This document shows, piece by piece, positions 1 through 64,000 of a DNA stretch of 64,000 nucleotides. This DNA comes from Candidatus Obscuribacterales bacterium (lineage in GTDB: Bacteria > Cyanobacteriota > Vampirovibrionia > Obscuribacterales > Obscuribacteraceae), in NCBI GenBank assembly GCA_019637435.1, contig JAHBVO010000001.1:1550001-1614000 (forward strand), read 5' to 3'. The position numbers and the translations under genes were made by a program. The notes under the pieces are model-generated. The model searched no databases. It saw only the letters and a program-made list of their open reading frames with translations, and was not told the origin of the DNA. How positions within the stretch are numbered: position 1 is the first letter of the stretch; each line of letters opens with the position of its first letter.

Positions 1-987
1 CCTCCGGCACTTGTATCGGGCATTGCAAATGCCGTTGGTTTCAACGGAATGGCGCTCTGGTTTATTCTTGTGCTCGAAGCGGTCTTGCGCAGATCCAGGA
101 GCGACGAGTACTGGGGAAGAATGGCTAACTGGCGTCATCCGCGAGCCGGTTTGATTGGCTCAGCGTTGACCGCTATCGGAAACAGTCGTGTTCTTCGATA
201 CCTGGGCGAGATAGTCCCTGCCGTTAGAATGGTCAGCGACATCGAAGACGTAATCTACATCAACTATCTTGTGGATGCAAAACTGTTGGAGCCGCTCGTA
301 CCACTCGGTTTGGAGTTGCAACGTTTGGGACCGGAGCAGAGCCACGCGTTGTTTACAGTCCTGACCTACAGACATGGCAACTTCGGACCTCAGATATTCG
401 GTTCTCTACGGAAGTTTTTTCCGTCTCCGGTCCAAAGCAATTGGCGAATTCATGTTCGTGATCGTGCCGGTGTCGAGGGAATTTTCTTCGTTGCGACGGT
501 TGTTACCAGTTCACTTGTGTCGCTAGGAGGAAGAATCTTTGCAGACGGAGTTCCCATGCATATTGCCGAGGCTGGATCAGTCACCGCCGGTAGTGACGGT
601 GGATTCACGGTCACTCTTGTCGCTGGCACTGGCTCCTCACCAGATATAGTGGCGAAGCTATCGCCGTGCAGCAAACCAGTTTTAATCGGAGCCTGGAAAG
701 AGTGTTTTCGCGATTTCGATTCATTTCTCGCGTATTGTGTTCCACAAGACCGAGCTATTTCAGGGCAACCCTGGTATCAACAAATAACTAAACAAGAAAT
801 CAATCTTGGGATTCCGCTCAGCAGCTGCGAGCCACTGGAAGGCATCGTCCAATCTCGTACCATCGATCAGTTGATAGGTCGAGGCCCGCAACCTGTTTGC
901 TTTCGGGTTCCAAGAGTCAGCTTCTCGCTTGAGAAAATTGATAGATACAAAATTGATAACAAAGATGGTGGTAGTGAGTTGAGTTAA
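1..987 (+). CDS. DUF2071/YqjF-like protein, 5' end outside window
   Basis: The reading frame is open to base 1, so the gene begins upstream and the ATG at 49 is probably internal. The visible N-terminal part is hydrophobic (ALWFILVLEAVL), followed by a basic stretch. The segment starting near IYINYLVDAKLLEPLVP resembles the YqjF/DUF2071 family, which has an acetoacetate-decarboxylase-like fold of unknown function. The middle carries Gly-rich beta-strand patterns as expected of such a barrel. It stands alone on the plus strand before the RidA-family gene, about 100 bp away. The family call rests on motif resemblance only. The hydrophobic N-terminus could mean a fusion to a membrane segment, which cannot be judged without the upstream sequence. 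Confidence 0.5.
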   Translation, partial: PPALVSGIANAVGFNGMALWFILVLEAVLRRSRSDEYWGRMANWRHPRAGLIGSALTAIGNSRVLRYLGEIVPAVRMVSDIEDVIYINYLVDAKLLEPLVPLGLELQRLGPEQSHALFTVLTYRHGNFGPQIFGSLRKFFPSPVQSNWRIHVRDRAGVEGIFFVATVVTSSLVSLGGRIFADGVPMHIAEAGSVTAGSDGGFTVTLVAGTGSSPDIVAKLSPCSKPVLIGAWKECFRDFDSFLAYCVPQDRAISGQPWYQQITKQEINLGIPLSSCEPLEGIVQSRTIDQLIGRGPQPVCFRVPRVSFSLEKIDRYKIDNKDGGSELS

Positions 988-1084
988 CGTCACACAGTGT
1001 TGAAATGTTTGTCGTGCTGCGTTTAGTCTAAGAAAACGTTTTTGGTGTCAGTGTTAACGAGAGAAGCAATCAGGAGTGATCAAC

Positions 1085-1489
1085 ATGAAGCGCGAGAATT
1101 TTTCCACAAACACTCCATGGGAACCAATCGTTGGATACTCGCGAGCCGTGCGGGTGGGTCAGCATGTGTTCGTTTCGGGAACGACCGCTACCGATGAAAA
1201 AGGAGAATTGGTCGGTCTCGGAGATGCTTATGAGCAGGCGATGCAAATACTGCGTAACATCGAGACCGCGTTGCTACGCGCTGGTGCAAGTTTAAAAGAT
1301 GTTGTAAGAACCCGCATCTACGTTACCGACATCTCAACGTGGGAAGAAGTCGGCAAAGCGCACGGTGAATTCTTTCGCGATATCAGACCTGCGACGGCTC
1401 TGCTCGAAGTAAGCAAGCTCGTTTCACCGAACATGCTTGTCGAAATCGAGGCGGACGCTATAGTCGGTGATAAAGCTTTCGATGATTAG
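1085..1489 (+). CDS. RidA/YjgF/YER057c-family protein
   Basis: A 134-residue single-domain protein of the RidA (YjgF/UK114) family of trimeric enzymes that hydrolyse reactive enamines and imines or act on related substrates. An in-frame GTG lies at 1076, but AGGAG at 1072-1076 sits 8 bases before the ATG at 1085, so the ATG is preferred. Family signatures are [10 protein letters not shown] near the N-terminus, a central [12 protein letters not shown] strand and a C-terminal VEIEADAIV strand. The catalytic Arg of true RidA (in PARSCVEV) is replaced by Thr in RPATALLEV. This places the protein among Rid subfamilies without proven imine deaminase activity. Its stop overlaps the stop of the convergent TPR gene. 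Confidence 0.85.
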
Positions 1490-3105
1490 TTGCTGTTCTC
1501 CCAGGGCCATTTGAAGCCCTGAGGCTTTGGCTTTGTGGGCTGGTATACGAGCTTGGTGTTCCACGGAATTTTATGCAGTCCATTTGGATCCACAGTTAGC
1601 AAATGTTGCACTCGAATCGTGCGTCCTGGATCATCATCGTAAATTTGCGGATTCCAGAATCTTCTTCCCACAAAGTAAGATTCGACATAGTCGTCCCAGC
1701 TTTTGTAGAGTTTTTGAATTCGAACCGCTGCCGGTAGCATAATAGCGAAAGCCTCTTCTTCTGTTAAATAGCCCGCAGTGTAGCCCCAGCGGCAACTCGA
1801 TATTACTCGCCCTAACTCGTAAGCCAATATCCCGCGATCTCCAAATTTGTCGCCATACTTTTGGATGAGTTGAACTTCAGATGAACTTTTCTTTTGCCCT
1901 TTAAAATATGCCGGATTTTTTTTGTAAGCTTCTCGCATTGCAATCCACGATGGATTGCACATCTGGCCGTTAGTGCACTTGATCGCGGCGGCCTTCAGCT
2001 CTGCTGCATTGTGTATCTTCCATGAAATCGCCATCTTCTCTCGTTCTTCTTCGCGACGCTCCGGCGTCGGTTCGGCACCCGGCAGAGACTCGAAGCCCTG
2101 GTTATTGTATTCGGAAATTGGAGCCGAGCATGCCAAAACCCAACGCTTGGCCGGATCCTTTTCCGCATGAAGATGGTCGTATTCGAAATTATCTATTCGT
2201 TGCTTCCACCAATCCATCTCTGTCCAACCTTTACTCTCGGAAAGCTTGATATCAGAGCGAGCCGCGTAAAAATCGAACAACCTGGCATTCGATTTGCTTC
2301 GAATGAAGTACGCTTTTGGGTTGGCCCCAGCCAGAACGACCTTATTGCAATTGTGACGCGCCCATTGGTACTGCGCGTCATAATACTGTAGCTCTGCTTT
2401 GAGTAGAAGAGTTCCTGGATCTTCTGGTGCCATCGCATGTAGTACCAGCAAATCCTGCTTCGCCAGATCGATTTCATCAAGTTCAAAGTATAGGTCGCCT
2501 CTTTGGGCTCTGGCCTCAATGTTTTTGGGATCTAGTTTAATAATCTGTGAAAAAGTTTTGATCGCGTCGCTGTCTTCGTCATTGTTTCTAAGCACATAAG
2601 CCTTTTGAAGAAGGGCGTCTATGTAGTTAGGATCCCGCTTAAGGGCGGCATTAAGGTATTTGAGTGTTGCCTCTTCACCATCCGGCCCTACGCATACATA
2701 CCACATCGCGAAATTATTCGAGGCGGAGCCCGGGTCGATAGCCAGACCAGCCTTAAATGACTTTTTGCCTTCGAACGAATTATGCCTGTATGAGTAGTCA
2801 GTCCAACCTTTAATAAAAAGTTCGCCGGCTTTTGTAGGTGTTCCGTCCTTTTTCTTGTCAGTGCTGCTAATGGGAAATTTCATCTCCGCCATCTGGACGG
2901 GACTTGCCGTTTTTTGATCTGGCTTACCGACATTGCTGCCAGTCACAGTCGCCTTAGTCACGTTAGTCTTCGAGACGGCGGTGCTAGATTTGGCTGTTGG
3001 AGCCGGTGCCGCTAAACCGTCGCACCGCACGCCAACTGAGAGAGCGAATGCGATAGCGATAGCAATTTGCATGTGCAAAGTATGTTTTTCCAAAGGTTCT
3101 CCCAC
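1486..3105 (-). CDS. Exported TPR-repeat protein, paralogue 1
   Basis: A 539-residue protein. An inner Met at residue 12 begins a typical signal peptide ([14 protein letters not shown]...GLAAPAP), so translation may start there rather than at 3105. A Ser/Thr/Lys-rich low-complexity linker follows. TPR-like helices with repeats such as [19 protein letters not shown] and [17 protein letters not shown] run to about residue 280. The C-terminal half has no family I recognise. It shares blocks such as [26 protein letters not shown] and a final PW.TKLVY with the gene immediately upstream, so the two are tandem duplicates about 10 bp apart and probably co-transcribed. The likely location is the cell envelope. 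Function is unknown. Confidence 0.8.
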
Positions 3106-3115
3106 TCAACTGATG

Positions 3116-4444
3116 TTATTTTGCGTCGTACACAAGCTTAGTGTCCCAGGGAATCTTTCGCAAAATATTCGGATCTGATTTAAGCGAATGAATGACACGG
3201 TCCACGCGAGCGGGTCCGTCAGTGTAGCTGAAAGGGTTCCAAAATCTTCGCCCCACGAAGTAACCAGTGACGAAGTCATCCCAGTTAGTGTACTCCTTTT
3301 GGATGCGCACCGCCGCTGGTAGCATAAGTTCAAACGCTTCGCCTTCTGTGAGGAAGCCGCCCATGTATCCCCATCGGCAGAGTGAGACTACTCGGCTAAG
3401 ATCGAAGGCTTGAATGCCATGCTCTCCGAATTTGTCTCCATATTCCTTGATTAACATCAATTTTGTGTCGCCTTCTTTCCCGTCGAACGCGGCCGGATTT
3501 TTTTTATAGGCGCGATAGGTTGCCATCCATCGAGGATGATGCATTCCCCCGTTCAGCAACCTGGTGATTGTATTTACTAACTTAGCTTTGCTGGTAATTC
3601 CCCACCATTCGTCGAGGGTCCGCAGCTCCTCGGCTTTTTGCTGCGCGTTGGGTTCGGCTCCAGCAAGAGATTCTATTCCCCGGTTATTGAATTCGAACAT
3701 CGGTGCGGAGCAGGCTAACGCCCAACGTTTGGCAGGATCCTTTTCCGCGTGTTTATGATCCCACTCAAAATCGGAAAGTCGCTCTCGTTCCCATTTTAAG
3801 TCGCTCAATCCCATATTGCCAGCGAGCGTCAGGTCTGATTGTGCTGCAGGAAAGTTGAACAAACGAGCGTGAGCATTGCTGCGCAGAAAGTAGGTTCTAG
3901 CAGTTGCATCTTTAGATAAAATTTTGTCGCAGCTGGCAATTGCTGATTTGTATTGGGCGTCGTAGCTTTGTAGCTCGGACATCAGGGTGAGCGTTTTGAG
4001 ATTTTCAGGACCAAGCTTGTTAGCGCTTACCAGGTCCTTTCGGGCGTTGGGCAAGTCGTTGTACGAGTAATAAGATAAACCTCTCCAGGCATACGCCTCT
4101 GCGTTTTTCGGATCTATTTCAATCACTGAATCAAATGCTTTGATGGCGTTTCGGTATTGACCTTTTCTCCAGTAATTCGCTCCTTTGATCATTAACTGCG
4201 ACTTGCTGTCACTGTTAACTCCTGCCGAAGTTTGTGCCCGCGACATCGTTTGGTTGCTTTGCTTGCGGCTGGCATTCAGACTGGTCGTCGCTGTTTTGGA
4301 ACTCAAGATTTTGTCGCTCTTTGTTCCAGACTTTTCGGTCGCAGCGAAGGCAGTGCTCCATCCGTGCACTGTCCCGACCACGAGGATAATGCCTGTCGCT
4401 CTAGCGATTGGAATGTATGTTTTTAAATACACTGTTGATCTCAA
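3116..4444 (-). CDS. Exported TPR-repeat protein, paralogue 2
   Basis: A 442-residue exported protein. The N-terminus has basic residues, a hydrophobic core (ATGIILVVGTVHGW) and an AFA-A type cleavage site. TPR units follow around residues 85-190 (ANYWRKGQYRNAIKAFDSVI; NAEAYAWRGLSYYSYNDL). The C-terminal region is homologous to the downstream paralogue, with [25 protein letters not shown] and [11 protein letters not shown] conserved. It is the first gene of the leftward pair. The 88-bp gap to the divergent small exported protein should hold promoters for both directions. The role is unknown. TPR and signal peptide suggest a protein-interaction module outside the cytoplasm. Confidence 0.82.
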   Translation of the reverse strand: MRSTVYLKTYIPIARATGIILVVGTVHGWSTAFAATEKSGTKSDKILSSKTATTSLNASRKQSNQTMSRAQTSAGVNSDSKSQLMIKGANYWRKGQYRNAIKAFDSVIEIDPKNAEAYAWRGLSYYSYNDLPNARKDLVSANKLGPENLKTLTLMSELQSYDAQYKSAIASCDKILSKDATARTYFLRSNAHARLFNFPAAQSDLTLAGNMGLSDLKWERERLSDFEWDHKHAEKDPAKRWALACSAPMFEFNNRGIESLAGAEPNAQQKAEELRTLDEWWGITSKAKLVNTITRLLNGGMHHPRWMATYRAYKKNPAAFDGKEGDTKLMLIKEYGDKFGEHGIQAFDLSRVVSLCRWGYMGGFLTEGEAFELMLPAAVRIQKEYTNWDDFVTGYFVGRRFWNPFSYTDGPARVDRVIHSLKSDPNILRKIPWDTKLVYDAK

Positions 4445-4532
4445 ACAGAAGGTGACATTCCCTTATACCCTATTTTGCGATAAGCTTGAGTGAGTCAGTC
4501 CGATTAGAACCTGAGGGCGGAAAGAGCGAGCG

Positions 4533-4919
4533 ATGAAAACGAGAAAGTTGAACATCTTTTTTATTGGCGCTCTGGCACTGTCGATCATTGGCGGTATCGC
4601 TTATGGTCAGCTGGTACCGCGCGAGGCGTTCTTGAAGGACATGGATGCTGCAGAGTTACTGCAGATTATGGCAACAGAAAAAAGTGCGCATTCTCGAATT
4701 GAGAAGATTACTGAATGTGCCGAAGGGGGCGAACTTCCTGACTGGATTGTTGAGTTTAAAAATCCAAACGCGGAGAGAATTGTTCGCAATTTCAACATGG
4801 ATCAAAGAAACGAAGCTATCCAAAGAGTCGCAGAATATAGGATTCGGAAGTTTAATATGCAACCGGATGATTCGGGTGCCTCCGTTCTAATCCGAAGTAT
4901 TTTCGGTATGAATCGCTAA
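4533..4919 (+). CDS. Small exported hypothetical protein
   Basis: A 128-residue protein with an N-terminal signal segment (KLNIFFIGALALSIIGGIAYG) and then a charged helical body of about 100 residues. A lone pair of acidic helices (FLKDMDAAELLQIMATEKSAHSRIEKI) precedes a second Arg-rich helix. There is one Cys (ECAEGG). I recognise no family. A purine-rich GGAAAGAGCGAG lies just before the ATG. It is divergent from the exported TPR pair and convergent with the aminotransferase, with a perfect 8-bp stem-loop between the stops. Confidence 0.7.
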   Translation: MKTRKLNIFFIGALALSIIGGIAYGQLVPREAFLKDMDAAELLQIMATEKSAHSRIEKITECAEGGELPDWIVEFKNPNAERIVRNFNMDQRNEAIQRVAEYRIRKFNMQPDDSGASVLIRSIFGMNR

Positions 4920-4988
4920 CAATCTCTTCGAGCAAAAATCACCCTTTCGTACGAGTTTGAATTTTTATTTTGAGGGAACCAACTGCAT

Positions 4989-5010
4989 GTGCTACCGAAT
5001 GCGGTAGCAC
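4989..5010. terminator. Perfect inverted repeat between convergent genes
   Basis: Arms GTGCTACC (4989-4996) and GGTAGCAC (5003-5010) enclose a six-base loop. The hairpin lies between the stop of a rightward gene and the stop of the leftward aminotransferase, where a bidirectional terminator is expected. No T-run follows on either strand, so intrinsic termination is not proven. Confidence 0.4.
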
Positions 5011-5041
5011 CTTACGAGAAGCCACGCTCGCTGATTGTTGC

Positions 5042-6415
5042 CTATTTCAGGTTAAGTAATTGTTGAACCGACTCTCTGAAAACTTTGGTGTGATGATCGA
5101 TATCGGCTTCGGTTGTTGCTGGGCACATCAACGCCATGTTGTGAAAGGGAGTCATTAAGATGCCGCGATTTAGTGCGGCGAGGTGCATGTAGCGATCCAG
5201 TTCATAGTCGCCTGATGCCGCAGCTTCTCCGCCGTTGGCCGGCGGTTTATCGCGGAACCAATATTCCGCGCGGCAACCCAATTGTTGTACAACCCACGGC
5301 AAATTGAACTCTTTGATATTTTCTTCGACACCTTTTACGAAACGATCGCACAACGGAATTGTTTTGCGGTAGGCGTCTTCGGTCAAAACCTTTTCCAGTG
5401 TGGCGCGCATAGCTGCGATGGAGAGCGCGTTGCCTGCCAGTGTCCCGCCGATGCCCGAAGTATCGCAGTCTTCTACCTTCGAGTTCGCGAATATTCTTTG
5501 TGCGATTTCTTCAGTGCAACCATAGACAGCGCCAGGTATTCCACTGCCCAGTGGTTTGCCCAGTGTCATCATATCCGGTGCCAATTTGTGCGTTCCCGTG
5601 TAGCCTCCTGGACCGGTACAAATTGTGTGGGTTTCATCATAAATCAAGATCGTTTCAGTCTTTCTTGTGAGCTCCCGAAGCGCATCGAGGAAGCCGGGCT
5701 TGGGATGCACGATTCCGATGTTTGTCATGACGGGCTCTGCTAACACGCAAGCGACGTCTTTAGTCGCTAGTGCCTTCTCTAGTGCATCAATGTCGTTGAA
5801 TTCGACAACTTTCGTTGTTTTGACCGGGTCAATCTGAGGTCCGCAGTTTCCCTTGCGAGCATGCGGTTTGCCGTCCACAAGCGTGATGAACGATTCATCT
5901 ACGGTACCGTGGTAGCACCAGTTGAACACGAGGACATAAGGCCGTCCAGTGATCTGGCGGGCCAGTCGTAATGCGAAACGGTTTGCGTCGGTCGCCGTCA
6001 AGGTGAATTGCCAGTACTTTAAACCGAAGCGCCGATGCAGTTCTTCACCAACCCACAAACTGTTTTCGGTCGGCAGCATGTAAGTGATGCCTTTGTTGAT
6101 TTGTTCGATAATCGAGGCTGTAGATTGCTCCGGCGAGTGACCGGTCATCGCGCCGGTGTCGCCGAGGCAAAGGTCGACGTAGTCATTACCATCTACGTCA
6201 GTAAAGTGTGCACCCTTCGCTTCTTTTACGAATACAGGGTACGGCGATGCCCACTTGATCATCCAATTCATTGGGACGCCGCCGAGTAAGTGCTCTTGCG
6301 CCTTCTGAAAGAGTTCAGCCGACTTCGGGTTATTTTTTCTGAACAGTTCTTCTTCTTGTTTGAGAAGCTCGTCAAGTCTGGTTCTATCGATAGTACTCAA
6401 ATTCGTTGATGACAT
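5042..6415 (-). CDS. Class III aminotransferase (glutamate-1-semialdehyde aminomutase-like)
   Basis: A 457-residue PLP-dependent fold-type I enzyme of aminotransferase class III. The PLP-binding Lys is K287 in MTLGKPLGSGIPGAVYG. The upstream Asp of the cofactor site is in LIYDETHT, and the substrate loop is GHSPE near residue 93. YHGTVDES matches the conserved (Y/F)HG motif. Order and length fit the glutamate-1-semialdehyde 2,1-aminomutase/omega-transaminase group. The N-terminal extension is longer, and the C-terminal MCPATTEADIDHH block resembles class III transaminases of unassigned substrate rather than HemL. It is a single gene with no biosynthetic neighbours, so the amino donor and acceptor cannot be inferred. 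It could be a beta-amino-acid or semialdehyde transaminase. Confidence 0.82.
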   Translation of the reverse strand: MSSTNLSTIDRTRLDELLKQEEELFRKNNPKSAELFQKAQEHLLGGVPMNWMIKWASPYPVFVKEAKGAHFTDVDGNDYVDLCLGDTGAMTGHSPEQSTASIIEQINKGITYMLPTENSLWVGEELHRRFGLKYWQFTLTATDANRFALRLARQITGRPYVLVFNWCYHGTVDESFITLVDGKPHARKGNCGPQIDPVKTTKVVEFNDIDALEKALATKDVACVLAEPVMTNIGIVHPKPGFLDALRELTRKTETILIYDETHTICTGPGGYTGTHKLAPDMMTLGKPLGSGIPGAVYGCTEEIAQRIFANSKVEDCDTSGIGGTLAGNALSIAAMRATLEKVLTEDAYRKTIPLCDRFVKGVEENIKEFNLPWVVQQLGCRAEYWFRDKPPANGGEAAASGDYELDRYMHLAALNRGILMTPFHNMALMCPATTEADIDHHTKVFRESVQQLLNLK

Positions 6416-6563
6416 GCTCTCCGCCCCCTATTCTGCGATGCATATCTTATCGAATGCGGGTCACCCGCGCATTAACCTTGATAATTGATTGGGTTGTCGA
6501 GAATCGGTTTTATGGGTGGGCAGAGGCGGCAAGTAAACGAACAGTATGTAGATCTCGAAGAGA

Positions 6564-7268
6564 TCAACCCGGTCTGCGATAGATGCAGCTGAAGCTTGTA
6601 GCATCGTGCCAATCAACCGCAGGGGTCAGCCGGCGTTTCCATTCGCGATTTTGTGCAACACGATGGAGCGAGCGCAGACCGCCCAGTGCCTTCTGCAAGG
6701 CAGTTTCATCCGCGGCTTCGAAGATAGTGAGATGCCGGACCTTCTCTCGCCCGACACTAGAGTAACGGCGACAGGCTGCAAAGCTGGGAATGTCGGCAAT
6801 TTGCAATGGCAGATATTCTGTTTCGTACCAGGACTGAAACTGATCATCCAGCTCCGGCTTCATCTCGAGTGACCAGAGCAAAAATGGTCTGCTTCCAAAG
6901 TGTCCGTCGACGGGGATGCGCTGATGCTCCCATCGCGGAGTATATGAAATTCGGCTGAAGTGTTTTAAGTCATTGGTTTTCCACGACTGAAACTCACGCG
7001 TCAAATCCTGCATGCCTTTGCGCTGAAAAATCTCATCAGCGTTGGCTATCGCATCTTTATTCGCGAGTTCGTAAATAGTGACGTACTGCTTGTTGTACCA
7101 TCGCAATGAACTGCCGAAGTTCATTTCTTCGTATCGGCGAATGGATAGAACTTCGGGGGCCGATGCCAGAATTCCAGGAAGGAATTTGTGCTGGTAGAAA
7201 TCGTTGAATTCGCCCTCTTTTTCCGGCGCGACGCTCAAGGTGATAAGCATGATTGGATTAGGTTCCAT
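6564..7268 (-). CDS. Duplicated dimeric alpha-beta-barrel (ferredoxin-like) protein
   Basis: A 234-residue protein built from two similar halves. Residues 1-115 carry MLITLSVAPEKEGEFNDFYQHKFLPGIL and residues 125-230 carry FLLWSLEMKPELDDQFQSWYETEYLP. Each half has the beta-alpha-beta pattern with a W/FY...E..LP signature seen in EthD-like and other dimeric alpha-beta-barrel proteins. The internal duplication means one chain could fold as the dimer. AGGAG lies six bases before the ATG. There is no signal peptide. It is monocistronic, and no cofactor motif or substrate can be assigned. Confidence 0.55.
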   Translation of the reverse strand: MEPNPIMLITLSVAPEKEGEFNDFYQHKFLPGILASAPEVLSIRRYEEMNFGSSLRWYNKQYVTIYELANKDAIANADEIFQRKGMQDLTREFQSWKTNDLKHFSRISYTPRWEHQRIPVDGHFGSRPFLLWSLEMKPELDDQFQSWYETEYLPLQIADIPSFAACRRYSSVGREKVRHLTIFEAADETALQKALGGLRSLHRVAQNREWKRRLTPAVDWHDATSFSCIYRRPG

Positions 7269-7422
7269 ACAGGCTCCTTTTAGAGGTTGTTCTTCGACTC
7301 GATTTGCAAATAGTACACCATCAAGTCACCGCCGGTAAGAATTTAGGTTATTGTAGAAAGATGCTTCAAGGATTCCCAGGACCTCGTCGATTGACTCTCG
7401 TTTAGATACGACTCGGTGCCAA

Positions 7423-8235
7423 ATGCTCGTTTTGAAACTAGTTAGCAGTCTAGCTCTGTGCTCGTTGACGTTTTTGTCAGCGCTAGTCAGTGCACCGGCG
7501 GCTGGCGCAACTGGGCGAAGCCAGCCGCCGGGAAGGGCGATTGTTCAACCCGGAGCTCATCTGGAATTGAAACAGATTCATCGAATCTATGGAAAGGTCA
7601 ACGTACAAATCACCAAGGACGGTGCACTCTTAAAAGGCGAAAACACTGATTACACGTTCGTCTGTCGTGCGCCTTCATGGGACATGATTTTGTTTTCCGA
7701 CAAGAGAAGGTTAGTAGCACGTCGGTCTCGCGCAGACTGGTCCAAGAAAGGCATTAGGACTGCCTTGAGCATCATGGACAACTCCGCGCTGCATAAGTGG
7801 CCGCGCACTCTTGTCGCAACTAAGAATTATCATGGTCTGAAATCCTTTGTTTATGCGTTTCCGTATAAATATGAGAATGGGTATCCGGCGGATTTGAAAC
7901 ATGGAAAGTTCGGGGAGTACATTTTGTCGGACCCCAAGTTGGCTCGCGCCGAAGTGGTGTCCTTTTTGCAGGCTCTATATGATTGTCCGCCTGCTGACGG
8001 CATTCCGCTCAAGTTGGCGAAGTATGCCCAGGGTAACAGCTTTGGTCTCGGTTTGAATTACAACAAAAAGGAAGACATCGTTTCAATTTTGGAAACGGTG
8101 TCGACTGCTTTGATCAACAAGCCTCTCGATATCACCACGGCTCACACCAAGAATTACAAACTCGTTTCTGAAAGCGACATCGTCGTAAAGCATGATGATC
8201 TGTCAGATGCTTTTCAGCACCTGGTGGATGAGTAG
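7423..8235 (+). CDS. Exported hypothetical protein
   Basis: A 270-residue protein with a signal peptide: KLVSSLALCSLTFLSALVSA, then APAAGA as the likely cleavage region. The mature part is Lys-rich and mixed alpha/beta. A segment near residues 45-100 (GAHLELKQIHRIYGKVNVQITKDGALLKGE) looks like beta strands that handle a scalar read-out. There are two Cys in the mature part (FVCRAP, YDCPPA). I recognise no family. Similar short exported proteins of unknown role surround it, suggesting a lineage-specific envelope set. No Shine-Dalgarno is obvious before the ATG. Confidence 0.65.
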   Translation: MLVLKLVSSLALCSLTFLSALVSAPAAGATGRSQPPGRAIVQPGAHLELKQIHRIYGKVNVQITKDGALLKGENTDYTFVCRAPSWDMILFSDKRRLVARRSRADWSKKGIRTALSIMDNSALHKWPRTLVATKNYHGLKSFVYAFPYKYENGYPADLKHGKFGEYILSDPKLARAEVVSFLQALYDCPPADGIPLKLAKYAQGNSFGLGLNYNKKEDIVSILETVSTALINKPLDITTAHTKNYKLVSESDIVVKHDDLSDAFQHLVDE

Positions 8236-8291
8236 CGTTTGGCGAAATCGAGTCGTTTGCGTGTAGCCCGAAGTCCTTCATTCTCCAAGCA

Positions 8292-8555
8292 TTACCGAGA
8301 TTCTGCGATGGGATGTTCATCGGCAGTAGGTGAATGCTTTTGTGTACGAGACGACAATTTTTCTCCAGCGAGAATGTATGGAGACAAACAGCAAGTGCAC
8401 CCATCCGCAATACCGGTATTGGTGCCTTCCTGAATTGCTCGTGTCGTTTTGGGCAGGAGTTTCTGGTGGTTTTTTTGAACGTTTTCGGACGCTAGACAAG
8501 CCGAAGCCAGGCTTGATAAAGCGAGGATTAGCGCCAAACCAAAAGAAGTTCTCAT
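8292..8555 (-). CDS. Small exported or lipoprotein-like protein coupled to the response regulator
   Basis: An 87-residue product whose ATG overlaps the stop of the upstream response regulator gene as TAATG, an arrangement typical of translational coupling. The N-terminus is a clear signal sequence (RTSFGLALILALSSLASAC). The Cys after ASA could be a lipid-modified residue, although the lipobox is weak. The short mature part has a DGCTCCLSP motif with three close Cys, a possible metal- or redox-sensitive site. No family is recognised. The coupling suggests a product made together with the kinase-regulator pair. Confidence 0.5.
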   Translation of the reverse strand: MRTSFGLALILALSSLASACLASENVQKNHQKLLPKTTRAIQEGTNTGIADGCTCCLSPYILAGEKLSSRTQKHSPTADEHPIAESR

Positions 8556-9355
8556 TAGCGACCCATGTCGGCGAGGGTCTTTGTCGCGTTGGCGGAGACG
8601 TAAACGTTCTCATCGGTTGATAGTTTTTCGAGAACATGAACGGGCAATTTTCTGTTCATAGACAGACCCAGGCGCACGTCATCATCCGGATCTGATACCA
8701 GATTTTCTAATGCCGCTTCGGGGATGTTTGGATTCTCTGCGGCTGCGAGTCTGACTTCAACGCTTTCGTCCTCGGCCAGTTTTTTCATAATGCTGGCAGG
8801 AGCATTTTCGTTTTCCGCGACGCGGCGTCGCACCTTCTCATCGCCATCCCCAGAAAGTTGAACAAGAACCGACTCGGATGTGTGCGGATTACCGGCGAGA
8901 ACCAGCTTTATGAGTGCGTCTTCGCCGCCGGCACCTGATTGACCTCCCAGCTCGTTTTCTAGCTGGTGAATCAGGCGCAATAGTGCTGAGAGTTTTTGTG
9001 CAGTGACTGGTTTTGCCACGTAATAGTTCATCTTCAGCTTGAGCGCTTCTTGAACATCTTCGTCTTGTTGCGAAACTGTGAGCAAAACGACTGGAATTTT
9101 TTTCAACACGTCGTCTGCCTTTATTTCGGCGAGAACCTCGTGCCCGTTTTTCTTCGGCATGTTCAAATCTAGCAAAATTACGTCCGGCAGTTTTGAAGCC
9201 GACTTTGCTTTTTCCAGAAATTCAGTTGCTTGCTCACCATCGTTGACCACGCTGAGTTCGTAAGTGAGTTCCGATCGCTTCAAAGCTTCTTCCGTCAACC
9301 TGACGTCGGAAGGTGTATCTTCGACGAGCAGTATCTCAATCTTCTCTTTCATCAA
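8555..9355 (-). CDS. Rcp1-like receiver domain fused to LRV-type repeats
   Basis: A 266-residue response regulator. Residues 5-135 form a receiver domain of the cyanobacterial Rcp1 type, with acidic pocket VEDTPSD, phospho-acceptor D63 in VILLDLNMP, switch Thr in VVLLTVSQ and Lys in VAKPV. Instead of a DNA-binding domain, residues 150-266 hold about four 23-24-residue helical units such as NPNIPEAALENLVSDPDDDVRLGL. These resemble leucine-rich variant (LRV/HEAT-like) repeats and suggest protein-protein output. Its ATG overlaps the kinase stop by four bases (ATGA), so the upstream kinase is its probable phosphodonor. Confidence 0.85.
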   Translation of the reverse strand: MMKEKIEILLVEDTPSDVRLTEEALKRSELTYELSVVNDGEQATEFLEKAKSASKLPDVILLDLNMPKKNGHEVLAEIKADDVLKKIPVVLLTVSQQDEDVQEALKLKMNYYVAKPVTAQKLSALLRLIHQLENELGGQSGAGGEDALIKLVLAGNPHTSESVLVQLSGDGDEKVRRRVAENENAPASIMKKLAEDESVEVRLAAAENPNIPEAALENLVSDPDDDVRLGLSMNRKLPVHVLEKLSTDENVYVSANATKTLADMGR

Positions 9356-10845
9356 TGTGCTCCTTGATTGTGTGCAGCAGGTAGTGTGAACAGAAAAATT
9401 GAACCTTCTCCCGGGACTGATTCAACTGAGATTGTTCCTCCGTGTGACTTAACGATTCTTTTGCAGATCGCCAGCCCCATTCCGGTCCCGGAATACTCCG
9501 TCTTGCCGTGAAGCCGAGAGAACATATCGAAAATCTTGTCCGTGTACTTGGGATCTATTCCGATGCCGTTGTCACGTACCGAGAATAACCAGAAATCTCC
9601 GCTTATATCCACTTTTATGTAAATATGCGGCGGTTCTTCCTTACTTCGATATTTTAGCGCGTTACTGATCAAATTCTGAAAAAGCTGCACAAGATGTGAT
9701 CGTTCCACCCTGACTTCCGGAAGATTGTCTATTTCAAAGACGGCTTCGGTCTCGCGAATGGTCGCGCTTAAATTAGTTAGCACATCTTCTATGACGTCGT
9801 TGCACTTGGTCACGTGTACTTCGGAGCTGTCCCGGTGAATACTCGAGTGTGTCAGAACCGATTGAATCAGGTTCTGCATCCGAGCTGTTCCGTCCAAAAT
9901 AAAATCTACAAACTCGCTCGCATCTTTATCGAGTTTTCCGTCAGTATTTTCTTTTAACAGATTGGCGAACCCTTGCACCGCCCGCAGTGGCTCTTGCAGG
10001 TCGTGCGACGCAATTTTGGCAAACTGCTTTAGTTCTTCGTTGCTTTGAGTAAGGCGCTCTGTCCGCTCCGCAACCTTTCGTTCCAGCTCCTCGTTTAAAC
10101 GCTTTCTATCTGTAATGTCACGGACGAACGCGCAGTAGAGGTAATCAACTTCCTCTCGAATCTTGAAGATAACAAACTCAATCGGAAACTGTCTGCCATC
10201 CTTATCTACTGCTTGGAGTTCGTAATTCGCTCGCAAAACGCTTCTCGATTGTTTATCAAAGCGTTTTTCTACCAGCTGAGCGTACTGCTTACGAAAGTGT
10301 TTCGGGACGATTGATGACAGCGGTTTTCCCATCATCTCTTGTTTCGTCCAACCGAAAGTCGTTTCGGCTTGGGGGTTCCAATCCGTAATATTCCAATTCT
10401 CGTCGGCAGCTATGAATGCGTCATAAGAGTTTTCCAGAATGATGCGAAGACGTTTTTCGCTCTTCAGGAGTGCTTGACCAACTTTGGTTTCCTCAATTGC
10501 AAACTCGATTCGGCGATGTATTGCTTCGCAACTGGCGCTGCTCTTCAGGACGTGACCTTGCGCACCACCCTCGATGGCTTTAAGGGCAAGTTCTTCTTCG
10601 TCAATATCGGTCGAAACGATTATGGGAACGCCTGGCGCGACTTCTCTCACGCGATTGTACGTTTCAATTCCATGACTGTCCGCCAGGCTGAGGTCTAGAA
10701 AGATGGCATCGAAAGTTCCTTCTGCAAGACTCGCAAAGGTTTCCGCCAAGTTTGTCGCTGTTTCAACCTTGAGCCCACGAGCGGTGAGCCCGGTTTTCAG
10801 TTCTTTTAGAAGCTTTTGGCTGCCTTCGACCAGAAGAACGTGCAT
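9352..10845 (-). CDS. Hybrid sensor histidine kinase (REC-PAS-HisKA-HATPase)
   Basis: A 497-residue cytoplasmic kinase. An N-terminal receiver domain (residues 1-120) has phospho-acceptor D51 in AIFLDLSLAD. A PAS domain with PAC motif covers residues 130-248 (WNITDWNPQAETTFGW). A short coiled coil leads to a phytochrome-family dimerisation domain with H281 in KIASHDLQEPLRAVQGF, then an ATPase domain with the N box NALKYRS, DNGIGID and GTGMGLAICKRI. No membrane segment is present. The HDLQEPLR dialect is typical of kinases partnered with Rcp1-like regulators, and such a gene follows with a four-base overlap. The signal is unknown. The PAS could bind a small ligand, and the N-terminal REC suggests input from another kinase. 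Confidence 0.9.
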   Translation of the reverse strand: MHVLLVEGSQKLLKELKTGLTARGLKVETATNLAETFASLAEGTFDAIFLDLSLADSHGIETYNRVREVAPGVPIIVSTDIDEEELALKAIEGGAQGHVLKSSASCEAIHRRIEFAIEETKVGQALLKSEKRLRIILENSYDAFIAADENWNITDWNPQAETTFGWTKQEMMGKPLSSIVPKHFRKQYAQLVEKRFDKQSRSVLRANYELQAVDKDGRQFPIEFVIFKIREEVDYLYCAFVRDITDRKRLNEELERKVAERTERLTQSNEELKQFAKIASHDLQEPLRAVQGFANLLKENTDGKLDKDASEFVDFILDGTARMQNLIQSVLTHSSIHRDSSEVHVTKCNDVIEDVLTNLSATIRETEAVFEIDNLPEVRVERSHLVQLFQNLISNALKYRSKEEPPHIYIKVDISGDFWLFSVRDNGIGIDPKYTDKIFDMFSRLHGKTEYSGTGMGLAICKRIVKSHGGTISVESVPGEGSIFLFTLPAAHNQGAH

Positions 10846-10859
10846 AATCGACTCTCATT

Positions 10860-11031
10860 TGAGGTCCTGAGAAGACCACTATATAGGATTTTTGCCTACG
10901 CTGGGTAGAGAGGTCGTCTTTGGGGCGAATCGATTCAGGCAACATCCCGGTCGGCAATGATTAGCTAGCTGCTTATCGAGCTTCTTAAGCCCTTTCAGAG
11001 CGCTATCGGAATATTCATTCGTCCAGACCAA
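10860..11031 (-). pseudogene. Fragment resembling a RelE/ParE-family toxin
   Basis: A TTG codon at 11031 opens VWTNEYSDSALKGLKKLD, which matches the N-terminal helix pattern of RelE-type toxins (WT.EY...A...L.KLDK). After about 25 residues the frame diverges. The adjacent frame then offers ESIRPKDDL, like the family's ERIAP.DDP segment. No full-length toxin frame or antitoxin gene exists nearby, and the sequence runs into the kinase gene. It looks like a decayed remnant. The match is short and should be tested by a frameshift-aware protein search. Confidence 0.4.
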
Positions 11032-11099
11032 GATGCTCTCTCTCTGGGGACAAATCAACGCAAATGTCCGCCAAAGAACGCTCCGCAAAGGAACGAGCG

Positions 11100-13037
11100 C
11101 TACATCGCCAGTGGCCGTCTAGCCACTGGCGCGAATCCATCACTAAAGTCACCGACTTCACCGACCTTGCCTCCGATTTCGAAGACCGTGCGACCGGTCT
11201 TATCGATGAAGTATTTTTTCTCACCAGCTTCGACGTATGCGACGCCGTCTTTGAAATTTCGCGCATGACTGAACGCAGGCTCAATAATCACGGCTCCTGT
11301 CTTATCTATAAATCCGCACAGATATGTCGCCCTCATCTCTTCATAGCTGACATCAGCTGGTGGCGGTGTCTGGTGAACCCAAGCAGACCCCTCACTGAAA
11401 ACGCAGGCATCGTAGAATTGGAATGGTATCGCCAACTCGCCGGAACGATTCAGGTAACCATATAGCCCCTTCGAACGAACCAATAGCAGTCCATCACAGA
11501 ACTGACTCAACGTCGGATCAAAATCGTGACGATGGTCACCGCGCGACAATGTCCGTTCAAATTCTTCCGGCGGTCCTGCATACAAGTATCCATCGTACTT
11601 CTCATTAAACGGTCGCCAGGCGGGACCTGACTTTGTCGTTCCGGTCAATTCGCGTAAAACGCGATTGAGGTCTATCGCAACCTTTCCGTTTCGGTCCAGG
11701 TATTTGACCATTTCCCGATTCACGACGGTCTCATAGGTTACAGTTTTTGCGAGCCCGTCGGAGAATACGCCAGCCTGCTCGAACTCGAAGTCTGTGACCG
11801 CCTCTCCGTGCAGATTGATGAAGGCAATTTTTCCGTTCAAGCTGACTGCGGCTCTCTCTTCTCGAAACGACAAAACAGTTTCGTAACTTGGAGAGACAAC
11901 CCACTCACCATCCTTGTTTATAAAACCCCACGCGCCACCCAATCGCACCGCGGCAAGTCCGTTGCTAAATGGCCGCGCATCCTCGAACGCTGGCTGAATC
12001 GTAAACTCTCCATTAACATCAATGTATCCCCATCTCTCGTCGATGAGAACATTCGCAAGATCTTCTGAGAACGTTTCCGCCCACCGAAACGATTTTCCGA
12101 AAACATCCTTTCCATACTTGTCTAGGAACTTCGCATCGTAATATCCCTGGGAACAAAACACGCCGCTCGCAAACTTAGCCGAAATCATTATGTCGTCGGT
12201 CTCGAACAGGAACTCGCCAGTCTTGTCGATGACACCACTCCTCCCGTGCACATACGAATTCGGATTCGCGTCGAACTGCTTTTTCAAGACTCTCACCGAG
12301 CGCCGCAACTGGAACCGCAATTGGTAATACTTGGTGAATATTGGTTCGAGCCATTGGTACTTTGGATACAGTAGCTGCAATGGGCGTCTCAGCGTGGTCC
12401 GAATATTGTACAGAGCACTTCTGGCGTCGCTATTTGTTGGTTCCAACGCGAGAGCCTGATCAAACCAAGATTTAGCCCGCAGCAGCTTAACTCTATTCAG
12501 CCACAGATTTCCGATTGCCACAATCGCATCAATGTAATTTGGGTTGAACGTATAGACTTTCTCATAGCATTTTACCGCTGCTCGGAAATCTCCATGGTCC
12601 TCGTAGAGTTCGGCGAGGGTCATGTAACCCGACTCAAATTTCGGATGTCGTTCCACACATTGCTTTGCAAGCGAGTATGCAATTTCACGAGAGTTCGAGT
12701 CCGCGTTCTCGCCGCCACGGGAACGACGATGCGCATTGCGCGCCAGAAGATTGAGTTCCACTGCCTCAACCGATGGTATCACGGATGGTAGCTTGGTCTT
12801 TCGCATGTGCACGACGCGTTCTCTTTCCTCTGCGTCGAGGGCTTCGGCACGCTTGAGACATTCAAACGCATGATGAATCCAGCTGTTTTTCGAATATCTC
12901 CAACCGAGCCAGTAGTACTCCTCCGCAAATAGTTCATCAGGAATCTGTAACGGCAGTTGGCCGTCGTAAGGAGGCTCCAGTTGTTCCAGAACCGAATATA
13001 GTTTGATCAATTCGTTGAAGTCGACTTCGTTTGGCAT
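11100..13037 (-). CDS. TPR and WG-repeat protein, paralogue A
   Basis: A 645-residue protein without a signal peptide. Residues 55-235 are TPR-like helices (GYMTLAELYEDHGDFRAAVKCYEKVY; AIVAIGNLWLNRVKLLRAKSWFDQAL). Residues 265-645 are WG/KWG-type repeats, each with an F.D..G.F.....F.....F.dGLA.V....WGFI pattern. Clear units are ERWGYIDVNGEFTIQPAFEDA and AWGFINKDGEWVVSPSYETV. WG repeats usually form beta-rich binding surfaces of unknown ligand. The start is supported by the paralogue beginning MPNEIDLNKLIERY. The upstream CGCGAGATTA leader is also similar in both genes. Tandem duplication of the neighbour; function unknown. Confidence 0.85.
   Translation of the reverse strand: MPNEVDFNELIKLYSVLEQLEPPYDGQLPLQIPDELFAEEYYWLGWRYSKNSWIHHAFECLKRAEALDAEERERVVHMRKTKLPSVIPSVEAVELNLLARNAHRRSRGGENADSNSREIAYSLAKQCVERHPKFESGYMTLAELYEDHGDFRAAVKCYEKVYTFNPNYIDAIVAIGNLWLNRVKLLRAKSWFDQALALEPTNSDARSALYNIRTTLRRPLQLLYPKYQWLEPIFTKYYQLRFQLRRSVRVLKKQFDANPNSYVHGRSGVIDKTGEFLFETDDIMISAKFASGVFCSQGYYDAKFLDKYGKDVFGKSFRWAETFSEDLANVLIDERWGYIDVNGEFTIQPAFEDARPFSNGLAAVRLGGAWGFINKDGEWVVSPSYETVLSFREERAAVSLNGKIAFINLHGEAVTDFEFEQAGVFSDGLAKTVTYETVVNREMVKYLDRNGKVAIDLNRVLRELTGTTKSGPAWRPFNEKYDGYLYAGPPEEFERTLSRGDHRHDFDPTLSQFCDGLLLVRSKGLYGYLNRSGELAIPFQFYDACVFSEGSAWVHQTPPPADVSYEEMRATYLCGFIDKTGAVIIEPAFSHARNFKDGVAYVEAGEKKYFIDKTGRTVFEIGGKVGEVGDFSDGFAPVARRPLAM
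11106..11131. terminator. 10-bp perfect hairpin at the 3' end of the WG-repeat gene
   Basis: Arms CGCCAGTGGC (11106-11115) and GCCACTGGCG (11122-11131) are perfectly complementary and overlap the last codons of the leftward gene that stops at 11100. A stem at the stop could terminate transcription or protect the 3' end, but there is no following T-run on the minus strand. Confidence 0.3.
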
Positions 13038-13099
13038 GCAATTAATCTCGCGGCACCCGAAGTGTGGTCACATGAAATTGCAGTCTCTGCATCCACTGA

Positions 13100-15040
13100 C
13101 TAGAGGAATAAACGACGAGGCCTCTCCACGGCCGCCAACCCGCCGTGGAAGTCGCCCACACGTCCAACGTTCTTGCCAAGCTCGAACACTTTGTGTCCCG
13201 CCTTGTCGATAAACCACCTGTGCTTATAATCATCATACACATAAGCGAGCCCACTGCTAAATGACCGCGCGTGATGCCCCGGTTCTAGCCGAATTGCGAT
13301 TTGTCCGTTGTCGTCGATGAAAGCCAATGTAACCGTTCCATCAAGGCGAACAACCTCCACCGTATCGAGCGACACCAGCGCCAACCCGTCAGCAAATGCG
13401 GCGCCGATATAAAATTCAACTGGTATCACAAGCGCACCGCTGCGATCCAAGTAACCACACTTGCTTCCTTGATTCACTTTCAATCTGCCATTGGAGAATT
13501 GGTTCGTCGGCTTCTCAAAAATCATGCGACGCACCGATGAAGTCAATGTATGCAGCGACTTACCCGGTCCCGCAAACAAGTATTCATCAGTATTTCGATA
13601 CCGGTCGTTCGCCTCACGACCATACCCGATCGTATTTTCGCCGAACAAGTCGAGATACACGCTATTCAGATCAAAAGCAATCTCGCCGTCGCGATCCAGA
13701 AATTTGACCGCGTGCCGCTCGACTTCGGTCTCGTACTTAACCGTCCTCGCCAGCCCGTCCGCAAAGCGGCCGACCTCATCAAACTCGAAATCGGTAATCG
13801 GTTGTCCACGCGAATCGACAATGGCAATCTTGCCATTGAGGCTGACAGCCGCCCGTTCCTCCGAAAACGCTAGAACATTCTCAAACCTCGGCTCGACAAC
13901 CCACTCACCCCTATTATCGATGAAGCCCCAAAGCCCATAGTGCCGAGCCGCGGCAAGACCGTCGCTGAAACTGCCGACATCCTCAAATTGCGGCTCGAGC
14001 GCAAAATGTCCGTGACGCTCAATGAATCCCCATTTCTCACCGACAAGAACAGACGCAAGATTCTCCGAGAAATCCTCCGCCCATCGAAACTCACGCCCGC
14101 CGAAAGCGTCATTACCGCTCTTGTCGACAAACGACGCACTCTGCCTTTTCTGAATGCAATAGAAAAACGCATCGGAGAATTTCGATTCAGCTCTGACACC
14201 ATCATGGTGAAAGACAAAATTTCCGCTTCGGTCGATAAACCCACTACGCTCCTTTCTGTGGAGCAAATTTGGATTCTCCTCTTTCTCAAGTTGCGCATCG
14301 CGCATAAGTTTCCTGAAATCTCTCTGTTGCTGCCACTCCACAATCGAGCTCACCCACGCGTATTTGCAGCTCAGAAGCAACATCGGTTTGTTCAAAAAGT
14401 TTTGAACGTTGTTGAGCCCAATCTCCGCCGCCGAATTTTCAGGGTCGCATTCTAGAGCCTTCTCGAACCAAGCTTTGGCCTTGAGAATCTTGACCCGCCG
14501 CAGCCATACTCCGCCAAGCTGTACCATCGCTTCAATGCAGAATGGATTCTGTTCTAACGCTTTCTCGTACGCCGCAATCGCTGCCCGGTGTTCGTTTCGA
14601 AAGTGTTCCAGCTCGCCTAGGGTCAAGTGACTACCATCAAAATTCGGAAACCGCTCCACACAAAATTTTGCTAGCGTATACGCCGAATCAAAGGACCTCG
14701 GATTGTTGTAGTTACTGCTTCTTGCGGCGTGAAACTCATTCCGCGCCAAGAGATTCGCTTCCACTGCTTCAATTGATGGTATCACTGGCGGTAGCGTTGT
14801 TTTTTGCATATGCTCGATGTGATTTTTCAACTTCGGATTTAGCGTTGCTGCGCGCCGCAAAGTTTCATTGGCATGATGAACCCAGCGATAGCGAATGTAC
14901 TTCTCCGCCAACCGATAATACTCGTCCGCCGTCAACTGCTCCGGAACACGCAAAGGAAGTCGCTGTTCACGCGTGTCATGCAGCTTCTCCAAAATGGTGT
15001 AGCGCTCGATGAGTTTATTGAGGTCGATTTCGTTTGGCAT
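13100..15040 (-). CDS. TPR and WG-repeat protein, paralogue B
   Basis: About 646 residues from the ATG at 15040. A longer frame reaches 15196, but the paralogue starts with MPNEVDFNELI, and the GCGAGATTAG leader before this ATG is shared, so the shorter start is preferred. TPR-like helices span residues 60-235 (GSHLTLGELEHFRNEHRAAIAAYEKAL). WG repeats follow to the end, for example EKWGFIERHGHFALEPQFEDV, LWGFIDNRGEWVVEPRFENV and KCGYLDRSGALVIPVEFY. Its stop lies 62 bp before the start of paralogue A and both read leftward, so co-transcription is likely. No enzymatic motif is visible. Confidence 0.85.
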   Translation of the reverse strand: MPNEIDLNKLIERYTILEKLHDTREQRLPLRVPEQLTADEYYRLAEKYIRYRWVHHANETLRRAATLNPKLKNHIEHMQKTTLPPVIPSIEAVEANLLARNEFHAARSSNYNNPRSFDSAYTLAKFCVERFPNFDGSHLTLGELEHFRNEHRAAIAAYEKALEQNPFCIEAMVQLGGVWLRRVKILKAKAWFEKALECDPENSAAEIGLNNVQNFLNKPMLLLSCKYAWVSSIVEWQQQRDFRKLMRDAQLEKEENPNLLHRKERSGFIDRSGNFVFHHDGVRAESKFSDAFFYCIQKRQSASFVDKSGNDAFGGREFRWAEDFSENLASVLVGEKWGFIERHGHFALEPQFEDVGSFSDGLAAARHYGLWGFIDNRGEWVVEPRFENVLAFSEERAAVSLNGKIAIVDSRGQPITDFEFDEVGRFADGLARTVKYETEVERHAVKFLDRDGEIAFDLNSVYLDLFGENTIGYGREANDRYRNTDEYLFAGPGKSLHTLTSSVRRMIFEKPTNQFSNGRLKVNQGSKCGYLDRSGALVIPVEFYIGAAFADGLALVSLDTVEVVRLDGTVTLAFIDDNGQIAIRLEPGHHARSFSSGLAYVYDDYKHRWFIDKAGHKVFELGKNVGRVGDFHGGLAAVERPRRLFL

Positions 15041-15129
15041 AGAACTAATCTCGCTGCACCACTTCACTCCTCGAATCGAGGTCTTCTGCTTTCCGTTACT
15101 TGACCTTGGTAATGCAAACCTTGCATAAC

Positions 15130-16086
15130 CTAATTTTTGTTTCGACAGCCAAACCATGATAGTGCTGTTCTGATTTTGAAATTGGTGGACTGGCATGAGA
15201 CATCTGCGTCATTAACGATTCTATTTGACTTAGCGCGTTGGCTGTCAGACAACTGTTTCATAATTATTTCGCTCGCCCGTCGAATAGGGAATTTTGTTGA
15301 AGGAGCGCTGTTTAAGTCGCTCAATGGCTTGACCTTTACCTCGCCAAGCAAGTTCTCGACGATGTACTCCCCGAACATAGTCTCAACCACCCTATCAATT
15401 ATTGGACTCACGCCAATTACGCAGTGAGGGGTGTTCAAATTAGTCTTTGGGTCAATTTCAGTGAACAAAGTAACATCGAATCGCTCCGCGTTTTTCGAAA
15501 CGCTGAAAAAAATGCTATCCCAATCGATTGGGGCGGAATTATACAGTTCACCTCCTAGCTCTGTACAAGGAGGATGATCTCCAAGTGTTACGAGCAGAGT
15601 TGGCGAAACAAGAACCGCTTGCCCTCCGTTGTACAACACTGGCTCGAAATCTCCACATCTTGCATTTTTTGTTAGGTACACGGCAGCTACGCAGGATCGA
15701 CGTCTGCATCTATTAGAGGTTATTGAAAGTTCATTCAAACCTGACCTCATATTCGGAATTCGACGCTCAAATGTGCTATCCGATTTTCCTATCTTGAATC
15801 GGAGACCGTCGTCTATTGCGAGAAGGTGAGCCTTAGTTTCCGCCAAAAGCTCATCATCCCGAGAGGGGTTAAAACCGCATTTAACCTCACGATCTTGAAA
15901 CCATTTCCAAAATGCAATGGTCTTTTCGTGTAGATCCCTTGCGACCGGAAGTGTGTAACCAGGTTGTGATTTCTTCAATGTGGAGTGAACTTTTGAAACA
16001 CAGGATGTAACAGCTAATACACTCACCAGCGCCGCAAAAAGCACTAGAGATGTGACTGAAAATTTGAATCTGAAAGAACAGAGCAT
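15130..16086 (-). CDS. Putative lipoprotein of unknown function
   Basis: A 318-residue protein with an N-terminal lipoprotein signal: basic start, hydrophobic core VTSLVLFAALVSVLA and the lipobox-like VTSC. The mature part has scattered Cys (CGFN, NRCRRRSC, RCGDF, PPCTEL, HCVIG, FGCRNKN), enough for disulfides. No known domain was recognised. It lies about 90 bp upstream of the WG-repeat gene in the same direction. The first part (SQPGYTLPVARDLHEKTIAFWKWFQD) is helical and the rest looks beta-rich. Confidence 0.65.
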   Translation of the reverse strand: MLCSFRFKFSVTSLVLFAALVSVLAVTSCVSKVHSTLKKSQPGYTLPVARDLHEKTIAFWKWFQDREVKCGFNPSRDDELLAETKAHLLAIDDGLRFKIGKSDSTFERRIPNMRSGLNELSITSNRCRRRSCVAAVYLTKNARCGDFEPVLYNGGQAVLVSPTLLVTLGDHPPCTELGGELYNSAPIDWDSIFFSVSKNAERFDVTLFTEIDPKTNLNTPHCVIGVSPIIDRVVETMFGEYIVENLLGEVKVKPLSDLNSAPSTKFPIRRASEIIMKQLSDSQRAKSNRIVNDADVSCQSTNFKIRTALSWFGCRNKN

Positions 16087-16225
16087 TGTAATTAACCGAT
16101 TGGCACGGACTTTAGATGGTCTGCAATCTGATCGCTCCAGTCGTGTTTTCGATGCGGCTCTTTGGTTTTATACCGTGACGTCTAGTTTCAACAACACCTG
16201 TGAGGCTGCACTACTTATTGACCGC

Positions 16226-16768
16226 TCAATCGACAAACACTGGCTTCGTTTTAAATGCACCCAACTCAGAAATGTTCATAATACCGTATTCAATAAAAAC
16301 CTGGTCGGGAAGAGATGAGAAAATATCATACATCTCTTCTCGTGGCGTATTCGCATACTCTTCTGAAAGCGTTGCAATTACAGTATTCAATTTTGAGCTG
16401 GGTTCTCCAGTCACTTCTAAGTGATTCTGAGCACGTTGTAAATCATGCACTGCATTCCAGATTTCTTTGCCATCCTTGAATTCTGACGCGGAGAAATAGT
16501 TCGTGCGTTCTTCAATGATTGCAGTGACTATGTTCCATTGCTTAGAAGCGCTGACCATAGACTCCTTAGAGAGAATCCGTGGCTCCGAAGACCCCTCGAT
16601 GATCACAACCCAATCGGTCACGGTAGTGAAAATCAAATTTGCATGTCGGATCGGAGAAGGGTATATATCGCGCTCGTAGACCCGATTACTCTGCTTAAGT
16701 CCAAGAAATGATTGAACCTTTTCTTGCTCTACACATCTAAACGCTCCGTAAGTAGCCGTCATTCCCAT
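16226..16768 (-). CDS. Uncharacterised protein, paralogue of the 17304-17846 product
   Basis: About 180 residues. A frame start at 16804 exists, but GGGAGG lies nine bases before the ATG at 16768 (MGMTATYG), which is preferred. No signal peptide, no known domain. The C-terminal half matches the gene at 17304: FKDGKEIWNAVHDLQ...HLEVTGEPSSKL here against WDKGQQVWSVAHDA...HLEYSGSLPEIF there, followed in both by a Gln/Glu-rich helix and a D.IFD/.P element. The two are diverged members of one family on opposite strands around a third hypothetical gene. The role is unknown. An immunity-like or housekeeping regulator role cannot be separated from sequence alone. Confidence 0.6.
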   Translation of the reverse strand: MGMTATYGAFRCVEQEKVQSFLGLKQSNRVYERDIYPSPIRHANLIFTTVTDWVVIIEGSSEPRILSKESMVSASKQWNIVTAIIEERTNYFSASEFKDGKEIWNAVHDLQRAQNHLEVTGEPSSKLNTVIATLSEEYANTPREEMYDIFSSLPDQVFIEYGIMNISELGAFKTKPVFVD

Positions 16769-16843
16769 ATGCTGCAACCTCCCGCTACTACAGCAGGATA
16801 CCATTGAGGTCGATAAGGCGGTTTGATAGGATAAAATGGAACA

Positions 16844-17272
16844 ATGACGAATAATTCCAGGAACTCACGTATCAAGGCGATAAGAGCTCCTTCACTAGAT
16901 TCTCAATATGTCGAAATGCTGGTTGTGTCGGGACTCGAGATCGTTGACCAGGTGGTTTCTGCGTATGGCGAGAAGTATTGGATCTGCAAGCCATCTACTA
17001 CCAGTGGGAATCACATTCGTGGCTATAAAATCAGCTGGGTGACTTCAGATCGGAGGGTTCATTGTACAAACGCTCCCATACTGCAGCTTGTTCTAAAAAG
17101 CAATCGGTGGCAGGTCCGTTCTGTTGACGCTGTCGGTGATATGGGACCGGCTGATTTCGTCAGTGAATTTGACAATCCGAACGATGCGGTGAACGACATC
17201 ATACAATTTTTTCTGGGGGACCCCTCTAGAATGGCTCAGAAAGAGGCGTGTATTAAGAAACTCGAGAAGTAA
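16844..17272 (+). CDS. Uncharacterised protein
   Basis: A 142-residue cytoplasmic protein. The N-terminus is basic (NNSRNSRIKAIRAP), and the body looks alpha/beta with beta strands such as EMLVVSGLEIVDQVV and YKISWVTSDRRVH. Its stop precedes the next gene by about 30 bp on the same strand, so they may be co-transcribed. Divergent from the leftward paralogue gene with a 75-bp gap. No family recognised. Confidence 0.6.
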   Translation: MTNNSRNSRIKAIRAPSLDSQYVEMLVVSGLEIVDQVVSAYGEKYWICKPSTTSGNHIRGYKISWVTSDRRVHCTNAPILQLVLKSNRWQVRSVDAVGDMGPADFVSEFDNPNDAVNDIIQFFLGDPSRMAQKEACIKKLEK

Positions 17273-17303
17273 ATTTGTCACCCCGCTGTGGAAAGATTTG
17301 GTT

Positions 17304-17846
17304 ATGGGCTTTAAACTCAAATGCATTTTGGTCGAGGCTCCTCTTTTGCCTCTGTGCGAGCTGCTCGGACTGGAGGACAGAGGTCTTCGAGCAGGCGGAT
17401 TTGACCTGCGCGGAACAATGCTGCGTTCTGGTTTCTGTCTCGTTGAGGAGCCGGGAATCTATCCATTGTTTTTGTCATCAGACCTTCTTCAACGCGCTTC
17501 GCATGTCTATCCGATTATCTGTGTGCAGATTAACGAGGGTGTAAATTGCAGTTCTGCCGAAAAATGGGATAAGGGACAACAGGTCTGGAGTGTCGCTCAC
17601 GATGCTTGTTCAAATGGACCTCGACATTTAGAGTATTCTGGTTCACTTCCTGAAATATTTGAAGAGGTAAAGCGTAATCTATTTGCGGAACAGGATTTGG
17701 AAGACCGGTTGGAGGAAGACGGCATTGATGCGATTTTCGACATACCAGTTGAATTGACGGAACGTTTGACCGGATATCGTTATTCGAATTACATTCCAGA
17801 AGAACAGTCGCATTGTCTATTCCGTAGGGACAGACCACGCAGGTGA
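17304..17846 (+). CDS. Uncharacterised protein, paralogue of the 16226-16768 product
   Basis: About 180 residues. The ATG at 17304 has GGAAAG eight bases upstream and is preferred to the in-frame TTG at 17298. Residues 95-160 carry the signature shared with the leftward paralogue (WDKGQQVWSVAHD, RHLEYSGSLP, IDAIFDIPVELTERLTGYRY). The N-terminal part is rich in Leu and Cys (CILVEAPLLPLCELLGL), reminiscent of a compact alpha/beta domain. No catalytic motif or transport signal. It follows a hypothetical gene on the same strand. Confidence 0.6.
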   Translation: MGFKLKCILVEAPLLPLCELLGLEDRGLRAGGFDLRGTMLRSGFCLVEEPGIYPLFLSSDLLQRASHVYPIICVQINEGVNCSSAEKWDKGQQVWSVAHDACSNGPRHLEYSGSLPEIFEEVKRNLFAEQDLEDRLEEDGIDAIFDIPVELTERLTGYRYSNYIPEEQSHCLFRRDRPRR

Positions 17847-17881
17847 ACTGATGGTACAGCGCCGCAGGCTTAATGTATCTT

Positions 17882-18523
17882 CTAATTTGAAACTCTCGTG
17901 GCTTCCCATTCGCCAACTATTGAACCATCGGTTTTAGATTCCAATTTCTTGGGATCAGGTTGGATGATCTTGACCTTTCCAATGATCTTTACCGTGCCGT
18001 CTTTTGAATTCACTACTTTGCCGATATAAGATTGCCAGCGCATAGGTGGATTATGAGCGGGCGGCGTTTTGAATTCGATCGCTGTTGGAGATATGAAAGT
18101 CCCCTCGACAGTTTCCGGCTTCCAGTTGGTTGGACTTATGCCCGGTTTTACATCGCGCAGCCGTACAACTGTTAATGTGCCGCTTAAATGCTTTCCGTCT
18201 TGGTGTAATTCAAGAGTTTCATCGAGATCCGGGATCTTCGAGATTCCCATGTAGCGCCCGAAACGGCGATGAATCATTTCATAGCGACCTTCAAGCTGTG
18301 CTGGAATAAAGTTCGGATCAGTCGATGCCGCGAAGGCAGGATCCTCCGGTTCCTTTGTGTCAAAAAGAACAATACTCTTTCCGTCTCGCTTCTTCGGTTT
18401 TGCAGAAAGTTTGACGTTTATCTTTAGATTGGCAGCGATGAAAATGCCGACGGCAAATATCGTCAGCAGAAGCGCGATGGCGCTGCCAAAAATCCAGATC
18501 ATCTTTGCTGACGGTTTCTGCAT
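17882..18523 (-). CDS. Membrane-anchored hypothetical protein downstream of argB
   Basis: A 213-residue protein with one N-terminal membrane segment (KMIWIFGSAIALLLTIFAVGIFIAANL) and a soluble, presumably external, domain rich in beta strands. Patterns such as LELHQDGKHLSGTLTVVRLRD and TVEGTFISPTAIEFKTPP suggest a lipocalin-like or extracytoplasmic beta-barrel fold. It starts 28 bp after argB and could be the last gene of that transcript, but nothing in it points to arginine metabolism. Confidence 0.65.
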   Translation of the reverse strand: MQKPSAKMIWIFGSAIALLLTIFAVGIFIAANLKINVKLSAKPKKRDGKSIVLFDTKEPEDPAFAASTDPNFIPAQLEGRYEMIHRRFGRYMGISKIPDLDETLELHQDGKHLSGTLTVVRLRDVKPGISPTNWKPETVEGTFISPTAIEFKTPPAHNPPMRWQSYIGKVVNSKDGTVKIIGKVKIIQPDPKKLESKTDGSIVGEWEATRVSN

Positions 18524-18551
18524 CTTCTGATTCTACCATCAAGCAGAAACT

Positions 18552-19427
18552 CTACGCCGCGATTTGTTGCTCCGCGACAATCATTGTTCCCGAACTTCCT
18601 GGTTTCAGAATTGCAGACAAAAGGTCTCCTTCGTTTTCGGCGCTGGCGATAAGGATTGAACCTATGCCCTTCTTGATTCCAGACGCGCAGTTTCTTACTT
18701 TTGGAATCATGCCACCGCTGATGATGCCGCTTTCGATCAGGACGCTGATTTCGTCTAGCGAAATAGTTGGGATGACGTGATCTTTATCCATTAAGATCCC
18801 GGGAACGTCTGTGATGTATACCAGCTTGTCTGCGTGCAGACCGACGGCTGCCGCCATCGCGACATTGTCTGCGTTTACATTATAAAGCTGGCCGCTCTCA
18901 TCATGCGCGAGCGATGCAATTACTGGAAGCGAATCATCCAGGATTGCCATAAGTTTTTCGCTATCGACGCCGGAGATTTCACCGACCCAGCCGATATCCA
19001 GTTTTGCACCGGAGCTGCAGGCGATAATTTTCTTTTTCGCGGTAAACATTCCCTCTGTTTTTGAATTGATCGCCGTTGCGTTGATTCCGAGATTGTTCAG
19101 TTTCGCGACTAGCGTTTCATTCAACTCGTCGAGCACTTTCTGCGCAATAGCAAGAACGTTGTCGTCAGTCACACGCAAGCCCTCGATGAAGTGCGGCTTG
19201 TCACCGGTCTCCGCGATCGCTTTGGAGATAGCAGGTCCGCCACCGTGAACGAGAACGACTTTTGCACCGGTTTCAGAAATCACGGCGACTTCATTGACGA
19301 GGCTCATCATTGCTTGTTCGCTCGTGAGGGTGCTGCCGCCAATTTTGATGACGACGATTTCTTGAGTCTTGAGAGTGGGCTGTGAAACGATTTTGTTTTG
19401 AATCTTTGCTTGGCTAACTTTTGTCAT
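18552..19427 (-). CDS. argB: Acetylglutamate kinase
   Basis: A 291-residue amino-acid kinase that phosphorylates N-acetylglutamate, the second step of the cyclic arginine pathway in the cytosol. Motifs are KIGGST at the N-terminus, VLVHGGGPAISKAI, EGLRVTDD, the substrate-binding VNADNVAMAAA and the ATP-site Lys in MIPKVRNCASGI. AGGAG precedes the ATG. It is third in the leftward argR-argC-argJ-argB cluster, 90 bp after argJ. The Q/K-rich N-terminal extension of about 25 residues resembles the PII/arginine-regulated long form, though this is only suggestive. Confidence 0.97.
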   Translation of the reverse strand: MTKVSQAKIQNKIVSQPTLKTQEIVVIKIGGSTLTSEQAMMSLVNEVAVISETGAKVVLVHGGGPAISKAIAETGDKPHFIEGLRVTDDNVLAIAQKVLDELNETLVAKLNNLGINATAINSKTEGMFTAKKKIIACSSGAKLDIGWVGEISGVDSEKLMAILDDSLPVIASLAHDESGQLYNVNADNVAMAAAVGLHADKLVYITDVPGILMDKDHVIPTISLDEISVLIESGIISGGMIPKVRNCASGIKKGIGSILIASAENEGDLLSAILKPGSSGTMIVAEQQIAA

Positions 19428-19517
19428 GATAAAAACTCCTGGAAAATTTTTCTGTCTCGTTCAAATCAGGTGCTCAGGTAGTTCGATAGCTGAAGCGAAC
19501 CGGCACCGCGCGCGGTA

Positions 19518-20744
19518 TTATTTCCCGTACGCGCCGTTGATTCGGACGTAGTCGTAGCTAAGGTCGCAGCCCCAGGCTGTCGCTTCGGAAAGTCCGCCGG
19601 ATTTTAGGTCGATTCCGATGCGGATATCTTTCTCGCTGAGAACCTTTTGTGCGTCAGCCGGTTCAACGATAAGAGGTTGACCGTTTGCCATGAGCGGAAG
19701 CTGCCCGCCGTCGCTGGCAAACCAGATCGACAATTTTGCCGGGTCGAATTGAACGCCGCCGCGACCGAGGGCTGCGATGATTCTTCCCCAGTTGGCGTCT
19801 TCGCCGAACATTGCGGTTTTAACGAGGCTGGACGACACGACGCATTTAGCGAGTTTTTGTGCATCCTCTCTCGATTCACTGCCGACGATGGAAACTTCAA
19901 CGAACTTGGTTGCGCCTTCGCCGTCTCTAGCGACGAGTTTCGCCAGATGCGTATTCACCGTATGTAGTGCGTGGGCAAAGATTTTGTAACCTTCGTCGTC
20001 CGCGCTTTCGATCAGCTCGTTGCCGGCGAGTCCGTTGGCGAACACGAGCGCCATGTCGTTGGTGCTGGTGTCACCGTCGACCGAGATCATGTTGTATGTC
20101 GTGGATACACTTTCCTTCATCGCTTTCGAGAGGAGCTCTTGGGTGATGTTCAGGTCGGTTGTGACGAACGCAAGCATGGTCGCCATGTTGGGGTGCACCA
20201 TTCCGGAGCCTTTAGCCATACCGCCTATCATGACGGTTGTTCCGCCGATCTCCAGTTCGAATGCGATCTCTTTTGTGAAAACGTCTGTTGTCCGGATTGC
20301 TTCTGCGCAAGCCGTTCCCATCGCCTCGGTGTTGTCGAGCAAACCAGCTACTACAGGGATGCCAGCCTTGATCTTGTCGATTGGCAGCTGCACGCCGATG
20401 TATCCGGTAGATGCGACGCAGACGTGTTCCGGATCACAGCCGAGCGCTTCAGCTGTGGCTTCCGCCATGGCTACGCAGTTTACATAACCCTCTTCGCCTG
20501 TGCAGGAATTTGCATGACCACTGTTTATGACTACCGCCTTAATAGGAGTACCGGCAGTCGCCACTTTTTGCGACCAGACTACGGGAGCACCTTTCACGAC
20601 GTTGGTTGTGAAGACACCAGCTACGGTGGCTGGAACTTCGCTCATCAGGATTGCCAGGTCTTTGCGCTTGCGCTTGAGCCCTACGTGTTCGCCGGCAGCT
20701 TTGAACCCTTTGGGAACAGTAACTCCACCAACTACTTTCTTCAT
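19518..20744 (-). CDS. argJ: Bifunctional glutamate N-acetyltransferase/ornithine acetyltransferase
   Basis: A 408-residue Ntn-type enzyme that transfers acetyl groups between N-acetylornithine and glutamate and closes the acetyl cycle of arginine synthesis. The self-cleavage site is visible in KGSGMVHPNMATMLAFVTTD, with Thr after MA as the nucleophile of the mature beta chain. Other family blocks are VTVPKGFKAAG at the start, INSGHANSCTGEEG and GRGGVQFDP. Length is typical. It lies 34 bp downstream of argC. No argA-like gene is present here, consistent with argJ supplying acetylglutamate by recycling. Confidence 0.97.
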   Translation of the reverse strand: MKKVVGGVTVPKGFKAAGEHVGLKRKRKDLAILMSEVPATVAGVFTTNVVKGAPVVWSQKVATAGTPIKAVVINSGHANSCTGEEGYVNCVAMAEATAEALGCDPEHVCVASTGYIGVQLPIDKIKAGIPVVAGLLDNTEAMGTACAEAIRTTDVFTKEIAFELEIGGTTVMIGGMAKGSGMVHPNMATMLAFVTTDLNITQELLSKAMKESVSTTYNMISVDGDTSTNDMALVFANGLAGNELIESADDEGYKIFAHALHTVNTHLAKLVARDGEGATKFVEVSIVGSESREDAQKLAKCVVSSSLVKTAMFGEDANWGRIIAALGRGGVQFDPAKLSIWFASDGGQLPLMANGQPLIVEPADAQKVLSEKDIRIGIDLKSGGLSEATAWGCDLSYDYVRINGAYGK

Positions 20745-20778
20745 TTCGACCTTACCTCCAGATGAGCTTCGTGCTCTG

Positions 20779-21873
20779 TTATAAAAACGTTGGGACTTGA
20801 TTTAAACCTTTGGTCTCGTCTATTCCGAGAATGATGTTCATGTTCTGAATTGCTTGACCTGCTGCGCCTTTAATTAGATTGTCGATAGCGCTTACGACCA
20901 CAATTCGGTTGCTTCGCCTGTCTACTGCAAAACCGATATCGCAGTAGTTGGAGCCTTTGACCCATCGAGTCTCCGGCATGCCTTTGCCCGGCGGTTTCAT
21001 TCGGATAAACGGTTCTCCTTCGTAAACTTCGTTAAATGCAGCCATCACTTCGTTGTCGGAGACTGGCTTGGTGAGGGTTCCATAAGCCGTGAGCAGAATT
21101 CCTCTGTGCATTGGAACCAGATGAGCTGCGAATGTGGTGACCACTTCATCGTTCGTAAACTTCGAGAGAGTTTCTTCGATTTCGGGTGTGTGTCTATGAG
21201 TCGGAAGTTGATAAGCCTTCATCGATTCATTGCACTCATTGAAGTGCGTCTTCAGACTGGCAGCTCTGCCTGCGCCCGATACTCCCGACTTTCCGTCGAT
21301 GATGATGCTGCTCGGAGCGATTAGACCGGCTTTAACAAGCGGGGCGAGTGCCAGAATTGCCGCGGTAGCGTAACAGCCAGGATTGGCAATGAACTTGGAG
21401 CCTTGAATAGCGGCTTTATTGAGTTCGCATATTCCGTAAACGGCTGTATTTTTATTCGCACCAGCGGCGGAACCGTACCACTCGGATTTGACCTCCGGAT
21501 TTTCTATTCTGAAGTCGCCGCTCAGGTCGATGACTTTGGTTTTCGCCAAAACCGTTTCGCTTACAACGGAGGCGGCGATTCCGTGCGGCAGCGCCAGGAA
21601 CAATACATCCGATTGTTCAGCAAGCGCCTCCAGATCGACTGCGCAAAAGGTTTTACTCAGTAGACCAGAGAAGCCGGGAAAGATATCTTCGAAGTTTTCG
21701 CCTTCGTTACTATTGGATGCGACGGCGGTGATTTCCACTTCGGGATGCTGAAGGAGCAGTTTGATCAACTCCTGACCGACGTAGCCCGTAGCACCTGCGA
21801 TGGCTACTTTGGTCTTGGTTTTTGTCGCCGAATCCTGGCAGTTTTGCGAAATCGGTTTTTCTAAGGTGTACAT
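20779..21873 (-). CDS. argC: N-acetyl-gamma-glutamyl-phosphate reductase
   Basis: A 364-residue NADPH-dependent reductase, third step of arginine biosynthesis. AGGAG sits eight bases before the ATG at 21873, so this start is preferred over the longer frame from 21963. The NADP-binding motif is AGATGYVGQELIKLL, the catalytic Cys is in ANPGCYATAAIL, and a downstream His block is THRHTPEIEETL. First of the argCJB genes and 161 bp downstream of argR in the same direction. The long gap may hold a separate promoter. Confidence 0.97.
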   Translation of the reverse strand: MYTLEKPISQNCQDSATKTKTKVAIAGATGYVGQELIKLLLQHPEVEITAVASNSNEGENFEDIFPGFSGLLSKTFCAVDLEALAEQSDVLFLALPHGIAASVVSETVLAKTKVIDLSGDFRIENPEVKSEWYGSAAGANKNTAVYGICELNKAAIQGSKFIANPGCYATAAILALAPLVKAGLIAPSSIIIDGKSGVSGAGRAASLKTHFNECNESMKAYQLPTHRHTPEIEETLSKFTNDEVVTTFAAHLVPMHRGILLTAYGTLTKPVSDNEVMAAFNEVYEGEPFIRMKPPGKGMPETRWVKGSNYCDIGFAVDRRSNRIVVVSAIDNLIKGAAGQAIQNMNIILGIDETKGLNQVPTFL

Positions 21874-22034
21874 TGCTGTGCTCCTGAAGTGCGTTTTAAG
21901 AGAAGAGGTTTCCGCCGCTGCATATAACTGATGCAGAACGTTCTCTTCGTCTACGACGTTCAATGAAAACTCGTATGCTCAAATAGACCTGAACATCGGC
22001 TTTCTAAACTCTGGCTATTCGTTGGTTGAAGCGA

Positions 22035-22508
22035 TCAACCTAGAAGTGATTCGAGATCCTTAACTACCTTCTTGGCTGTTACGTCTCGTTTGACGACCAT
22101 GAGAATTGTGTTGTCTCCTGCCACGGTCCCTAGCAGCTGGCTCAGTTCGAGGCGATCGATTGCCTCTGCCACATGAGATGCTGCGCCGCTGTCAGTGATT
22201 ATTACAACTGTATTCCCTGACCAATCGATGTTTCTTACAAAGCGTTTTACGCTCGCAAGCGACGCATGCATCGCAGGCTTCGTCGTCGTCGACGGTTCGA
22301 TATTTTGACGACTGGCATAGCGATAGCGTCCTCCGCTTGCGATCTTTACTAGACCCAGCTCCCGAATGTCCCTCGATAGTGTCGCCTGAGTTACGCGAAC
22401 CCCTATCCTTTTAAGAGCCTTTTCTAAATCCGTCTGAGTTCCAATTTCCTGGTTTTCGACGAGGTCTAGAATTTTTCGGTGCCGTTCTTCTCTTGTTTGC
22501 ATAATCAT
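22035..22508 (-). CDS. argR: Arginine repressor ArgR
   Basis: A 157-residue hexameric arginine-responsive regulator. Residues 1-75 form the winged-helix DNA-binding domain (LVENQEIGTQTDLEKALKRIGVRVTQATLSRDIRELGLVKI), and the C-terminal domain carries the arginine-binding block AIDRLELSQLLGTVAGDNTILMV. AGAGGGA precedes the start. An ARG-box-like site lies just upstream of the start codon, suggesting autoregulation. It heads the arginine cluster and probably represses argC onward when arginine is high. Confidence 0.96.
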   Translation of the reverse strand: MIMQTREERHRKILDLVENQEIGTQTDLEKALKRIGVRVTQATLSRDIRELGLVKIASGGRYRYASRQNIEPSTTTKPAMHASLASVKRFVRNIDWSGNTVVIITDSGAASHVAEAIDRLELSQLLGTVAGDNTILMVVKRDVTAKKVVKDLESLLG

Positions 22509-22518
22509 ACATTCCCTC

Positions 22519-22532
22519 TGAATAATTATGCA
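22519..22532. promoter_or_regulatory. ARG-box-like operator upstream of argR
   Basis: TGAATAATTATGCA differs at one base from the symmetrical ARG-box core TGAATAATTATTCA. It sits 11 bp before the argR start codon, a position that could block its own transcription or translation start. Single site seen; no equally good copy was found in the argR-argC gap. Confidence 0.6.
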
Positions 22533-22756
22533 CGACCGGAAGCTCTATGTAACCAAAATGTAACGCGAAAGTTGCCTGCCTGCCGGTTTTGAGTCCAGTA
22601 CGCGCCCTGCTATGGCTTTGGGTCTTTTCTTTACCCATCCACCCCGGTTTGCTGGCTTTCAAATAGCCAACTCTTATATACAATGTCTGAATGCATTGTG
22701 ACCGGTGTCTGGCGAGGTCCGGCTTGCCGTCTGACCTCCCCGTATGGGTATAAATC

Positions 22757-25700
22757 TTGCCTGTAACTTTGAGCGATATTAAAAAGGCTTTTCTGGGCTA
22801 TTTTGACGATTGGACGCTATCGAAAGGGCGGAGTTATATCGCCGGTCAAAAAGTCCTGGATATGCGAAACCGGAGCGACGACGAAATCGAAGGCAGAGTT
22901 TCTGGCTCGATGGGGCAAAAATACCTCACCAGACTTTACCTCGACCATTTTGGATGCAAATTGATAGAAACCGATTGCAGTTGTCCGGTTGGGATTGACT
23001 GCAAGCACGCTGCCGCTGTTTATATTAAACACATCGAGCAGGTCCCGCTTCTTGCTTTGTATGCGTCGTTGAATGAGAATCCTGATCTCCTTTATTCTTC
23101 GCCCACATCGAAGGTGTCCAGTTTCGAAGCACCGGCGGCGGTGGCAACCGAAACTGAAATTGACCCGGCTATGTTGCCGTTGCCATCCGAAATATCGAAT
23201 AGCTTCAAGGAATTTGCTCAGTCGATTGCTCCTCAGCGAGAGGCGCGAGTAGCAAGGAAGACGGCGCCGACATCGAAATTGGTCTATCTTATTGGGCTTG
23301 AAGCCGTAAAGGGAGAGCCCAAGATAGAGATTCGTTCCGTTAGCATCTCCAAAGCCGGCACCCTCTCGAAGGGAACAAAAATTTCCCCTGATAAGCTGCT
23401 CAGTAATCCGCCCATTCAAGCGCTTGACGAAGATCTGGAAATTATTCGCTTCTGGTTTTCGATTTCGAAGTCGATGCATTATTGGAACGGGAATTATTCA
23501 TTGATCGATGCCGATTCCAATCTAGTGCAGCTTTTGATGACTAAGATTCTTGCCACCAATCGCTGTTTCTTCAACGCGGCGGGTTCCAATCCTCTGCAAC
23601 TTGGCCCTGAACTCCCAGCCGAACTTTCGTGGGAAGAACACCAGCCCCAATTTTTTCGTCTTGGTCTTGTCGCCAGGGATGGTGACAACCTCTACAAGTG
23701 TATGCGCTCGAGCGCATTGCCCTGGTATATCGATGAAGAGAAGTCTCTATGCGGGCCTGTAAGTGCTCCCTTCGAGCCCAAAAAGTTGAAACCACTTCTA
23801 GACATGCGTAATCTAACCCTCGACGAGGCGCAACGCTTGCCGCTTCTTCTCAATAATCTGGCACTTTCTAATTTGATTCCAACGCCGGATGTGCCGAACC
23901 GCGTGAACTTGCGTGTAGTAAACGTGGGTCCTACGCTTGAGATTCAAACTCAGAGATCTTTGCGTCCAGTCGTACTGCCGGATCAGCGTATAATTCCAGC
24001 TGGCGAAGAGATTAGAACTCTCACGATATCCACGCATTCAGATTCTAATGGTATGCCTTATCGCGACGAGTCCGGCCAATTGATCGTGTCGCGAACAGCA
24101 GCATTCGAAACTGAAAGAGCTCGATTGATTCTGTCGAAGCTCGGTTTCGGTGAGCTGCCGCCGGCAGTTTTTGGTGAAATTCGTTCCGACAAGCTCTCCT
24201 TCATGGCGCCAAACCCGGCGTCCTGGTCTCATTTTTCATCTGAAGGTTTGGATAAGCTTCGCGAGATTGGTTGGAACATTTCTGAGGAGATGGAAACGGC
24301 ATGTCAGCCGGTAGAAATCGAAGATGAGGCTTTTGATTTTGAACTGAGCGGCGAAGATAACTGGTGGTTCTCGCTGGCTCTGGATATCGATGTAAACGGT
24401 AAGACCGTTTCGCTTTTGCCGGTGTTGGTTTCGGCTATCAGAAAGCTGAGCAGTTCCGAATCTATCGGTGATTCAATCGATACTCTGAATCAAAATGGAA
24501 GATTTATTGGGCACCTTAGTGATGGCACCATGATCAGCATTCCGTTTGAACGAATCAGGTCAATACTTATATCGATCAAGGAGTTGATCGAAAAAGGTCT
24601 TGATCCAAACGGTGAGTTACCGGCTGTCGATGCTGCAGATGTATTTTCTGATGAAACCCTTTCGCGCAATCGTTTCATTGGCTCTGCAAAGATACTCAGA
24701 TTGGTTCAGATGTTAACGACGCTGAAACAGATTCAAACAGTCGCGGCTCCCGAGAATTTTAAAACTACTCTGAGACCTTATCAATTGGAAGGTCTCAGTT
24801 GGTTGCAGTTCCTCGCCGAGCAAGAATTCGCCGGAATCTTGGCGGACGATATGGGACTGGGAAAAACGATTCAATTGCTCGCGCATATTTGTCTGGAGAA
24901 GGAAAACGGACGGTTGAAGTCACCATATCTGGTGCTGTGCCCCACGAGCGTTCTACCAAACTGGTTGTCTGAAGCCGAAAAGTTTGCGCCACATTTGAAC
25001 GTGGTTTCATTCCATGGCTTGGCGCGCTATGAGAACCTGGAGAGGATGAAGAGTGCGGATCTTGTAGTCACGACTTATCCTCTTTTATCTCGTGATCTAT
25101 CCACCTTTTCCAATGTGACATGGCACGGAGTGGCTCTTGATGAGGCTCAGGCTATAAAGAACTATAAGACAAAAATGGCTCAGGCTGCCCGTTCGCTCAA
25201 AGCCAATCACCGCTTCTGTCTTACCGGTACTCCAGTCGAAAATCATCTTGGTGAATTATGGTCGCAATTCCAATTTCTACTCCCTGGTCTTCTGGGTGAC
25301 TCAAATACATTTAAAAATGTTTTTCGCGATCCTATTGAAAAAATTGGTGATGTTCACCGCCGCAAGATGCTGGCGCGTCGCGTAAAACCGTTTATCATGC
25401 GCCGGACCAAACAGGAAGTTGCTCAAGAACTCCCGGATAAAACAGTGATAGTTCAAAACATCGAGCTTGAGGGAGATCAAAGAGATCTGTACGAAACAGT
25501 CCGCCTTGCTTCAGTTAAGCAAGTTCGAGAAGAGATTGCTAAAAAAGGTTTCAAACACAGTCAGATTATGATCCTTGATGCATTGCTCAAAATGCGACAG
25601 GTCTGCTGCGATCCCAGACTTGTTAAACTGAGCGCGGCGGCCACTGTTACGTCCACTGCAAAACTGGACGCTCTGATTGAGATGCTAGAACAGCAAATCG

Positions 25701-26167
25701 AGGAGGGGCACAAAGTTCTGGTGTTCTCACAATTTACCAGTATGCTCGAACTCATCGAAGCGCGTTTGCGGGAGAGTAAGCTGTCTTACGTAAAGTTGAC
25801 TGGTGAAACCAAAGACCGGGCTAAGCCAGTAAAAGAATTTCAGGAAGGGTCAACTCCAATATTCTTGATCAGTCTAAAAGCTGGTGGTACAGGTTTGAAC
25901 CTCACGCAGGCAGACGTCGTGATTCACTATGACCCCTGGTGGAATCCAGCGGTCGAGGAGCAGGCGACGGACCGAGCGCACCGTATCGGTCAGACGAAAA
26001 AGGTTTTCGTATATAAATTGATTGCAAAAGGCACCATCGAACAGCGCATGGTCGAGATGCAGGAACGTAAGCGTTCTATTGCGTCCAGTGTTTACGACGA
26101 GGACGGAAATTTCAATTTGAAATTCACCGAGCAAGATCTCGAAGCGCTTTTGCAACCGATAGATTAA
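22757..26167 (+). CDS. SWIM zinc finger plus SNF2-family helicase
   Basis: An 1136-residue ATP-dependent DNA translocase of the bacterial SWI2/SNF2 (HepA-like) class. A SWIM zinc finger lies near residues 73-92 (CSCPVGIDCKHAAAVYIKH). A long family-specific middle region runs to about residue 660. The SNF2 ATPase follows with Q-like TLRPYQLEGLSWLQ, Walker A DDMGLGKTIQ near residue 698, DEAQAIKN near 794 and LTGTPVENHLGELW. The helicase C lobe has LKAGGTGLNLTQADVVIHYDPWWNPAVEEQATDRAHRIGQ. Start codon is TTG, since an in-frame stop lies just upstream; another TTG at 22769 is possible. Probably acts on chromatin-free DNA or stalled RNA polymerase; the substrate is not known. Confidence 0.93.
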   Translation: MPVTLSDIKKAFLGYFDDWTLSKGRSYIAGQKVLDMRNRSDDEIEGRVSGSMGQKYLTRLYLDHFGCKLIETDCSCPVGIDCKHAAAVYIKHIEQVPLLALYASLNENPDLLYSSPTSKVSSFEAPAAVATETEIDPAMLPLPSEISNSFKEFAQSIAPQREARVARKTAPTSKLVYLIGLEAVKGEPKIEIRSVSISKAGTLSKGTKISPDKLLSNPPIQALDEDLEIIRFWFSISKSMHYWNGNYSLIDADSNLVQLLMTKILATNRCFFNAAGSNPLQLGPELPAELSWEEHQPQFFRLGLVARDGDNLYKCMRSSALPWYIDEEKSLCGPVSAPFEPKKLKPLLDMRNLTLDEAQRLPLLLNNLALSNLIPTPDVPNRVNLRVVNVGPTLEIQTQRSLRPVVLPDQRIIPAGEEIRTLTISTHSDSNGMPYRDESGQLIVSRTAAFETERARLILSKLGFGELPPAVFGEIRSDKLSFMAPNPASWSHFSSEGLDKLREIGWNISEEMETACQPVEIEDEAFDFELSGEDNWWFSLALDIDVNGKTVSLLPVLVSAIRKLSSSESIGDSIDTLNQNGRFIGHLSDGTMISIPFERIRSILISIKELIEKGLDPNGELPAVDAADVFSDETLSRNRFIGSAKILRLVQMLTTLKQIQTVAAPENFKTTLRPYQLEGLSWLQFLAEQEFAGILADDMGLGKTIQLLAHICLEKENGRLKSPYLVLCPTSVLPNWLSEAEKFAPHLNVVSFHGLARYENLERMKSADLVVTTYPLLSRDLSTFSNVTWHGVALDEAQAIKNYKTKMAQAARSLKANHRFCLTGTPVENHLGELWSQFQFLLPGLLGDSNTFKNVFRDPIEKIGDVHRRKMLARRVKPFIMRRTKQEVAQELPDKTVIVQNIELEGDQRDLYETVRLASVKQVREEIAKKGFKHSQIMILDALLKMRQVCCDPRLVKLSAAATVTSTAKLDALIEMLEQQIEEGHKVLVFSQFTSMLELIEARLRESKLSYVKLTGETKDRAKPVKEFQEGSTPIFLISLKAGGTGLNLTQADVVIHYDPWWNPAVEEQATDRAHRIGQTKKVFVYKLIAKGTIEQRMVEMQERKRSIASSVYDEDGNFNLKFTEQDLEALLQPID

Positions 26168-26189
26168 GAGTGCGAAACCGGCGACGCAA

Positions 26190-26393
26190 TTAGCCTGCCA
26201 GCAAGCGGCGCCTGCTATATGCTCTGGCTTTCGCCCACTGGCTTCTATAAAACTGAATGTTTTGATCTGGCGTGTCTAATTCTTTCAGTGATTCCAACCA
26301 ACTTACTGAGTGGCGAAGTTTGGGAAAGTAATGCGCGAGCCTTGCAACGTTGGCTCGCGTATTGTTAAGTAAATTCGAACTCAAGTTATTCAT
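26190..26393 (-). CDS. Possible small protein
   Basis: A 67-codon frame with a helical, Asn/Arg-rich product (NLSSNLLNNTRANVARLAHYF, SWLESLKELDTPDQNIQFYRSQW). No Shine-Dalgarno, no family match and no neighbour on the same strand. It fills a gap between the helicase and the stress-protein promoter and could be a chance frame. Confidence 0.25.
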   Translation of the reverse strand: MNNLSSNLLNNTRANVARLAHYFPKLRHSVSWLESLKELDTPDQNIQFYRSQWAKARAYSRRRLLAG

Positions 26394-26765
26394 TATACGG
26401 ATTCTCCATTCTCTATAGAATCAAGCGCTGGGCGCTTCGCTCGGCTCAACCAGAATGACGGCAAGGTTGGCTGAGTCCCGTGCTTTTCCATCTTGACCGA
26501 AACTCAAAATTGTCGCGTCCTCCTCCAGGGTTACGAGGCTCCCTCGAAAGTGTCATTTTCGGCGGTGATTGGCAAAATACTGCAAATGGGTTACCCCGCA
26601 TGAGTCACCCATTCTGTTTCATGTTTCTTCCTGTTTTTCATTGCGCCGACGGCTAGTTTCGGACAAGGCGATCATCCTTTTGGTTCAATCGCAATAAGCA
26701 TTTTGAACGAAGAGGCTTTGCCGTGGTGATGCAAGAATTGATGCAGAACCGTAGGAGAGCGTGTT
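26394..26765. other. Intergenic region upstream of a universal stress protein gene
   Basis: No convincing gene in this 372-bp stretch. It contains a perfect short hairpin (AAGCGC at 26423-26428 with GCGCTT at 26432-26437) and an imperfect longer one around GGCTCAACC/GGTTGGCTGAG. The palindromic site at 26670-26689 is described separately. AGGAGAG lies before the downstream ATG. Confidence 0.6.
26670..26689. promoter_or_regulatory. Candidate operator, AATCATCC-N4-GGATGATT type
   Basis: GATCATCC-TTTT-GGTTCAAT: left arm 7/8, right arm 5/8 to the proposed consensus. It ends 77 bp before the universal stress protein start, matching the spacing of copies before other genes of the region. Confidence 0.5.
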
Positions 26766-27260
26766 ATGAAAATTGTGGTTGCAGTTGATGATTCAGATTG
26801 TTCTCAATATTCTATTGATTACATTTTGAAACGTGCTTGGAGTACCGATACTGAGTTTCTGGTACTGAACGTCGTCGAGCCGATCCCTGTAGAGGTCGGT
26901 GTCGGCTATATGCCACCGCCTAGTGGTGAAATAGAGCAACGTTTGTATGACGAAAGTGCTGAAATGGTCGCAAAGGCTGCCGCACTTCTTCGCGACAAAT
27001 TCCCGGAGCTAAAGGTTGATGTTAAAGTAGCGACTGGCCTGGCAGCTGAAACCATTTGCAATGTTGCCTCTGCTTTTGATGCGGATCTGATACTAATGGG
27101 ATCGCACGGTCGCAAAGGAATCAGCCACTTTTTCTTGGGAAGCGTTGCTGAAGAAGTTTTGAAAAAATCTACTTGTTCCGTCGAGGTCATTAAACGCAAA
27201 GCCTCGAAGACTGTGACCAAGAGCGAAGATAAGAAGGAAAAGACGGGAGCATCTAAGTGA
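26766..27260 (+). CDS. Universal stress protein
   Basis: A 164-residue single UspA domain: KIVVAVDDSDCSQYSIDYIL at the N-terminus and the ATP-binding G-2x-G-9x-G(S/T) motif in LILMGSHGRKGISHFFLGSVAEEVLKKSTCSVEVI. A Lys-rich C-terminal tail follows. AGGAGAG gives a good ribosome site. The stop overlaps the GTG start of the downstream cytochrome gene by four bases (GTGA), so the two are translationally coupled. A candidate operator lies upstream. Such proteins act in the cytosol in starvation and hypoxia survival. Confidence 0.93.
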   Translation: MKIVVAVDDSDCSQYSIDYILKRAWSTDTEFLVLNVVEPIPVEVGVGYMPPPSGEIEQRLYDESAEMVAKAAALLRDKFPELKVDVKVATGLAAETICNVASAFDADLILMGSHGRKGISHFFLGSVAEEVLKKSTCSVEVIKRKASKTVTKSEDKKEKTGASK

Positions 27261-27742
27261 GAATTATTCAGCCAGTTCGCGTGACACTAGGAGTGGTGAC
27301 AACTCTTTTCGTGCTAACCAGCGGCGCCTTTGCTAAACCGGCGGCTAAAAATGAGACGGTAAAGCAGGGTTCTGGTGGCGCCGTTCCGAAGAAGGTCAAG
27401 ACCGAGAAGTCGGAAAACAGTTCCAAGACTTTGTCTGCTCAGACCGCCTCGTCCAAGGGGCGAAGGTTGTTCGAGTCCCATTGCGCGTCGTGTCATGCGG
27501 GCGGGGGGAATTTAGTGGTTCCGAAAAAGCCTGTAATCGGCTCTCAAGTGCTGGTTACCGGCGCTACGTTCAAGAGCTATCTTAATCAGCCCGTCGGAAC
27601 CATGCCTCACTACGAGGACCTCATCCGAGATGATGGTCTGTTGACCGAGCTATATACTTACGTCAAGTCGATGAAAGCGGCTTCTGTCGAGCAGAAGAAT
27701 CAAACCGTTGTCGATAAGAAACAACCGCTTAAGCAAAAGTAG
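27257..27742 (+). CDS. Exported monoheme c-type cytochrome
   Basis: A 161-residue protein with a signal peptide (VTLGVVTTLFVLTSGAFA) and a Lys/Ser-rich linker. One c-type domain follows with the heme motif CASCH in FESHCASCHAGGG and a probable axial Met in GTMPHYEDLI. The basic C-terminal tail is QKNQTVVDKKQPLKQK. Starts at a GTG overlapping the stress protein stop. Likely a periplasmic electron carrier. It belongs to the same small-cytochrome set as the products at 38471 and 45476, each placed beside stress or hydrogen genes here. Confidence 0.85.
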   Translation: MRIIQPVRVTLGVVTTLFVLTSGAFAKPAAKNETVKQGSGGAVPKKVKTEKSENSSKTLSAQTASSKGRRLFESHCASCHAGGGNLVVPKKPVIGSQVLVTGATFKSYLNQPVGTMPHYEDLIRDDGLLTELYTYVKSMKAASVEQKNQTVVDKKQPLKQK

Positions 27743-27803
27743 TCGGACTGATCATTACTGCAATGTCGTAAAGCGGCGGGACCAGCGCTGAAAACTTCTT
27801 CCT

Positions 27804-27827
27804 GGAATCATCCTAAAGGATGATTCC
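27804..27827. repeat. Perfect 10-bp palindrome between convergent genes
   Basis: GGAATCATCC-TAAA-GGATGATTCC. It contains the exact consensus of the operator-like element found upstream of other genes, but here it lies at the 3' ends of the rightward cytochrome gene and the leftward hypE, overlapping the hypE stop. In this position it may act as a bidirectional terminator instead. Confidence 0.6.
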
Positions 27828-28861
27828 TAACAAATTCTGGGAAGTTGGTCTCCCGTCAGTTTATCGATAAGGCGTCTTCCGCCGATTGCCGTTCGACTGA
27901 TGACTTTATTCTTGTCAGTTTCGGTGATTTTACCGATCACGACTGCATCCCTGCCGGGGTCGTGTTTTTTTATGGTTTGAACGACCTCGTTCGCTATACT
28001 CGGCTCAACGATGCAGATAAAGCGACCTTCGCAGGCTACATACAAAGGGTCGAGTCCGAGCAGTTCACATGCTCCGCGGACCTCCGGACAGATCGGAACA
28101 GCAGAATCATCTATTTCGATTCCGACTTTGGAAGCGACCGCAATCTCAGTAAGTACGGACGCCAGACCTCCCCGGGTTACGTCCCTCATGACGTGAATGC
28201 CTGGTGCATGTTTCGCTAGTTCGAGTGCGGCAAAGGTCAGGCATGTACTATCGCTGAGTAGTTCAGATTCGATCTCCAGATTTTCACGAGCGCACATGAC
28301 TGCGATACCATGCCGTCCGATATCTCCACTAACTATGAGGATATCTCCAGGCTTTGCACGTGATACTGCAGGTGGTGATTCGACTAGGATTGAACCGATG
28401 CCGGTCGTATTGATGTATACGCCGTCACCGGCCCCTTTGTTCACAACCTTAGTGTCCGCTGCAACGGTGACAACCTGAGCCTGTCTACATGCTTCCGCGA
28501 AAGACTCCACTATGCTTTCCAGGTCTTTAATCAAAAATCCTTCTTCGATGATGAACGCTGCCGTCAAAAATTTCGGTCTTGCCAGGCGCATGGCAAGGTC
28601 GTTTACAGTGCCGTGTACAGCGAGAGAACCGATATTGCCGCCCGGAAAAAATATGGGTTTAACTACGAATGAATCGGTGGAAATTGCTACTCTATTGCTG
28701 TCGTTCTCGACCAAGGCAGCGTCCTCTAAGTCGTTCAAAATCTTGTTTCCCAAGTGGGGCAAGAATATTCGCTCGATTAACTGTTCTGACAAACGTCCAC
28801 CACTGCCGTGTCCCAGGCGGATAACATCATCAGGCTGAAATGGGATACCGCAAGACTTCAT
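27827..28861 (-). CDS. hypE: Hydrogenase maturation carbamoyl dehydratase HypE
   Basis: A 344-residue ATP-dependent dehydratase that converts the thiocarbamoyl group on its own C-terminal Cys to a thiocyanate, the precursor of the CN ligands of the [NiFe] centre. The N-terminus has RLGHGSGGRLSEQLI, the AIR-synthase-like core has AISTDSFVVKPIFFPGG and MRDVTRGGLASVLTEIA, and the chain ends in PRIC, the required Cys tail. It is the last gene of the long leftward usp-hyp operon, 16 bp after hypD. Works with HypF, which supplies the carbamoyl group. Confidence 0.97.
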   Translation of the reverse strand: MKSCGIPFQPDDVIRLGHGSGGRLSEQLIERIFLPHLGNKILNDLEDAALVENDSNRVAISTDSFVVKPIFFPGGNIGSLAVHGTVNDLAMRLARPKFLTAAFIIEEGFLIKDLESIVESFAEACRQAQVVTVAADTKVVNKGAGDGVYINTTGIGSILVESPPAVSRAKPGDILIVSGDIGRHGIAVMCARENLEIESELLSDSTCLTFAALELAKHAPGIHVMRDVTRGGLASVLTEIAVASKVGIEIDDSAVPICPEVRGACELLGLDPLYVACEGRFICIVEPSIANEVVQTIKKHDPGRDAVVIGKITETDKNKVISRTAIGGRRLIDKLTGDQLPRIC

Positions 28862-28877
28862 GTCGGTTTAAACATCC

Positions 28878-29975
28878 TCAGTGATTTTTGAATCTGAAAT
28901 AGTTGGAACAGGTTCCTTCGACGGAAACCATCGTCGCTCCGATGGGAGTCTCCGGTGTGCATGATTTGCCGAACTCCTGGCAATCCGTAGGTTTCTTATT
29001 ACCCAGAAGGATTTGATCGCTTATACATTGGCGGGGCTGCTGCTGTTTGCTGTGCGGAGAAACGTCCGGAAACACTCTTTCAGCATCGAAAGAAGAAAAT
29101 TGCTCAGATAATCCCAACCCGCTCAGTGGTATCACCCCCAATGCTCTCCATTCGCGGTCGCATGGGCTAAACACTTCGTTCACAACATCTTGCGCTACGT
29201 GATTGCCAACGTTTTCGACAGCTCTGCTGTATTCGTTCACAACGCCTGGAGACCGACTCTCCAGCAGTTTTACACAGGTTGACAGCGCTTGCAGCAGGTC
29301 TATAGGCTCGAAACCTGCCACTACAATCGGTATCGAAAAGTCTCTGGATAGTTTCTCGTATTGTTCTAAACCTGCAACGGTACAAACATGACCCGGTCCA
29401 ATAAGCCCCTGCACCTTGCATTCTGGTTCGCTCAAGACCATGGAACAGACTGGTGGTACGAGAACCTGTGCGGAGAGCACGAAAAAGTTTTCTAAGCCCA
29501 TGTTGTGGGCATGTTTAATCGCCATTGCATTAGCTGGCGCTGTAGTTTCAAATCCGACGGCAAAAAAAACGACTTTGCGATCTTGATGTTTTTTCGCGAG
29601 CTTAACGGCATCGAGCGGCGAATACACAATTCGGACGTCGGCTCCTTTTGCCTTCGTGGTCAGCAAATCTTCGCTCGTTCCTGGAACGCGGAACATGTCA
29701 CCAAAAGTGCATAATATAACTTCTGGTCTATTGGCAATACTGATTGCCCTGTCGATTAACTGCACCGGCGTGACGCATACCGGGCAGCCCGGACCGTGAA
29801 CCAGGTTTATAGCGTCAGGAAGTAAATCTGGAATACCGTACCTGAGAATTGTATGTGTTTGACCACCGCAGACCTCCATGATTGTCCATGGTTGTGTGCA
29901 AGCAACTTCAATTTCTTTCGAGATCTTCTTTGCTAACTCTAAGTCGCGGTACTCATCTACATATTTCATAGCCAT
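28878..29975 (-). CDS. hypD: Hydrogenase maturation scaffold HypD
   Basis: A 365-residue [4Fe-4S] protein which, with HypC, holds the Fe(CN)2CO unit during assembly of the [NiFe] site. Conserved blocks are MEVCGGQTHTILRYGI, LVHGPGCPVCVTP, FAVGFETTAP and a C-terminal Cys-rich part (PRQCISDQIL, DCQEFGKSCTPETPIGA). Length is standard. Its start overlaps the end of the upstream CoA-transferase gene by ten bases, and hypE follows after 16 bp. Confidence 0.97.
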   Translation of the reverse strand: MAMKYVDEYRDLELAKKISKEIEVACTQPWTIMEVCGGQTHTILRYGIPDLLPDAINLVHGPGCPVCVTPVQLIDRAISIANRPEVILCTFGDMFRVPGTSEDLLTTKAKGADVRIVYSPLDAVKLAKKHQDRKVVFFAVGFETTAPANAMAIKHAHNMGLENFFVLSAQVLVPPVCSMVLSEPECKVQGLIGPGHVCTVAGLEQYEKLSRDFSIPIVVAGFEPIDLLQALSTCVKLLESRSPGVVNEYSRAVENVGNHVAQDVVNEVFSPCDREWRALGVIPLSGLGLSEQFSSFDAERVFPDVSPHSKQQQPRQCISDQILLGNKKPTDCQEFGKSCTPETPIGATMVSVEGTCSNYFRFKNH

Positions 29976-31282
29976 GGTACTCCAGCCGCTTCCTTTTCGA
30001 GCGTCTCTCTGAAGTCCGGGTGAGCAATGCTGATAAGCGCCTTTGCTCGCGCTTTCAAATCTTTGCCCCAGAGGTCTGCGATACCATATTCGGTTACAAC
30101 GTAATGGACGTCGCCACGTGATGTAACAACACCGCTTCCTCTGCTGAGATGAGTTACGAGCCGAGATACGCTACCGTTTTTAGCAGTTGATGGTAAAGCG
30201 ATAATCGGTCTTCCGTGTGTGGAGCGCGCAGCACCTCTAATGAAATCTACCTGACCTCCGAAACCGCTGTACAACTGTTCGCCGACGGAGTCTGCGCAAA
30301 TTTGTCCGCTCAGGTCGACCTGAAGAGCGGAGTTTATGGCTGTCATTTTGTTGTTCTGCGCGATAATGGCGGGGTCGTTTATATAATCGCTTGTTTGAAA
30401 TTCAATTAGCGGGTTGTTGTCCACAAAGTCGTACAGTCGCTTTGAACCCATGACGAAAGACACTGCGATTTTTCCCGGCAAAACGCTTTTCTTATCGTTA
30501 GTTACGATGCCAGCTTCGACAAGGTCGAGTACACCATCGGAGAACATTTCACTGTGGATGCCGAGATCTTTTTTGTCCATCAAGCATCGCAAAACTGCAT
30601 CAGGTATTTCGCCGATACCCATCTGCAAAGTGGCACCATCATCTACTAGTGACGCCACATTTTTTCCGATGGCTAGTGACACTTCATCTGGTGGCTTACT
30701 GATATGTTCCGGGATCGGCCGGTCTGTTTCAACAATGTAGTCGAGCCTGCTCACGTGAACGAAGGAGCGTCCGAGCGTTCGAGGCATTTGTTTGTTGACC
30801 TCGGCGATAACAATTTTTGCAGCCTTCCGTGCCGCAAGCGTGCAATCGACTGAGACGCCGAAACTGCAGTATCCGTGCTGATCTGGTGGTGAAACTTGGA
30901 TGAGGCAAACATCAAGAGGTCGTTTACCTGACAGAAACAAAGTCGGAATTTCGCTCAGAAACATGGGTGTGTAACTAGCTCTGCCTTCGTTGACAGCCTG
31001 TCTGACATTGGCGCCTATGAACAGCGCGTGTACGTGGAAGGAATCTTTAAATTCCTTCTCCGTATACTTTGCCGGACCCATAGTGAGGATATGATAGATT
31101 TCGACGTTCTTCAACTCACCGGCGCGAGCGACAAGTGCGTCAATCAGAGGAACAGGCGCTGCCGCGTTGGAATGGACGTAGATACTCTGGTCTGAGTGAA
31201 TCTGCCGAACCGCCTCTTCTGCGGACACGACCTTGCTTTTATATTCGTCCAACCACGTCTTTCTGATATTCGCGACCGTCAT
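29966..31282 (-). CDS. Acetyl-CoA hydrolase/CoA-transferase (Cat1/4-hydroxybutyrate CoA-transferase type)
   Basis: A 438-residue CoA-transferase family I-like enzyme that swaps CoA between acetyl-CoA and another acid or hydrolyses it. Conserved features are IYVHSNAAAPVPLIDAL, LQMGIGEIPDAVLRCL with the downstream catalytic-type Glu in LGIHSEMFSDGV, YSGFGGQVDFIRGAARSTHGRPIIALPST and EYGIADLWGKDL. It sits inside the hyp operon between hypC and hypD, an odd place that suggests co-expression with hydrogenase assembly. Probably makes acetate or salvages CoA in fermentation. The partner acid is unknown. Confidence 0.9.
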   Translation of the reverse strand: MTVANIRKTWLDEYKSKVVSAEEAVRQIHSDQSIYVHSNAAAPVPLIDALVARAGELKNVEIYHILTMGPAKYTEKEFKDSFHVHALFIGANVRQAVNEGRASYTPMFLSEIPTLFLSGKRPLDVCLIQVSPPDQHGYCSFGVSVDCTLAARKAAKIVIAEVNKQMPRTLGRSFVHVSRLDYIVETDRPIPEHISKPPDEVSLAIGKNVASLVDDGATLQMGIGEIPDAVLRCLMDKKDLGIHSEMFSDGVLDLVEAGIVTNDKKSVLPGKIAVSFVMGSKRLYDFVDNNPLIEFQTSDYINDPAIIAQNNKMTAINSALQVDLSGQICADSVGEQLYSGFGGQVDFIRGAARSTHGRPIIALPSTAKNGSVSRLVTHLSRGSGVVTSRGDVHYVVTEYGIADLWGKDLKARAKALISIAHPDFRETLEKEAAGVPWL

Positions 31283-31300
31283 AAAGTCCTCGTTAATGCT

Positions 31301-31582
<282 letters not shown>

Positions 31583-31612
31583 TGTTTTAATCCTCAGTCG
31601 ACAAGTTTATCA

Positions 31613-34078
31613 TTAGCCTCGCGGTTCCAACATTCCAAGTTGACTTAAAGCCGCGACCGCTTGACCGAGGGACAAGCCTCCGTCATTGATTGGAACCTGG
31701 CTGTTCCAGTAAACTTTGAAACCTGCGTTCCTCAGCTGTAAAATGGACATCTCCAACAGCAGTCGATTTTGAAAAACGCCACCCGACAGACAGACAGTAT
31801 TGAGATTCTGTCTGTCTCTAATCTCTTTGCAAACTTCTAGAATCATTGTCGCTGTCCAGTCGTGAAACCTTGTCGAAATTTCTCCTGTGCTCTTGCCCTC
31901 AGCTAGATCACGTAGAACGTCTGAAATGAGTTCAATTGTGTCGATGTCGAGGAACGGCTGCGGCTGCCATGGAGCGGTCGATGCACCAGGATCTCTCCGC
32001 TTCAGTGTCAAAGAATATTCGCTTCCTATGCGACGACTCGGTGGCAGCTCTTGCGAATTACGAAACAGCTCGGCCTCTCGCTGGAGCAAAACTGCCGCGT
32101 GACCCTCATACTGATTGATATCGCATATTCCCAGGAGGCAGGCTACCGCGTCAAACAGCCGGCCACAGCTGGTCGTTGTCGGACTTATGGATGAGTTCGC
32201 TACACTTGTCACATCCGAAACCAGTTTCTCTCCAAAGCGCTCAACCAGTCCTTCCAGAACGCGTTGTCTGCCGGCTGAGTTCTTAACGTGTACCAGGAAG
32301 CCCAGAGCCATCCGCCATGGCTCCCTGATGGATGAGTTACCTCCAGGCATTTTTACCGGTTTTAGTGCTGCTATTCTTGTAAATTTTGCCAGAGTACAAA
32401 GGAGAAACTCGCCGCCCCAGATGTTTCCGTCGGTACCATAGCCGGTACCATCGAAAGCGACACCGATAACAGTATCATCGATGTGATTCTCTGCCATACA
32501 ACTAACCACATGCGCAAAATGGTGTTGTACCGGTATCACCTTTTCTATCAAGTCTACTGAAAATGGAGGAGTGTCTTTCCTCGCAAGCCAGTTGGAAACG
32601 ATTCTGCTCGAGCCATAATCCGGATGCATATCCAGTGCAATTAATCGGGGTTGGATTTTGAAGAGTCTTATGTAATCGTTCAACGTCTCATTGAAAAAAT
32701 GCGTTGATTCAATGCTTTCGAGATCACCTATGTGCTGACTCAGGTAAGCCTTGTCGTCGTGAACTAAACAGAAAGTGTTTTTCAAGTGTCCACCAACGGC
32801 CAGCATTGGCAGTTTTGCTCGATACGGCAATTGAACAGCTTGTGGTGCAAAGCCCCTTGCCCGTCGCACGACCATCGGCTTCTCGGCAACGATACTGCAG
32901 ACGGTGTCATCATATCTAGACACTATGTCTCTGTTGTTGAGCAAAAAGCCATCGGCAATGGCCTTAAGTCTCGCTAGCGCTTCCCTGTTTCCCGCTGCAA
33001 TTGGCTCTTCACTAACATTGCCGCTCGTGACTACGAGAGGTAGTTTTGTCTCGCGTAACAGCAGGTGATGCAGTGGCGTATAAGGCAGCATGACTCCGAG
33101 TGTATTCGTTGTCGGAGCAACTTGATTCGAAATCCGGTCTTGATTGCTTTTCTTGTTCAGCAAGACTATTGGTCTGGCTGAACAAGTCAGAAGCTCCGAT
33201 TCTCTCGGAGAGATATAGCAGAAGTCCTGTGCAGCTTCCAGATCCGAGACCATCAAAGCGAAGGGCTTTGCTTCTCTTCCTTTACGCGCCCTCAGCTTTT
33301 CAACGGTGTCGTCATTAGTGGCATCGCAAATCAACTGGAAACCGCCGAGTCCTTTGACTGCGATTATAGAGCCAGATCGGATCGCCAAAACAGCCCGGGT
33401 CAGCTCATCCTCGGAGCTATGGTTTTTCAACGCGCTTGAGTGCATCTGTTGAAGCTCTGGGTATCCACCCTTCTCGAACCAAAGGGCAGGACCGCATCTT
33501 GGACAAGCTGTGGGTTCCGCATGAAAGCGTCTGTCGGCAGGGTTCTCGTATTCTAAGCCACAGTCTTCGCACATCGGGAAGCATGCAAGGCTTGTTTCCG
33601 ACCTATCGTAAGGCAGATTTTTAATTACGGTAAAACGCGGCCCGCAGTCAACGCAATTGAGGAACGGATAGTTGAATCTCCTGTCTTTATCGGAGAAAAG
33701 TTCTGCTAAACACGCCTCGCAAGTCGCTATATCCGGTGGGATATTTGCTCCGTGAGTTGCGTGAACCTGGCTTTCTATAATTTTAAAAGTGCTCAGGTCG
33801 ATGGACTTACCGCTCGCGCCTTCGGTGCGTTCAATGCTATCGATTCTCGCGAGAGGCGGAAGTTCTTCGGACATTCGCGAGATAAACGTCGCAATCTCTT
33901 CAGAAGTGCCGATGATCTCAACCTCCACAAATGCTCCTTTATTGAGAACCATGCCTCTGAGCCCCAAAGCGGTTGCCAGACGGTAAATAAACGGACGAAA
34001 GCCCACTCCCTGCACGACTCCATAAATCCTCAAAATTGAGTGATGAAGCCCTTCAGTTTCCATTGAATGAATAGTCAA
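31613..34078 (-). CDS. hypF: Carbamoyltransferase HypF
   Basis: An 821-residue enzyme that makes a carbamoyl group from carbamoyl phosphate and ATP for CN-ligand synthesis. Domains in order are acylphosphatase (GVVQGVGFRPFIYRLA, residues 15-100) and two zinc-finger-like pairs (CEACLAEL...CVDCGPRF; CPMCEDCG...CPRCGP, residues 120-200). Then come a YrdC domain (AIRSGSIIAVKGLGGFQLICDATN, 230-400) and a Kae1-like carbamoyltransferase domain with HHFAHVVSCMAENH (about 510-810). Full length and intact. Two bases separate its start from hypA. Confidence 0.97.
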   Translation of the reverse strand: MTIHSMETEGLHHSILRIYGVVQGVGFRPFIYRLATALGLRGMVLNKGAFVEVEIIGTSEEIATFISRMSEELPPLARIDSIERTEGASGKSIDLSTFKIIESQVHATHGANIPPDIATCEACLAELFSDKDRRFNYPFLNCVDCGPRFTVIKNLPYDRSETSLACFPMCEDCGLEYENPADRRFHAEPTACPRCGPALWFEKGGYPELQQMHSSALKNHSSEDELTRAVLAIRSGSIIAVKGLGGFQLICDATNDDTVEKLRARKGREAKPFALMVSDLEAAQDFCYISPRESELLTCSARPIVLLNKKSNQDRISNQVAPTTNTLGVMLPYTPLHHLLLRETKLPLVVTSGNVSEEPIAAGNREALARLKAIADGFLLNNRDIVSRYDDTVCSIVAEKPMVVRRARGFAPQAVQLPYRAKLPMLAVGGHLKNTFCLVHDDKAYLSQHIGDLESIESTHFFNETLNDYIRLFKIQPRLIALDMHPDYGSSRIVSNWLARKDTPPFSVDLIEKVIPVQHHFAHVVSCMAENHIDDTVIGVAFDGTGYGTDGNIWGGEFLLCTLAKFTRIAALKPVKMPGGNSSIREPWRMALGFLVHVKNSAGRQRVLEGLVERFGEKLVSDVTSVANSSISPTTTSCGRLFDAVACLLGICDINQYEGHAAVLLQREAELFRNSQELPPSRRIGSEYSLTLKRRDPGASTAPWQPQPFLDIDTIELISDVLRDLAEGKSTGEISTRFHDWTATMILEVCKEIRDRQNLNTVCLSGGVFQNRLLLEMSILQLRNAGFKVYWNSQVPINDGGLSLGQAVAALSQLGMLEPRG

Positions 34079-34080
34079 AT

Positions 34081-34530
34081 CTAGCGTCCTTCGACGTTGT
34101 CTTCCGCATGTTGGAGTTCAATACTAGTGATGTTCAACTCCTCGCCTCTCAACATTGTCTCCAGGCTGCCACCGCAAATGGTGCATGCGAAATATGAGTC
34201 CGGCAGCGGATGATACTCGTGCTTCTGAGCGCAAATTGCGCGAGCCTCTACCAAATTGATTTTCAATGACGCATCTTTGAGTTCTGGCGAATCTTTCCTT
34301 AGCGATTCAAATGCGAAAGTTAAGCTTTCCGGATCGATGTTTCGAAACTCGCCGATCTCGACTTTAATGCTCACAACGCGCGGCTTGCCTGATGTATGAG
34401 GATGCCCCTCGTGTCCTTCCGCCTTCACATCAACTGAGTTTCCCATGGAGGCTAATTCTGCGGCGAACCTGTTTGAAAGCGCCTCTGCCGCTTTGTTTAA
34501 AATTGCAAATGCTACGGTCGCCTCATGCAT
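34081..34530 (-). CDS. hypA: Nickel chaperone HypA, variant form
   Basis: A 149-residue nickel-insertion protein, longer than the usual 113-120. The N-terminal MHEATVA keeps the nickel-binding MHE start. An inserted Gly/His-rich segment near residues 35-48 (KAEGHEGHPHTSGK) could bind metal. The zinc site is altered: the usual CxxC...CxxC pair reads CAQKHEYH...CTICGG, so the first motif has one Cys and nearby His residues in place of the second Cys. The stop and start overlaps with neighbours show tight coupling in the operon. Confidence 0.87.
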   Translation of the reverse strand: MHEATVAFAILNKAAEALSNRFAAELASMGNSVDVKAEGHEGHPHTSGKPRVVSIKVEIGEFRNIDPESLTFAFESLRKDSPELKDASLKINLVEARAICAQKHEYHPLPDSYFACTICGGSLETMLRGEELNITSIELQHAEDNVEGR

Positions 34531-35134
34531 TGCTGCATCCTTTACGAAGCAGATTCAAATTCTTTCTGAAACTGTCTTTCATTTGAACCCAGTTGGTTTC
34601 GGAGATGGTGCTGCTTATGCCGAGGAAACTGGCGGCAGGCATTCGTCCTTTCTCAAGCAAATCGAATTTTAGTTCATCTAACCAGGATAAACCATGTGAT
34701 GCCGAGATTGCTAAAGACGGTCGTGCTAGCAACTCCGGTGTTAACGCAGAAAACACCCAACCTTGAAAGTCATCCAGCTTCTCAGAAACTGTGTCTACGA
34801 CGACAATCTGATCGTGTAAACGCAAGATCGTTTTAAACCATGCAAAGCCGCTGTCCATCGAGAAGACGCAGATTCCATCTTTGTTAAACTCACTTTGAGT
34901 TTCGGCTATAAGTCTAGCCGCCTTCGAATCCTTTTCGACAAGAGGATTGCCTATTGCAATGATTGCAATTGCTTCTAGCTCGGTGTCGACCTTCTTCGAC
35001 GAGACAGACTCTACACCCTGTTCGAGGTGCTTACAGTGCGATGTTAACTGGAGGGTATCTTCGAGCATACCGAACAATTTATCGCGCTTGAGAGAAGCTG
35101 TCAAAACGTGGTCAGGCCGTTTGTAGCTGTTCAA
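34523..35134 (-). CDS. Divergent hydrogenase maturation protease
   Basis: A 203-residue protein of the HyaD/HybD/HoxW-type endopeptidase fold. It is recognised by AIIAIGNPLVEKDSKAARLI (GN-x4-D motif), the second acidic element IVVVDTVSEKLDDFQG and SASHGLSWLDELK with the expected metal-binding His. The canonical DDG of the first motif is degenerate (EKDSK), and a 50-residue N-terminal extension is present. It would remove the short C-terminal peptide of the hydrogenase large subunit after nickel insertion. Overlaps hypA by eight bases and the upstream stress-protein gene by 23. Confidence 0.72.
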   Translation of the reverse strand: MNSYKRPDHVLTASLKRDKLFGMLEDTLQLTSHCKHLEQGVESVSSKKVDTELEAIAIIAIGNPLVEKDSKAARLIAETQSEFNKDGICVFSMDSGFAWFKTILRLHDQIVVVDTVSEKLDDFQGWVFSALTPELLARPSLAISASHGLSWLDELKFDLLEKGRMPAASFLGISSTISETNWVQMKDSFRKNLNLLRKGCSNA

Positions 35135-35543
35135 CGTTGACTAGTTTAACAACTTCGACCGAGCAAGGTGCGTCATGCACCACCCCGGATGCCACGCTGC
35201 CAATTGTTTCCGGTCGTACTCCTGTATCTCCGTGCGAGCCGAGAACAATCAAATCTGCTTTCCAGCGTCGCGCCTCCTGAACTATTGTCGCTCTGGCATC
35301 GCCGGTGAAGATTTCGCTGTCGATTTCTTGCACGCCTTTCAGACGCTCTTTCAATCGGGCTACACGATCGTCGAGAATTGTTTTAGCTTGATGACCAAGT
35401 TCTAAATCAGTTTCGTAGTTGCCAGTGGGGCGGACAACTGTAATTACTCTGAATTGGGTGTCCTCCGACCAGCTTCGTTGCGTGATGTTTTTCAGAATCT
35501 CGCAGGCGTAGCTGGAACTATCAAGTGCTATCAAGATTTTCAT
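35112..35543 (-). CDS. Universal stress protein
   Basis: A 143-residue UspA-type protein. GGAGGG six bases before the ATG at 35543 supports this start over the longer frame from 35597. N-terminal KILIALDSSSYACEIL and nucleotide-binding LIVLGSHGDTGVRPETIGSVASGVVHDAPCSVEVV are intact. It follows another stress protein by 34 bp, and its end overlaps the maturation protease start, so it belongs to the usp-hyp operon. Confidence 0.93.
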   Translation of the reverse strand: MKILIALDSSSYACEILKNITQRSWSEDTQFRVITVVRPTGNYETDLELGHQAKTILDDRVARLKERLKGVQEIDSEIFTGDARATIVQEARRWKADLIVLGSHGDTGVRPETIGSVASGVVHDAPCSVEVVKLVNVEQLQTA

Positions 35544-35577
35544 ATTCCCTCCAATCACAATTAGCAAATTTGTGTGT

Positions 35578-36048
35578 CTACGCAATGCTGGATTCAAACG
35601 GTTGGTGACCTTTTACAATTTCCACTGAACAGCCGGCATGTCCGGCAATTGCCTCCGCTGTACTGCCCAGGAAGAATTTCGAAATTCCCGATCGTCCGTG
35701 GGAGCCAACGACAATTAGGTCCGCTCCCCATTCATTAGCTCGTTCGATGATGCCCGGCCAAACAGCGCCTTCCCTTATGCAGCAGGTGACGTTTTCCTTG
35801 CCAAAAACCTTTTCAAGTTCCTGAACTTTTTCATGAACGAACTCTTTGCGTAGTTTCAACAGCTCTTGTTCTGTATCGATCATGGTGACTGGCATGTATG
35901 CTGCGTTCCAGCCAACGCACGTCATCGCAAGTGGCTCGAAAACACTCATGACTTCGAACTTAGTATCTTGCGGCCATTTACGCTTTAAAACCGATTCAAC
36001 TGCCATGTTAGAGCAGTCAGATTGGTCAACGGCTAACATCACTTTCAT
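35578..36048 (-). CDS. Universal stress protein, first gene of the usp-hyp operon
   Basis: A 156-residue UspA-type protein. The ATG at 36048 with GGGGAG eight bases upstream is better than the GTG at 36057. Motifs are KVMLAVDQSDCSNMAVESVL and LIVVGSHGRSGISKFFLGSTAEAIAGHAGCSVEIV, the ATP-binding class. It heads a leftward run of nine genes to hypE with gaps of at most a few tens of bases. The upstream region holds palindromic elements likely to control the whole operon. Confidence 0.93.
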   Translation of the reverse strand: MKVMLAVDQSDCSNMAVESVLKRKWPQDTKFEVMSVFEPLAMTCVGWNAAYMPVTMIDTEQELLKLRKEFVHEKVQELEKVFGKENVTCCIREGAVWPGIIERANEWGADLIVVGSHGRSGISKFFLGSTAEAIAGHAGCSVEIVKGHQPFESSIA

Positions 36049-36120
36049 CGTAAGCACTCCCCGAAACTACATTCTCATTATCGGTTTCACCATTGCGGCT
36101 AGGCATCAGTCTTTATGGGT

Positions 36121-36136
36121 AATCGACCGGATGATT
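36121..36136. promoter_or_regulatory. Compact palindrome upstream of the usp-hyp operon
   Basis: AATCGACCGGATGATT carries the same half-site words as the 20-bp element but without the four-base spacer. It lies 73 bp before the first gene's ATG, the position where other genes have the spaced form. Whether the same protein binds both forms is unknown. Confidence 0.35.
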
Positions 36137-36152
36137 AGTCGCAAAAAGGAAT

Positions 36153-36178
36153 GAAGACGCCGAGTGGACGGCGTCTTC
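36153..36178 (-). terminator. Intrinsic terminator of the acyl synthetase gene
   Basis: Nine-bp perfect stem GAAGACGCC (36153-36161) / GGCGTCTTC (36170-36178). On the minus strand it is followed by CATTCCTTTTTG, a U-rich tail. It lies downstream of the leftward gene that stops at 36370 and before the usp-hyp promoter region. Confidence 0.7.
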
Positions 36179-36298
36179 AAATCGAGGTCTGGCGGTATGT
36201 GTTACTACAAATGAGCGGTTCAGTCTTACTCGTCCGTAGCTTCACTCTTCATTCTGCCAGAACTGTATCCAGGAAAATCGACCTGCAGGATGATTTTC

Positions 36299-36318
36299 AG
36301 TCATCCTTTCGGGTGATT
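36299..36318. promoter_or_regulatory. Candidate operator, AATCATCC-N4-GGATGATT type
   Basis: AGTCATCC-TTTC-GGGTGATT matches 7/8 in each arm. It is 251 bp before the usp-hyp operon start and just behind the acyl synthetase stop, so its target is unclear. A third half-site GGATGATT at 36288-36295 makes an overlapping hairpin possibility. Confidence 0.45.
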
Positions 36319-36369
36319 GATAGTGGAGTGACTCAAGAGTTTCTATCGTTACTGGTTCTCTCAGGTGAA

Positions 36370-38079
36370 CTATTTAGCCTGACCCATTCGCGATTGCACG
36401 ATTTGTTTGATGGACGCGAGGTCGCGTTTTCCATTTCCCAAAATTGGAATTTCCTCAACCCTTATAAAGTCGTTTTCCTGTGGTATCCAAATGCGAGGCA
36501 TCGCAGACGCCCTCATCCTGCTAACCACTGTATGTGGTGGCATCTGATTCAGGTCTGCGTAAACCACAACGAGCTTTTCTCCTTGCGTTCGATCGTCTGT
36601 CGATGTCACGCAAACCTCGTGCTGTGCAGCTCCTGTAATGCGAACTATCTCTTCCTCAACTGCCAGATGTGAAACCATTTCGCCACCAATTTTAGAGAAC
36701 TGGCTCAGTCTGCCGGTTATTGTAAGAAAACCTTCGTCGTCAAGGTAGCCGATATCCCCCGTCTCAAACCATCCATCCTTGATGACTCGTTTAGTCTCTT
36801 CCGGTTTACCAAGGTATCCGAGCATAACCTGTGGTCCTTTTACCATAATCATGCCTTCCGAATTTCGTGCCATTGTCTCACTGTTCTCTAAATTTAGGAT
36901 TTTGATTTTGGTTCCCGGAATTGGCATTCCTACGGATCCATTTTTTCGGCCGGGCACGGTCCTGCCATTAGATATCCGTACGTCGTTTGAAACATTGCAC
37001 GCTACCACTGGAGCGGTTTCAGCCAGACCGTAACCTTCCAGCGGGGGAACTCCCAGTGCATCCTCGAACTCCTGTCGCTGCTGCTCGTGCAGCTTTTCTC
37101 CGCCGATGATGCAGTTTTTCAACGATGCAAATTTTTCGACGGAGCACCTTCTTATATAGGCACTTAACATCGTTGGCGTGCACACAAGAGTGGTGGCTTT
37201 GAACTTTTCGCAAAGGTCGGCAATTCTTCGAGCGTCGAATGGGTTGTAATGATAGACAACCATCTCTCCAAGGCATAGTGGCGTCCATAGTGTCATCGTT
37301 AGACCGAAGGAATGAAAGTAGGGAACCACTCCTAAGACAACTTCTCCATTTTTTATGTGTCCTCGCCAGCGAATTGCGTGAATGTTAGACAATATATTCT
37401 CATGAGAGAGAACGACTCCTTTTGGTGCTCCTGTACTACCCGATGTGAAAATCACCGTTGCCGGTACGGTCAAACTGTTTTCCGCATGAATTTTGTCTGA
37501 ATAGAGGTGCCCCCACTTCGGGTCGAATCGTAAATGCTGCTGAGTGGCGAGACCTGGAAAAATTGTTTGCAAGAGTGGCTCGGGAACTACCTCGGCTTCA
37601 GTCCATGCCTTGACACGCTTAAAAAGTCCCAGATCGCTCGCCATGTTATCTAGATTGACCATGCGTTCAGGCTCGACCGTCAGCGTTATTCTCTTTAAAA
37701 ATTTCTCTGACGAAATGACTACGTCGATTTCGCATTCTTTTATGCATGCATTACAAATAGACTGTGAGGTTGTGTAGTTCAAGTTTGCAGAAACTTTGCC
37801 GAGAAGCGCGACGGCAATGTTCGCAACGGCCGCAGCCGCTGATGGCGGTAAGAGAATGCCGATTGGAGCATCGCTCAAAGCACGTTTTTCGAGTTCATTG
37901 GCGAGTGCGACAGCCGCTAAAAGCAGACCACGGTAGGTTAGTCGCGTTCCGAGAGAGTCAACGACGGCTGAGGCGTCAGGCGTTTGTCGCACTTGGTGCA
38001 AAAATGCGTGAGGCAGGGAAAACCAGGACTCCGGTAAGGGCGGAAGTTCATTGTTGATATCGTTTTTCAATCCAAGCAT
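36370..38079 (-). CDS. AMP-dependent acyl-CoA/acyl-ACP synthetase
   Basis: A 569-residue ANL-superfamily ligase that activates a carboxylic acid as acyl-AMP and transfers it to CoA or ACP. The P-loop-like motif is VIFTSGSTGAPKGVVLSHEN, then GYGLAETAPVV, the hinge region WFETGDIGYLDDEGFLTITGR and the catalytic Lys in PILGNGKRDLAS. The phrase FSKIGGEMVSH resembles the acyl-ACP synthetase half of Aas (2-acylglycerophosphoethanolamine acyltransferase). No acyltransferase domain is present, so it may recycle fatty acids. It is monocistronic with its own terminator. Confidence 0.88.
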   Translation of the reverse strand: MLGLKNDINNELPPLPESWFSLPHAFLHQVRQTPDASAVVDSLGTRLTYRGLLLAAVALANELEKRALSDAPIGILLPPSAAAAVANIAVALLGKVSANLNYTTSQSICNACIKECEIDVVISSEKFLKRITLTVEPERMVNLDNMASDLGLFKRVKAWTEAEVVPEPLLQTIFPGLATQQHLRFDPKWGHLYSDKIHAENSLTVPATVIFTSGSTGAPKGVVLSHENILSNIHAIRWRGHIKNGEVVLGVVPYFHSFGLTMTLWTPLCLGEMVVYHYNPFDARRIADLCEKFKATTLVCTPTMLSAYIRRCSVEKFASLKNCIIGGEKLHEQQRQEFEDALGVPPLEGYGLAETAPVVACNVSNDVRISNGRTVPGRKNGSVGMPIPGTKIKILNLENSETMARNSEGMIMVKGPQVMLGYLGKPEETKRVIKDGWFETGDIGYLDDEGFLTITGRLSQFSKIGGEMVSHLAVEEEIVRITGAAQHEVCVTSTDDRTQGEKLVVVYADLNQMPPHTVVSRMRASAMPRIWIPQENDFIRVEEIPILGNGKRDLASIKQIVQSRMGQAK

Positions 38080-38196
38080 CGCACTGCACCTGAGGTTTGC
38101 TAACGGTCTACTGTTTTCAGGTTACTGCCCGAAAGCGCATAAACACATCCATCGAAAGAAGCATTCCGTGTTCGGTTTACTTGCTTCTTCTGGTGC

Positions 38197-38263
38197 GGAA
38201 GTTGATTGTTGCAAAGAAAATGTCGCGACTGCTAGCGCAGGAGTTGATTGCCGCAAAGAAAAA
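38197..38263. repeat. Pair of imperfect 24-bp direct repeats
   Basis: Copies at 38197-38220 and 38240-38263 share GTTGATTG-x2-GCAAAGAAAA with a few mismatches, 43 bp apart from start to start. They adjoin a 10-bp hairpin. They may be duplicated protein-binding sites or part of a structured leader. Confidence 0.55.
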
Positions 38264-38373
38264 CACCATATTCGGTGCCACTGGCTTGAATATGGTGCCT
38301 TTCCCCTGGTCTCTCTCAAAATTGTGCGTAATTTATACGCTGTTATCAGTATGCCAAAGTCTATCGCGCCGTG

Positions 38374-38393
38374 AATCATCCTAAATGCGTATT
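38374..38393. promoter_or_regulatory. Candidate operator, AATCATCC-N4-GGATGATT type
   Basis: AATCATCC-TAAA-TGCGTATT: perfect left arm, weak right arm (4/8). It ends 78 bp before the diheme cytochrome ATG. Confidence 0.45.
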
Positions 38394-38470
38394 TCGACGA
38401 TAAGTCGAATATTGAGATAATGCAATCAGGGCATACTTATATTGGTCCTGGTCCTGAGGAGCTCCCAATT

Positions 38471-39220
38471 ATGAAATTTAACCTTGTACGACCACTTAAG
38501 CCTGTTGCTGTAAGTGCTGCCGTGCTTGCGCTATTCGTACTCGCTGATGACAGATCTGCTGCAAATGCGCCGAGCAATGACGCCGAGAAATTGATGGAGA
38601 AGCAAGGATGCCTCCATTGCCATTATCTGCGAGGAAGAGGCGGTTTTATCGGGCCACCGCTGGAAGGAATTCGCAAGTACAGGACAGAAGACGATATTGT
38701 GGCGGTTTTGACGCAAAGCCGGCAGTTGCCTGAGTCATATCCCAAGGGCATCGTCGATTCAAGTGACTTCATGAAGCACGTTCATTTAAGCAAAGACGAC
38801 GCGAAGACAGTAGCCTCTTATCTTCTGACCATTCCGGAGGAAGACGCCTTTGAGGTAAAGGGTCATGGTGAGGACGAACCGGATTCAATTCCACAAGGAT
38901 TTAGCTTCAAGCCCAAAGAACCTTCGGAGTCGTCGCGCAAAGGGATGGCCGTCTATAAGGAAGCGGGTTGCGTAGCATGTCACTCCATCGCTGGCTTTGG
39001 CGGATGGCGTGGTCCGTCTCTTGATGCAGTCGGCGCAAGATTGAATAAAACAGCGATCGAAAACCGAATTAGCCGCGGAGCTACGGTATTTTTTGAGGGG
39101 AAAGAATACAAGCCAAGCGAGTATTCGATGCCTCCTGCCGAGCTGGCGCCTGAGCAGATTAGCGACATCACTGAGTTCCTGTTGACCTTGCCGCAAAAAG
39201 CCGCCAAAGAAGAGAATTAG
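38471..39220 (+). CDS. Exported diheme c-type cytochrome
   Basis: About 249 residues from the ATG at 38471, chosen because GAGGAG lies nine bases upstream. An in-frame ATG at 38420 has no such site. The signal peptide is RPLKPVAVSAAVLALFVLA. Two c-type domains carry CLHCH near residue 47 and CVACH near residue 165, each followed by a Gly-rich loop (GFIGPPLEGI; GGWRGPSLDAV) and candidate Met ligands (DFMKHVH, YSMPPAEL). Paralogous to the product at 45476. Periplasmic electron carrier; the redox partner is unknown, but the context is hydrogen and low-oxygen metabolism. Confidence 0.88.
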   Translation: MKFNLVRPLKPVAVSAAVLALFVLADDRSAANAPSNDAEKLMEKQGCLHCHYLRGRGGFIGPPLEGIRKYRTEDDIVAVLTQSRQLPESYPKGIVDSSDFMKHVHLSKDDAKTVASYLLTIPEEDAFEVKGHGEDEPDSIPQGFSFKPKEPSESSRKGMAVYKEAGCVACHSIAGFGGWRGPSLDAVGARLNKTAIENRISRGATVFFEGKEYKPSEYSMPPAELAPEQISDITEFLLTLPQKAAKEEN

Positions 39221-39254
39221 CCTTGCCACCGGATATGGTATCGTCTTCAGAGTA

Positions 39255-41129
39255 CTAGCGCGCCGGTTCCAGACATTTTGTTTGGGGCGACGTTTTGAAA
39301 ACTTTGTTCAGCTCTTCCTCTGTGATGGTCTCCTTCTGAAGAAGCAGTTCCGCCCCTGCGTGCAGAGCAGATTTGTTGTTCTCAAGAATGCTTTCGGCTC
39401 TCTCGTATGCTTGGTGGACTAACTCTTTGACGGCGTCATCAATGTCCATTTTTGTTTTTTCACTGAGGTCATGGTTGATGTTGAACCCCAGATTGCCGTT
39501 CAAAAGTGGCGATTGCTCCTGAGAATAAGTAACCATGCCAGTCTCGTCGACCATCCCGTAGCGGGTTACCATGTTGCGTGCGATCTCCGTCGCCTTTGCG
39601 AAGTCATCAGCAGCGCCGGTCGATGCATCATGGAAAATTAGCTGCTCGGCAGCTCGTCCACCCATAAGCACGCTCATCTTATTTAGAAGCTCTTGCTTGG
39701 ACATAAGAAAACGGTCTTCTGTCGGTCGCCGCAAAGTGTAGCCCAGTGCGCCTATGCCTCTGGGAATTATTGAAACCTTCTGGACTGGCTCGGTATCAGG
39801 AAAATGAAGCGCCACTAGTGCGTGTCCCATTTCGTGATACGCCACGACTTCTCGCTCGTGCTTATTCAACAGTCGATTCTTCTTTTCCAGACCGGCCACT
39901 ATTCTTTCGAATGCTGCTACCACATCCTCTTTGGTTACAGCATCTGCATTGCGGCGCGCTGCCAGCAGTGTGGACTCATTTACCAGATTCGCCAGATCTG
40001 CGCCACTGAAGCCGGTTGTAAGTGCCGCTATTTCCTCAAGCATTATATCGTCCGCCGTTTTCACATTCTTCAAATGCACTTTCAGAATGGCGATTCGACC
40101 CACTTTGTCGGGGCGGTCTACTAAAACCTGCCGATCAAATCTTCCTGCGCGTAATAATGCCGGATCCAGAATTTCTGGACGATTAGTAGCGGCGAGAAGA
40201 ATGACACCGCCCACGGTGTCGAAGCCATCCAGCTCGGATAACAACTGATTCAAAGTCTGTTCTTTCTCGTCGTGACCTCCAGCTACCGGGCTGATTCCCC
40301 GTGCTCTTCCGAGTGCATCTAGTTCGTCAATGAAAATGATGCAGGGAGCTTTCGCTTTGGCCTGTTCAAACAGATCACGAACTCGGGCGGCGCCAACTCC
40401 GACGAAAAGCTCAACAAATTCCGAGCCGGAAATTGAGAAGAACGGAACCTTGGCTTCACCTGCAATCGCCCTGGCTAGAAGTGTTTTTCCTGTGCCAGGG
40501 GGGCCGACCAGAAGGACTCCTTTCGGTAATTTTCCGCCAAGCCTGCGATATCGATCCGGTTCGCGCAGGAATGTGACGATCTCTTGCAGTTCTTCCTTTG
40601 CTTCATCGACGCCGGCAACGTCGTCGAATGTGACTTTGATATCTTCCTCCATGTAGACCCTTGCCCGACTTCGCCCTACAGATAGCAAGCCGCCCGCTCC
40701 GCCCTCCTCTCGAACACCTTTGACGAATCTAGAGATGAGAAACCAGATAACCAGAAGTGGAAGAACAAATTGTGCAATGCCTAACCAGTTGTTATCTTCT
40801 GGCTCAGCGGAGTATTTCAAAGATTTTGATTGTTCGAGCACCTTCAGGATGGGTTGGTCGATTGCGACTGTTTTAAACTTGGTTCTCTTTTCTTTGCCTG
40901 AAGCAGTTGTTGACAGCGTGCCTGATATCTCTCTCCCCTTCACGGATACTTCAATTACTTTATCGTTTTTCAAAGCGTCTAAAAACTCGCTGTAGCGAAG
41001 ATCCTTGTACTGCGCAGTTTGAAATATGTAAGCCAGAACTATTAGAACAAGCCACCAGACCAGGAAATATTGAAAGCCGTCCAGCGGGGCTTCTTTTTGA
41101 GGGTTTGTATCCTTCTTAACTTCAGGCAA
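39255..41129 (-). CDS. ftsH: ATP-dependent zinc metalloprotease FtsH
   Basis: A 624-residue membrane-bound AAA+ protease. Two N-terminal membrane segments ([36 protein letters not shown]) flank a small external domain. The AAA domain has [30 protein letters not shown] and the [24 protein letters not shown]. The zinc site is [13 protein letters not shown]. It degrades misfolded and short-lived membrane and cytosolic proteins. Divergent from the cation ATPase gene with an operator-like palindrome in the shared 193-bp gap. Confidence 0.96.
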
Positions 41130-41207
41130 TGTTCTGACCTCACGGTTACAGTCCTCTTATTGTCTCGTGGTAGCGGGGACTGCGCATCAGCCTGACAGTC
41201 CATGTGT

Positions 41208-41227
41208 AGTCAGCCTTTGGGTGGATT
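41208..41227. promoter_or_regulatory. Candidate operator between ftsH and the cation ATPase gene
   Basis: AGTCAGCC-TTTG-GGTGGATT matches 6/8 in each arm. It lies 79 bp before the leftward ftsH start and 96 bp before the rightward ATPase start, so one site could serve both. Confidence 0.4.
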
Positions 41228-41322
41228 GCCCATCTATTACTATCAAGCACGCTACCCATGAAGAAGGAAGCATTATTTGGTCATATAAGAGATCATATGC
41301 TCATTGACGGAAAGGACCCGAC

Positions 41323-44079
41323 ATGGACGATATGAAACAGAATCCGAGTTATCCGGCGGTGTCGGAGTATACCTCCGAGTCGGCAGTTGAAGACTTTGGT
41401 CTTCGGTCCGTAGATGAGGTTTTGCTTCTGTTTCACTCTGACTTGCGGCAGGGCCTGTCGCAAGATTCTGCCGAAGAGTTGCTTGGAAAGTTTGGTCCCA
41501 ACGAAATTAGTTTCAAGCGATCTGAAAATCCGCTGGTTTTACTAATTCGACAGTTCAACTCCAGTGTAGTCATACTCTTACTGGTAGCCGCCGGCATCTC
41601 CTTTGCCACTCAAGATCACCTTCAAGCTGTAGGAATTCTGGTGGCGGTGGTGATAAATGCTGTTGTAGGTTTCGCCACGGAATTAAAAGCGCAATTTTCT
41701 TTAGCTGCTTTGAGGGATATAGCCGCTGCAACAGCCAGAGTTGTCAGATCCGGACATCACAAACTTGTGCCGGCTTCTGAACTCGTCTCCGGTGACATTG
41801 TTGTGTTGGAACCTGGGTCGCGAATTCCTGCGGATGTGCGTTTCGTTGAGACCGCATCTCTTAAAGTTGATGAATCGATCTTGACCGGAGAAAGTCTTCC
41901 TGTTGAAAAGTCCGCCGAGTATGTTGATGGAGAGGCGAACTCCTGCACTCTCGGTTTTCACGGAACCCATGTTCTCAATGGTCGCGCCAGAGCGCTCGTG
42001 GTGAAGACTGGTAAAGATACGAGTCTCGGCAAGTTGCAATGTTCTTTAATGGAGGGGCATTCCGTTCCGACTCCGCTTGAGGTTAAACTGGATGAACTTG
42101 GAAAACAACTTTCGGTCTTAACGGTTGTCGTCTGTGTAGTTATAGGAATTGCCGGGCTTTTGATTCACATCGATATCTGGTCGATGTTGGAAACAAGCAT
42201 TGCACTGGCGGTGGCTGCGATTCCGGAAGGATTACCGGTGGTGGCAACTCTTGCGCTTGCGATCGGAACCCAGCGAATGGTCAAAGCCGGTGTTTTGATT
42301 CGACAGCTTGCGGCTGTAGAAACTCTTGGCTGCACGACAGTGATCTGTACCGATAAGACTGGAACTCTGACTGAGAACAAGCTACTAGTTACAGACATAT
42401 TCATCGATAACCGTGAAATCAAACTTACCGGCTCCGGTTATTCTCCGGAAGGGCTCATCACCGAATCTGGTGTCACGGTTTCAGAAGATGAACTATTGAA
42501 TTCCTTACTTACGGCATCAGCGCTCTGCAATGACGCGAGACTGGAGCGAAGTGAGGACTCGGGCGTTTGGAGTATAGCCGGCGATCCTACAGAAGGAGCG
42601 CTGCTTGTAGCTGCCGCTAAGTTTGGACTCGATCAGAAGCAGCTGAGGTTAAACTATCCCCGAACTTCGGAGAAGCCTTTTGACCTTGTTCGAAAAAAAA
42701 TGTCAACTGTTCATCAGGTAGACGGCGATCGATACCTGGTTTTCGTCAAAGGTTCTCCGGAGCGAATGATCGAAGATTCAGAGTTCTTGAACAGATCTAG
42801 TGGTGTAGCGATCTTCGACAAGGAAACAAAACGTCAGTATTTGGAGCGAAATACTGAATATGCGCGCGAAGGATTGCGCGTACTCGGGGTCGCCAGGAAA
42901 GAAATTAAAGGAGATATTGAAGACGTCGATTTGGAATCGGATCTGATCTTTCTTGGTCTTATCTGTATGCGAGACCTGCCGCGAGAAGGTGTATCACAAG
43001 CCGTTTCCGAATGCAAAGACGCCGGTATCAAGGTCATTATGTTGACCGGCGATCAAGTCGACACGGCTATTAGTGTGGCACGCGATTTAGGTATCGAGCA
43101 TGGTGCAGAGGCGATGACTGGTGATAACCTGAGACTCTTACCGAAGACTGAGTGGGCGGGAGCTCTGGCTGCGACAGGTGTTTTGGCCCGTGTTACGCCT
43201 GACGTTAAACTCGATGTGGTGAAGGCTCTCCAAGCGAAAGGCTCAATCGTGGCAATGACCGGTGACGGAGTCAACGACGCTCCTGCTCTTCAACAGGCAA
43301 ACATTGGAGTGGCAATGGGGCTTTCCGGTACGGACTTGGCGAAGGAAGCTTCTAATATGGTCATTACGGACGACAACTTCTCAACCATCGTCAAAGCCAT
43401 AGAGCAGGGGAGAATCATTTATGACAACATTCGCAAAGCCATCTGTTATTTGCTCACTGCGTCTGTTGCGTCAGTCATTACTATCGGCCTAGTTTTGTTC
43501 ACAACCGGTTCGCTCGCCCTGAATCCCCTCCAGTTGTTATGGTTGAATTTAATCATGCACGTGTTTCCGGGATTGGGAATCGTTTTGCAACGGGCTGCTC
43601 CCGGTACCATGCAGCGTCCTCCCCGAGATCCGGCAGATAAGCTAGTTGGTTCGTTCGAACTGTCAGAAATCGTTGGACGTGCTTCTATGGTATCGCTGGC
43701 GGTATTGGTTTCAGTGCTCGCTTTGAAAACATCCGCAGCGAATGTGCTTTCTACTGCGGCCTTCGCAACGGTATCGCTAGCGCTGTTGTATCAAGCCTGG
43801 AACTGGTTGTATATCAGTGCTGATGCACGTTCCCAGTTCTCCCCGATCAACCAACTCATGTACGCAATGATGGCGCTGTCCTACGGATTGGTTTTTGCTG
43901 CAATTTATGCGCCGCCGCTTCAAGCCGTTCTAAACACAGTTTCGCTTGATGGTCCGACGCTCTGGCTTACCCTACAGACATCTACCGCTTCTATAGTTGG
44001 TTCCATAGTTTTCTCTATACTGCATTCATCAGTGCGACGCAGAATGGTTATGAAGTCGAAGTCGAAGTCGATTGCATGA
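41323..44079 (+). CDS. P2-type cation-transporting ATPase (Ca2+/monovalent cation class)
   Basis: A 918-residue membrane pump. Motifs are TGESLPVEK in the actuator domain, PEGLP near residue 301 in the fourth membrane helix, the phosphorylated D344 in [21 protein letters not shown] in the nucleotide domain, [10 protein letters not shown] and [12 protein letters not shown] near residue 645. C-terminal helices include [15 protein letters not shown]. This order fits P2A/P2B-like pumps such as bacterial Ca-ATPases and CtpF; the ion is not certain. GGAAAGGA lies seven bases before the ATG. The 3' end overlaps a convergent small membrane-protein gene by about 50 bp. Confidence 0.93.
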
Positions 44080-44328
44080 TCTATCCGGGGATATGTGACC
44101 ATCACCAATGCCGATCAGCATTCCGAGGGCGCAGCTATTCGTTAACCCGGAAAGGATCATCCCTAGCGCCGCGACGATAGAGATCCAGATGAAGGGCGGA
44201 AATACTACGTAAGCCAGGGCAATGCCAATCAAGACCAATGAGCCGGCGGCAATTCGAACTTGTCGCTCTATCGAAGGAACCTTTGGACTGTCACTGTAAG
44301 TTTCGCAATTTTCTTTCTGACTATTCAT
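44029..44328 (-). CDS. DUF2892-like small membrane protein
   Basis: A 99-residue protein with two hydrophobic helices (VRIAAGSLVLIGIALAYVVF; FIWISIVAALGMILSGLTNSCALGML) after an N-terminal VPSIERQVR. This is the pattern of YgaP-type inner-membrane DUF2892 domains. The Arg-rich tail [13 protein letters not shown] is read from the strand opposite the ATPase C-terminus, a 51-bp convergent overlap. It follows the CDF transporter gene by 28 bp and may be co-transcribed. Function not known. Confidence 0.7.
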   Translation of the reverse strand: MNSQKENCETYSDSPKVPSIERQVRIAAGSLVLIGIALAYVVFPPFIWISIVAALGMILSGLTNSCALGMLIGIGDGHISPDRSCNRLRLRLHNHSASH

Positions 44329-44356
44329 GTGCGTCTCCGATTAACTGAAGCTGTAT

Positions 44357-45304
44357 CTATTGATCGTTTAGACCTTGTGATTCGACTGCGCTGACACCAG
44401 CGTGCTCTTTGAAGTCTTCGATGTGCACTGTTACATCCGCAACTCCTTCAATTTTTTCAATCAAAACTTTTTCGACCTCCGACGCAATAGCATGACCCGC
44501 GGCCACCGAAAGGTAGGGCGACACTTCGACGTGGAGGTCAATGAACATATGGTCTGAAACACCTCTGCTCCTGATCGCGTGACATGATATGACTCCTGGA
44601 ACCGCAAGGACTAGCTTCTCTATTGCAGCCGAATCGACGACGACAGCGTCGACTAAACTGCCAAGGTTTCGGCTGATAATCGTAAAGCCGGCATGTACAA
44701 TAACTCCGACAATCACAAGCGAAGCTAGAAGGTCGATCCAGTAGAGGCTGAAGCGAGCCGCAACCACCGCTGCCAGAACGCTAAATGACACGTAAATGTC
44801 AGACATCGTATGTTCTGAATCGGCATGCAAAATCTGTGAATTCAACTCTTTGGATTTGACTTTCTCATACCGGCTGACAAAGAAGTTGATAAGAATGGTA
44901 ACGCCTATCACCACATACGATACCGTGGTGACCTGAGGCACTGCCGCTCCGAATAAACATCGGTCAATGGCGGTTGTGATTATGTGAAGACCGGCAAAGA
45001 AGAGTAGAAAGGAAATGCAAATTGAAGCGAGCGCTTCGAATTTCCGGTGTCCATAAGGATGACCGTTATCGGCTGGCTTGATTGCTACGCTCAGGGCGAT
45101 AATGCCGACTATGTTTGATGACGCATCCAGCAAAGAATGGAAGCCGTCGGCAGTCATGCTCAATATGTTTGAGGTCGTGCCACAGATTAGTTTCGCGAGT
45201 GCGACAATTAGATTAAGACCCAGCGTTTGGACAAATACGCGCCGTGCAGCGCGCATATTGCTTGACTGATCGCTGCGTTCATTTTGTATGGTTTCGCAAG
45301 ACAT
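44357..45304 (-). CDS. Cation diffusion facilitator transporter
   Basis: A 315-residue CDF-family antiporter for divalent metals. Membrane helices begin with LGLNLIVALAKLICGTTSNILSMTADGFHSLLDASSNIVGII, which includes the conserved S..ADG.HS.LD metal site. HADSEHTMSDIYVS in helix V supplies the second HxxxD site. A cytoplasmic C-terminal domain of about 90 residues follows (CHAIRSRGVSDHMFIDLHVEVSPYL). The metal (Zn, Mn, Fe or Co) cannot be told from sequence. Divergent from the diheme cytochrome gene. Confidence 0.92.
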   Translation of the reverse strand: MSCETIQNERSDQSSNMRAARRVFVQTLGLNLIVALAKLICGTTSNILSMTADGFHSLLDASSNIVGIIALSVAIKPADNGHPYGHRKFEALASICISFLLFFAGLHIITTAIDRCLFGAAVPQVTTVSYVVIGVTILINFFVSRYEKVKSKELNSQILHADSEHTMSDIYVSFSVLAAVVAARFSLYWIDLLASLVIVGVIVHAGFTIISRNLGSLVDAVVVDSAAIEKLVLAVPGVISCHAIRSRGVSDHMFIDLHVEVSPYLSVAAGHAIASEVEKVLIEKIEGVADVTVHIEDFKEHAGVSAVESQGLNDQ

Positions 45305-45349
45305 CTATCGCACCCTGTTGTTAACAATCAACATTTTTGCAGCCTTCTT

Positions 45350-45397
45350 ATCGTTCGGACATCAACTAAAATACTGAAACTTGATTGACCGAACGAT
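45350..45397. repeat. Long inverted repeat between CDF and cytochrome genes
   Basis: Arms ATCGTTCGG (45350-45358) and CCGAACGAT (45389-45397) are perfectly complementary, with partly complementary inner segments CATCAA (45360-45365) and TTGATTG (45381-45387). It sits in the middle of a divergent promoter region and may be a regulator binding site. Confidence 0.6.
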
Positions 45398-45402
45398 TGA
45401 TG
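45383..45402. promoter_or_regulatory. Weak candidate operator between CDF and cytochrome genes
   Basis: GATTGACC-GAAC-GATTGATG keeps only 4/8 and 5/8 of the consensus. Its spacing fits: 79 bp to the leftward CDF start and 74 bp to the rightward cytochrome start. It overlaps another inverted repeat, so this call is uncertain. Confidence 0.25.
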
Positions 45403-45475
45403 TGGTTTTTGATTTTCATTTTAAAATAGGGTGTAGCGGCGATCGCGAAAAGTTCTACTGAGGAGATGCAACTGC

Positions 45476-46237
45476 ATGAAAACGGCTAAAATCCTAGTTC
45501 TCGGTCTGTTTTCTGGACTGCTGATGACATCTCTTGGGCTGGATGTTCTGGCCAAATCCACTTCCGGCACAGTCGTAAAGCCAAAAGCGTACAAGCCAAA
45601 ACCGCATAGCGCCCTCGCCGCTAAAGGGAAGGAGCTTTTCGAGAAAAACAACTGCGCGGTTTGCCATACGATTTCCGCCGAAGGGGGATGCCTTGCGCCG
45701 CCGCTCGATGGTATCGGCAGTCGGCGTTCTCAGAAATTCATCAAGATGAGAATTACCAGTGGTTCGTCAGAAGAGACTAAATTTGCCGAACTCTATGGGA
45801 AAACTGAGCTCATGCCTCACGTCAGAGTCCCAGCTGCGACAGCCGAGGCGATTTCTCAATATCTGCTGACTTTAAAAGAGCCCGAGCGAGGGTTCAAGAT
45901 CATAGGTCACGAGGAGAAATCCAATAGTTCGATCTCTCCGCCCGCTCAGGGCAGTAATGATGATAAATCGGTAGCCCGAGGACGTGCGCTGCTCAGCAGC
46001 AAAGGCTGTCTGGCCTGTCATTCGTTCGGAAATCTTGGAGGAAAATTCGCTGTCAAATTTGACGGGGTGGGAAGTCGTCTCACTGTCGATGCAATTAGAA
46101 AGCAACTGACCAACGCTCAGCTGCTCACTCTGGAGAACGACACGGAGTATGGCGCTCGTGGAACCACGATGCCTCCTCTTGACCTGACGGATGAAGAAAT
46201 TGCTGACCTGACGGCGTATCTGGCCTCTTTAAAATAA
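45476..46237 (+). CDS. Exported diheme c-type cytochrome
   Basis: A 253-residue protein with signal peptide ILVLGLFSGLLMTSLGLDVLA. Heme motifs are CAVCH near residue 60 and CLACH near residue 178, each within a domain containing a GG-x-PPLDGIGSR-like or GGKFAVKFDGVGSRL loop and candidate Met ligands (LMPHVRV, TTMPPLDL). Strongly similar in plan to the product at 38471. GAGGAG precedes the start. Followed after 81 bp by a universal stress protein gene, repeating the stress protein-cytochrome pairing seen at 26766-27742. Confidence 0.88.
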   Translation: MKTAKILVLGLFSGLLMTSLGLDVLAKSTSGTVVKPKAYKPKPHSALAAKGKELFEKNNCAVCHTISAEGGCLAPPLDGIGSRRSQKFIKMRITSGSSEETKFAELYGKTELMPHVRVPAATAEAISQYLLTLKEPERGFKIIGHEEKSNSSISPPAQGSNDDKSVARGRALLSSKGCLACHSFGNLGGKFAVKFDGVGSRLTVDAIRKQLTNAQLLTLENDTEYGARGTTMPPLDLTDEEIADLTAYLASLK

Positions 46238-46245
46238 GCGCTGCA

Positions 46246-46265
46246 AATAGTCCGACGGATTGATG
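46246..46265. promoter_or_regulatory. Candidate operator upstream of universal stress gene
   Basis: AATAGTCC-GACG-GATTGATG: left arm 6/8, right arm 5/8. It ends 54 bp before the ATG at 46319. Confidence 0.3.
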
Positions 46266-46318
46266 CTAACATTCCTCGGCTGTAGCAGGATTGAATGCAT
46301 GCGGAGGAGGTCTTCAAC

Positions 46319-47269
46319 ATGCATAAATTATCCATACTTTTAGGACTGACTGGTTCTGAACAGTCTAAATACGCAGCGGAAGTGGCGTGGTCAATTGCAA
46401 AAGACAACGATGGTCGTGTGACTGCGATGCACGTTGTCGATACAAGAATGGCTTGGGAACTGCTGCGAAACGATCGCCCTGGATTCGTTGGAAGTGGTGT
46501 ATACGTCGAGGCGTTTGAACAATTGTCCAGTTCGCTGGAGCGCATCGGGCAAACTGTGATCGAAAAGTTTGAGGCTGTTGCGGCCGGGCAAGAGGTTCCA
46601 ACTAAAACTATTCTGGCTCAGGGAAGCCCGGTCAGTAGAATGTCAGAGCGAGCCGGAGAGTTCGACCTCGTCGTGATCGGACACCAGGCGCGCGATCCTC
46701 GCTGTAAGGAAGCGGAACACTGCAATTTCATCAGGTACGCTGTTGCCGAAGGGTTGGCTCATGACTGTCCGCGTCCGCTATTGGTAGTACAAGACAAAGT
46801 TTATCGTTGGTCATCGATGTCTATACTTGTCTCGGTCGATCACATCAACTTTAGCTATATAGGCGCATGTCGGAAGATGGCCGACACGCTCGGGCTTCAA
46901 GCCAAGCTGGTGATTCTGGCAAGTGGAGAGCGAGAGGCTTCCCCGGTAGCGATTTTGAATGACCTTCGTTCTGCCCATTCTGAGCTCACCGATGTGGATA
47001 TTTCTGTCGAATTTGTCTCTGGAATTGCGATGGAAAAGCATTCAAGCCCCTGGCGACACGAACCCATAGACCTTGAATGGACTCCAGATCCAGAGACTCT
47101 TCTTGTAATTCCAACCAGGAAGACCGGCGGTCACCGCATCACCGTCTTTGATACCACTCCGGATGCATTCGTGCGGTGTCTTGGTCTTCCGACCATAATG
47201 ATGTGGCCGGAAGAGCACACTGAATTCGATGTGAAAATGCCGGAAGAACGAGCCGCAGCGGCAAGATAA
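46319..47269 (+). CDS. Tandem-domain universal stress protein
   Basis: About 316 residues. GGAGG lies nine bases before the ATG at 46319, so this is chosen over the frame start at 46295. The first UspA domain runs to residue 155 (KLSILLGLTGSEQSKYAAEVAWSIA; DLVVIGHQARDPRC). The second, residues 165-290, is degenerate: SSMSILVSVDHINFSYIGACRKMADTLG, with no clear G-2x-G-9x-G motif. This resembles two-domain stress proteins in which one half binds ATP. It follows the diheme cytochrome gene on the same strand. Confidence 0.8.
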   Translation: MHKLSILLGLTGSEQSKYAAEVAWSIAKDNDGRVTAMHVVDTRMAWELLRNDRPGFVGSGVYVEAFEQLSSSLERIGQTVIEKFEAVAAGQEVPTKTILAQGSPVSRMSERAGEFDLVVIGHQARDPRCKEAEHCNFIRYAVAEGLAHDCPRPLLVVQDKVYRWSSMSILVSVDHINFSYIGACRKMADTLGLQAKLVILASGEREASPVAILNDLRSAHSELTDVDISVEFVSGIAMEKHSSPWRHEPIDLEWTPDPETLLVIPTRKTGGHRITVFDTTPDAFVRCLGLPTIMMWPEEHTEFDVKMPEERAAAAR

Positions 47270-47308
47270 CAGCCTCAACGGCAAGATAGCAACCGCAGAT
47301 GTCTTCCC

Positions 47309-47328
47309 AATCATCCCAAAGGACGATG
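47309..47328. promoter_or_regulatory. Candidate operator, AATCATCC-N4-GGATGATT type
   Basis: AATCATCC-CAAA-GGACGATG: left arm perfect, right arm 6/8. It lies 40 bp after the stress-protein stop and 268 bp before the phosphoglycerate mutase ATG, so it may serve a long leader or act as a 3' element. Confidence 0.4.
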
Positions 47329-47497
47329 AAACGCGTCTGAGCGCTCGCTATCATATAGTCACGGTGAATGGATGGAGCTTGACGCCGCCATGAGCCGAGG
47401 GGATGGTTCGAATGAATCGATACGCCGATTGCTTAAGAACGAAACCCGCCCGCTACGCATGCTAGCCACCGTATCGGGAAGCTCAACGCAGAGCACC

Positions 47498-47532
47498 CAA
47501 CAAGCACCACTTTCCAGGAGTGGTGTTTGTTG
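47498..47532 (+). terminator. 14-bp hairpin, terminator or attenuator candidate
   Basis: Arms CAACAAGCACCACT (47498-47511) and AGTGGTGTTTGTTG (47519-47532) pair over 14 positions with one G-U pair and a seven-base loop, followed by TTT. It is 64 bp upstream of the mutase ATG, so it may end the upstream transcript or attenuate the mutase mRNA. Confidence 0.5.
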
Positions 47533-47595
47533 TTTCCAGGCGCAAGCAGGATGCCACTGAATATGGTGTCCTGCAAAAGGCAGACGGTGGACGAG

Positions 47596-48252
47596 ATGGC
47601 GAAGTTAATACTTTTGAGACATGGCCAATCGCAGTGGAATCTGGAAAACCGCTTCACAGGCGCCGTTGATGTGTCCCTTTCGCCCCTGGGTTTGGAGGAG
47701 GCGGTCGGTGCCGGTGAAATTCTCAAAAACATCCCTATTGATTTGATATTTACGTCTACCATGAAGCGGGCCATTGAGACTGCTGACCTTATTATTCGCG
47801 CCCGTAGCGGTCGTGAACAGTTACCGGTGCAACGGGATAGTGCGCTAAACGAGAGAAGCTACGGTGATCTGCAGGGAATGAACAAGGCTGAGGCCGCAAA
47901 GCTTTTCGGAGAGGACCAGGTGAAGCTGTGGCGGCGTTCCTATGACGTGCGACCGCCAAACGGCGAAAGTCTGAGTGACACCGCCAATCGCACGATACCG
48001 TATATGGTGAGAGAAATTATGCCGGCAGTTAAGTCCGGCAAAAACGTCCTGGTCGTAGCACACGGGAACAGCTTGAGATCAATCTTCATGTTCCTCGATG
48101 GATTGAGTCGCGAGCAGGTACTCGAATTAAACATCCCAACTGGTGTGCCGAAAGTTTATGAAATCGATAGCGAGGGGACAATCAGCTCGAGTTACTATCT
48201 TGCAACTCGACAATCAGAATCCTCGGACATTGCCATTGGCAAAGCGAGTTAG
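47596..48252 (+). CDS. gpmA: 2,3-bisphosphoglycerate-dependent phosphoglycerate mutase
   Basis: About 218 residues from the Met of MAKLILLRHGQSQWNLENRFTGAVDVSLSPLG. A longer frame from 47527 has no family support. The phospho-His is in LLRHGQS and the second catalytic His is in LVVAHGNSLRSIFMFLDG. Substrate residues include TSTMKRAIETA, LNERSYGDLQG and RSYDVRPPNGESL. Slightly short for GpmA but carries its full core. It interconverts 3- and 2-phosphoglycerate, linking to the PEP synthase gene of the same region. Confidence 0.93.
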   Translation: MAKLILLRHGQSQWNLENRFTGAVDVSLSPLGLEEAVGAGEILKNIPIDLIFTSTMKRAIETADLIIRARSGREQLPVQRDSALNERSYGDLQGMNKAEAAKLFGEDQVKLWRRSYDVRPPNGESLSDTANRTIPYMVREIMPAVKSGKNVLVVAHGNSLRSIFMFLDGLSREQVLELNIPTGVPKVYEIDSEGTISSSYYLATRQSESSDIAIGKAS

Positions 48253-48308
48253 AAACAGTCATCGACATGCTCCCAATAATCTGGTGGCGTTCGATTTAGA
48301 TTTTCGAG

Positions 48309-48701
48309 TTATTCGATTCGACAGAGCTTCTTCCCATCGCTGGTGAGCGCCGAAATTATCAGAATGACAAATCCGCCCAGGATGGCAGGCGTCCAACCTA
48401 CAATCGTAAGGTAGTCAGGGAGCAGAATGGCTGTCAGTTTCAAAACAACGGCAGGTAGAAACCAGAATCCAATCAGCCATATCGGAATGAGAAAGAGCAG
48501 AGCTGTTCCAAGTGAGGTGATCGTTAGGAACACCGATATGGCGATTGCCATAAACTCGACCAGCCAGGCTATGAGCGAAAAAAATATTCCAGCTCCAATC
48601 GCGTGAAAGAAGTTTCCATGCAATTGAAAACCAGGAAGCATCGGCAGGAGAAAGTAAAAGGCACACGCTGTTAGAAGTAGTCGAATGAGGAACGCCTTCA
48701 T
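48309..48701 (-). CDS. YvlD-like (phage holin 4_2 family) membrane protein
   Basis: A 130-residue protein with four hydrophobic helices (LIRLLLTACAFYFLLPMLPGF; AIGAGIFFSLIAWLVEFMAIAIS; LTITSLGTALLFLIPIWLIGFWFLPAVV; WTPAILGGFVILIISAL). The TLGTALLF..P arrangement and length fit the YvlD/PF04020 family, which despite its name is found in many non-phage genomes and has no proven function. The start overlaps the stop of the upstream coiled-coil gene by four bases. Confidence 0.72.
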   Translation of the reverse strand: MKAFLIRLLLTACAFYFLLPMLPGFQLHGNFFHAIGAGIFFSLIAWLVEFMAIAISVFLTITSLGTALLFLIPIWLIGFWFLPAVVLKLTAILLPDYLTIVGWTPAILGGFVILIISALTSDGKKLCRIE

Positions 48702-49030
48702 TGTCCGCTCTCCTTCGACTTAAGTTGGTGATCTCCATCGACTCCGTCTGAACTCAAGTCGTAGATTCTGAGTTGGGCAAGCTTGCGTTCGAGGTCTCGA
48801 ATCTCTTCTTGTTTGCCATCCTGGTTCCGATAAAGGTCGATAAGGCTTTCGACGATTTCGCGCATGGCGTATTCGACAACAATCATTTGTTGCTCAACAT
48901 TCCTGAGGCTTGTCTTCAAGAGACGTTCGGCTTGTCTCAAGTCTCCCTTTTGACTCGCTCGCTTGCTGGCATCGATGAATGCGTTATAACCGTCTCTGTT
49001 GCCGCTCATTTCATATACTCGACTGTACAT
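48698..49030 (-). CDS. Small helical protein coupled to the YvlD-like gene
   Basis: A 110-residue soluble protein. Residues 10-55 look like one TPR-type helical hairpin (YNAFIDASKRASQKGDLRQAERLLKTSLRNVEQQ), and residues 55-90 are a likely coiled coil (ESLIDLYRNQDGKQEEIRDLERKLAQL). Met8 is an alternative start. The four-base overlap with the next gene points to co-translation with the membrane protein. No family assigned. Confidence 0.6.
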   Translation of the reverse strand: MYSRVYEMSGNRDGYNAFIDASKRASQKGDLRQAERLLKTSLRNVEQQMIVVEYAMREIVESLIDLYRNQDGKQEEIRDLERKLAQLRIYDLSSDGVDGDHQLKSKESGQ

Positions 49031-49220
49031 ACTTAAATACCTGGTGCCTTAGTAATTGCGAGCTAGCAAGCTCCATTTACCTCTTCATTATTGGAGAGAT
49101 GACGTTTCTGCGCATCAGTAGAATTGTTGATTGTGAGCAGTATATGAGTGTGTTCCGAACTAATCCTGGGGAATGACTTCCCAAGACCTCAACGAGATTT
49201 TCCTGGAAAATGGCATCGCA

Positions 49221-49240
49221 AATCATCCGAGAGGATGATG
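49221..49240. promoter_or_regulatory. Candidate operator, AATCATCC-N4-GGATGATT type
   Basis: AATCATCC-GAGA-GGATGATG matches 8/8 and 7/8. It lies 91 bp before the rightward gene at 49331 and 191 bp before the leftward gene at 49030, within an otherwise empty 300-bp gap. Confidence 0.5.
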
Positions 49241-49330
49241 CCTCGATGTCCGTTTTTCAATACTCTGATATGAGTGGCATTCTGGAGCCACTTAGTTGTG
49301 TGCGATTAAAACTGGAAACCTTTTAGCAAG

Positions 49331-49720
49331 ATGGAACTACGATTTCCGAAGGCGCGACTATTTGCTTACGACAAAATACTCCAGGGACAACCTTGTAGTT
49401 CTGTGCTGGTCAACGCCATCGTAGATGCGGGACTTATCTCTGAAGATTCATTGAAAACGGTAAGCGGCGAGGCCTGTTGTAAGGGACGTTGTCAATCCGT
49501 ATCTGCTGCAAAGGGCATCATAGAAGCTTATATGACAGAAAGGCATCAACCGCCGGAGGCTTCACGATTGGCGCGGTCCGCCTTCAAGCACCTCAAGACG
49601 GATTGGAAAGGCTGGCTGACCAGACGCGAAGAGACTCTATCGGCGCAGCAAATCGATGAATGTCGAGAGAATGCACCGGTCGTCCTCGATCTCTTGCTTC
49701 AGCAGTTGATGAAGCACTAA
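49331..49720 (+). CDS. Uncharacterised small protein with Cys cluster
   Basis: A 129-residue cytoplasmic protein. The centre has GEACCKGRCQSV, three close Cys. The C-terminal half is helical (RSAFKHLKTDWKGWLTRREETLSAQQIDE). No family recognised. A strong operator-like palindrome lies 91 bp upstream. It may be a small regulator or electron-transfer accessory, but this is guesswork. Cys spacing C-C-x3-C does not fit a standard cluster. Confidence 0.55.
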   Translation: MELRFPKARLFAYDKILQGQPCSSVLVNAIVDAGLISEDSLKTVSGEACCKGRCQSVSAAKGIIEAYMTERHQPPEASRLARSAFKHLKTDWKGWLTRREETLSAQQIDECRENAPVVLDLLLQQLMKH

Positions 49721-49872
49721 TTACGATGGGGCGCCTGACATGATTAGTCGGCTGTTCAATCTCGAAAAGTCTGTTAGTCGATGTTCTGTCATCTTGCAAT
49801 TGTTGTGCAATCTCGTCCAGAAATGAATAAGAGTGCCGCATTGTTATCCTTACAGGCAAAATTCCGGGCGAC

Positions 49873-49901
49873 TTGACAGTCTCTTAATATTTCGATAATA
49901 T
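49873..49901 (+). promoter_or_regulatory. Sigma-70-like promoter of the arsenate reductase pair
   Basis: TTGACA at 49873-49878 and TAATAT at 49896-49901, spaced by 17 bp, lie just upstream of the small frame that leads into the arsC-like gene. Confidence 0.5.
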
Positions 49902-49908
49902 TGGAAAT

Positions 49909-50028
49909 ATGAAAACGAACAACACTGGCACGGCTTTCTGCCCTGGTGCAGTTATCACGTTCGGAATTATTCAGACTACTCCAGGTCTTCCACCAGCAAC
50001 GAGTCTCGAAGAGGGGGGCTGCAATTGA
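49909..50028 (+). CDS. Short coupled leader frame before the arsenate reductase gene
   Basis: A 39-residue frame from ATG to TGA (ends EEGGCN). Its stop overlaps the TTG start of the next gene as TTGA. GGA precedes the ATG and a plausible promoter lies directly upstream. The product contains two Cys (AFCPG and GGCN) and no recognised domain. It may be a leader peptide that couples translation, or a chance frame. Confidence 0.4.
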   Translation: MKTNNTGTAFCPGAVITFGIIQTTPGLPPATSLEEGGCN

Positions 50029-50438
50029 AGGTTTTATTCATCTGTGTAGAGAATAGTTGCCGGAGCCAAATGGCCGAAGGCTTCGGTCGACTTCTGGGAC
50101 TTGAGGCTGATAGCGCCGGTGTAACAGCCGGCGCCGGCGTCAACCCCGAGGCTGTAAAGGTCATGGGAGAAATTGGCGTCGACATCTCGAAGCAGTACTC
50201 AAAGGCAATCGACAACGAAAAGCTCGGCATCTACGATGCAATTATTTCGATGTGCTCCGTAAAAACTGCCGACTTCTGTCCTTCAACTTTTATTGGCACG
50301 CAAGACAATTGGAGCATTGAAGATCCTAAAGGGCAGCCGCCAGAGGTATTCCGACGGGTGCGTGACGAGATAAAGTCAAAGGTCGAAGAACTAGCTAAAA
50401 GAAAACTACCCGACGTAATTGAAGCAAGGAATTCGTAA
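50025..50438 (+). CDS. arsC: Low-molecular-weight phosphatase-type arsenate reductase
   Basis: A 137-residue protein of the LMW-PTP superfamily. The catalytic loop is C-x5-R-S in FICVENSCRSQMAEGFGRL. Downstream Cys residues (IISMCSVKTADFCP) are placed as in thioredoxin-coupled ArsC, and the general-acid region is NWSIEDPKGQPPEVFRRVRDEI. Begins with TTG, supported by the GAGGGGGG Shine-Dalgarno-like run. It may reduce arsenate for export, but the adjacent exporter is only a remnant, so a protein-phosphatase role cannot be excluded. Confidence 0.87.
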   Translation: MKVLFICVENSCRSQMAEGFGRLLGLEADSAGVTAGAGVNPEAVKVMGEIGVDISKQYSKAIDNEKLGIYDAIISMCSVKTADFCPSTFIGTQDNWSIEDPKGQPPEVFRRVRDEIKSKVEELAKRKLPDVIEARNS

Positions 50439-50557
50439 GCAATCGAGTTCTTTCGAAATTGCGCTGAGATGCTCTGTTGTCGGCAGTATTCTAGAAGCTC
50501 ACCCGCGCCAATTGAACAGTTGATGTTCGAGAAAATAGGACGCTGGAGATGTCGTAA

Positions 50558-50872
50558 ATGTCCGCGATGCTTGCTGTGCCCATTCTGATTCAGGTTTTCT
50601 TCAACTCCTCAGTCGCTTACTTGTTGAACAGGAGGCTTGGCGTTGCGCACTCCGTTGCGTGCCCATCAGCCTTAATCGGAGCAAGCAATTTTTTCGAGCT
50701 TGCCGTCGCTACAGCAATCAGTCTCTTTGGCTTTCATTCCGGCGCTGCTCTAGCCACCGTAGTTGGTGTCCTGATTGAAGTTCCCGTTATGCTCGCCGTT
50801 GTTCGCATCGTCAACAGTAGCAGAAACTGGTATGAACAAGGACTGTCACCTGCTTCGGGCAAACCTATTTAA
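50558..50872 (+). pseudogene. Truncated ACR3-family arsenite exporter (C-terminal part only)
   Basis: 104 codons matching the last two to three helices of ACR3/ArsB-type arsenite exporters: LIQVFFNSSVAYLLNRRLGVAHSVACPSALIGASNFFELAVATAISLFGFHSGAALATVVGVLIEVPVML. Full ACR3 proteins are about 350 residues. A stop codon stands directly before the ATG, and no upstream part of the gene is found in the 120-bp gap after arsC. It is therefore a deletion remnant, not a working pump. Its stop overlaps the stop of the convergent kinase gene. Confidence 0.85.
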
Positions 50873-52497
50873 GCCATCTCGACATTATTGAGAGTGAACG
50901 AAAACGTGCTTCCCTTGCCGACTTCGCTGTCGCACCAGAGTTTGCCACCATGTGATTCAACGATTTTGCTACAGAGATAAAGACCCAGACCCGTACTTGC
51001 GTAGTATCGACCTCCGGATGATGCTTGCCAGAATCTCTGAAACAACTTGGGTTTGTCCGCATCAGAGATGCCCTTGCCCGTGTCCGTTACGGAAACTGTC
51101 GTCACCTGTTCGTCTTGAGCTAAATCTATACTGATTGAGCCTTTCGATTGCGTGTATTTGAGCGAGTTGTCGATAAGGTTTTGCATTACTCTGCGGATTT
51201 CGTCTATGTCACAGATAACCGGAATGTTGCTTTCCGAGGATGTGAACGTCAATTCAATCTGTTTCTGTTTCGCCAGAGGAGATAGCTCCGCCACTAATGT
51301 TTCAATAGAAGCAGGAAGGTCTGTCGGAAGCATGGTCAGCTGTTTAACGCCGCTGTCGTATTTATAAACATCAAGCAAGGTGAGCACCATCTGGTACATA
51401 GCGTTGTTGCTCTGAAGAATAGTTTCAATAATGCTTCTTTGAGAATCTTGAATTGGACCGAAGTCACCTTCCATCAGAAGCTTCAGAGCCCGGTTCGCGG
51501 CCAGAATCGGCGTTTTCAAGTCGTGCGTGAGGGTCGCAACGAAGTCTTCGCGTTGCTGTTGTAAGCGAACGCTATCAGTTACCATCGTAAAGGTTGCCAC
51601 CAGTGCCGATACCACATCATTCCTCTCCTTGATGGGCCAGATTGCCCAGTCGAAAAACGATTCATGATCGGAATTGAAAAAGGTCAATTTAGCGGCTGAT
51701 GCTCGTTTTGCCACTCCAAAATTGAGGGCTTCTTCCAGGTCCGAACGCGGCAGGTCTTCGCACAATTCAAATATGGACCGCCCAATAATCTGCTCGTCAG
51801 AGTCAATAAAATTGAGAAACTCTGAATTTGCCTCTAAGCACTTGAAGTCTGGCGAGAGTCTGACAATGCCGATGGGTGCGTTTTCCACAATGCTCTTGCT
51901 GACAGTTCGCTCCGTCTCCAACCGCGAGATCATGTCCTTGTGCTCTCTTATAGCCTGGATTTTCGCCGCGTTGTAGGTGTCTATAGCCAGACCCATGTCG
52001 AAAAATATGAGCTTGGTAAGCGAGTCGACTAGCCGATTTGAGAGTTCAGGATCATCTTTGAATTCTTCCACAATGAGTGTGCGCAGGTACTTGAGTGCTC
52101 GGTAGTACGCCCCTAAGTACCAGCGTGTGTCCAGACCAATTCGATAGTGTGTCTTCCCTACGATCAGGCGGTTGTCAACGTACTCACGATCGTACTTGCC
52201 GCACGTCAGTTTCAGAAAATATTGGCGCTGTCCTGCCTTGGCTCGGTTTAAGATTTCTTCATTCGGAAAGAAACTAGCGGTGTCCTCGTGAGCCAGAAAG
52301 TGGTCGTAAAGGAAGTCCATGAGCCCGTCTACATTGCGAGCGACAAGCTGATCGAGAAGAGCTATGTTGGCTTCATCATCAGGCCCGAGTCCTAGCCACA
52401 CTTTTCTGTTTTCGATCTCCTCATCAGACATCTCCAGGTGAATGTCAGGAATGGCCGGGTAATTATAGTCAGAGAATCTCGTAGTCGGCTCTGCCAT
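50869..52497 (-). CDS. Globin-coupled sensor histidine kinase
   Basis: A 542-residue soluble kinase. Residues 25-185 resemble a protoglobin/globin sensor domain, with the probable proximal heme His H117 in IVGKTHYRIGLDTRWYLGAYY. A PAS domain spans about 200-310 (IVENAPIGIVRLSPDFKCLEANSEFLNFI). The HisKA domain has H325 in FVATLTHDLKTPILAANRALKLL, and the ATPase domain has NLIDNSLKYTQ, VTDTGKGISD and TGLGLYLCSKIVESHGG. Heme would let it sense O2, NO or CO. It is divergent from a NarL-type regulator gene, its likely partner, and lies inside a hydrogen/stress gene region. Signal type is inferred from the fold. Confidence 0.9.
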   Translation of the reverse strand: MAEPTTRFSDYNYPAIPDIHLEMSDEEIENRKVWLGLGPDDEANIALLDQLVARNVDGLMDFLYDHFLAHEDTASFFPNEEILNRAKAGQRQYFLKLTCGKYDREYVDNRLIVGKTHYRIGLDTRWYLGAYYRALKYLRTLIVEEFKDDPELSNRLVDSLTKLIFFDMGLAIDTYNAAKIQAIREHKDMISRLETERTVSKSIVENAPIGIVRLSPDFKCLEANSEFLNFIDSDEQIIGRSIFELCEDLPRSDLEEALNFGVAKRASAAKLTFFNSDHESFFDWAIWPIKERNDVVSALVATFTMVTDSVRLQQQREDFVATLTHDLKTPILAANRALKLLMEGDFGPIQDSQRSIIETILQSNNAMYQMVLTLLDVYKYDSGVKQLTMLPTDLPASIETLVAELSPLAKQKQIELTFTSSESNIPVICDIDEIRRVMQNLIDNSLKYTQSKGSISIDLAQDEQVTTVSVTDTGKGISDADKPKLFQRFWQASSGGRYYASTGLGLYLCSKIVESHGGKLWCDSEVGKGSTFSFTLNNVEMA

Positions 52498-52552
52498 GGC
52501 GTTTTGCCCCTTTCCTAAGAAGATGTCGTGCTCAACTCCGCGGGTCGTGATG

Positions 52553-52583
52553 TTGACATGAAGTGACCCTGACTATTTATTAT
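52553..52583 (+). promoter_or_regulatory. Promoter candidate of the response regulator gene
   Basis: TTGACA at 52553-52558, with an A/T-rich segment TTTATTAT at 52576-52583 at about 17-19 bp spacing, upstream of the ATG at 52651. No good copy of the 20-bp palindrome was seen in this divergent gap. Confidence 0.35.
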
Positions 52584-52650
52584 CGCAATTCGGAAATATA
52601 ATGAGGTCAAATGGTGTCTCTTTTACTCCATAATGCAAGGCTAAGTATTC

Positions 52651-53400
52651 ATGGGCGAATCTCCTGGAAGTAATCAAATAAACGTTCTGCTGGTCGAAGA
52701 CCATCAGCTGACCCGGATTGGATTGAAAACTGTTCTTGAGCGAACCGACGATATCAAGGTGATCGGCGAGGCTGAGAACGGAGAGGAAGCAATTCGGAAG
52801 GTTGGGGAGTTGAAACCGGACGTTGTCCTCATGGACGTTGGTATGCCCATCATGGACGGAATCGAGGCTGTCAACAACATTCAGCAACAGTATCAAAATG
52901 TAAACACTATCATGCTCACTTCTCATGATAACGAGCAAGATATCTTGGCTTCATTGTCCGCCGGAGCGAGCGGCTACTGCCTGAAGGATGTTGATCCCCA
53001 TCGTTTATACAGTGCCATCAGAGCGGTGAATGGCGGAGACATCTGGCTCGATTCGTCGATCGCCAGCCGGGTAATGAAAATCCAGCAAGCGCGAATGATG
53101 AAAACCGAAACAAGTCACAGCGAACACGCAAAAGGTGATGCGGCCGTTCAGCATGCTACCGCAGGTGGTGCTGGTGGGAAGGGGCAGCCACAGCTGCCAC
53201 CACTTCCGGATGCGCTTTCTCCCAGAGAGATGGAAGTTCTCTCTCTTCTTGTGGAGGGATTATCCAATCAGGAGATAGCGGACAAGCTGATAATCTCTTT
53301 GGCAACGGCGAAAACCCACGTTCGAAACATCCTGAATAAGCTCGCTGTCGATGATAGAACGCAAGCCGCTGTGCAGGCGATGCGCCGCGGTCTGGTCTAG
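52651..53400 (+). CDS. NarL/LuxR-family response regulator
   Basis: A 249-residue two-domain regulator. The receiver (residues 9-130) has acidic pocket VEDHQLT, phospho-acceptor D62 in VVLMDVGMPIMDG, Thr in IMLTSHD and Lys in YCLKDVDPHRLY. A low-complexity His/Gly/Pro linker spans residues 140-185. The LuxR-type HTH (LSPREMEVLSLLVEGLSNQEIADKLIISLATAKTHVRNILNKL) binds DNA as a dimer, commonly on palindromic sites of about 20 bp. Divergent from the globin kinase, it is the natural candidate to bind the repeated palindrome of this region. That link is inference. Confidence 0.94.
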   Translation: MGESPGSNQINVLLVEDHQLTRIGLKTVLERTDDIKVIGEAENGEEAIRKVGELKPDVVLMDVGMPIMDGIEAVNNIQQQYQNVNTIMLTSHDNEQDILASLSAGASGYCLKDVDPHRLYSAIRAVNGGDIWLDSSIASRVMKIQQARMMKTETSHSEHAKGDAAVQHATAGGAGGKGQPQLPPLPDALSPREMEVLSLLVEGLSNQEIADKLIISLATAKTHVRNILNKLAVDDRTQAAVQAMRRGLV

Positions 53401-53427
53401 TTTCGCTCTATACCGATTGGCGAACGG

Positions 53428-55845
53428 TTACTTAGTTGAAACAGGAATTCGACTGTCTTGTGCTTCTTCTCTGGCGATTAACAAGATCGTTTTGATAACG
53501 GTATCCTCGTTCAGAGAAATGCTGTCTATCTTTTGTTTCACGAGAAATCGCGTGAACTCCGGATAGTCACTTGGTGCTTGACCGCAGATACCAATTTTGC
53601 GTCCCCGCTTTTGTGCGCCGGCAATTGCTATTTCAATCGCTCTCGTCACGGCAGGATTTCGTTCATCAAACAGCTCGGCCAGACCTTCATTGTCTCGATC
53701 TACTCCCAGAACCAATTGAGTCAGATCGTTTGAACCGATTGAAAAGCCGTCAAATATCTCCGCAAATTCGTCGATTGCCAAGACATTTGATGGTAATTCG
53801 CACATCACGTAGATTTCCAAACCATTAGCGCCTTGCTCCAAACCGTTTTTTGAAAGTTCGCGAATGACCTTTTTGCCCTCGGTAACTGTGCGGCAGAATG
53901 GAACCATCAGTTTCACATTGGTCAGACCCATTTGCTCGCGCACCTGTTTCAGAGCTTTGCATTCCAGGGCGAACCCGTCTTTATAGTCGGGACTGTAGTA
54001 ACGAGATGCGCCCCTGAAGCCAATCATTGGGTTGTCTTCGCTATTTTCAAACTGTCGACCGCCGAGTAGATTGGCGTACTCGTTGGTTTTGAAATCAGAG
54101 AGTCGCACTATCACCGGTCTCGGATAAAACGCAGCAGCGATGGTTGAAATCCCCTCTGCGAGCTTCTGAACGAAATAATCTGTTTTGGAAGGATAATGTT
54201 TTGTCAGCTCGACGATTTGTTCGCGAGCGTGTTCGTCGGTGAGTTTGTCGAAGCGCGTAAGCGCCAGTGGATGAACCTTCACTTCATTCGCAATTATAAA
54301 TTCTTCCCGAGCTAAGCCGACTCCAGCCACTGGCAGTTTCGCCAGATTGAAAGCTTGGTCCGGATTGCCCACGTTGACCATGACCTGTGTTGCGGTCGAC
54401 GGGATATTTTCTAAATCCAAAATTTGTTTTTGAAAAGAAAGCTTGCCATCATATACGATACCGGTATCGCCTTCTGCGCAGCTGACGGTAATCGCTTGAC
54501 CCTGTTTTAAAACGTCGGTGGCGCGCTGGGTTCCTACGACGCAAGGCACACCGATTTCACGGCTGACGATGGCCGCGTGGCAAGTTCTTCCGCCTCGATT
54601 GGTGACAATCGCCGCTGCCCGTTTCATAATCGGTTCCCAATCCGGGTCAGTCATGTCGGCGACTAAGACATCTCCGTCCTTGAAGTCGACGAGCTCATGC
54701 ATTGAGTGGATCACGCGAACGCAGCCAGCGCCGATCTTCTCTCCAATTGATCTACCGGATAGAATGGCTTTGCCTTTATTTTCCAGTCTGTAAGACTCAA
54801 TTGTTCGTCTGTTTGAACTGGAGTATACGGTTTCGGGACGGGCTTGAACTATATAAAGTTTGCCATCGTCACCGTCTTTCGCCCACTCGATATCCATCGC
54901 TGTCGAACGACCGAGTCTTTCTGAATAATACTTTTCGATCTGAACCGCCCATTCTGACAGTTTCAGAACGTCTTCGTCGCTGATACTAAACCGCTCCTGA
55001 CGCTCGGGAGCGACATCTATGTTTTTCGTGGTGCGAGATCCGTGTCCGGAGTAAATCATTTGCAGTCTTTTGGTACCGACTTTTCGACGCAAAATCGGTT
55101 TAAAACCCTGTTCAAGTGTGGGTTTAAAAACTATGAATTCATCAGGATCGACGCGGCCGGCGACAACATTTTCACCAAGACCGTAAGCCGATGTGATGAG
55201 AACGACGTCGCGAAAACCACTTTCAGTATCGAGTGTGAATATGACGCCAGCTGCGCCACGGTCTGACCTGACCATCTTCTGCACTGCGATTGCCAGCTTG
55301 ACGGACATGTGGTCGAAACCTTTGTCTAATCTGTATGAGATCGCTCTCTCTGTGAATAAGGATGCGAAGCAGTTTAAACATGCATTTAGAAGTTCAGCTT
55401 CGCCGCGTATGTTGAGAAAACTCTCTTGCTGACCGGCAAAGGAGGCATCCGGCAAGTCTTCTGCGGTCGCGCTCGAACGCACCGCGACGTCTGGAGTTTC
55501 GCCGTACTCTTTCGAAAGTTGTTGATACGCTGCCAATATATCTTTGGCAAGCGCATCAGGAATTCCCGCTCCCTTAATAAGCGACCTCGCTTCTAAGGCT
55601 TTCTTATTGAGATCGTCAATATCGTTTTTGTTTACCGAACCGAGCAGCTTGACGAGCTTCTGGCGGATACCGCCCTCGTCCAGCAGCAGCGAATACGCAT
55701 CTGCGGTTATGCAAAAACCATTTGGAACGGAAATTCCCGATGATGCCATTTCCCGAGTCATCTCGCCAAGGGAGGCGCTTTTCCCGCCCACGAGCGGAAT
55801 GTCGTCTATTGACACCTCATTGAACCAGCGAATAAATTTCGACAT
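53428..55845 (-). CDS. ppsA: Phosphoenolpyruvate synthase
   Basis: An 805-residue enzyme that makes PEP from pyruvate and ATP. The N-terminal ATP-grasp part has FNEVSIDDIPLVGGKSASLGEM and VAVRSSATAEDLPDASFAGQQESFLN. The swivelling phospho-His H423 is in TNRGGRTCHAAIVSREIGVPCVVG. The C-terminal barrel has GFRGASRYY, MVPFCRTVTEG and the ending IGICGQAPSDYPEFTRFLV with the catalytic Cys. AGGGAGAG precedes the ATG. It follows hcp by 30 bp, so the two form an operon. Works opposite to pyruvate kinase, supporting gluconeogenic use of fermentation carbon. Confidence 0.95.
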   Translation of the reverse strand: MSKFIRWFNEVSIDDIPLVGGKSASLGEMTREMASSGISVPNGFCITADAYSLLLDEGGIRQKLVKLLGSVNKNDIDDLNKKALEARSLIKGAGIPDALAKDILAAYQQLSKEYGETPDVAVRSSATAEDLPDASFAGQQESFLNIRGEAELLNACLNCFASLFTERAISYRLDKGFDHMSVKLAIAVQKMVRSDRGAAGVIFTLDTESGFRDVVLITSAYGLGENVVAGRVDPDEFIVFKPTLEQGFKPILRRKVGTKRLQMIYSGHGSRTTKNIDVAPERQERFSISDEDVLKLSEWAVQIEKYYSERLGRSTAMDIEWAKDGDDGKLYIVQARPETVYSSSNRRTIESYRLENKGKAILSGRSIGEKIGAGCVRVIHSMHELVDFKDGDVLVADMTDPDWEPIMKRAAAIVTNRGGRTCHAAIVSREIGVPCVVGTQRATDVLKQGQAITVSCAEGDTGIVYDGKLSFQKQILDLENIPSTATQVMVNVGNPDQAFNLAKLPVAGVGLAREEFIIANEVKVHPLALTRFDKLTDEHAREQIVELTKHYPSKTDYFVQKLAEGISTIAAAFYPRPVIVRLSDFKTNEYANLLGGRQFENSEDNPMIGFRGASRYYSPDYKDGFALECKALKQVREQMGLTNVKLMVPFCRTVTEGKKVIRELSKNGLEQGANGLEIYVMCELPSNVLAIDEFAEIFDGFSIGSNDLTQLVLGVDRDNEGLAELFDERNPAVTRAIEIAIAGAQKRGRKIGICGQAPSDYPEFTRFLVKQKIDSISLNEDTVIKTILLIAREEAQDSRIPVSTK

Positions 55846-55875
55846 TTTTTCTCTCCCTTGGTTATCTTCTTCGGG

Positions 55876-57528
55876 CTATTTCGCGAGAATAGCCGCCAGA
55901 TCTTTTGATGGTTCAGTCACGAGCTTCAGTTGATAAGCCTCCGACAGAGTCTTCAACATGGTTGGTGTGACGAACGCTGGAGCATTCGGACCGATGCGAA
56001 TGTCTTTTATTCCTAAGTGAAGCAGTGAGAGTAATACCGCCACGGCTTTCTGCTCGAACCAAGAAATGATGAGCGACAGCGGGAGGTCGTTTACCGAACA
56101 ACCAAATGCGTTTGCAAGGGCGGAGGCGATAACTACTGCAGAGTGTGCATCGTTACACTGACCCAGATCAAGCAAGCGAGGAATTCCACCGATGTCGCCA
56201 AATTCGATATCGTTGAAGCGATATTTACCGCAGCCCAGGGTCAAAATGACGCAGTCTTCGGGGACTTGCTCTGCAACTTCGGTAAAATAATTTCGTGCGA
56301 ATTCGGCTCCGTCACAGCCGCCAATTAAGAAGAAGTGTTTGATTTTTCCTTCCTTCACCGCTTCAATGACTTTATCGGCGACGCTCAACACTGCATGGTG
56401 TCCGAATCCGACCGTGATACTTTTCTCTGGCTGATCGTCAGGGAAGCCCGGCAATTCGAGCGCTTGTTCGATCACTTTAGAGAAGTCGTACGCTGCTACT
56501 TTGGGTATGCCTTCCCACCCAACAACGTCTATGGTGTACAGCCTGTTTTTGTAAGATTCGGCAGGTGGTTTCAAACAATTAGTCGTCATGACTATAGGAC
56601 CCGGGAATAGCTCGAATTCTCTCACCTGATTTTGCCAGGCTGTTCCGTAGTTTCCTCGAAGATGCGGGAACCGTTTGAGAACCGGGTATCCATGCGCCGG
56701 AAGCATTTCTCCGTGAGTGTAAACGTCAATGCCTTTATCTTCTGTTTGACGCAATAGCTCAAGCAAGCTTCTCATATCGTGTCCTGAAACGAGGATGCAT
56801 TTACCCTTCTTATGGGTTGTGAGAGCCTGCGTCGGTACTGGAGAGCCGAGTGTCTCCGTATGAGCCTGGTCCAGTAATTCCATGACCCGCAAATTCATTG
56901 CACCTGTTTTCAAGCAAAGATCCAATAAGCGCGATTCATCAGGTTCTTGCTCCGCTAGACAGGCGAGAGACTCGTGCACAAAAGCGAAGACTTGTTCGTC
57001 AACATAGCCGAGCATTGCGGCGTGATGCGCATAAGCCGCCATACCCTTGATTCCGTAAATTGCCATTTCACGCAGACCAGTGAGGTCTGGTCCCTGATCC
57101 CTGATGCTGCCAAGGATTGAAATTGTATTGGCGAAATCGAGCAATTCCTGTTTTGTCTTAGGCAAAACCCAGACAGCGGGACCTGAGAATTCGCGAGGAT
57201 TGACTCCTCTGGCTTTACAGGCACAAAGATACATTTCATGTGCGCGGTCGCGTAACTGACCGAGGTATTCAATGTATCTGACGTGCTCATCCTTGTCGAA
57301 GTTGACGTTGGTAAGCGTCATGAAGAGAGCAGCCAGTGTGGTCTCGTTAATACGTTCATCGGTGGTTCCCAGAAGCCTGGCTTCATGAGCGTAGACGGAA
57401 ATTCCTTTGACAAGATAGATGATGACGTCTTGCAGATTCGCCGTTTCCGCTGTTTTTCCACAAACACCGATGCTGGTGCACGCTACACACTGTGCCGTTT
57501 GCTCACACTGGAAACAGAACATACTCAT
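55876..57528 (-). CDS. hcp: Hybrid cluster protein (hydroxylamine/NO reductase type)
   Basis: A 550-residue iron-sulfur-oxygen protein. The N-terminal Cys motif C5-x2-C8-x8-C17-x5-C23 (FCFQCEQTAQCVACTSIGVCGK) is that of class I Hcp with a [4Fe-4S] cluster. Hybrid-cluster ligands appear in HGEMLPAHGYPVLK, GCDGAEF, LTLGCGKYRFND and LLDLGQCNDAHSA. It removes NO or hydroxylamine in anaerobic nitrosative stress. The cytosolic partner reductase Hcr is not adjacent. GAGG precedes the ATG, and an operator-like element lies 58 bp upstream. Confidence 0.94.
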   Translation of the reverse strand: MSMFCFQCEQTAQCVACTSIGVCGKTAETANLQDVIIYLVKGISVYAHEARLLGTTDERINETTLAALFMTLTNVNFDKDEHVRYIEYLGQLRDRAHEMYLCACKARGVNPREFSGPAVWVLPKTKQELLDFANTISILGSIRDQGPDLTGLREMAIYGIKGMAAYAHHAAMLGYVDEQVFAFVHESLACLAEQEPDESRLLDLCLKTGAMNLRVMELLDQAHTETLGSPVPTQALTTHKKGKCILVSGHDMRSLLELLRQTEDKGIDVYTHGEMLPAHGYPVLKRFPHLRGNYGTAWQNQVREFELFPGPIVMTTNCLKPPAESYKNRLYTIDVVGWEGIPKVAAYDFSKVIEQALELPGFPDDQPEKSITVGFGHHAVLSVADKVIEAVKEGKIKHFFLIGGCDGAEFARNYFTEVAEQVPEDCVILTLGCGKYRFNDIEFGDIGGIPRLLDLGQCNDAHSAVVIASALANAFGCSVNDLPLSLIISWFEQKAVAVLLSLLHLGIKDIRIGPNAPAFVTPTMLKTLSEAYQLKLVTEPSKDLAAILAK

Positions 57529-57585
57529 TTATATAACCTCGCAAAAACTCATTTTGTAATCGTCGCAAATCAGCGGTTCCGCCGG

Positions 57586-57605
57586 AATTAGTCGAAAGGA
57601 TGATT
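57586..57605. promoter_or_regulatory. Candidate operator upstream of hcp-ppsA
   Basis: AATTAGTC-GAAA-GGATGATT: right arm perfect, left arm 5/8. It lies 58 bp before the hcp ATG, in the usual spacing range. Confidence 0.45.
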
Positions 57606-57621
57606 CTTCGCCTGAATTCGC

Positions 57622-58542
57622 TTACGCGATTAGATAAAGACCGCTTTTTCTCAGCCTTTTGGATTTTGTTACTTCGGTCGTGCACTGTGTATGCATCGCA
57701 ACTCCTTCAGAAACGCTGCCAAGCACAAGTTTCTCGAAATTTTGTTTGCCATGTGAACCGAGCATAATCAGGTCTGCCGGCCACTCAGCGGCATACTCAA
57801 GAATCCGCTCCTTCGGATCTCCTAATAACACCTGACCGTTTGCAACCTTTTGCTCGTACTTCGCATTGATTACGTCTGCCACTGAGTTTATCCATTCTTG
57901 ATGTTTTCGAACGACTTCGTTGAAGCTGTCCACGATGTTCTCAACGGCTAGCGTGTCGTCATCCAAAAACAAACCGGGCCCCAGGTTTGGCACAACGTGA
58001 ATACAAGTGAATCTGGTGTTTTCAGCCCATGGAAAAGAAAGCACATGGTCCAGTAGATGTTTCGAGTGTTCGGACTCTTCAAGTGCTATAAGAACGTTGT
58101 TGCGCGTTGAGTCAGGAGTCGGTTGCGGCGTGGCGCGTACGATTCGCACCGCGCACGGTGCATGAAGAAGTAGACCACGGGATACGCTGCCTAAAAAGAA
58201 CCGTTTAATCCCGCTGCGTCCGTGAGATCCTACTACGAGCAGGTCCGCAAGCCAGTTTCTGCATAGTTTCAAAATTGCATCTACGGCGAAACCGTCGAGA
58301 ATGTCCGCTGTGACCTCCGCGTCCGGATGTGCAGCGGACAATTCCGTCACAGCTTCCTGAACCAGTTCATTCGCTTTTCGATACTCTCGAAGTTGTACGT
58401 CAGGTAAAGCGGTGAATGGGTGCCACAGGTCGACAGCCGTCGCTACCTTGATCTCGGTGCCCACTGGGCAGACCATAGATTTCAGTCCTCTAAGGGCTTC
58501 CCGCGAACAGGCAGAGCCATCGGTCGCAAATACAATTCTCAT
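57622..58542 (-). CDS. Tandem-domain universal stress protein
   Basis: About 306 residues. GAGG lies six bases before the ATG at 58542, and the protein then begins MRIVFATDGSACSREALRGL, so the longer frame to 58659 is rejected. Two full UspA domains are visible: the first ends LLVVGSHGRSGIKRFFLGSVSRGLLLHAPCAVRIV, the second LIMLGSHGKQNFEKLVLGSVSEGVAMHTQCTTEV. Both nucleotide-binding motifs are intact. It lies between the hydrogenase operon and hcp, reading the same way. An operator-like site is 112 bp upstream. Confidence 0.93.
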   Translation of the reverse strand: MRIVFATDGSACSREALRGLKSMVCPVGTEIKVATAVDLWHPFTALPDVQLREYRKANELVQEAVTELSAAHPDAEVTADILDGFAVDAILKLCRNWLADLLVVGSHGRSGIKRFFLGSVSRGLLLHAPCAVRIVRATPQPTPDSTRNNVLIALEESEHSKHLLDHVLSFPWAENTRFTCIHVVPNLGPGLFLDDDTLAVENIVDSFNEVVRKHQEWINSVADVINAKYEQKVANGQVLLGDPKERILEYAAEWPADLIMLGSHGKQNFEKLVLGSVSEGVAMHTQCTTEVTKSKRLRKSGLYLIA

Positions 58543-58653
58543 AAAGGCCTCTTTTCTAAATCCAGTGAGTTTCTGTTCGTGCATCGTCCATTCGATTTCT
58601 TTCCTGGGCGAACGCACACCTGGATATAGCATCGCAAGGCATGGAGATGAGCG

Positions 58654-58673
58654 CATCATCCCAGCGGCTTATT
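58654..58673. promoter_or_regulatory. Candidate operator upstream of the tandem stress protein gene
   Basis: CATCATCC-CAGC-GGCTTATT: left arm 7/8, right arm 6/8. It ends 112 bp before the ATG at 58542, just after the hydrogenase large-subunit stop. Confidence 0.4.
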
Positions 58674-58687
58674 CATGAGTGTTCTCA

Positions 58688-60028
58688 TCAGGTGATCCGC
58701 AGGGAAACCATGTGAGTCGCGCATGTATTGCATGGATCGTATGCGCGAACAAGAGTTTCCAGATTTGCACGAAGATTCGTTGCAGATTCATCTGTCTCTG
58801 ACGGTAGTAATTGCGAAACCACTTCTTGAATATCACGTTCTATTCTGTACGTGTTTTGTGCTGAGGGAGTAACCATATCAGCTTTCGATACTTTACCCTT
58901 ATTGTCGATCTCGTAGTAATGGTAAAGTGTTCCCCTTGGGCACTCGACGGTTCCACAGCCACTACCGGCAGTGGCGTCAAGTTTTACGCGTGTATGTTGG
59001 CGGGCGTCAAAAGTGTTCCACACATCCGCGGTTCTCTCCAGTTCAGCCACGATACTGACTGCACGGTGAAATGCTTCCACAATTTCAATCGCCTGCGCCA
59101 AGTTATTCCAGATCGTGTTGTTATCGCCTAATGACATGGCACTGGAGCCGTAGATACTCTTAGCTTCACCAGTGAGGAGGCTTCCAAAGAGCGCCAACCT
59201 TGCCATCGATCCAACCATTATCGGTTGACCGTTAACAGATGATCGTTTCGCGTGGCTATGCGACACCGCTTCTTCCTTGAGATAGCTTTTGTAGTCGTTG
59301 ACGTCACATTCGAAACCGCTGGTCGCGCGGATTTTTGTACCGAAATAACCGTAGTGATCACCCTCTGGTATTAGAGCGAAAAAAATCGGTTCACTAGTTC
59401 TCCTTACACGGGGCGGAAACCGCATTAAGACTTCGCAGGTCCGAATTGTCAATTGCAGGTTCTCTTGAAGGAGTGATTTGATCTGCAGAAGACTTTCAAG
59501 TTTTGGGAAACTTGAAAAACCGCCGACATGCAAGTTTACGGGATGGAATGGGCGTCCGCCGATAGTTGTTTGAATTAACGCACCGATGTTCCGCAAGGAA
59601 GTCCACGCTTTAAATTCTTCCGTATGTTCCGAAGCAAATTTATGTACGTTATCGAAACCAAGGAAATCAGGCAATGCAAGTGCATAGATGTGCGTAGCGT
59701 TCGACTCAATGATCATACCGAGGTGCATCAGCTCTCTAAGGAGAGAAACAGTTGCATTCGGCGTAAAGCCTGCAATTCGCTCTACCGCTCTGATGGCGGC
59801 TATAACGTGTCCGGTGGAGCAAATTGCACAGACCCTGGAAGTTATGTGCGGAATCTCGTCTTGATGATGCCCCACAATCAGACGTTCGAAAAACCTGGTT
59901 CCTTCAAATACATCAAGTTTTACTTGAGTGACTTTGTCGCCTTCAATTTCGACATGCACCGCTGAGTGTCCTTCCACTCGGCATATCTCTGAAATCTCGA
60001 TCTTCTTCCTGGATTCTTCGTCTGCCAT
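58688..60028 (-). CDS. [NiFe]-hydrogenase large subunit, group 3b type
   Basis: A 446-residue catalytic subunit. The N-terminal nickel motif is RVCAICSTGH and the C-terminal one DPCNTCATH, followed by a short tail of seven residues (MVSLRIT) that the maturation protease would remove. EICRVEGHSAVHVEIEG at the start is typical. Gene order with small, FAD and Fe-S subunits upstream fits cytosolic NADP(H)-linked group 3b enzymes (sulfhydrogenase type). It is the last gene of the hypB-led operon. Group assignment is from organisation and motifs. Confidence 0.93.
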   Translation of the reverse strand: MADEESRKKIEISEICRVEGHSAVHVEIEGDKVTQVKLDVFEGTRFFERLIVGHHQDEIPHITSRVCAICSTGHVIAAIRAVERIAGFTPNATVSLLRELMHLGMIIESNATHIYALALPDFLGFDNVHKFASEHTEEFKAWTSLRNIGALIQTTIGGRPFHPVNLHVGGFSSFPKLESLLQIKSLLQENLQLTIRTCEVLMRFPPRVRRTSEPIFFALIPEGDHYGYFGTKIRATSGFECDVNDYKSYLKEEAVSHSHAKRSSVNGQPIMVGSMARLALFGSLLTGEAKSIYGSSAMSLGDNNTIWNNLAQAIEIVEAFHRAVSIVAELERTADVWNTFDARQHTRVKLDATAGSGCGTVECPRGTLYHYYEIDNKGKVSKADMVTPSAQNTYRIERDIQEVVSQLLPSETDESATNLRANLETLVRAYDPCNTCATHMVSLRIT

Positions 60029-60034
60029 CGTTCC

Positions 60035-60844
60035 CTAGCTCTTTGCCGTAAGGTTCTTTTTTACTCTCTCAAACAGTTCGTCCGGCGCTCCGAATGCGAA
60101 CAAACGCGACATCACTTCTTGCATATCGTAGCCTTTCTCTTCCAAAATCGTCGCCATCGCCTCCATCTGCGGTTGCTCGCACGGTCCCCAGCACCCGTAG
60201 CAAGCTGCACCGTATGTGGGGCAGAGGGCACCGCAACCGCCGGCGGTGACCGGACCAAGACACGGAAGATTTTGCTCTATGAGAACGCATGCGTTTTCCC
60301 TCAGCTTGCATTCGAGGCATACAGGTTTGCTTGTAATGTACGGTAGATGATCTCTCAGCAAGCTAGCGGTCACAGCAAGCAGTTGAGTGGCATTGATCGG
60401 ACACCCGGACAGTTTCACATCAACTCTAACATGGTCCTGTAGTGGCGTTGCCGGCAGGCATTCAATCGGTGAATCTTCGCCATAAGTTTCGTGCAGCAAT
60501 GAAACTGTACTCTGGTTCCGGCATCCTCCTTTTTGAACACACCCCCAAACCGCGCAGTTGCCGACGGCGACAAGCCAGCGCGCTTGCGCTCTGATTTTCA
60601 GAAGGCGCTCCAGATCGTGGGGTTGACTAACGCTTCCTTCTACAAAAGCAATATCCACGGGGCGATCTTCTTCATTTGAACTCTGCGCAAATGGGAAGCT
60701 CGCAACACGAACGTATGGAATTAGTTGCTCAAGGTTTTCCAATATGACAAGTAATTCGCCTGCGCAACCGGTTAAACCGTGAACGGCAATCGATGGAATG
60801 GTCTGGGATCTTTCCTGCCCTTTGCTCATGTTTGAACTTAGCAT
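60035..60844 (-). CDS. [NiFe]-hydrogenase small subunit, group 3b type
   Basis: A 269-residue iron-sulfur subunit. The proximal cluster region reads VHGLTGCAGELL where relatives usually have C-x2-C, so the second ligand position is Glu. Later ligands are in AVGNCAVWGC. A ferredoxin-like part has CLECKLRENACVLIEQNLPCLGPVTAGGCGALCPTYGAACYGCWGPCEQPQ. A GGAAG sequence precedes the ATG, which overlaps the stop of the FAD-subunit gene by seven bases. It passes electrons between the NiFe site and the diaphorase module. Confidence 0.93.
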   Translation of the reverse strand: MLSSNMSKGQERSQTIPSIAVHGLTGCAGELLVILENLEQLIPYVRVASFPFAQSSNEEDRPVDIAFVEGSVSQPHDLERLLKIRAQARWLVAVGNCAVWGCVQKGGCRNQSTVSLLHETYGEDSPIECLPATPLQDHVRVDVKLSGCPINATQLLAVTASLLRDHLPYITSKPVCLECKLRENACVLIEQNLPCLGPVTAGGCGALCPTYGAACYGCWGPCEQPQMEAMATILEEKGYDMQEVMSRLFAFGAPDELFERVKKNLTAKS

Positions 60845-61689
60845 TCAATAACTTCCGGTAAGAAACGAAGAGAGTCCATGCGAAACACTGGACCGTCTCG
60901 ACAAGTAAACGTGCCGCCGACAAAGCAATGTCCGCATTTACCAACTGCACACTTCATGTGCCGCTCGATAGAAAGCCAGATTTGCGAAGGGGAGAGACCT
61001 TTCTGTTTAAGTTCCTCTACCACATATTTGTACATCACCGGCGGCCCGCAGATTGCCGCAACAAAACCAGGGTCAATTTCAGCTTGTTTGATCATGTCCG
61101 TGACGCGTCCGAGTTGCCATGACACAGTTGGGAGGTCGGGACCGATTACCTCTTCCGCTGCGATGTAAACTCTCATGTCTGAACGGCGCAGCAGAAGCTT
61201 AAGCTCTTGCCGGAAAAGCAATTGCTGAGAATGGCGCATTCCATAAATCAATACAATCTTTCCAAAATCTTCTCTGCGGTCGAGAAGGTATTGCCAGAGT
61301 GAGCGAATTGGCGCAATTCCTAAACCACCTGCTATTAGCACTATATCTTTGCCCAGGTAGTCATCGATCGGAAAGCCGATTCCGTAGGGACCCCTCAACC
61401 CGACCCAGTCTCCCTCCGTTAAATTGAAAAGAGCGCCTGTAACCCTGCCGGCCTTGCGAACGCACAGTTCTAGGGTTCCGTCTGTTCTACCGGAACAAAC
61501 TGAGATTGGCGATTCACCTACACCCGGAAGCCATAGCTGGACAAACTGTCCCGGCATACATGAGGAAAACTCCTCAGGTTTATCCAGTAAGAACTCGAAC
61601 AGATAGTTGTCCTGAGACATAGGGGTGATCGAGCGTAATTTCGCTTGATTAGGAAGAAACGGAGATTGGCACGGTGTGTGATTATGCAT
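60838..61689 (-). CDS. Hydrogenase FAD/NAD(P)-binding subunit (gamma)
   Basis: About 283 residues from the ATG at 61689 with GGTGAT upstream; the longer frame to 61728 is less likely. An N-terminal FAD-binding barrel has FVQLWLPGVGESPISVCSG and RGPYGIGFPIDDYLGKDIVLIAGGLGIAPIRSLWQYLL, which includes the nucleotide motif. AAICGPPVMYKYVVEEL precedes the C-terminal [2Fe-2S] motif HMKCAVGKCGHCFVGGTFTCRDGPVF. It resembles the dihydroorotate dehydrogenase electron-transfer subunit/sulfhydrogenase gamma and couples the enzyme to NAD(P). Confidence 0.93.
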   Translation of the reverse strand: MHNHTPCQSPFLPNQAKLRSITPMSQDNYLFEFLLDKPEEFSSCMPGQFVQLWLPGVGESPISVCSGRTDGTLELCVRKAGRVTGALFNLTEGDWVGLRGPYGIGFPIDDYLGKDIVLIAGGLGIAPIRSLWQYLLDRREDFGKIVLIYGMRHSQQLLFRQELKLLLRRSDMRVYIAAEEVIGPDLPTVSWQLGRVTDMIKQAEIDPGFVAAICGPPVMYKYVVEELKQKGLSPSQIWLSIERHMKCAVGKCGHCFVGGTFTCRDGPVFRMDSLRFLPEVIEC

Positions 61690-62803
61690 GTTGATCACCA
61701 TCTGCGGTATCGCACTGGCAGTCACCACAGCTAGTACCGCAGCCTCCGGCTTGAGTCTTTTTCTTATCAGTTACCAATATTGACGGTTTCCCTTGTAAGC
61801 GTAAGACTACATTCACAATATCGTCGATTCCTGCAGGACAAGATTCCGTGCACCTTCCGCATCCGACGCAGGTCGGCAGTCCATGAGGGTCCTCGAATCC
61901 ATGGAGCTTGTGGCGATACCAGAATTTCAACCTGTCGACCGGTCCCGGCCGAAAGTTGGTATCACCGGCTACTTTAGCAAAACCCACAAACTGACAGCTG
62001 TCCCATTCTCGAACACGTTCTCCTCTATTTGCGTGAAGGCTTGCGACATCAACCATATCGAAGCAATAGCAAGTTGGACAAACGGGAGTGCAATTACCAC
62101 AACTCAAGCAGCGATTTCCTAAGTCATCCCATACCTGACTGTTCCATTCCATATCCATGATTGCCGGCAAATTTTCGGACTCGAAGTGCGAACTAAAGGC
62201 TTTATCGCGCGTTGTCCAAAAGTCTTTGAACGTTTGATCTTCTTGCGCTTCGGGGCGGGAGAAAAAGTCAGGCATCGATTCGATCAGGTTTAAACCATTC
62301 GCTGAATGTATTTGTACGAAATACTTGTCCCCGATATCGGTTAAAAAAAGATCGTAGTCTGACGTCGGGGAATCGGTGCCCATGGATTTGCAGAAGCAGT
62401 GTTTGTCGGGCATGCACGAAAGACCCACCAACATGGTAGCCTGGCGTCTGGCAATGTAATGCGGGTCTGGTGGTGATGCGGTATAGACTTTGTCCATTAT
62501 CCCCAGACCTGCCAGATCGCAAGGATGAACTCCGAAGATGACTTGCTGTTGTGTCTCCGGTTTTACCTCGTGTATGCCGTTTTCATCATATGAGAGAATC
62601 GGCTCATGCTGCTGGAAGAAGAACTTCTTCGGTGGCAGAATTGTTCTTAGCGCTTCAAAAGCAATCTGAGAGGGTGATTCGATCGATTTAAACGAGAACG
62701 ATTTTTCTGATACACGAACGGGCGCGAAAACCTTTCCAAAGCTTTTTAACAAACAAAAGAATTGTTCAAATTGATCTTTTTTGAAGGTAGCGGTCCGTTC
62801 CAT
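61682..62803 (-). CDS. Hydrogenase 4Fe-4S subunit (beta)
   Basis: A 373-residue protein. A family-specific N-terminal region (to about residue 220) is followed by two 4Fe-4S ferredoxin motifs: CLSCGNCTPVCPTCYCFDMVD and CVGCGRCTESCPAGID. The tail is Cys-rich (GGCGTSCGDCQCDTADGD). Second in the operon, seven bases after hypB. It transfers electrons within the group 3b complex, possibly to ferredoxin or polysulfide as proposed for sulfhydrogenases. Confidence 0.92.
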   Translation of the reverse strand: MERTATFKKDQFEQFFCLLKSFGKVFAPVRVSEKSFSFKSIESPSQIAFEALRTILPPKKFFFQQHEPILSYDENGIHEVKPETQQQVIFGVHPCDLAGLGIMDKVYTASPPDPHYIARRQATMLVGLSCMPDKHCFCKSMGTDSPTSDYDLFLTDIGDKYFVQIHSANGLNLIESMPDFFSRPEAQEDQTFKDFWTTRDKAFSSHFESENLPAIMDMEWNSQVWDDLGNRCLSCGNCTPVCPTCYCFDMVDVASLHANRGERVREWDSCQFVGFAKVAGDTNFRPGPVDRLKFWYRHKLHGFEDPHGLPTCVGCGRCTESCPAGIDDIVNVVLRLQGKPSILVTDKKKTQAGGCGTSCGDCQCDTADGDQHA

Positions 62804-62810
62804 CTTAACC

Positions 62811-63512
62811 TCAGTGGCTGTGAGAATGTGCCGTCGCTTCTGCTGCTTTTAAACTCATGGCGCATTTGTCATTAAGCCACGAGCAAAAGCCTTCGATACC
62901 TTCACCAGATTTCGCACTGACTTTGAATAGGTCAGCTTTGCTGTTTAAACTTGAAATTGCTTTATGTAGGCGATCGAAATCAAAATCCACCAATTCTGCT
63001 AGATCCATTTTTGTTATCACAACCGCGTCGCAGTTGCGAAAAATGACCGGATATTTCAGTGGTTTGTCGTCGCCCTCGGTAACGGATAGCAATACTATCC
63101 GGAGATGTTCGCCTAGTGGAAATTCAGCTGGGCAGACCAGGTTGCCGACGTTCTCTATAATGATGAGATCTCCAGCCGGTGATTTGTTTGAGTCTATTAG
63201 CCTGCTAATCATCTTTGCGTCAAGATGGCAGCTCCGACCAGTGCTGATCTGCACTGCGTTTATGCCTGCATCTCGAAGTCTCTGCGCGTCGATGTCCCCG
63301 ACCATATCACCTTCAATGACACCGATTGATCTTTCCGATCTCAGTTCGTTCGCGAGTTTTGATATAAGAGTAGTTTTGCCAGCTCCCGGTGCGCTCATTA
63401 AATTAACAGCAAATGCGCCTGCGTGTTCAAAGCTGTGCCGGTTGGCATGAGCGAGCTGATCGTTGTCTTCCAGAATGCGCTTTAGAAGATGTTCGTCTGT
63501 ACTGTCGTGCAT
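62811..63512 (-). CDS. hypB: Nickel-inserting GTPase HypB
   Basis: About 233 residues from the ATG at 63512, which has AGGAGGAG upstream. Walker A is SAPGAGKTTLISKLA, then GDMVGDIDAQRLRDAG, the nickel/zinc-site pattern STGRSCHLDAKM and IIENVGNLVCPAEFPLG, and the GTP-specificity motif VITKMDLAEL. It lacks the N-terminal CxxCGC motif and a long His tract; the C-terminus ends HSHSH. With HypA it loads nickel into the hydrogenase large subunit. It heads the hydrogenase operon, apart from the other hyp genes. Confidence 0.96.
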   Translation of the reverse strand: MHDSTDEHLLKRILEDNDQLAHANRHSFEHAGAFAVNLMSAPGAGKTTLISKLANELRSERSIGVIEGDMVGDIDAQRLRDAGINAVQISTGRSCHLDAKMISRLIDSNKSPAGDLIIIENVGNLVCPAEFPLGEHLRIVLLSVTEGDDKPLKYPVIFRNCDAVVITKMDLAELVDFDFDRLHKAISSLNSKADLFKVSAKSGEGIEGFCSWLNDKCAMSLKAAEATAHSHSH

Positions 63513-63566
63513 AGAATGCTCCTCCTGCCGACCCATTGATAGAGTACCCGAAATTCCGCAAGTTCT

Positions 63567-63586
63567 AATCATCCGGTTGGGCTATT
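63567..63586. promoter_or_regulatory. Candidate operator upstream of the hydrogenase operon
   Basis: AATCATCC-GGTT-GGGCTATT: left arm perfect, right arm 5/8. It ends 55 bp before the hypB ATG. Confidence 0.5.
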
Positions 63587-63634
63587 TAGAAGCGCGCAAA
63601 AGGTGACTTCACTAACTCATCCTCGGTTTCAGTT

Positions 63635-63672
63635 TTCACAGGACAATAGTTTCTTCACAGGACAATAATTTC
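63635..63672. repeat. Tandem 19-bp duplication
   Basis: TTCACAGGACAATAGTTTC followed at once by TTCACAGGACAATAATTTC, one mismatch. It lies in the control region upstream of hypB. Confidence 0.9.
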
Positions 63673-63764
63673 AAATCCTTAGCGGAACGGTGGCCGCTTG
63701 TGAAATTCTGAAGTTAGTAAAAACGAGAGGCTAGTGGTACTAACTGCGGTACCAACAAAAAATA

Positions 63765-63785
63765 GACGCCGGTTTAACCGGCGTC
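63765..63785 (-). terminator. Palindromic leftward terminator candidate
   Basis: GACGCCGGTT (63765-63774) and AACCGGCGTC (63776-63785) are perfect arms. On the minus strand they are followed by TATTTTTTGTTGG, a U-rich tail. The gene it would serve lies beyond the window edge. Confidence 0.55.
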
Positions 63786-63915
63786 TTCAGGCTCTGAGTT
63801 TCCTCTGGTGCCTGCTGCCCTTGGAATTCCGCTGTGGCTTCTTTCCTTGGGTTTCTCTTTGCTTATATAATGACAGTTTTAATCCCAAAAGCAATCATGC
63901 CTGATGATGATTCTT

Positions 63916-63935
63916 GCTCGTCCTTTGGGATGAAT
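63916..63935. promoter_or_regulatory. Candidate operator near the window end
   Basis: GCTCGTCC-TTTG-GGATGAAT: left arm 5/8, right arm 7/8. Any target gene would start beyond the window. Confidence 0.3.
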
Positions 63936-64000
63936 TCGACTCAATTTTTCGAATTTCCGGATGCCGCGTCACGCTCTGAAGTTCAGCTCTGCACTTCATC

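Follow-up and report, generated by a model that had tools for sequence, protein, structure and literature searches.

A glutamate in the proximal CxxC motif and an additional cysteine in the group 3b-type [NiFe]-hydrogenase small subunit of Obscuribacterales

The small subunit (HydD) of a group 3b-type [NiFe]-hydrogenase from a Candidatus Obscuribacterales bacterium differs from its canonical relatives in two residues of the proximal cluster site, a glutamate (Glu30) standing at the second cysteine of the CxxC motif and an additional cysteine (Cys102) at the position of Cys120 of Hyd-1, and this remodelling is real and clade-wide. The gene lies in the window—the whole stretch of 64,000 nucleotides analysed here—taken from an assembly of 7.66 Mb in 6 contigs, the nearest named relatives being Candidatus Obscuribacterales, Obscuribacter or Melainabacteria. 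As judged from the sequences, the two changes suggest an altered electron relay in the hydrogenase of Obscuribacterales, non-photosynthetic relatives of cyanobacteria.

The operon is intact, with the gene order hypB-hydB-hydG-hydD-hydA, all on the minus strand:

62811..63572, minus strand: hypB, GTPase of the CobW/HypB/UreG family, the name HypB being given from its place beside the hydrogenase
61682..62803, minus strand: hydB, 4Fe-4S subunit
60838..61728, minus strand: hydG, FAD/NAD(P)-binding subunit with a [2Fe-2S] domain
60035..60844, minus strand: hydD, group 3b-type [NiFe]-hydrogenase small subunit of 269 amino acid residues, homologue of SHI delta
58688..60028, minus strand: hydA, [NiFe] large subunit with the motifs RVCAIC and DPCNTC intact

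The hydD ORF, the translation of which includes HGLTGCAGELLVI, matches the Pfam family Oxidored_q6 (2.2e-21), and its best match among solved structures is the delta subunit of Pyrococcus furiosus SHI (phmmer, E 7.7e-46), the MvhG, NAD-reducing and F420-reducing small subunits matching much more weakly. The hydBGDA genes supply the large, small, FAD/NAD(P) and FeS subunits of a group 3b operon, and HydA, with both its CxxC motifs, is nearer to SHI alpha (274.6 bits) than to the alpha subunits of Mvh (164.1), the NAD-reducing Hox type (112.6) or Frh (81.2 at best). A proximal cluster held by four cysteines is usual in group 3b, although not defining, and in HydD Glu30 replaces a CxxC cysteine. 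It should be noted that HydD stays below the curated cut-offs of the NCBIfam models HydD (NF040836; 170.8 vs 500 bits) and ShyD (NF040831; 169.3 vs 460 bits). No F420-binding FrhB was found in the scan of the operon's five ORFs (58688-63572). A pseudogene or a non-hydrogenase homologue is ruled out by the intact CxxC motifs of HydA and by the other cluster cysteines kept in HydD. The large subunit has peculiarities of its own: ECPRG is present in 23/23 readable rows of the E-type, i.e. the Glu30-bearing proteins (L040 and L046 being incomplete), vs E[AV]PRG in 12/12 canonical 3b rows, and DPCNTC in the E-type vs DPCISC in the canonical 3b rows. The extra cysteine of ECPRG lies, as we assume, two residues before the active-site arginine.

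Concerning the small subunit, the residues of the proximal site are encoded as follows:

60764..60766, minus strand: Cys27 codon, first proximal ligand (Cys17 of Hyd-1)
60755..60757, minus strand: Glu30 codon, at the second cysteine of the proximal CxxC
60638..60640, minus strand: Glu69 codon, equivalent of Hyd-1 Glu76, invariant also in the 11 canonical 3b rows
60554..60556, minus strand: Cys97 codon, third proximal ligand (Cys115 of Hyd-1)
60539..60541, minus strand: Cys102 codon, extra cysteine at the Hyd-1 Cys120 position
60401..60403, minus strand: Cys148 codon, fourth proximal ligand (Cys149 of Hyd-1)

The proximal motif of HydD reads LTGCAGELL (C27-A-G-E30), whereas the other group 3b small subunits have C-x-G-C, as in the canonical FASCDGCQL and in LTSCYGCQL of P. 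furiosus. A glutamate at a proximal-cluster cysteine position had been pointed out in an earlier note on this DNA, and it proved to be shared by 29/29 readable homologues of the order. Only two stretches of 7 residues are fully invariant in the 22 aligned sequences, one of them being residues 26-32, while the Glu30 codon is GAA in 19 and GAG in 9 of the 28 homologues. With synonymous codons and recurrence in many genomes, the glutamate is neither a sequencing error nor a matter of chance, and a frameshift or assembly error behind the motif is likewise ruled out.

The search of the order covered 53 Obscuribacterales genomes, the window's own included, 40 of which were matched, 30 to a HydD-type protein (E at most 1.1e-59) and 10 only weakly. 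The 29 readable copies among the 30 consist of 28 aligned sequences and the split gene L022; the remaining one, L101, is without the N-terminal region. In L022 (genome G038) the small-subunit gene runs in two frames, the cause being either a genuine frameshift or an error in the assembly. Eight of the ten weakly matching genomes were fetched (L023-L030), with CSGC in seven of them and L024 unread there; where read, these proteins appear to be HoxY-like by their likeness to photosynthetic cyanobacterial sequences. It is possible that two cytosolic hydrogenases have been exchanged for each other among the genomes of Obscuribacterales. Across the class, 30/289 genomes were matched at 1e-20 or better, all 30 belonging to Obscuribacterales. 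A 3b-like protein is found in 7/18 genomes of another class of the phylum, with CxGC in all six that are readable at CxxC, and the plasmid 3b proteins from Paraburkholderia, Rhodococcus and Streptomyces—five fetched from 13 records covering at least 80% of the query—have CDGC in 5/5 read. Glu30 is thus present in 0/12 canonical 3b small subunits read (Cyanobacteriota of another class, Actinomycetota, Burkholderiales and Pyrococcus), cysteine occupying the position in 12/12, so that on this limited sample glutamate as a common trait of all 3b relatives—the outcome by which the earlier note would have fallen—is ruled out. Since other phyla lie beyond the sample, it is firm that Glu30 is not a general 3b trait, but not firm that it occurs only in Obscuribacterales. 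A scan of genome_contigs by short exact HydD peptides, which favours close relatives, yielded 24 loci, 21 of them titled Obscuribacterales, Obscuribacter, Melainabacteria or Cyanobacteria/Cyanobacteriota and 3 only 'bacterium'; in viral_contigs no relative was found.

The register of the motif deserves attention, since from the motif to strand 2, in the region of helix 1, HydD has 2-3 residues fewer than its relatives. In the profile-profile alignment with 11 canonical 3b sequences, Glu30 stands opposite the second cysteine of CxxC; phmmer with SHI and MAFFT with seven mixed sequences leave the second cysteine opposite a gap; and phmmer with MvhG 5odc and with 9sfi as well as hhalign with HoxY-like sequences slide the motif by 3, so that Cys27 meets the second cysteine and Leu24 the first. 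One CxxC cysteine is absent from HydD whichever register is taken. An AlphaFold2 model (22 sequences; mean pLDDT 63.9, falling below 50 at residues 168-223) shows helix 1 over residues 28-36 and finds its matches in SHI delta and the Mvh, Frh and group 1 small subunits. The matched ranges begin at residue 15 against 1 of SHI delta (9e1j), 17 against 2 of MvhG (5odc), 14 against 4 of Hyd-1 (3uqy) and 15 against 45 of FrhG (4omf), the comparison giving the range ends only and the C27/E30 register holding if no gap falls between. The register with Cys27 as the first cysteine and Glu30 as the second is preferred because the closest relatives align in this way, the count from strand 1 to Cys27 is unchanged, the glycine between the ligands is kept, and the structure comparison starts accordingly for SHI, MvhG, Hyd-1 and FrhG. 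In this register Glu30 would occupy the position of FrhG Asp60 and of Hyd-1 Cys20, and the analogy to the aspartate of the F420-reducing enzyme, drawn in the earlier note, is borne out by both alignments with FrhG (phmmer, 15-175 to 45-196; VIA-align, 15 to 45).

The earlier note, however, missed the second change, Cys102. Its worry that the cysteine might simply have shifted elsewhere holds in part: none has moved inside the motif, but a new one has appeared at the Cys120 position. The site reads GNCAVWGC vs GACATAGG elsewhere, and in the longer context GNCAVWGCVQ in the HydD family vs GACATAGGIQ in canonical 3b, E. coli HyaA having GTCASWGCVQ and HybO GSCSAWGG. Cysteines 62, 64, 65, 160, 165 and 194 of the HyaA precursor correspond, with the offset of 45 counted here, to the mature C17, C19, C20, C115, C120 and C149, the six numbers given in PMC5186783; the equivalence of Cys102 with Cys120 follows from the alignment to HyaA together with this mature numbering. 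At positions 19 and 20 of Hyd-1 the HydD protein has Gly29 and Glu30, and so no cysteine at either. Cys102 is present in 29/30 readable sequences of the order (28/29 aligned plus the split gene L022), with the codon TGC in 16 and TGT in 12, and the use of both codons for Cys102 as well as for Glu30 points to selection on the protein. The sole exception is L005 (the same protein as L033), which keeps Glu30 and has glycine at the Cys102 site (GSCAVWGGVQ), indicating that Cys102 is not essential. Glycine stands there also in 13/13 canonical 3b sequences (L055-L061, L084-L088 and P. furiosus). The residues Cys27, Cys97, Cys148 and Glu69 are invariant in 22/22 aligned sequences. A further extra cysteine at residue 108 (60521-60523) is common, being present in 20/22 aligned sequences, but its position varies, the contexts among the homologues being KGGC, GALC, GSC and KC.

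The evolutionary tree of 39 small subunits gathers the E-type proteins in one group (99/94) and sets the 30 3b-like rows apart from the HoxY-like rows (100/100), the tree being rooted at the midpoint, with P. furiosus as the sole archaeal 3b sequence and long branches flagged. The placing of P. furiosus on the side of the E-type proteins is weak (92/53) and comes with a long-branch warning. Both Glu30 and Cys102 are present in the order's second family, represented by L021 and L022, and this makes a single origin in the ancestor of the order the simplest reading; the ligand set would thus, most simply, have been rebuilt once in that ancestor.

The neighbourhood of the operon contains the following genes:

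50869..52497, minus strand: protoglobin-PAS-histidine kinase, likely O2 sensor
52651..53400, plus strand: response regulator, REC-GerE, LuxR-type
53428-55845: phosphoenolpyruvate synthase-like gene, named from its translation alone
55876-57528: hybrid cluster (prismane) protein, one gene from the hydrogenase operon
57622..58659, minus strand: universal stress protein with two Usp stretches

The globin kinase and the divergent response regulator, located approximately 5 to 8 kb downstream of hydA, likely form an oxygen-sensing two-component system, which may control the hydrogenase island; the genes of the stress protein, the hybrid cluster protein and the phosphoenolpyruvate synthase-like protein sit between this pair and hydA, and two c-type cytochromes are found 12-20 kb away. 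Of the 24 homologous loci, several of which are ended by contig ends, 18 contain Usp homologues, 15 contain hypB, 3 a homologue of the response regulator and 2 one of the globin kinase, L032 and L051 having both; none of these loci, some of which are short, yielded a homologue of the hybrid cluster protein. The neighbourhood would be compatible with low-oxygen expression. A universal stress protein or ppsA is found close to some of the plasmid 3b operons as well.

Based on the above results, we tentatively favour, at slightly less than an even chance, a group 3b NAD(P)H hydrogenase specific to the clade, with a proximal cluster resting on three cysteines and Glu30, with Cys102 as an extra thiolate and with a changed potential and perhaps a changed O2 response. 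In this cytosolic enzyme, in which the second CxxC cysteine would have given way to Glu30 and Cys102 would have been gained at the Cys120 position, Glu30 would ligate Fe4—the iron held by Cys20 in group 1—with Glu69 beside it, Cys27, Cys97 and Cys148 would hold the remaining three irons, and Cys102, beside Fe3, would act as a fifth thiolate or as a reserve. With a hard carboxylate and an additional thiolate, the cluster would have a shifted potential and may open on oxidation, and such an opening could help the enzyme of facultatively aerobic bacteria through oxygen swings. Glu30 is favoured as a true ligand by three precedents, i.e. Asp60 of FrhG, placed near a proximal cluster described as [4Fe4S] in PMC3591093, the aspartate or asparagine at proximal position 2 elsewhere, and the glutamate that, according to PMC9503767, is a ligand of the proximal [4Fe-4S] cluster in NfnL, an enzyme whose two branches appear to be uncoupled by E126C. 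The earlier suggestion that a carboxylate ligand is possible gains from the second of them: aspartate and asparagine at that position are natural or tolerated elsewhere, aspartate being functional and asparagine also active in an engineered hydrogenase (PMC4070099). Against the favoured reading counts the shortening of the region, as the slid registers take Glu30 off the ligand position.

That the cluster is also more oxygen-proof is a further step, to be taken at lower odds, since MBH and Hyd-1 depend on both extra cysteines for sustained H2 oxidation at high O2 and HydD is without Cys19, having there a glycine as oxygen-sensitive enzymes do. According to PMC10583674, Cys120 binds Fe3 in the C. 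necator MBH, and in both MBH and Hyd-1 the replacement of one of the two extra cysteines leaves no sustained H2 oxidation at high O2, so that Cys102 alone need not give oxygen tolerance. The same paper describes the MBH variant C19G, which like HydD has no cysteine at 19 and a cysteine at 120: the oxidised form is a Cys5[4Fe-4S] cluster with Cys120 holding approximately 70% of Fe3, whereas in the H2-reduced form approximately 80% of Fe3 is off Cys120.

The variant also bears on an unlikely alternative, namely that Cys102 supplies the fourth thiolate (C27, C97, C102 and C148) and Glu30 lies in the second sphere, e.g. in a proton relay or as a helix cap. The number of cysteines near the site would then stay at four, Cys102 accompanies Glu30 in 29/30 readable sequences, Cys120 can hold Fe3 in the MBH variants (PMC10583674), and Glu30 is off the ligand position in the slid registers; L005/L033, however, have Glu30 without Cys102, the invariance of Glu30 argues for a direct role, and a straight exchange would need a rotated cluster, since in group 1, according to PMC5811149, Cys20 and Glu76 are at Fe4 and the added cysteine holds the Fe3 released from the cubane. 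It could further be imagined, although we consider it rather improbable, that a redox-plastic proximal cluster has evolved a second time, by an independent route, in this cytosolic group 3b hydrogenase, with Glu30 at Fe4 permanently mimicking the amide—it would play the role of the deprotonated backbone amide in the superoxidised group 1 cluster—and Cys102 holding a mobile Fe3, more than one electron becoming available for clearing O2.

Group 1h enzymes with an aspartate as proximal ligand exist. A further, quite doubtful proposal is that Glu30 leaves the fourth corner empty, the proximal cluster being [3Fe-4S] with a raised potential that biases the enzyme to H2 uptake. The precedent is Huc, whose three clusters are assigned as [3Fe-4S] in PMC10017518 on the basis of EPR, of the maps and of the fourth coordinating residue, and it counts against the favoured three-cysteine-plus-Glu30 cluster too, since an altered ligand set can yield [3Fe-4S] instead; a cysteine substitution in PsaC can do so as well (PMC4070099). 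On the other hand, the proximal cluster of FrhG, which likewise has a carboxylate there, is described as [4Fe4S] (PMC3591093), and Cys102 could provide the fourth thiolate. Moreover, group 3b enzymes operate at low NAD(P)H potential, at which the formation of H2 would be hindered by a proximal cluster of high potential. Least probable of all appears neutrality, i.e. Glu30 as a tolerated ancestral substitution that ligates without any particular effect on potential or oxygen response, which would agree with the activity of aspartate and asparagine in the engineered hydrogenase (PMC4070099, as above), but not with the invariance of Glu30 across the order despite identities down to approximately 60% and with the coupled gain of Cys102. 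The latter two features suggest selection on the site.

Work on the part that the proximal cluster plays in oxygen tolerance and in the direction of catalysis has largely concerned group 1 enzymes and engineered variants. Obscuribacterales now offer an order with glutamate at this position in every readable copy, in a natural, soluble NAD(P)H-coupled enzyme with two linked changes in one ligand shell, so that the role of ligand identity becomes testable in a soluble enzyme, the L005-type variant with glutamate and without the extra cysteine being a built-in natural control. No paper describing the proximal site of HydD was found in the open-access PMC literature; the supplement of PMC6349859 is said to treat cytoplasmic hydrogenases of Melainabacteria. 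PMC4070099 (2014) states that glutamate occurs at ligating positions of [NiFe]-hydrogenases, that it was omitted from the mutant panel as rare in alignments, and that it is one carbon longer than aspartate, second-sphere changes being thought likely to be needed.

With regard to known systems, Huc (group 1h) resembles HydD as a natural hydrogenase with an altered set of cluster ligands, although it belongs to another hydrogenase group. FrhG of group 3a shares the carboxylate at the second cysteine of the proximal CxxC, Asp60, but HydD has glutamate instead of aspartate and an operon lacking FrhB among the ORFs scanned. The oxygen-tolerant group 1 enzymes Hyd-1 and MBH, with their Cys6[4Fe-3S] cluster, have in common with HydD the cysteine at 120 in a kindred context and the equivalents of Cys17, Cys115, Cys149 and Glu76, while HydD is without Cys19 (Gly29), has glutamate for Cys20 and belongs to a cytosolic group 3 enzyme, not a membrane-bound one. 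From group 3b and SHI it deviates by C-A-G-E for C-x-G-C, by GCVQ for GGVQ/GGIQ and by the shorter helix 1 region, yet the P. furiosus SHI (PDB 9nez) remains the closest counterpart, with the same four-subunit arrangement hydB-hydG-hydD-hydA, the top PDB match for both delta and alpha, and the C-terminal cluster cysteines of SHI delta matched in the alignment of HydD.
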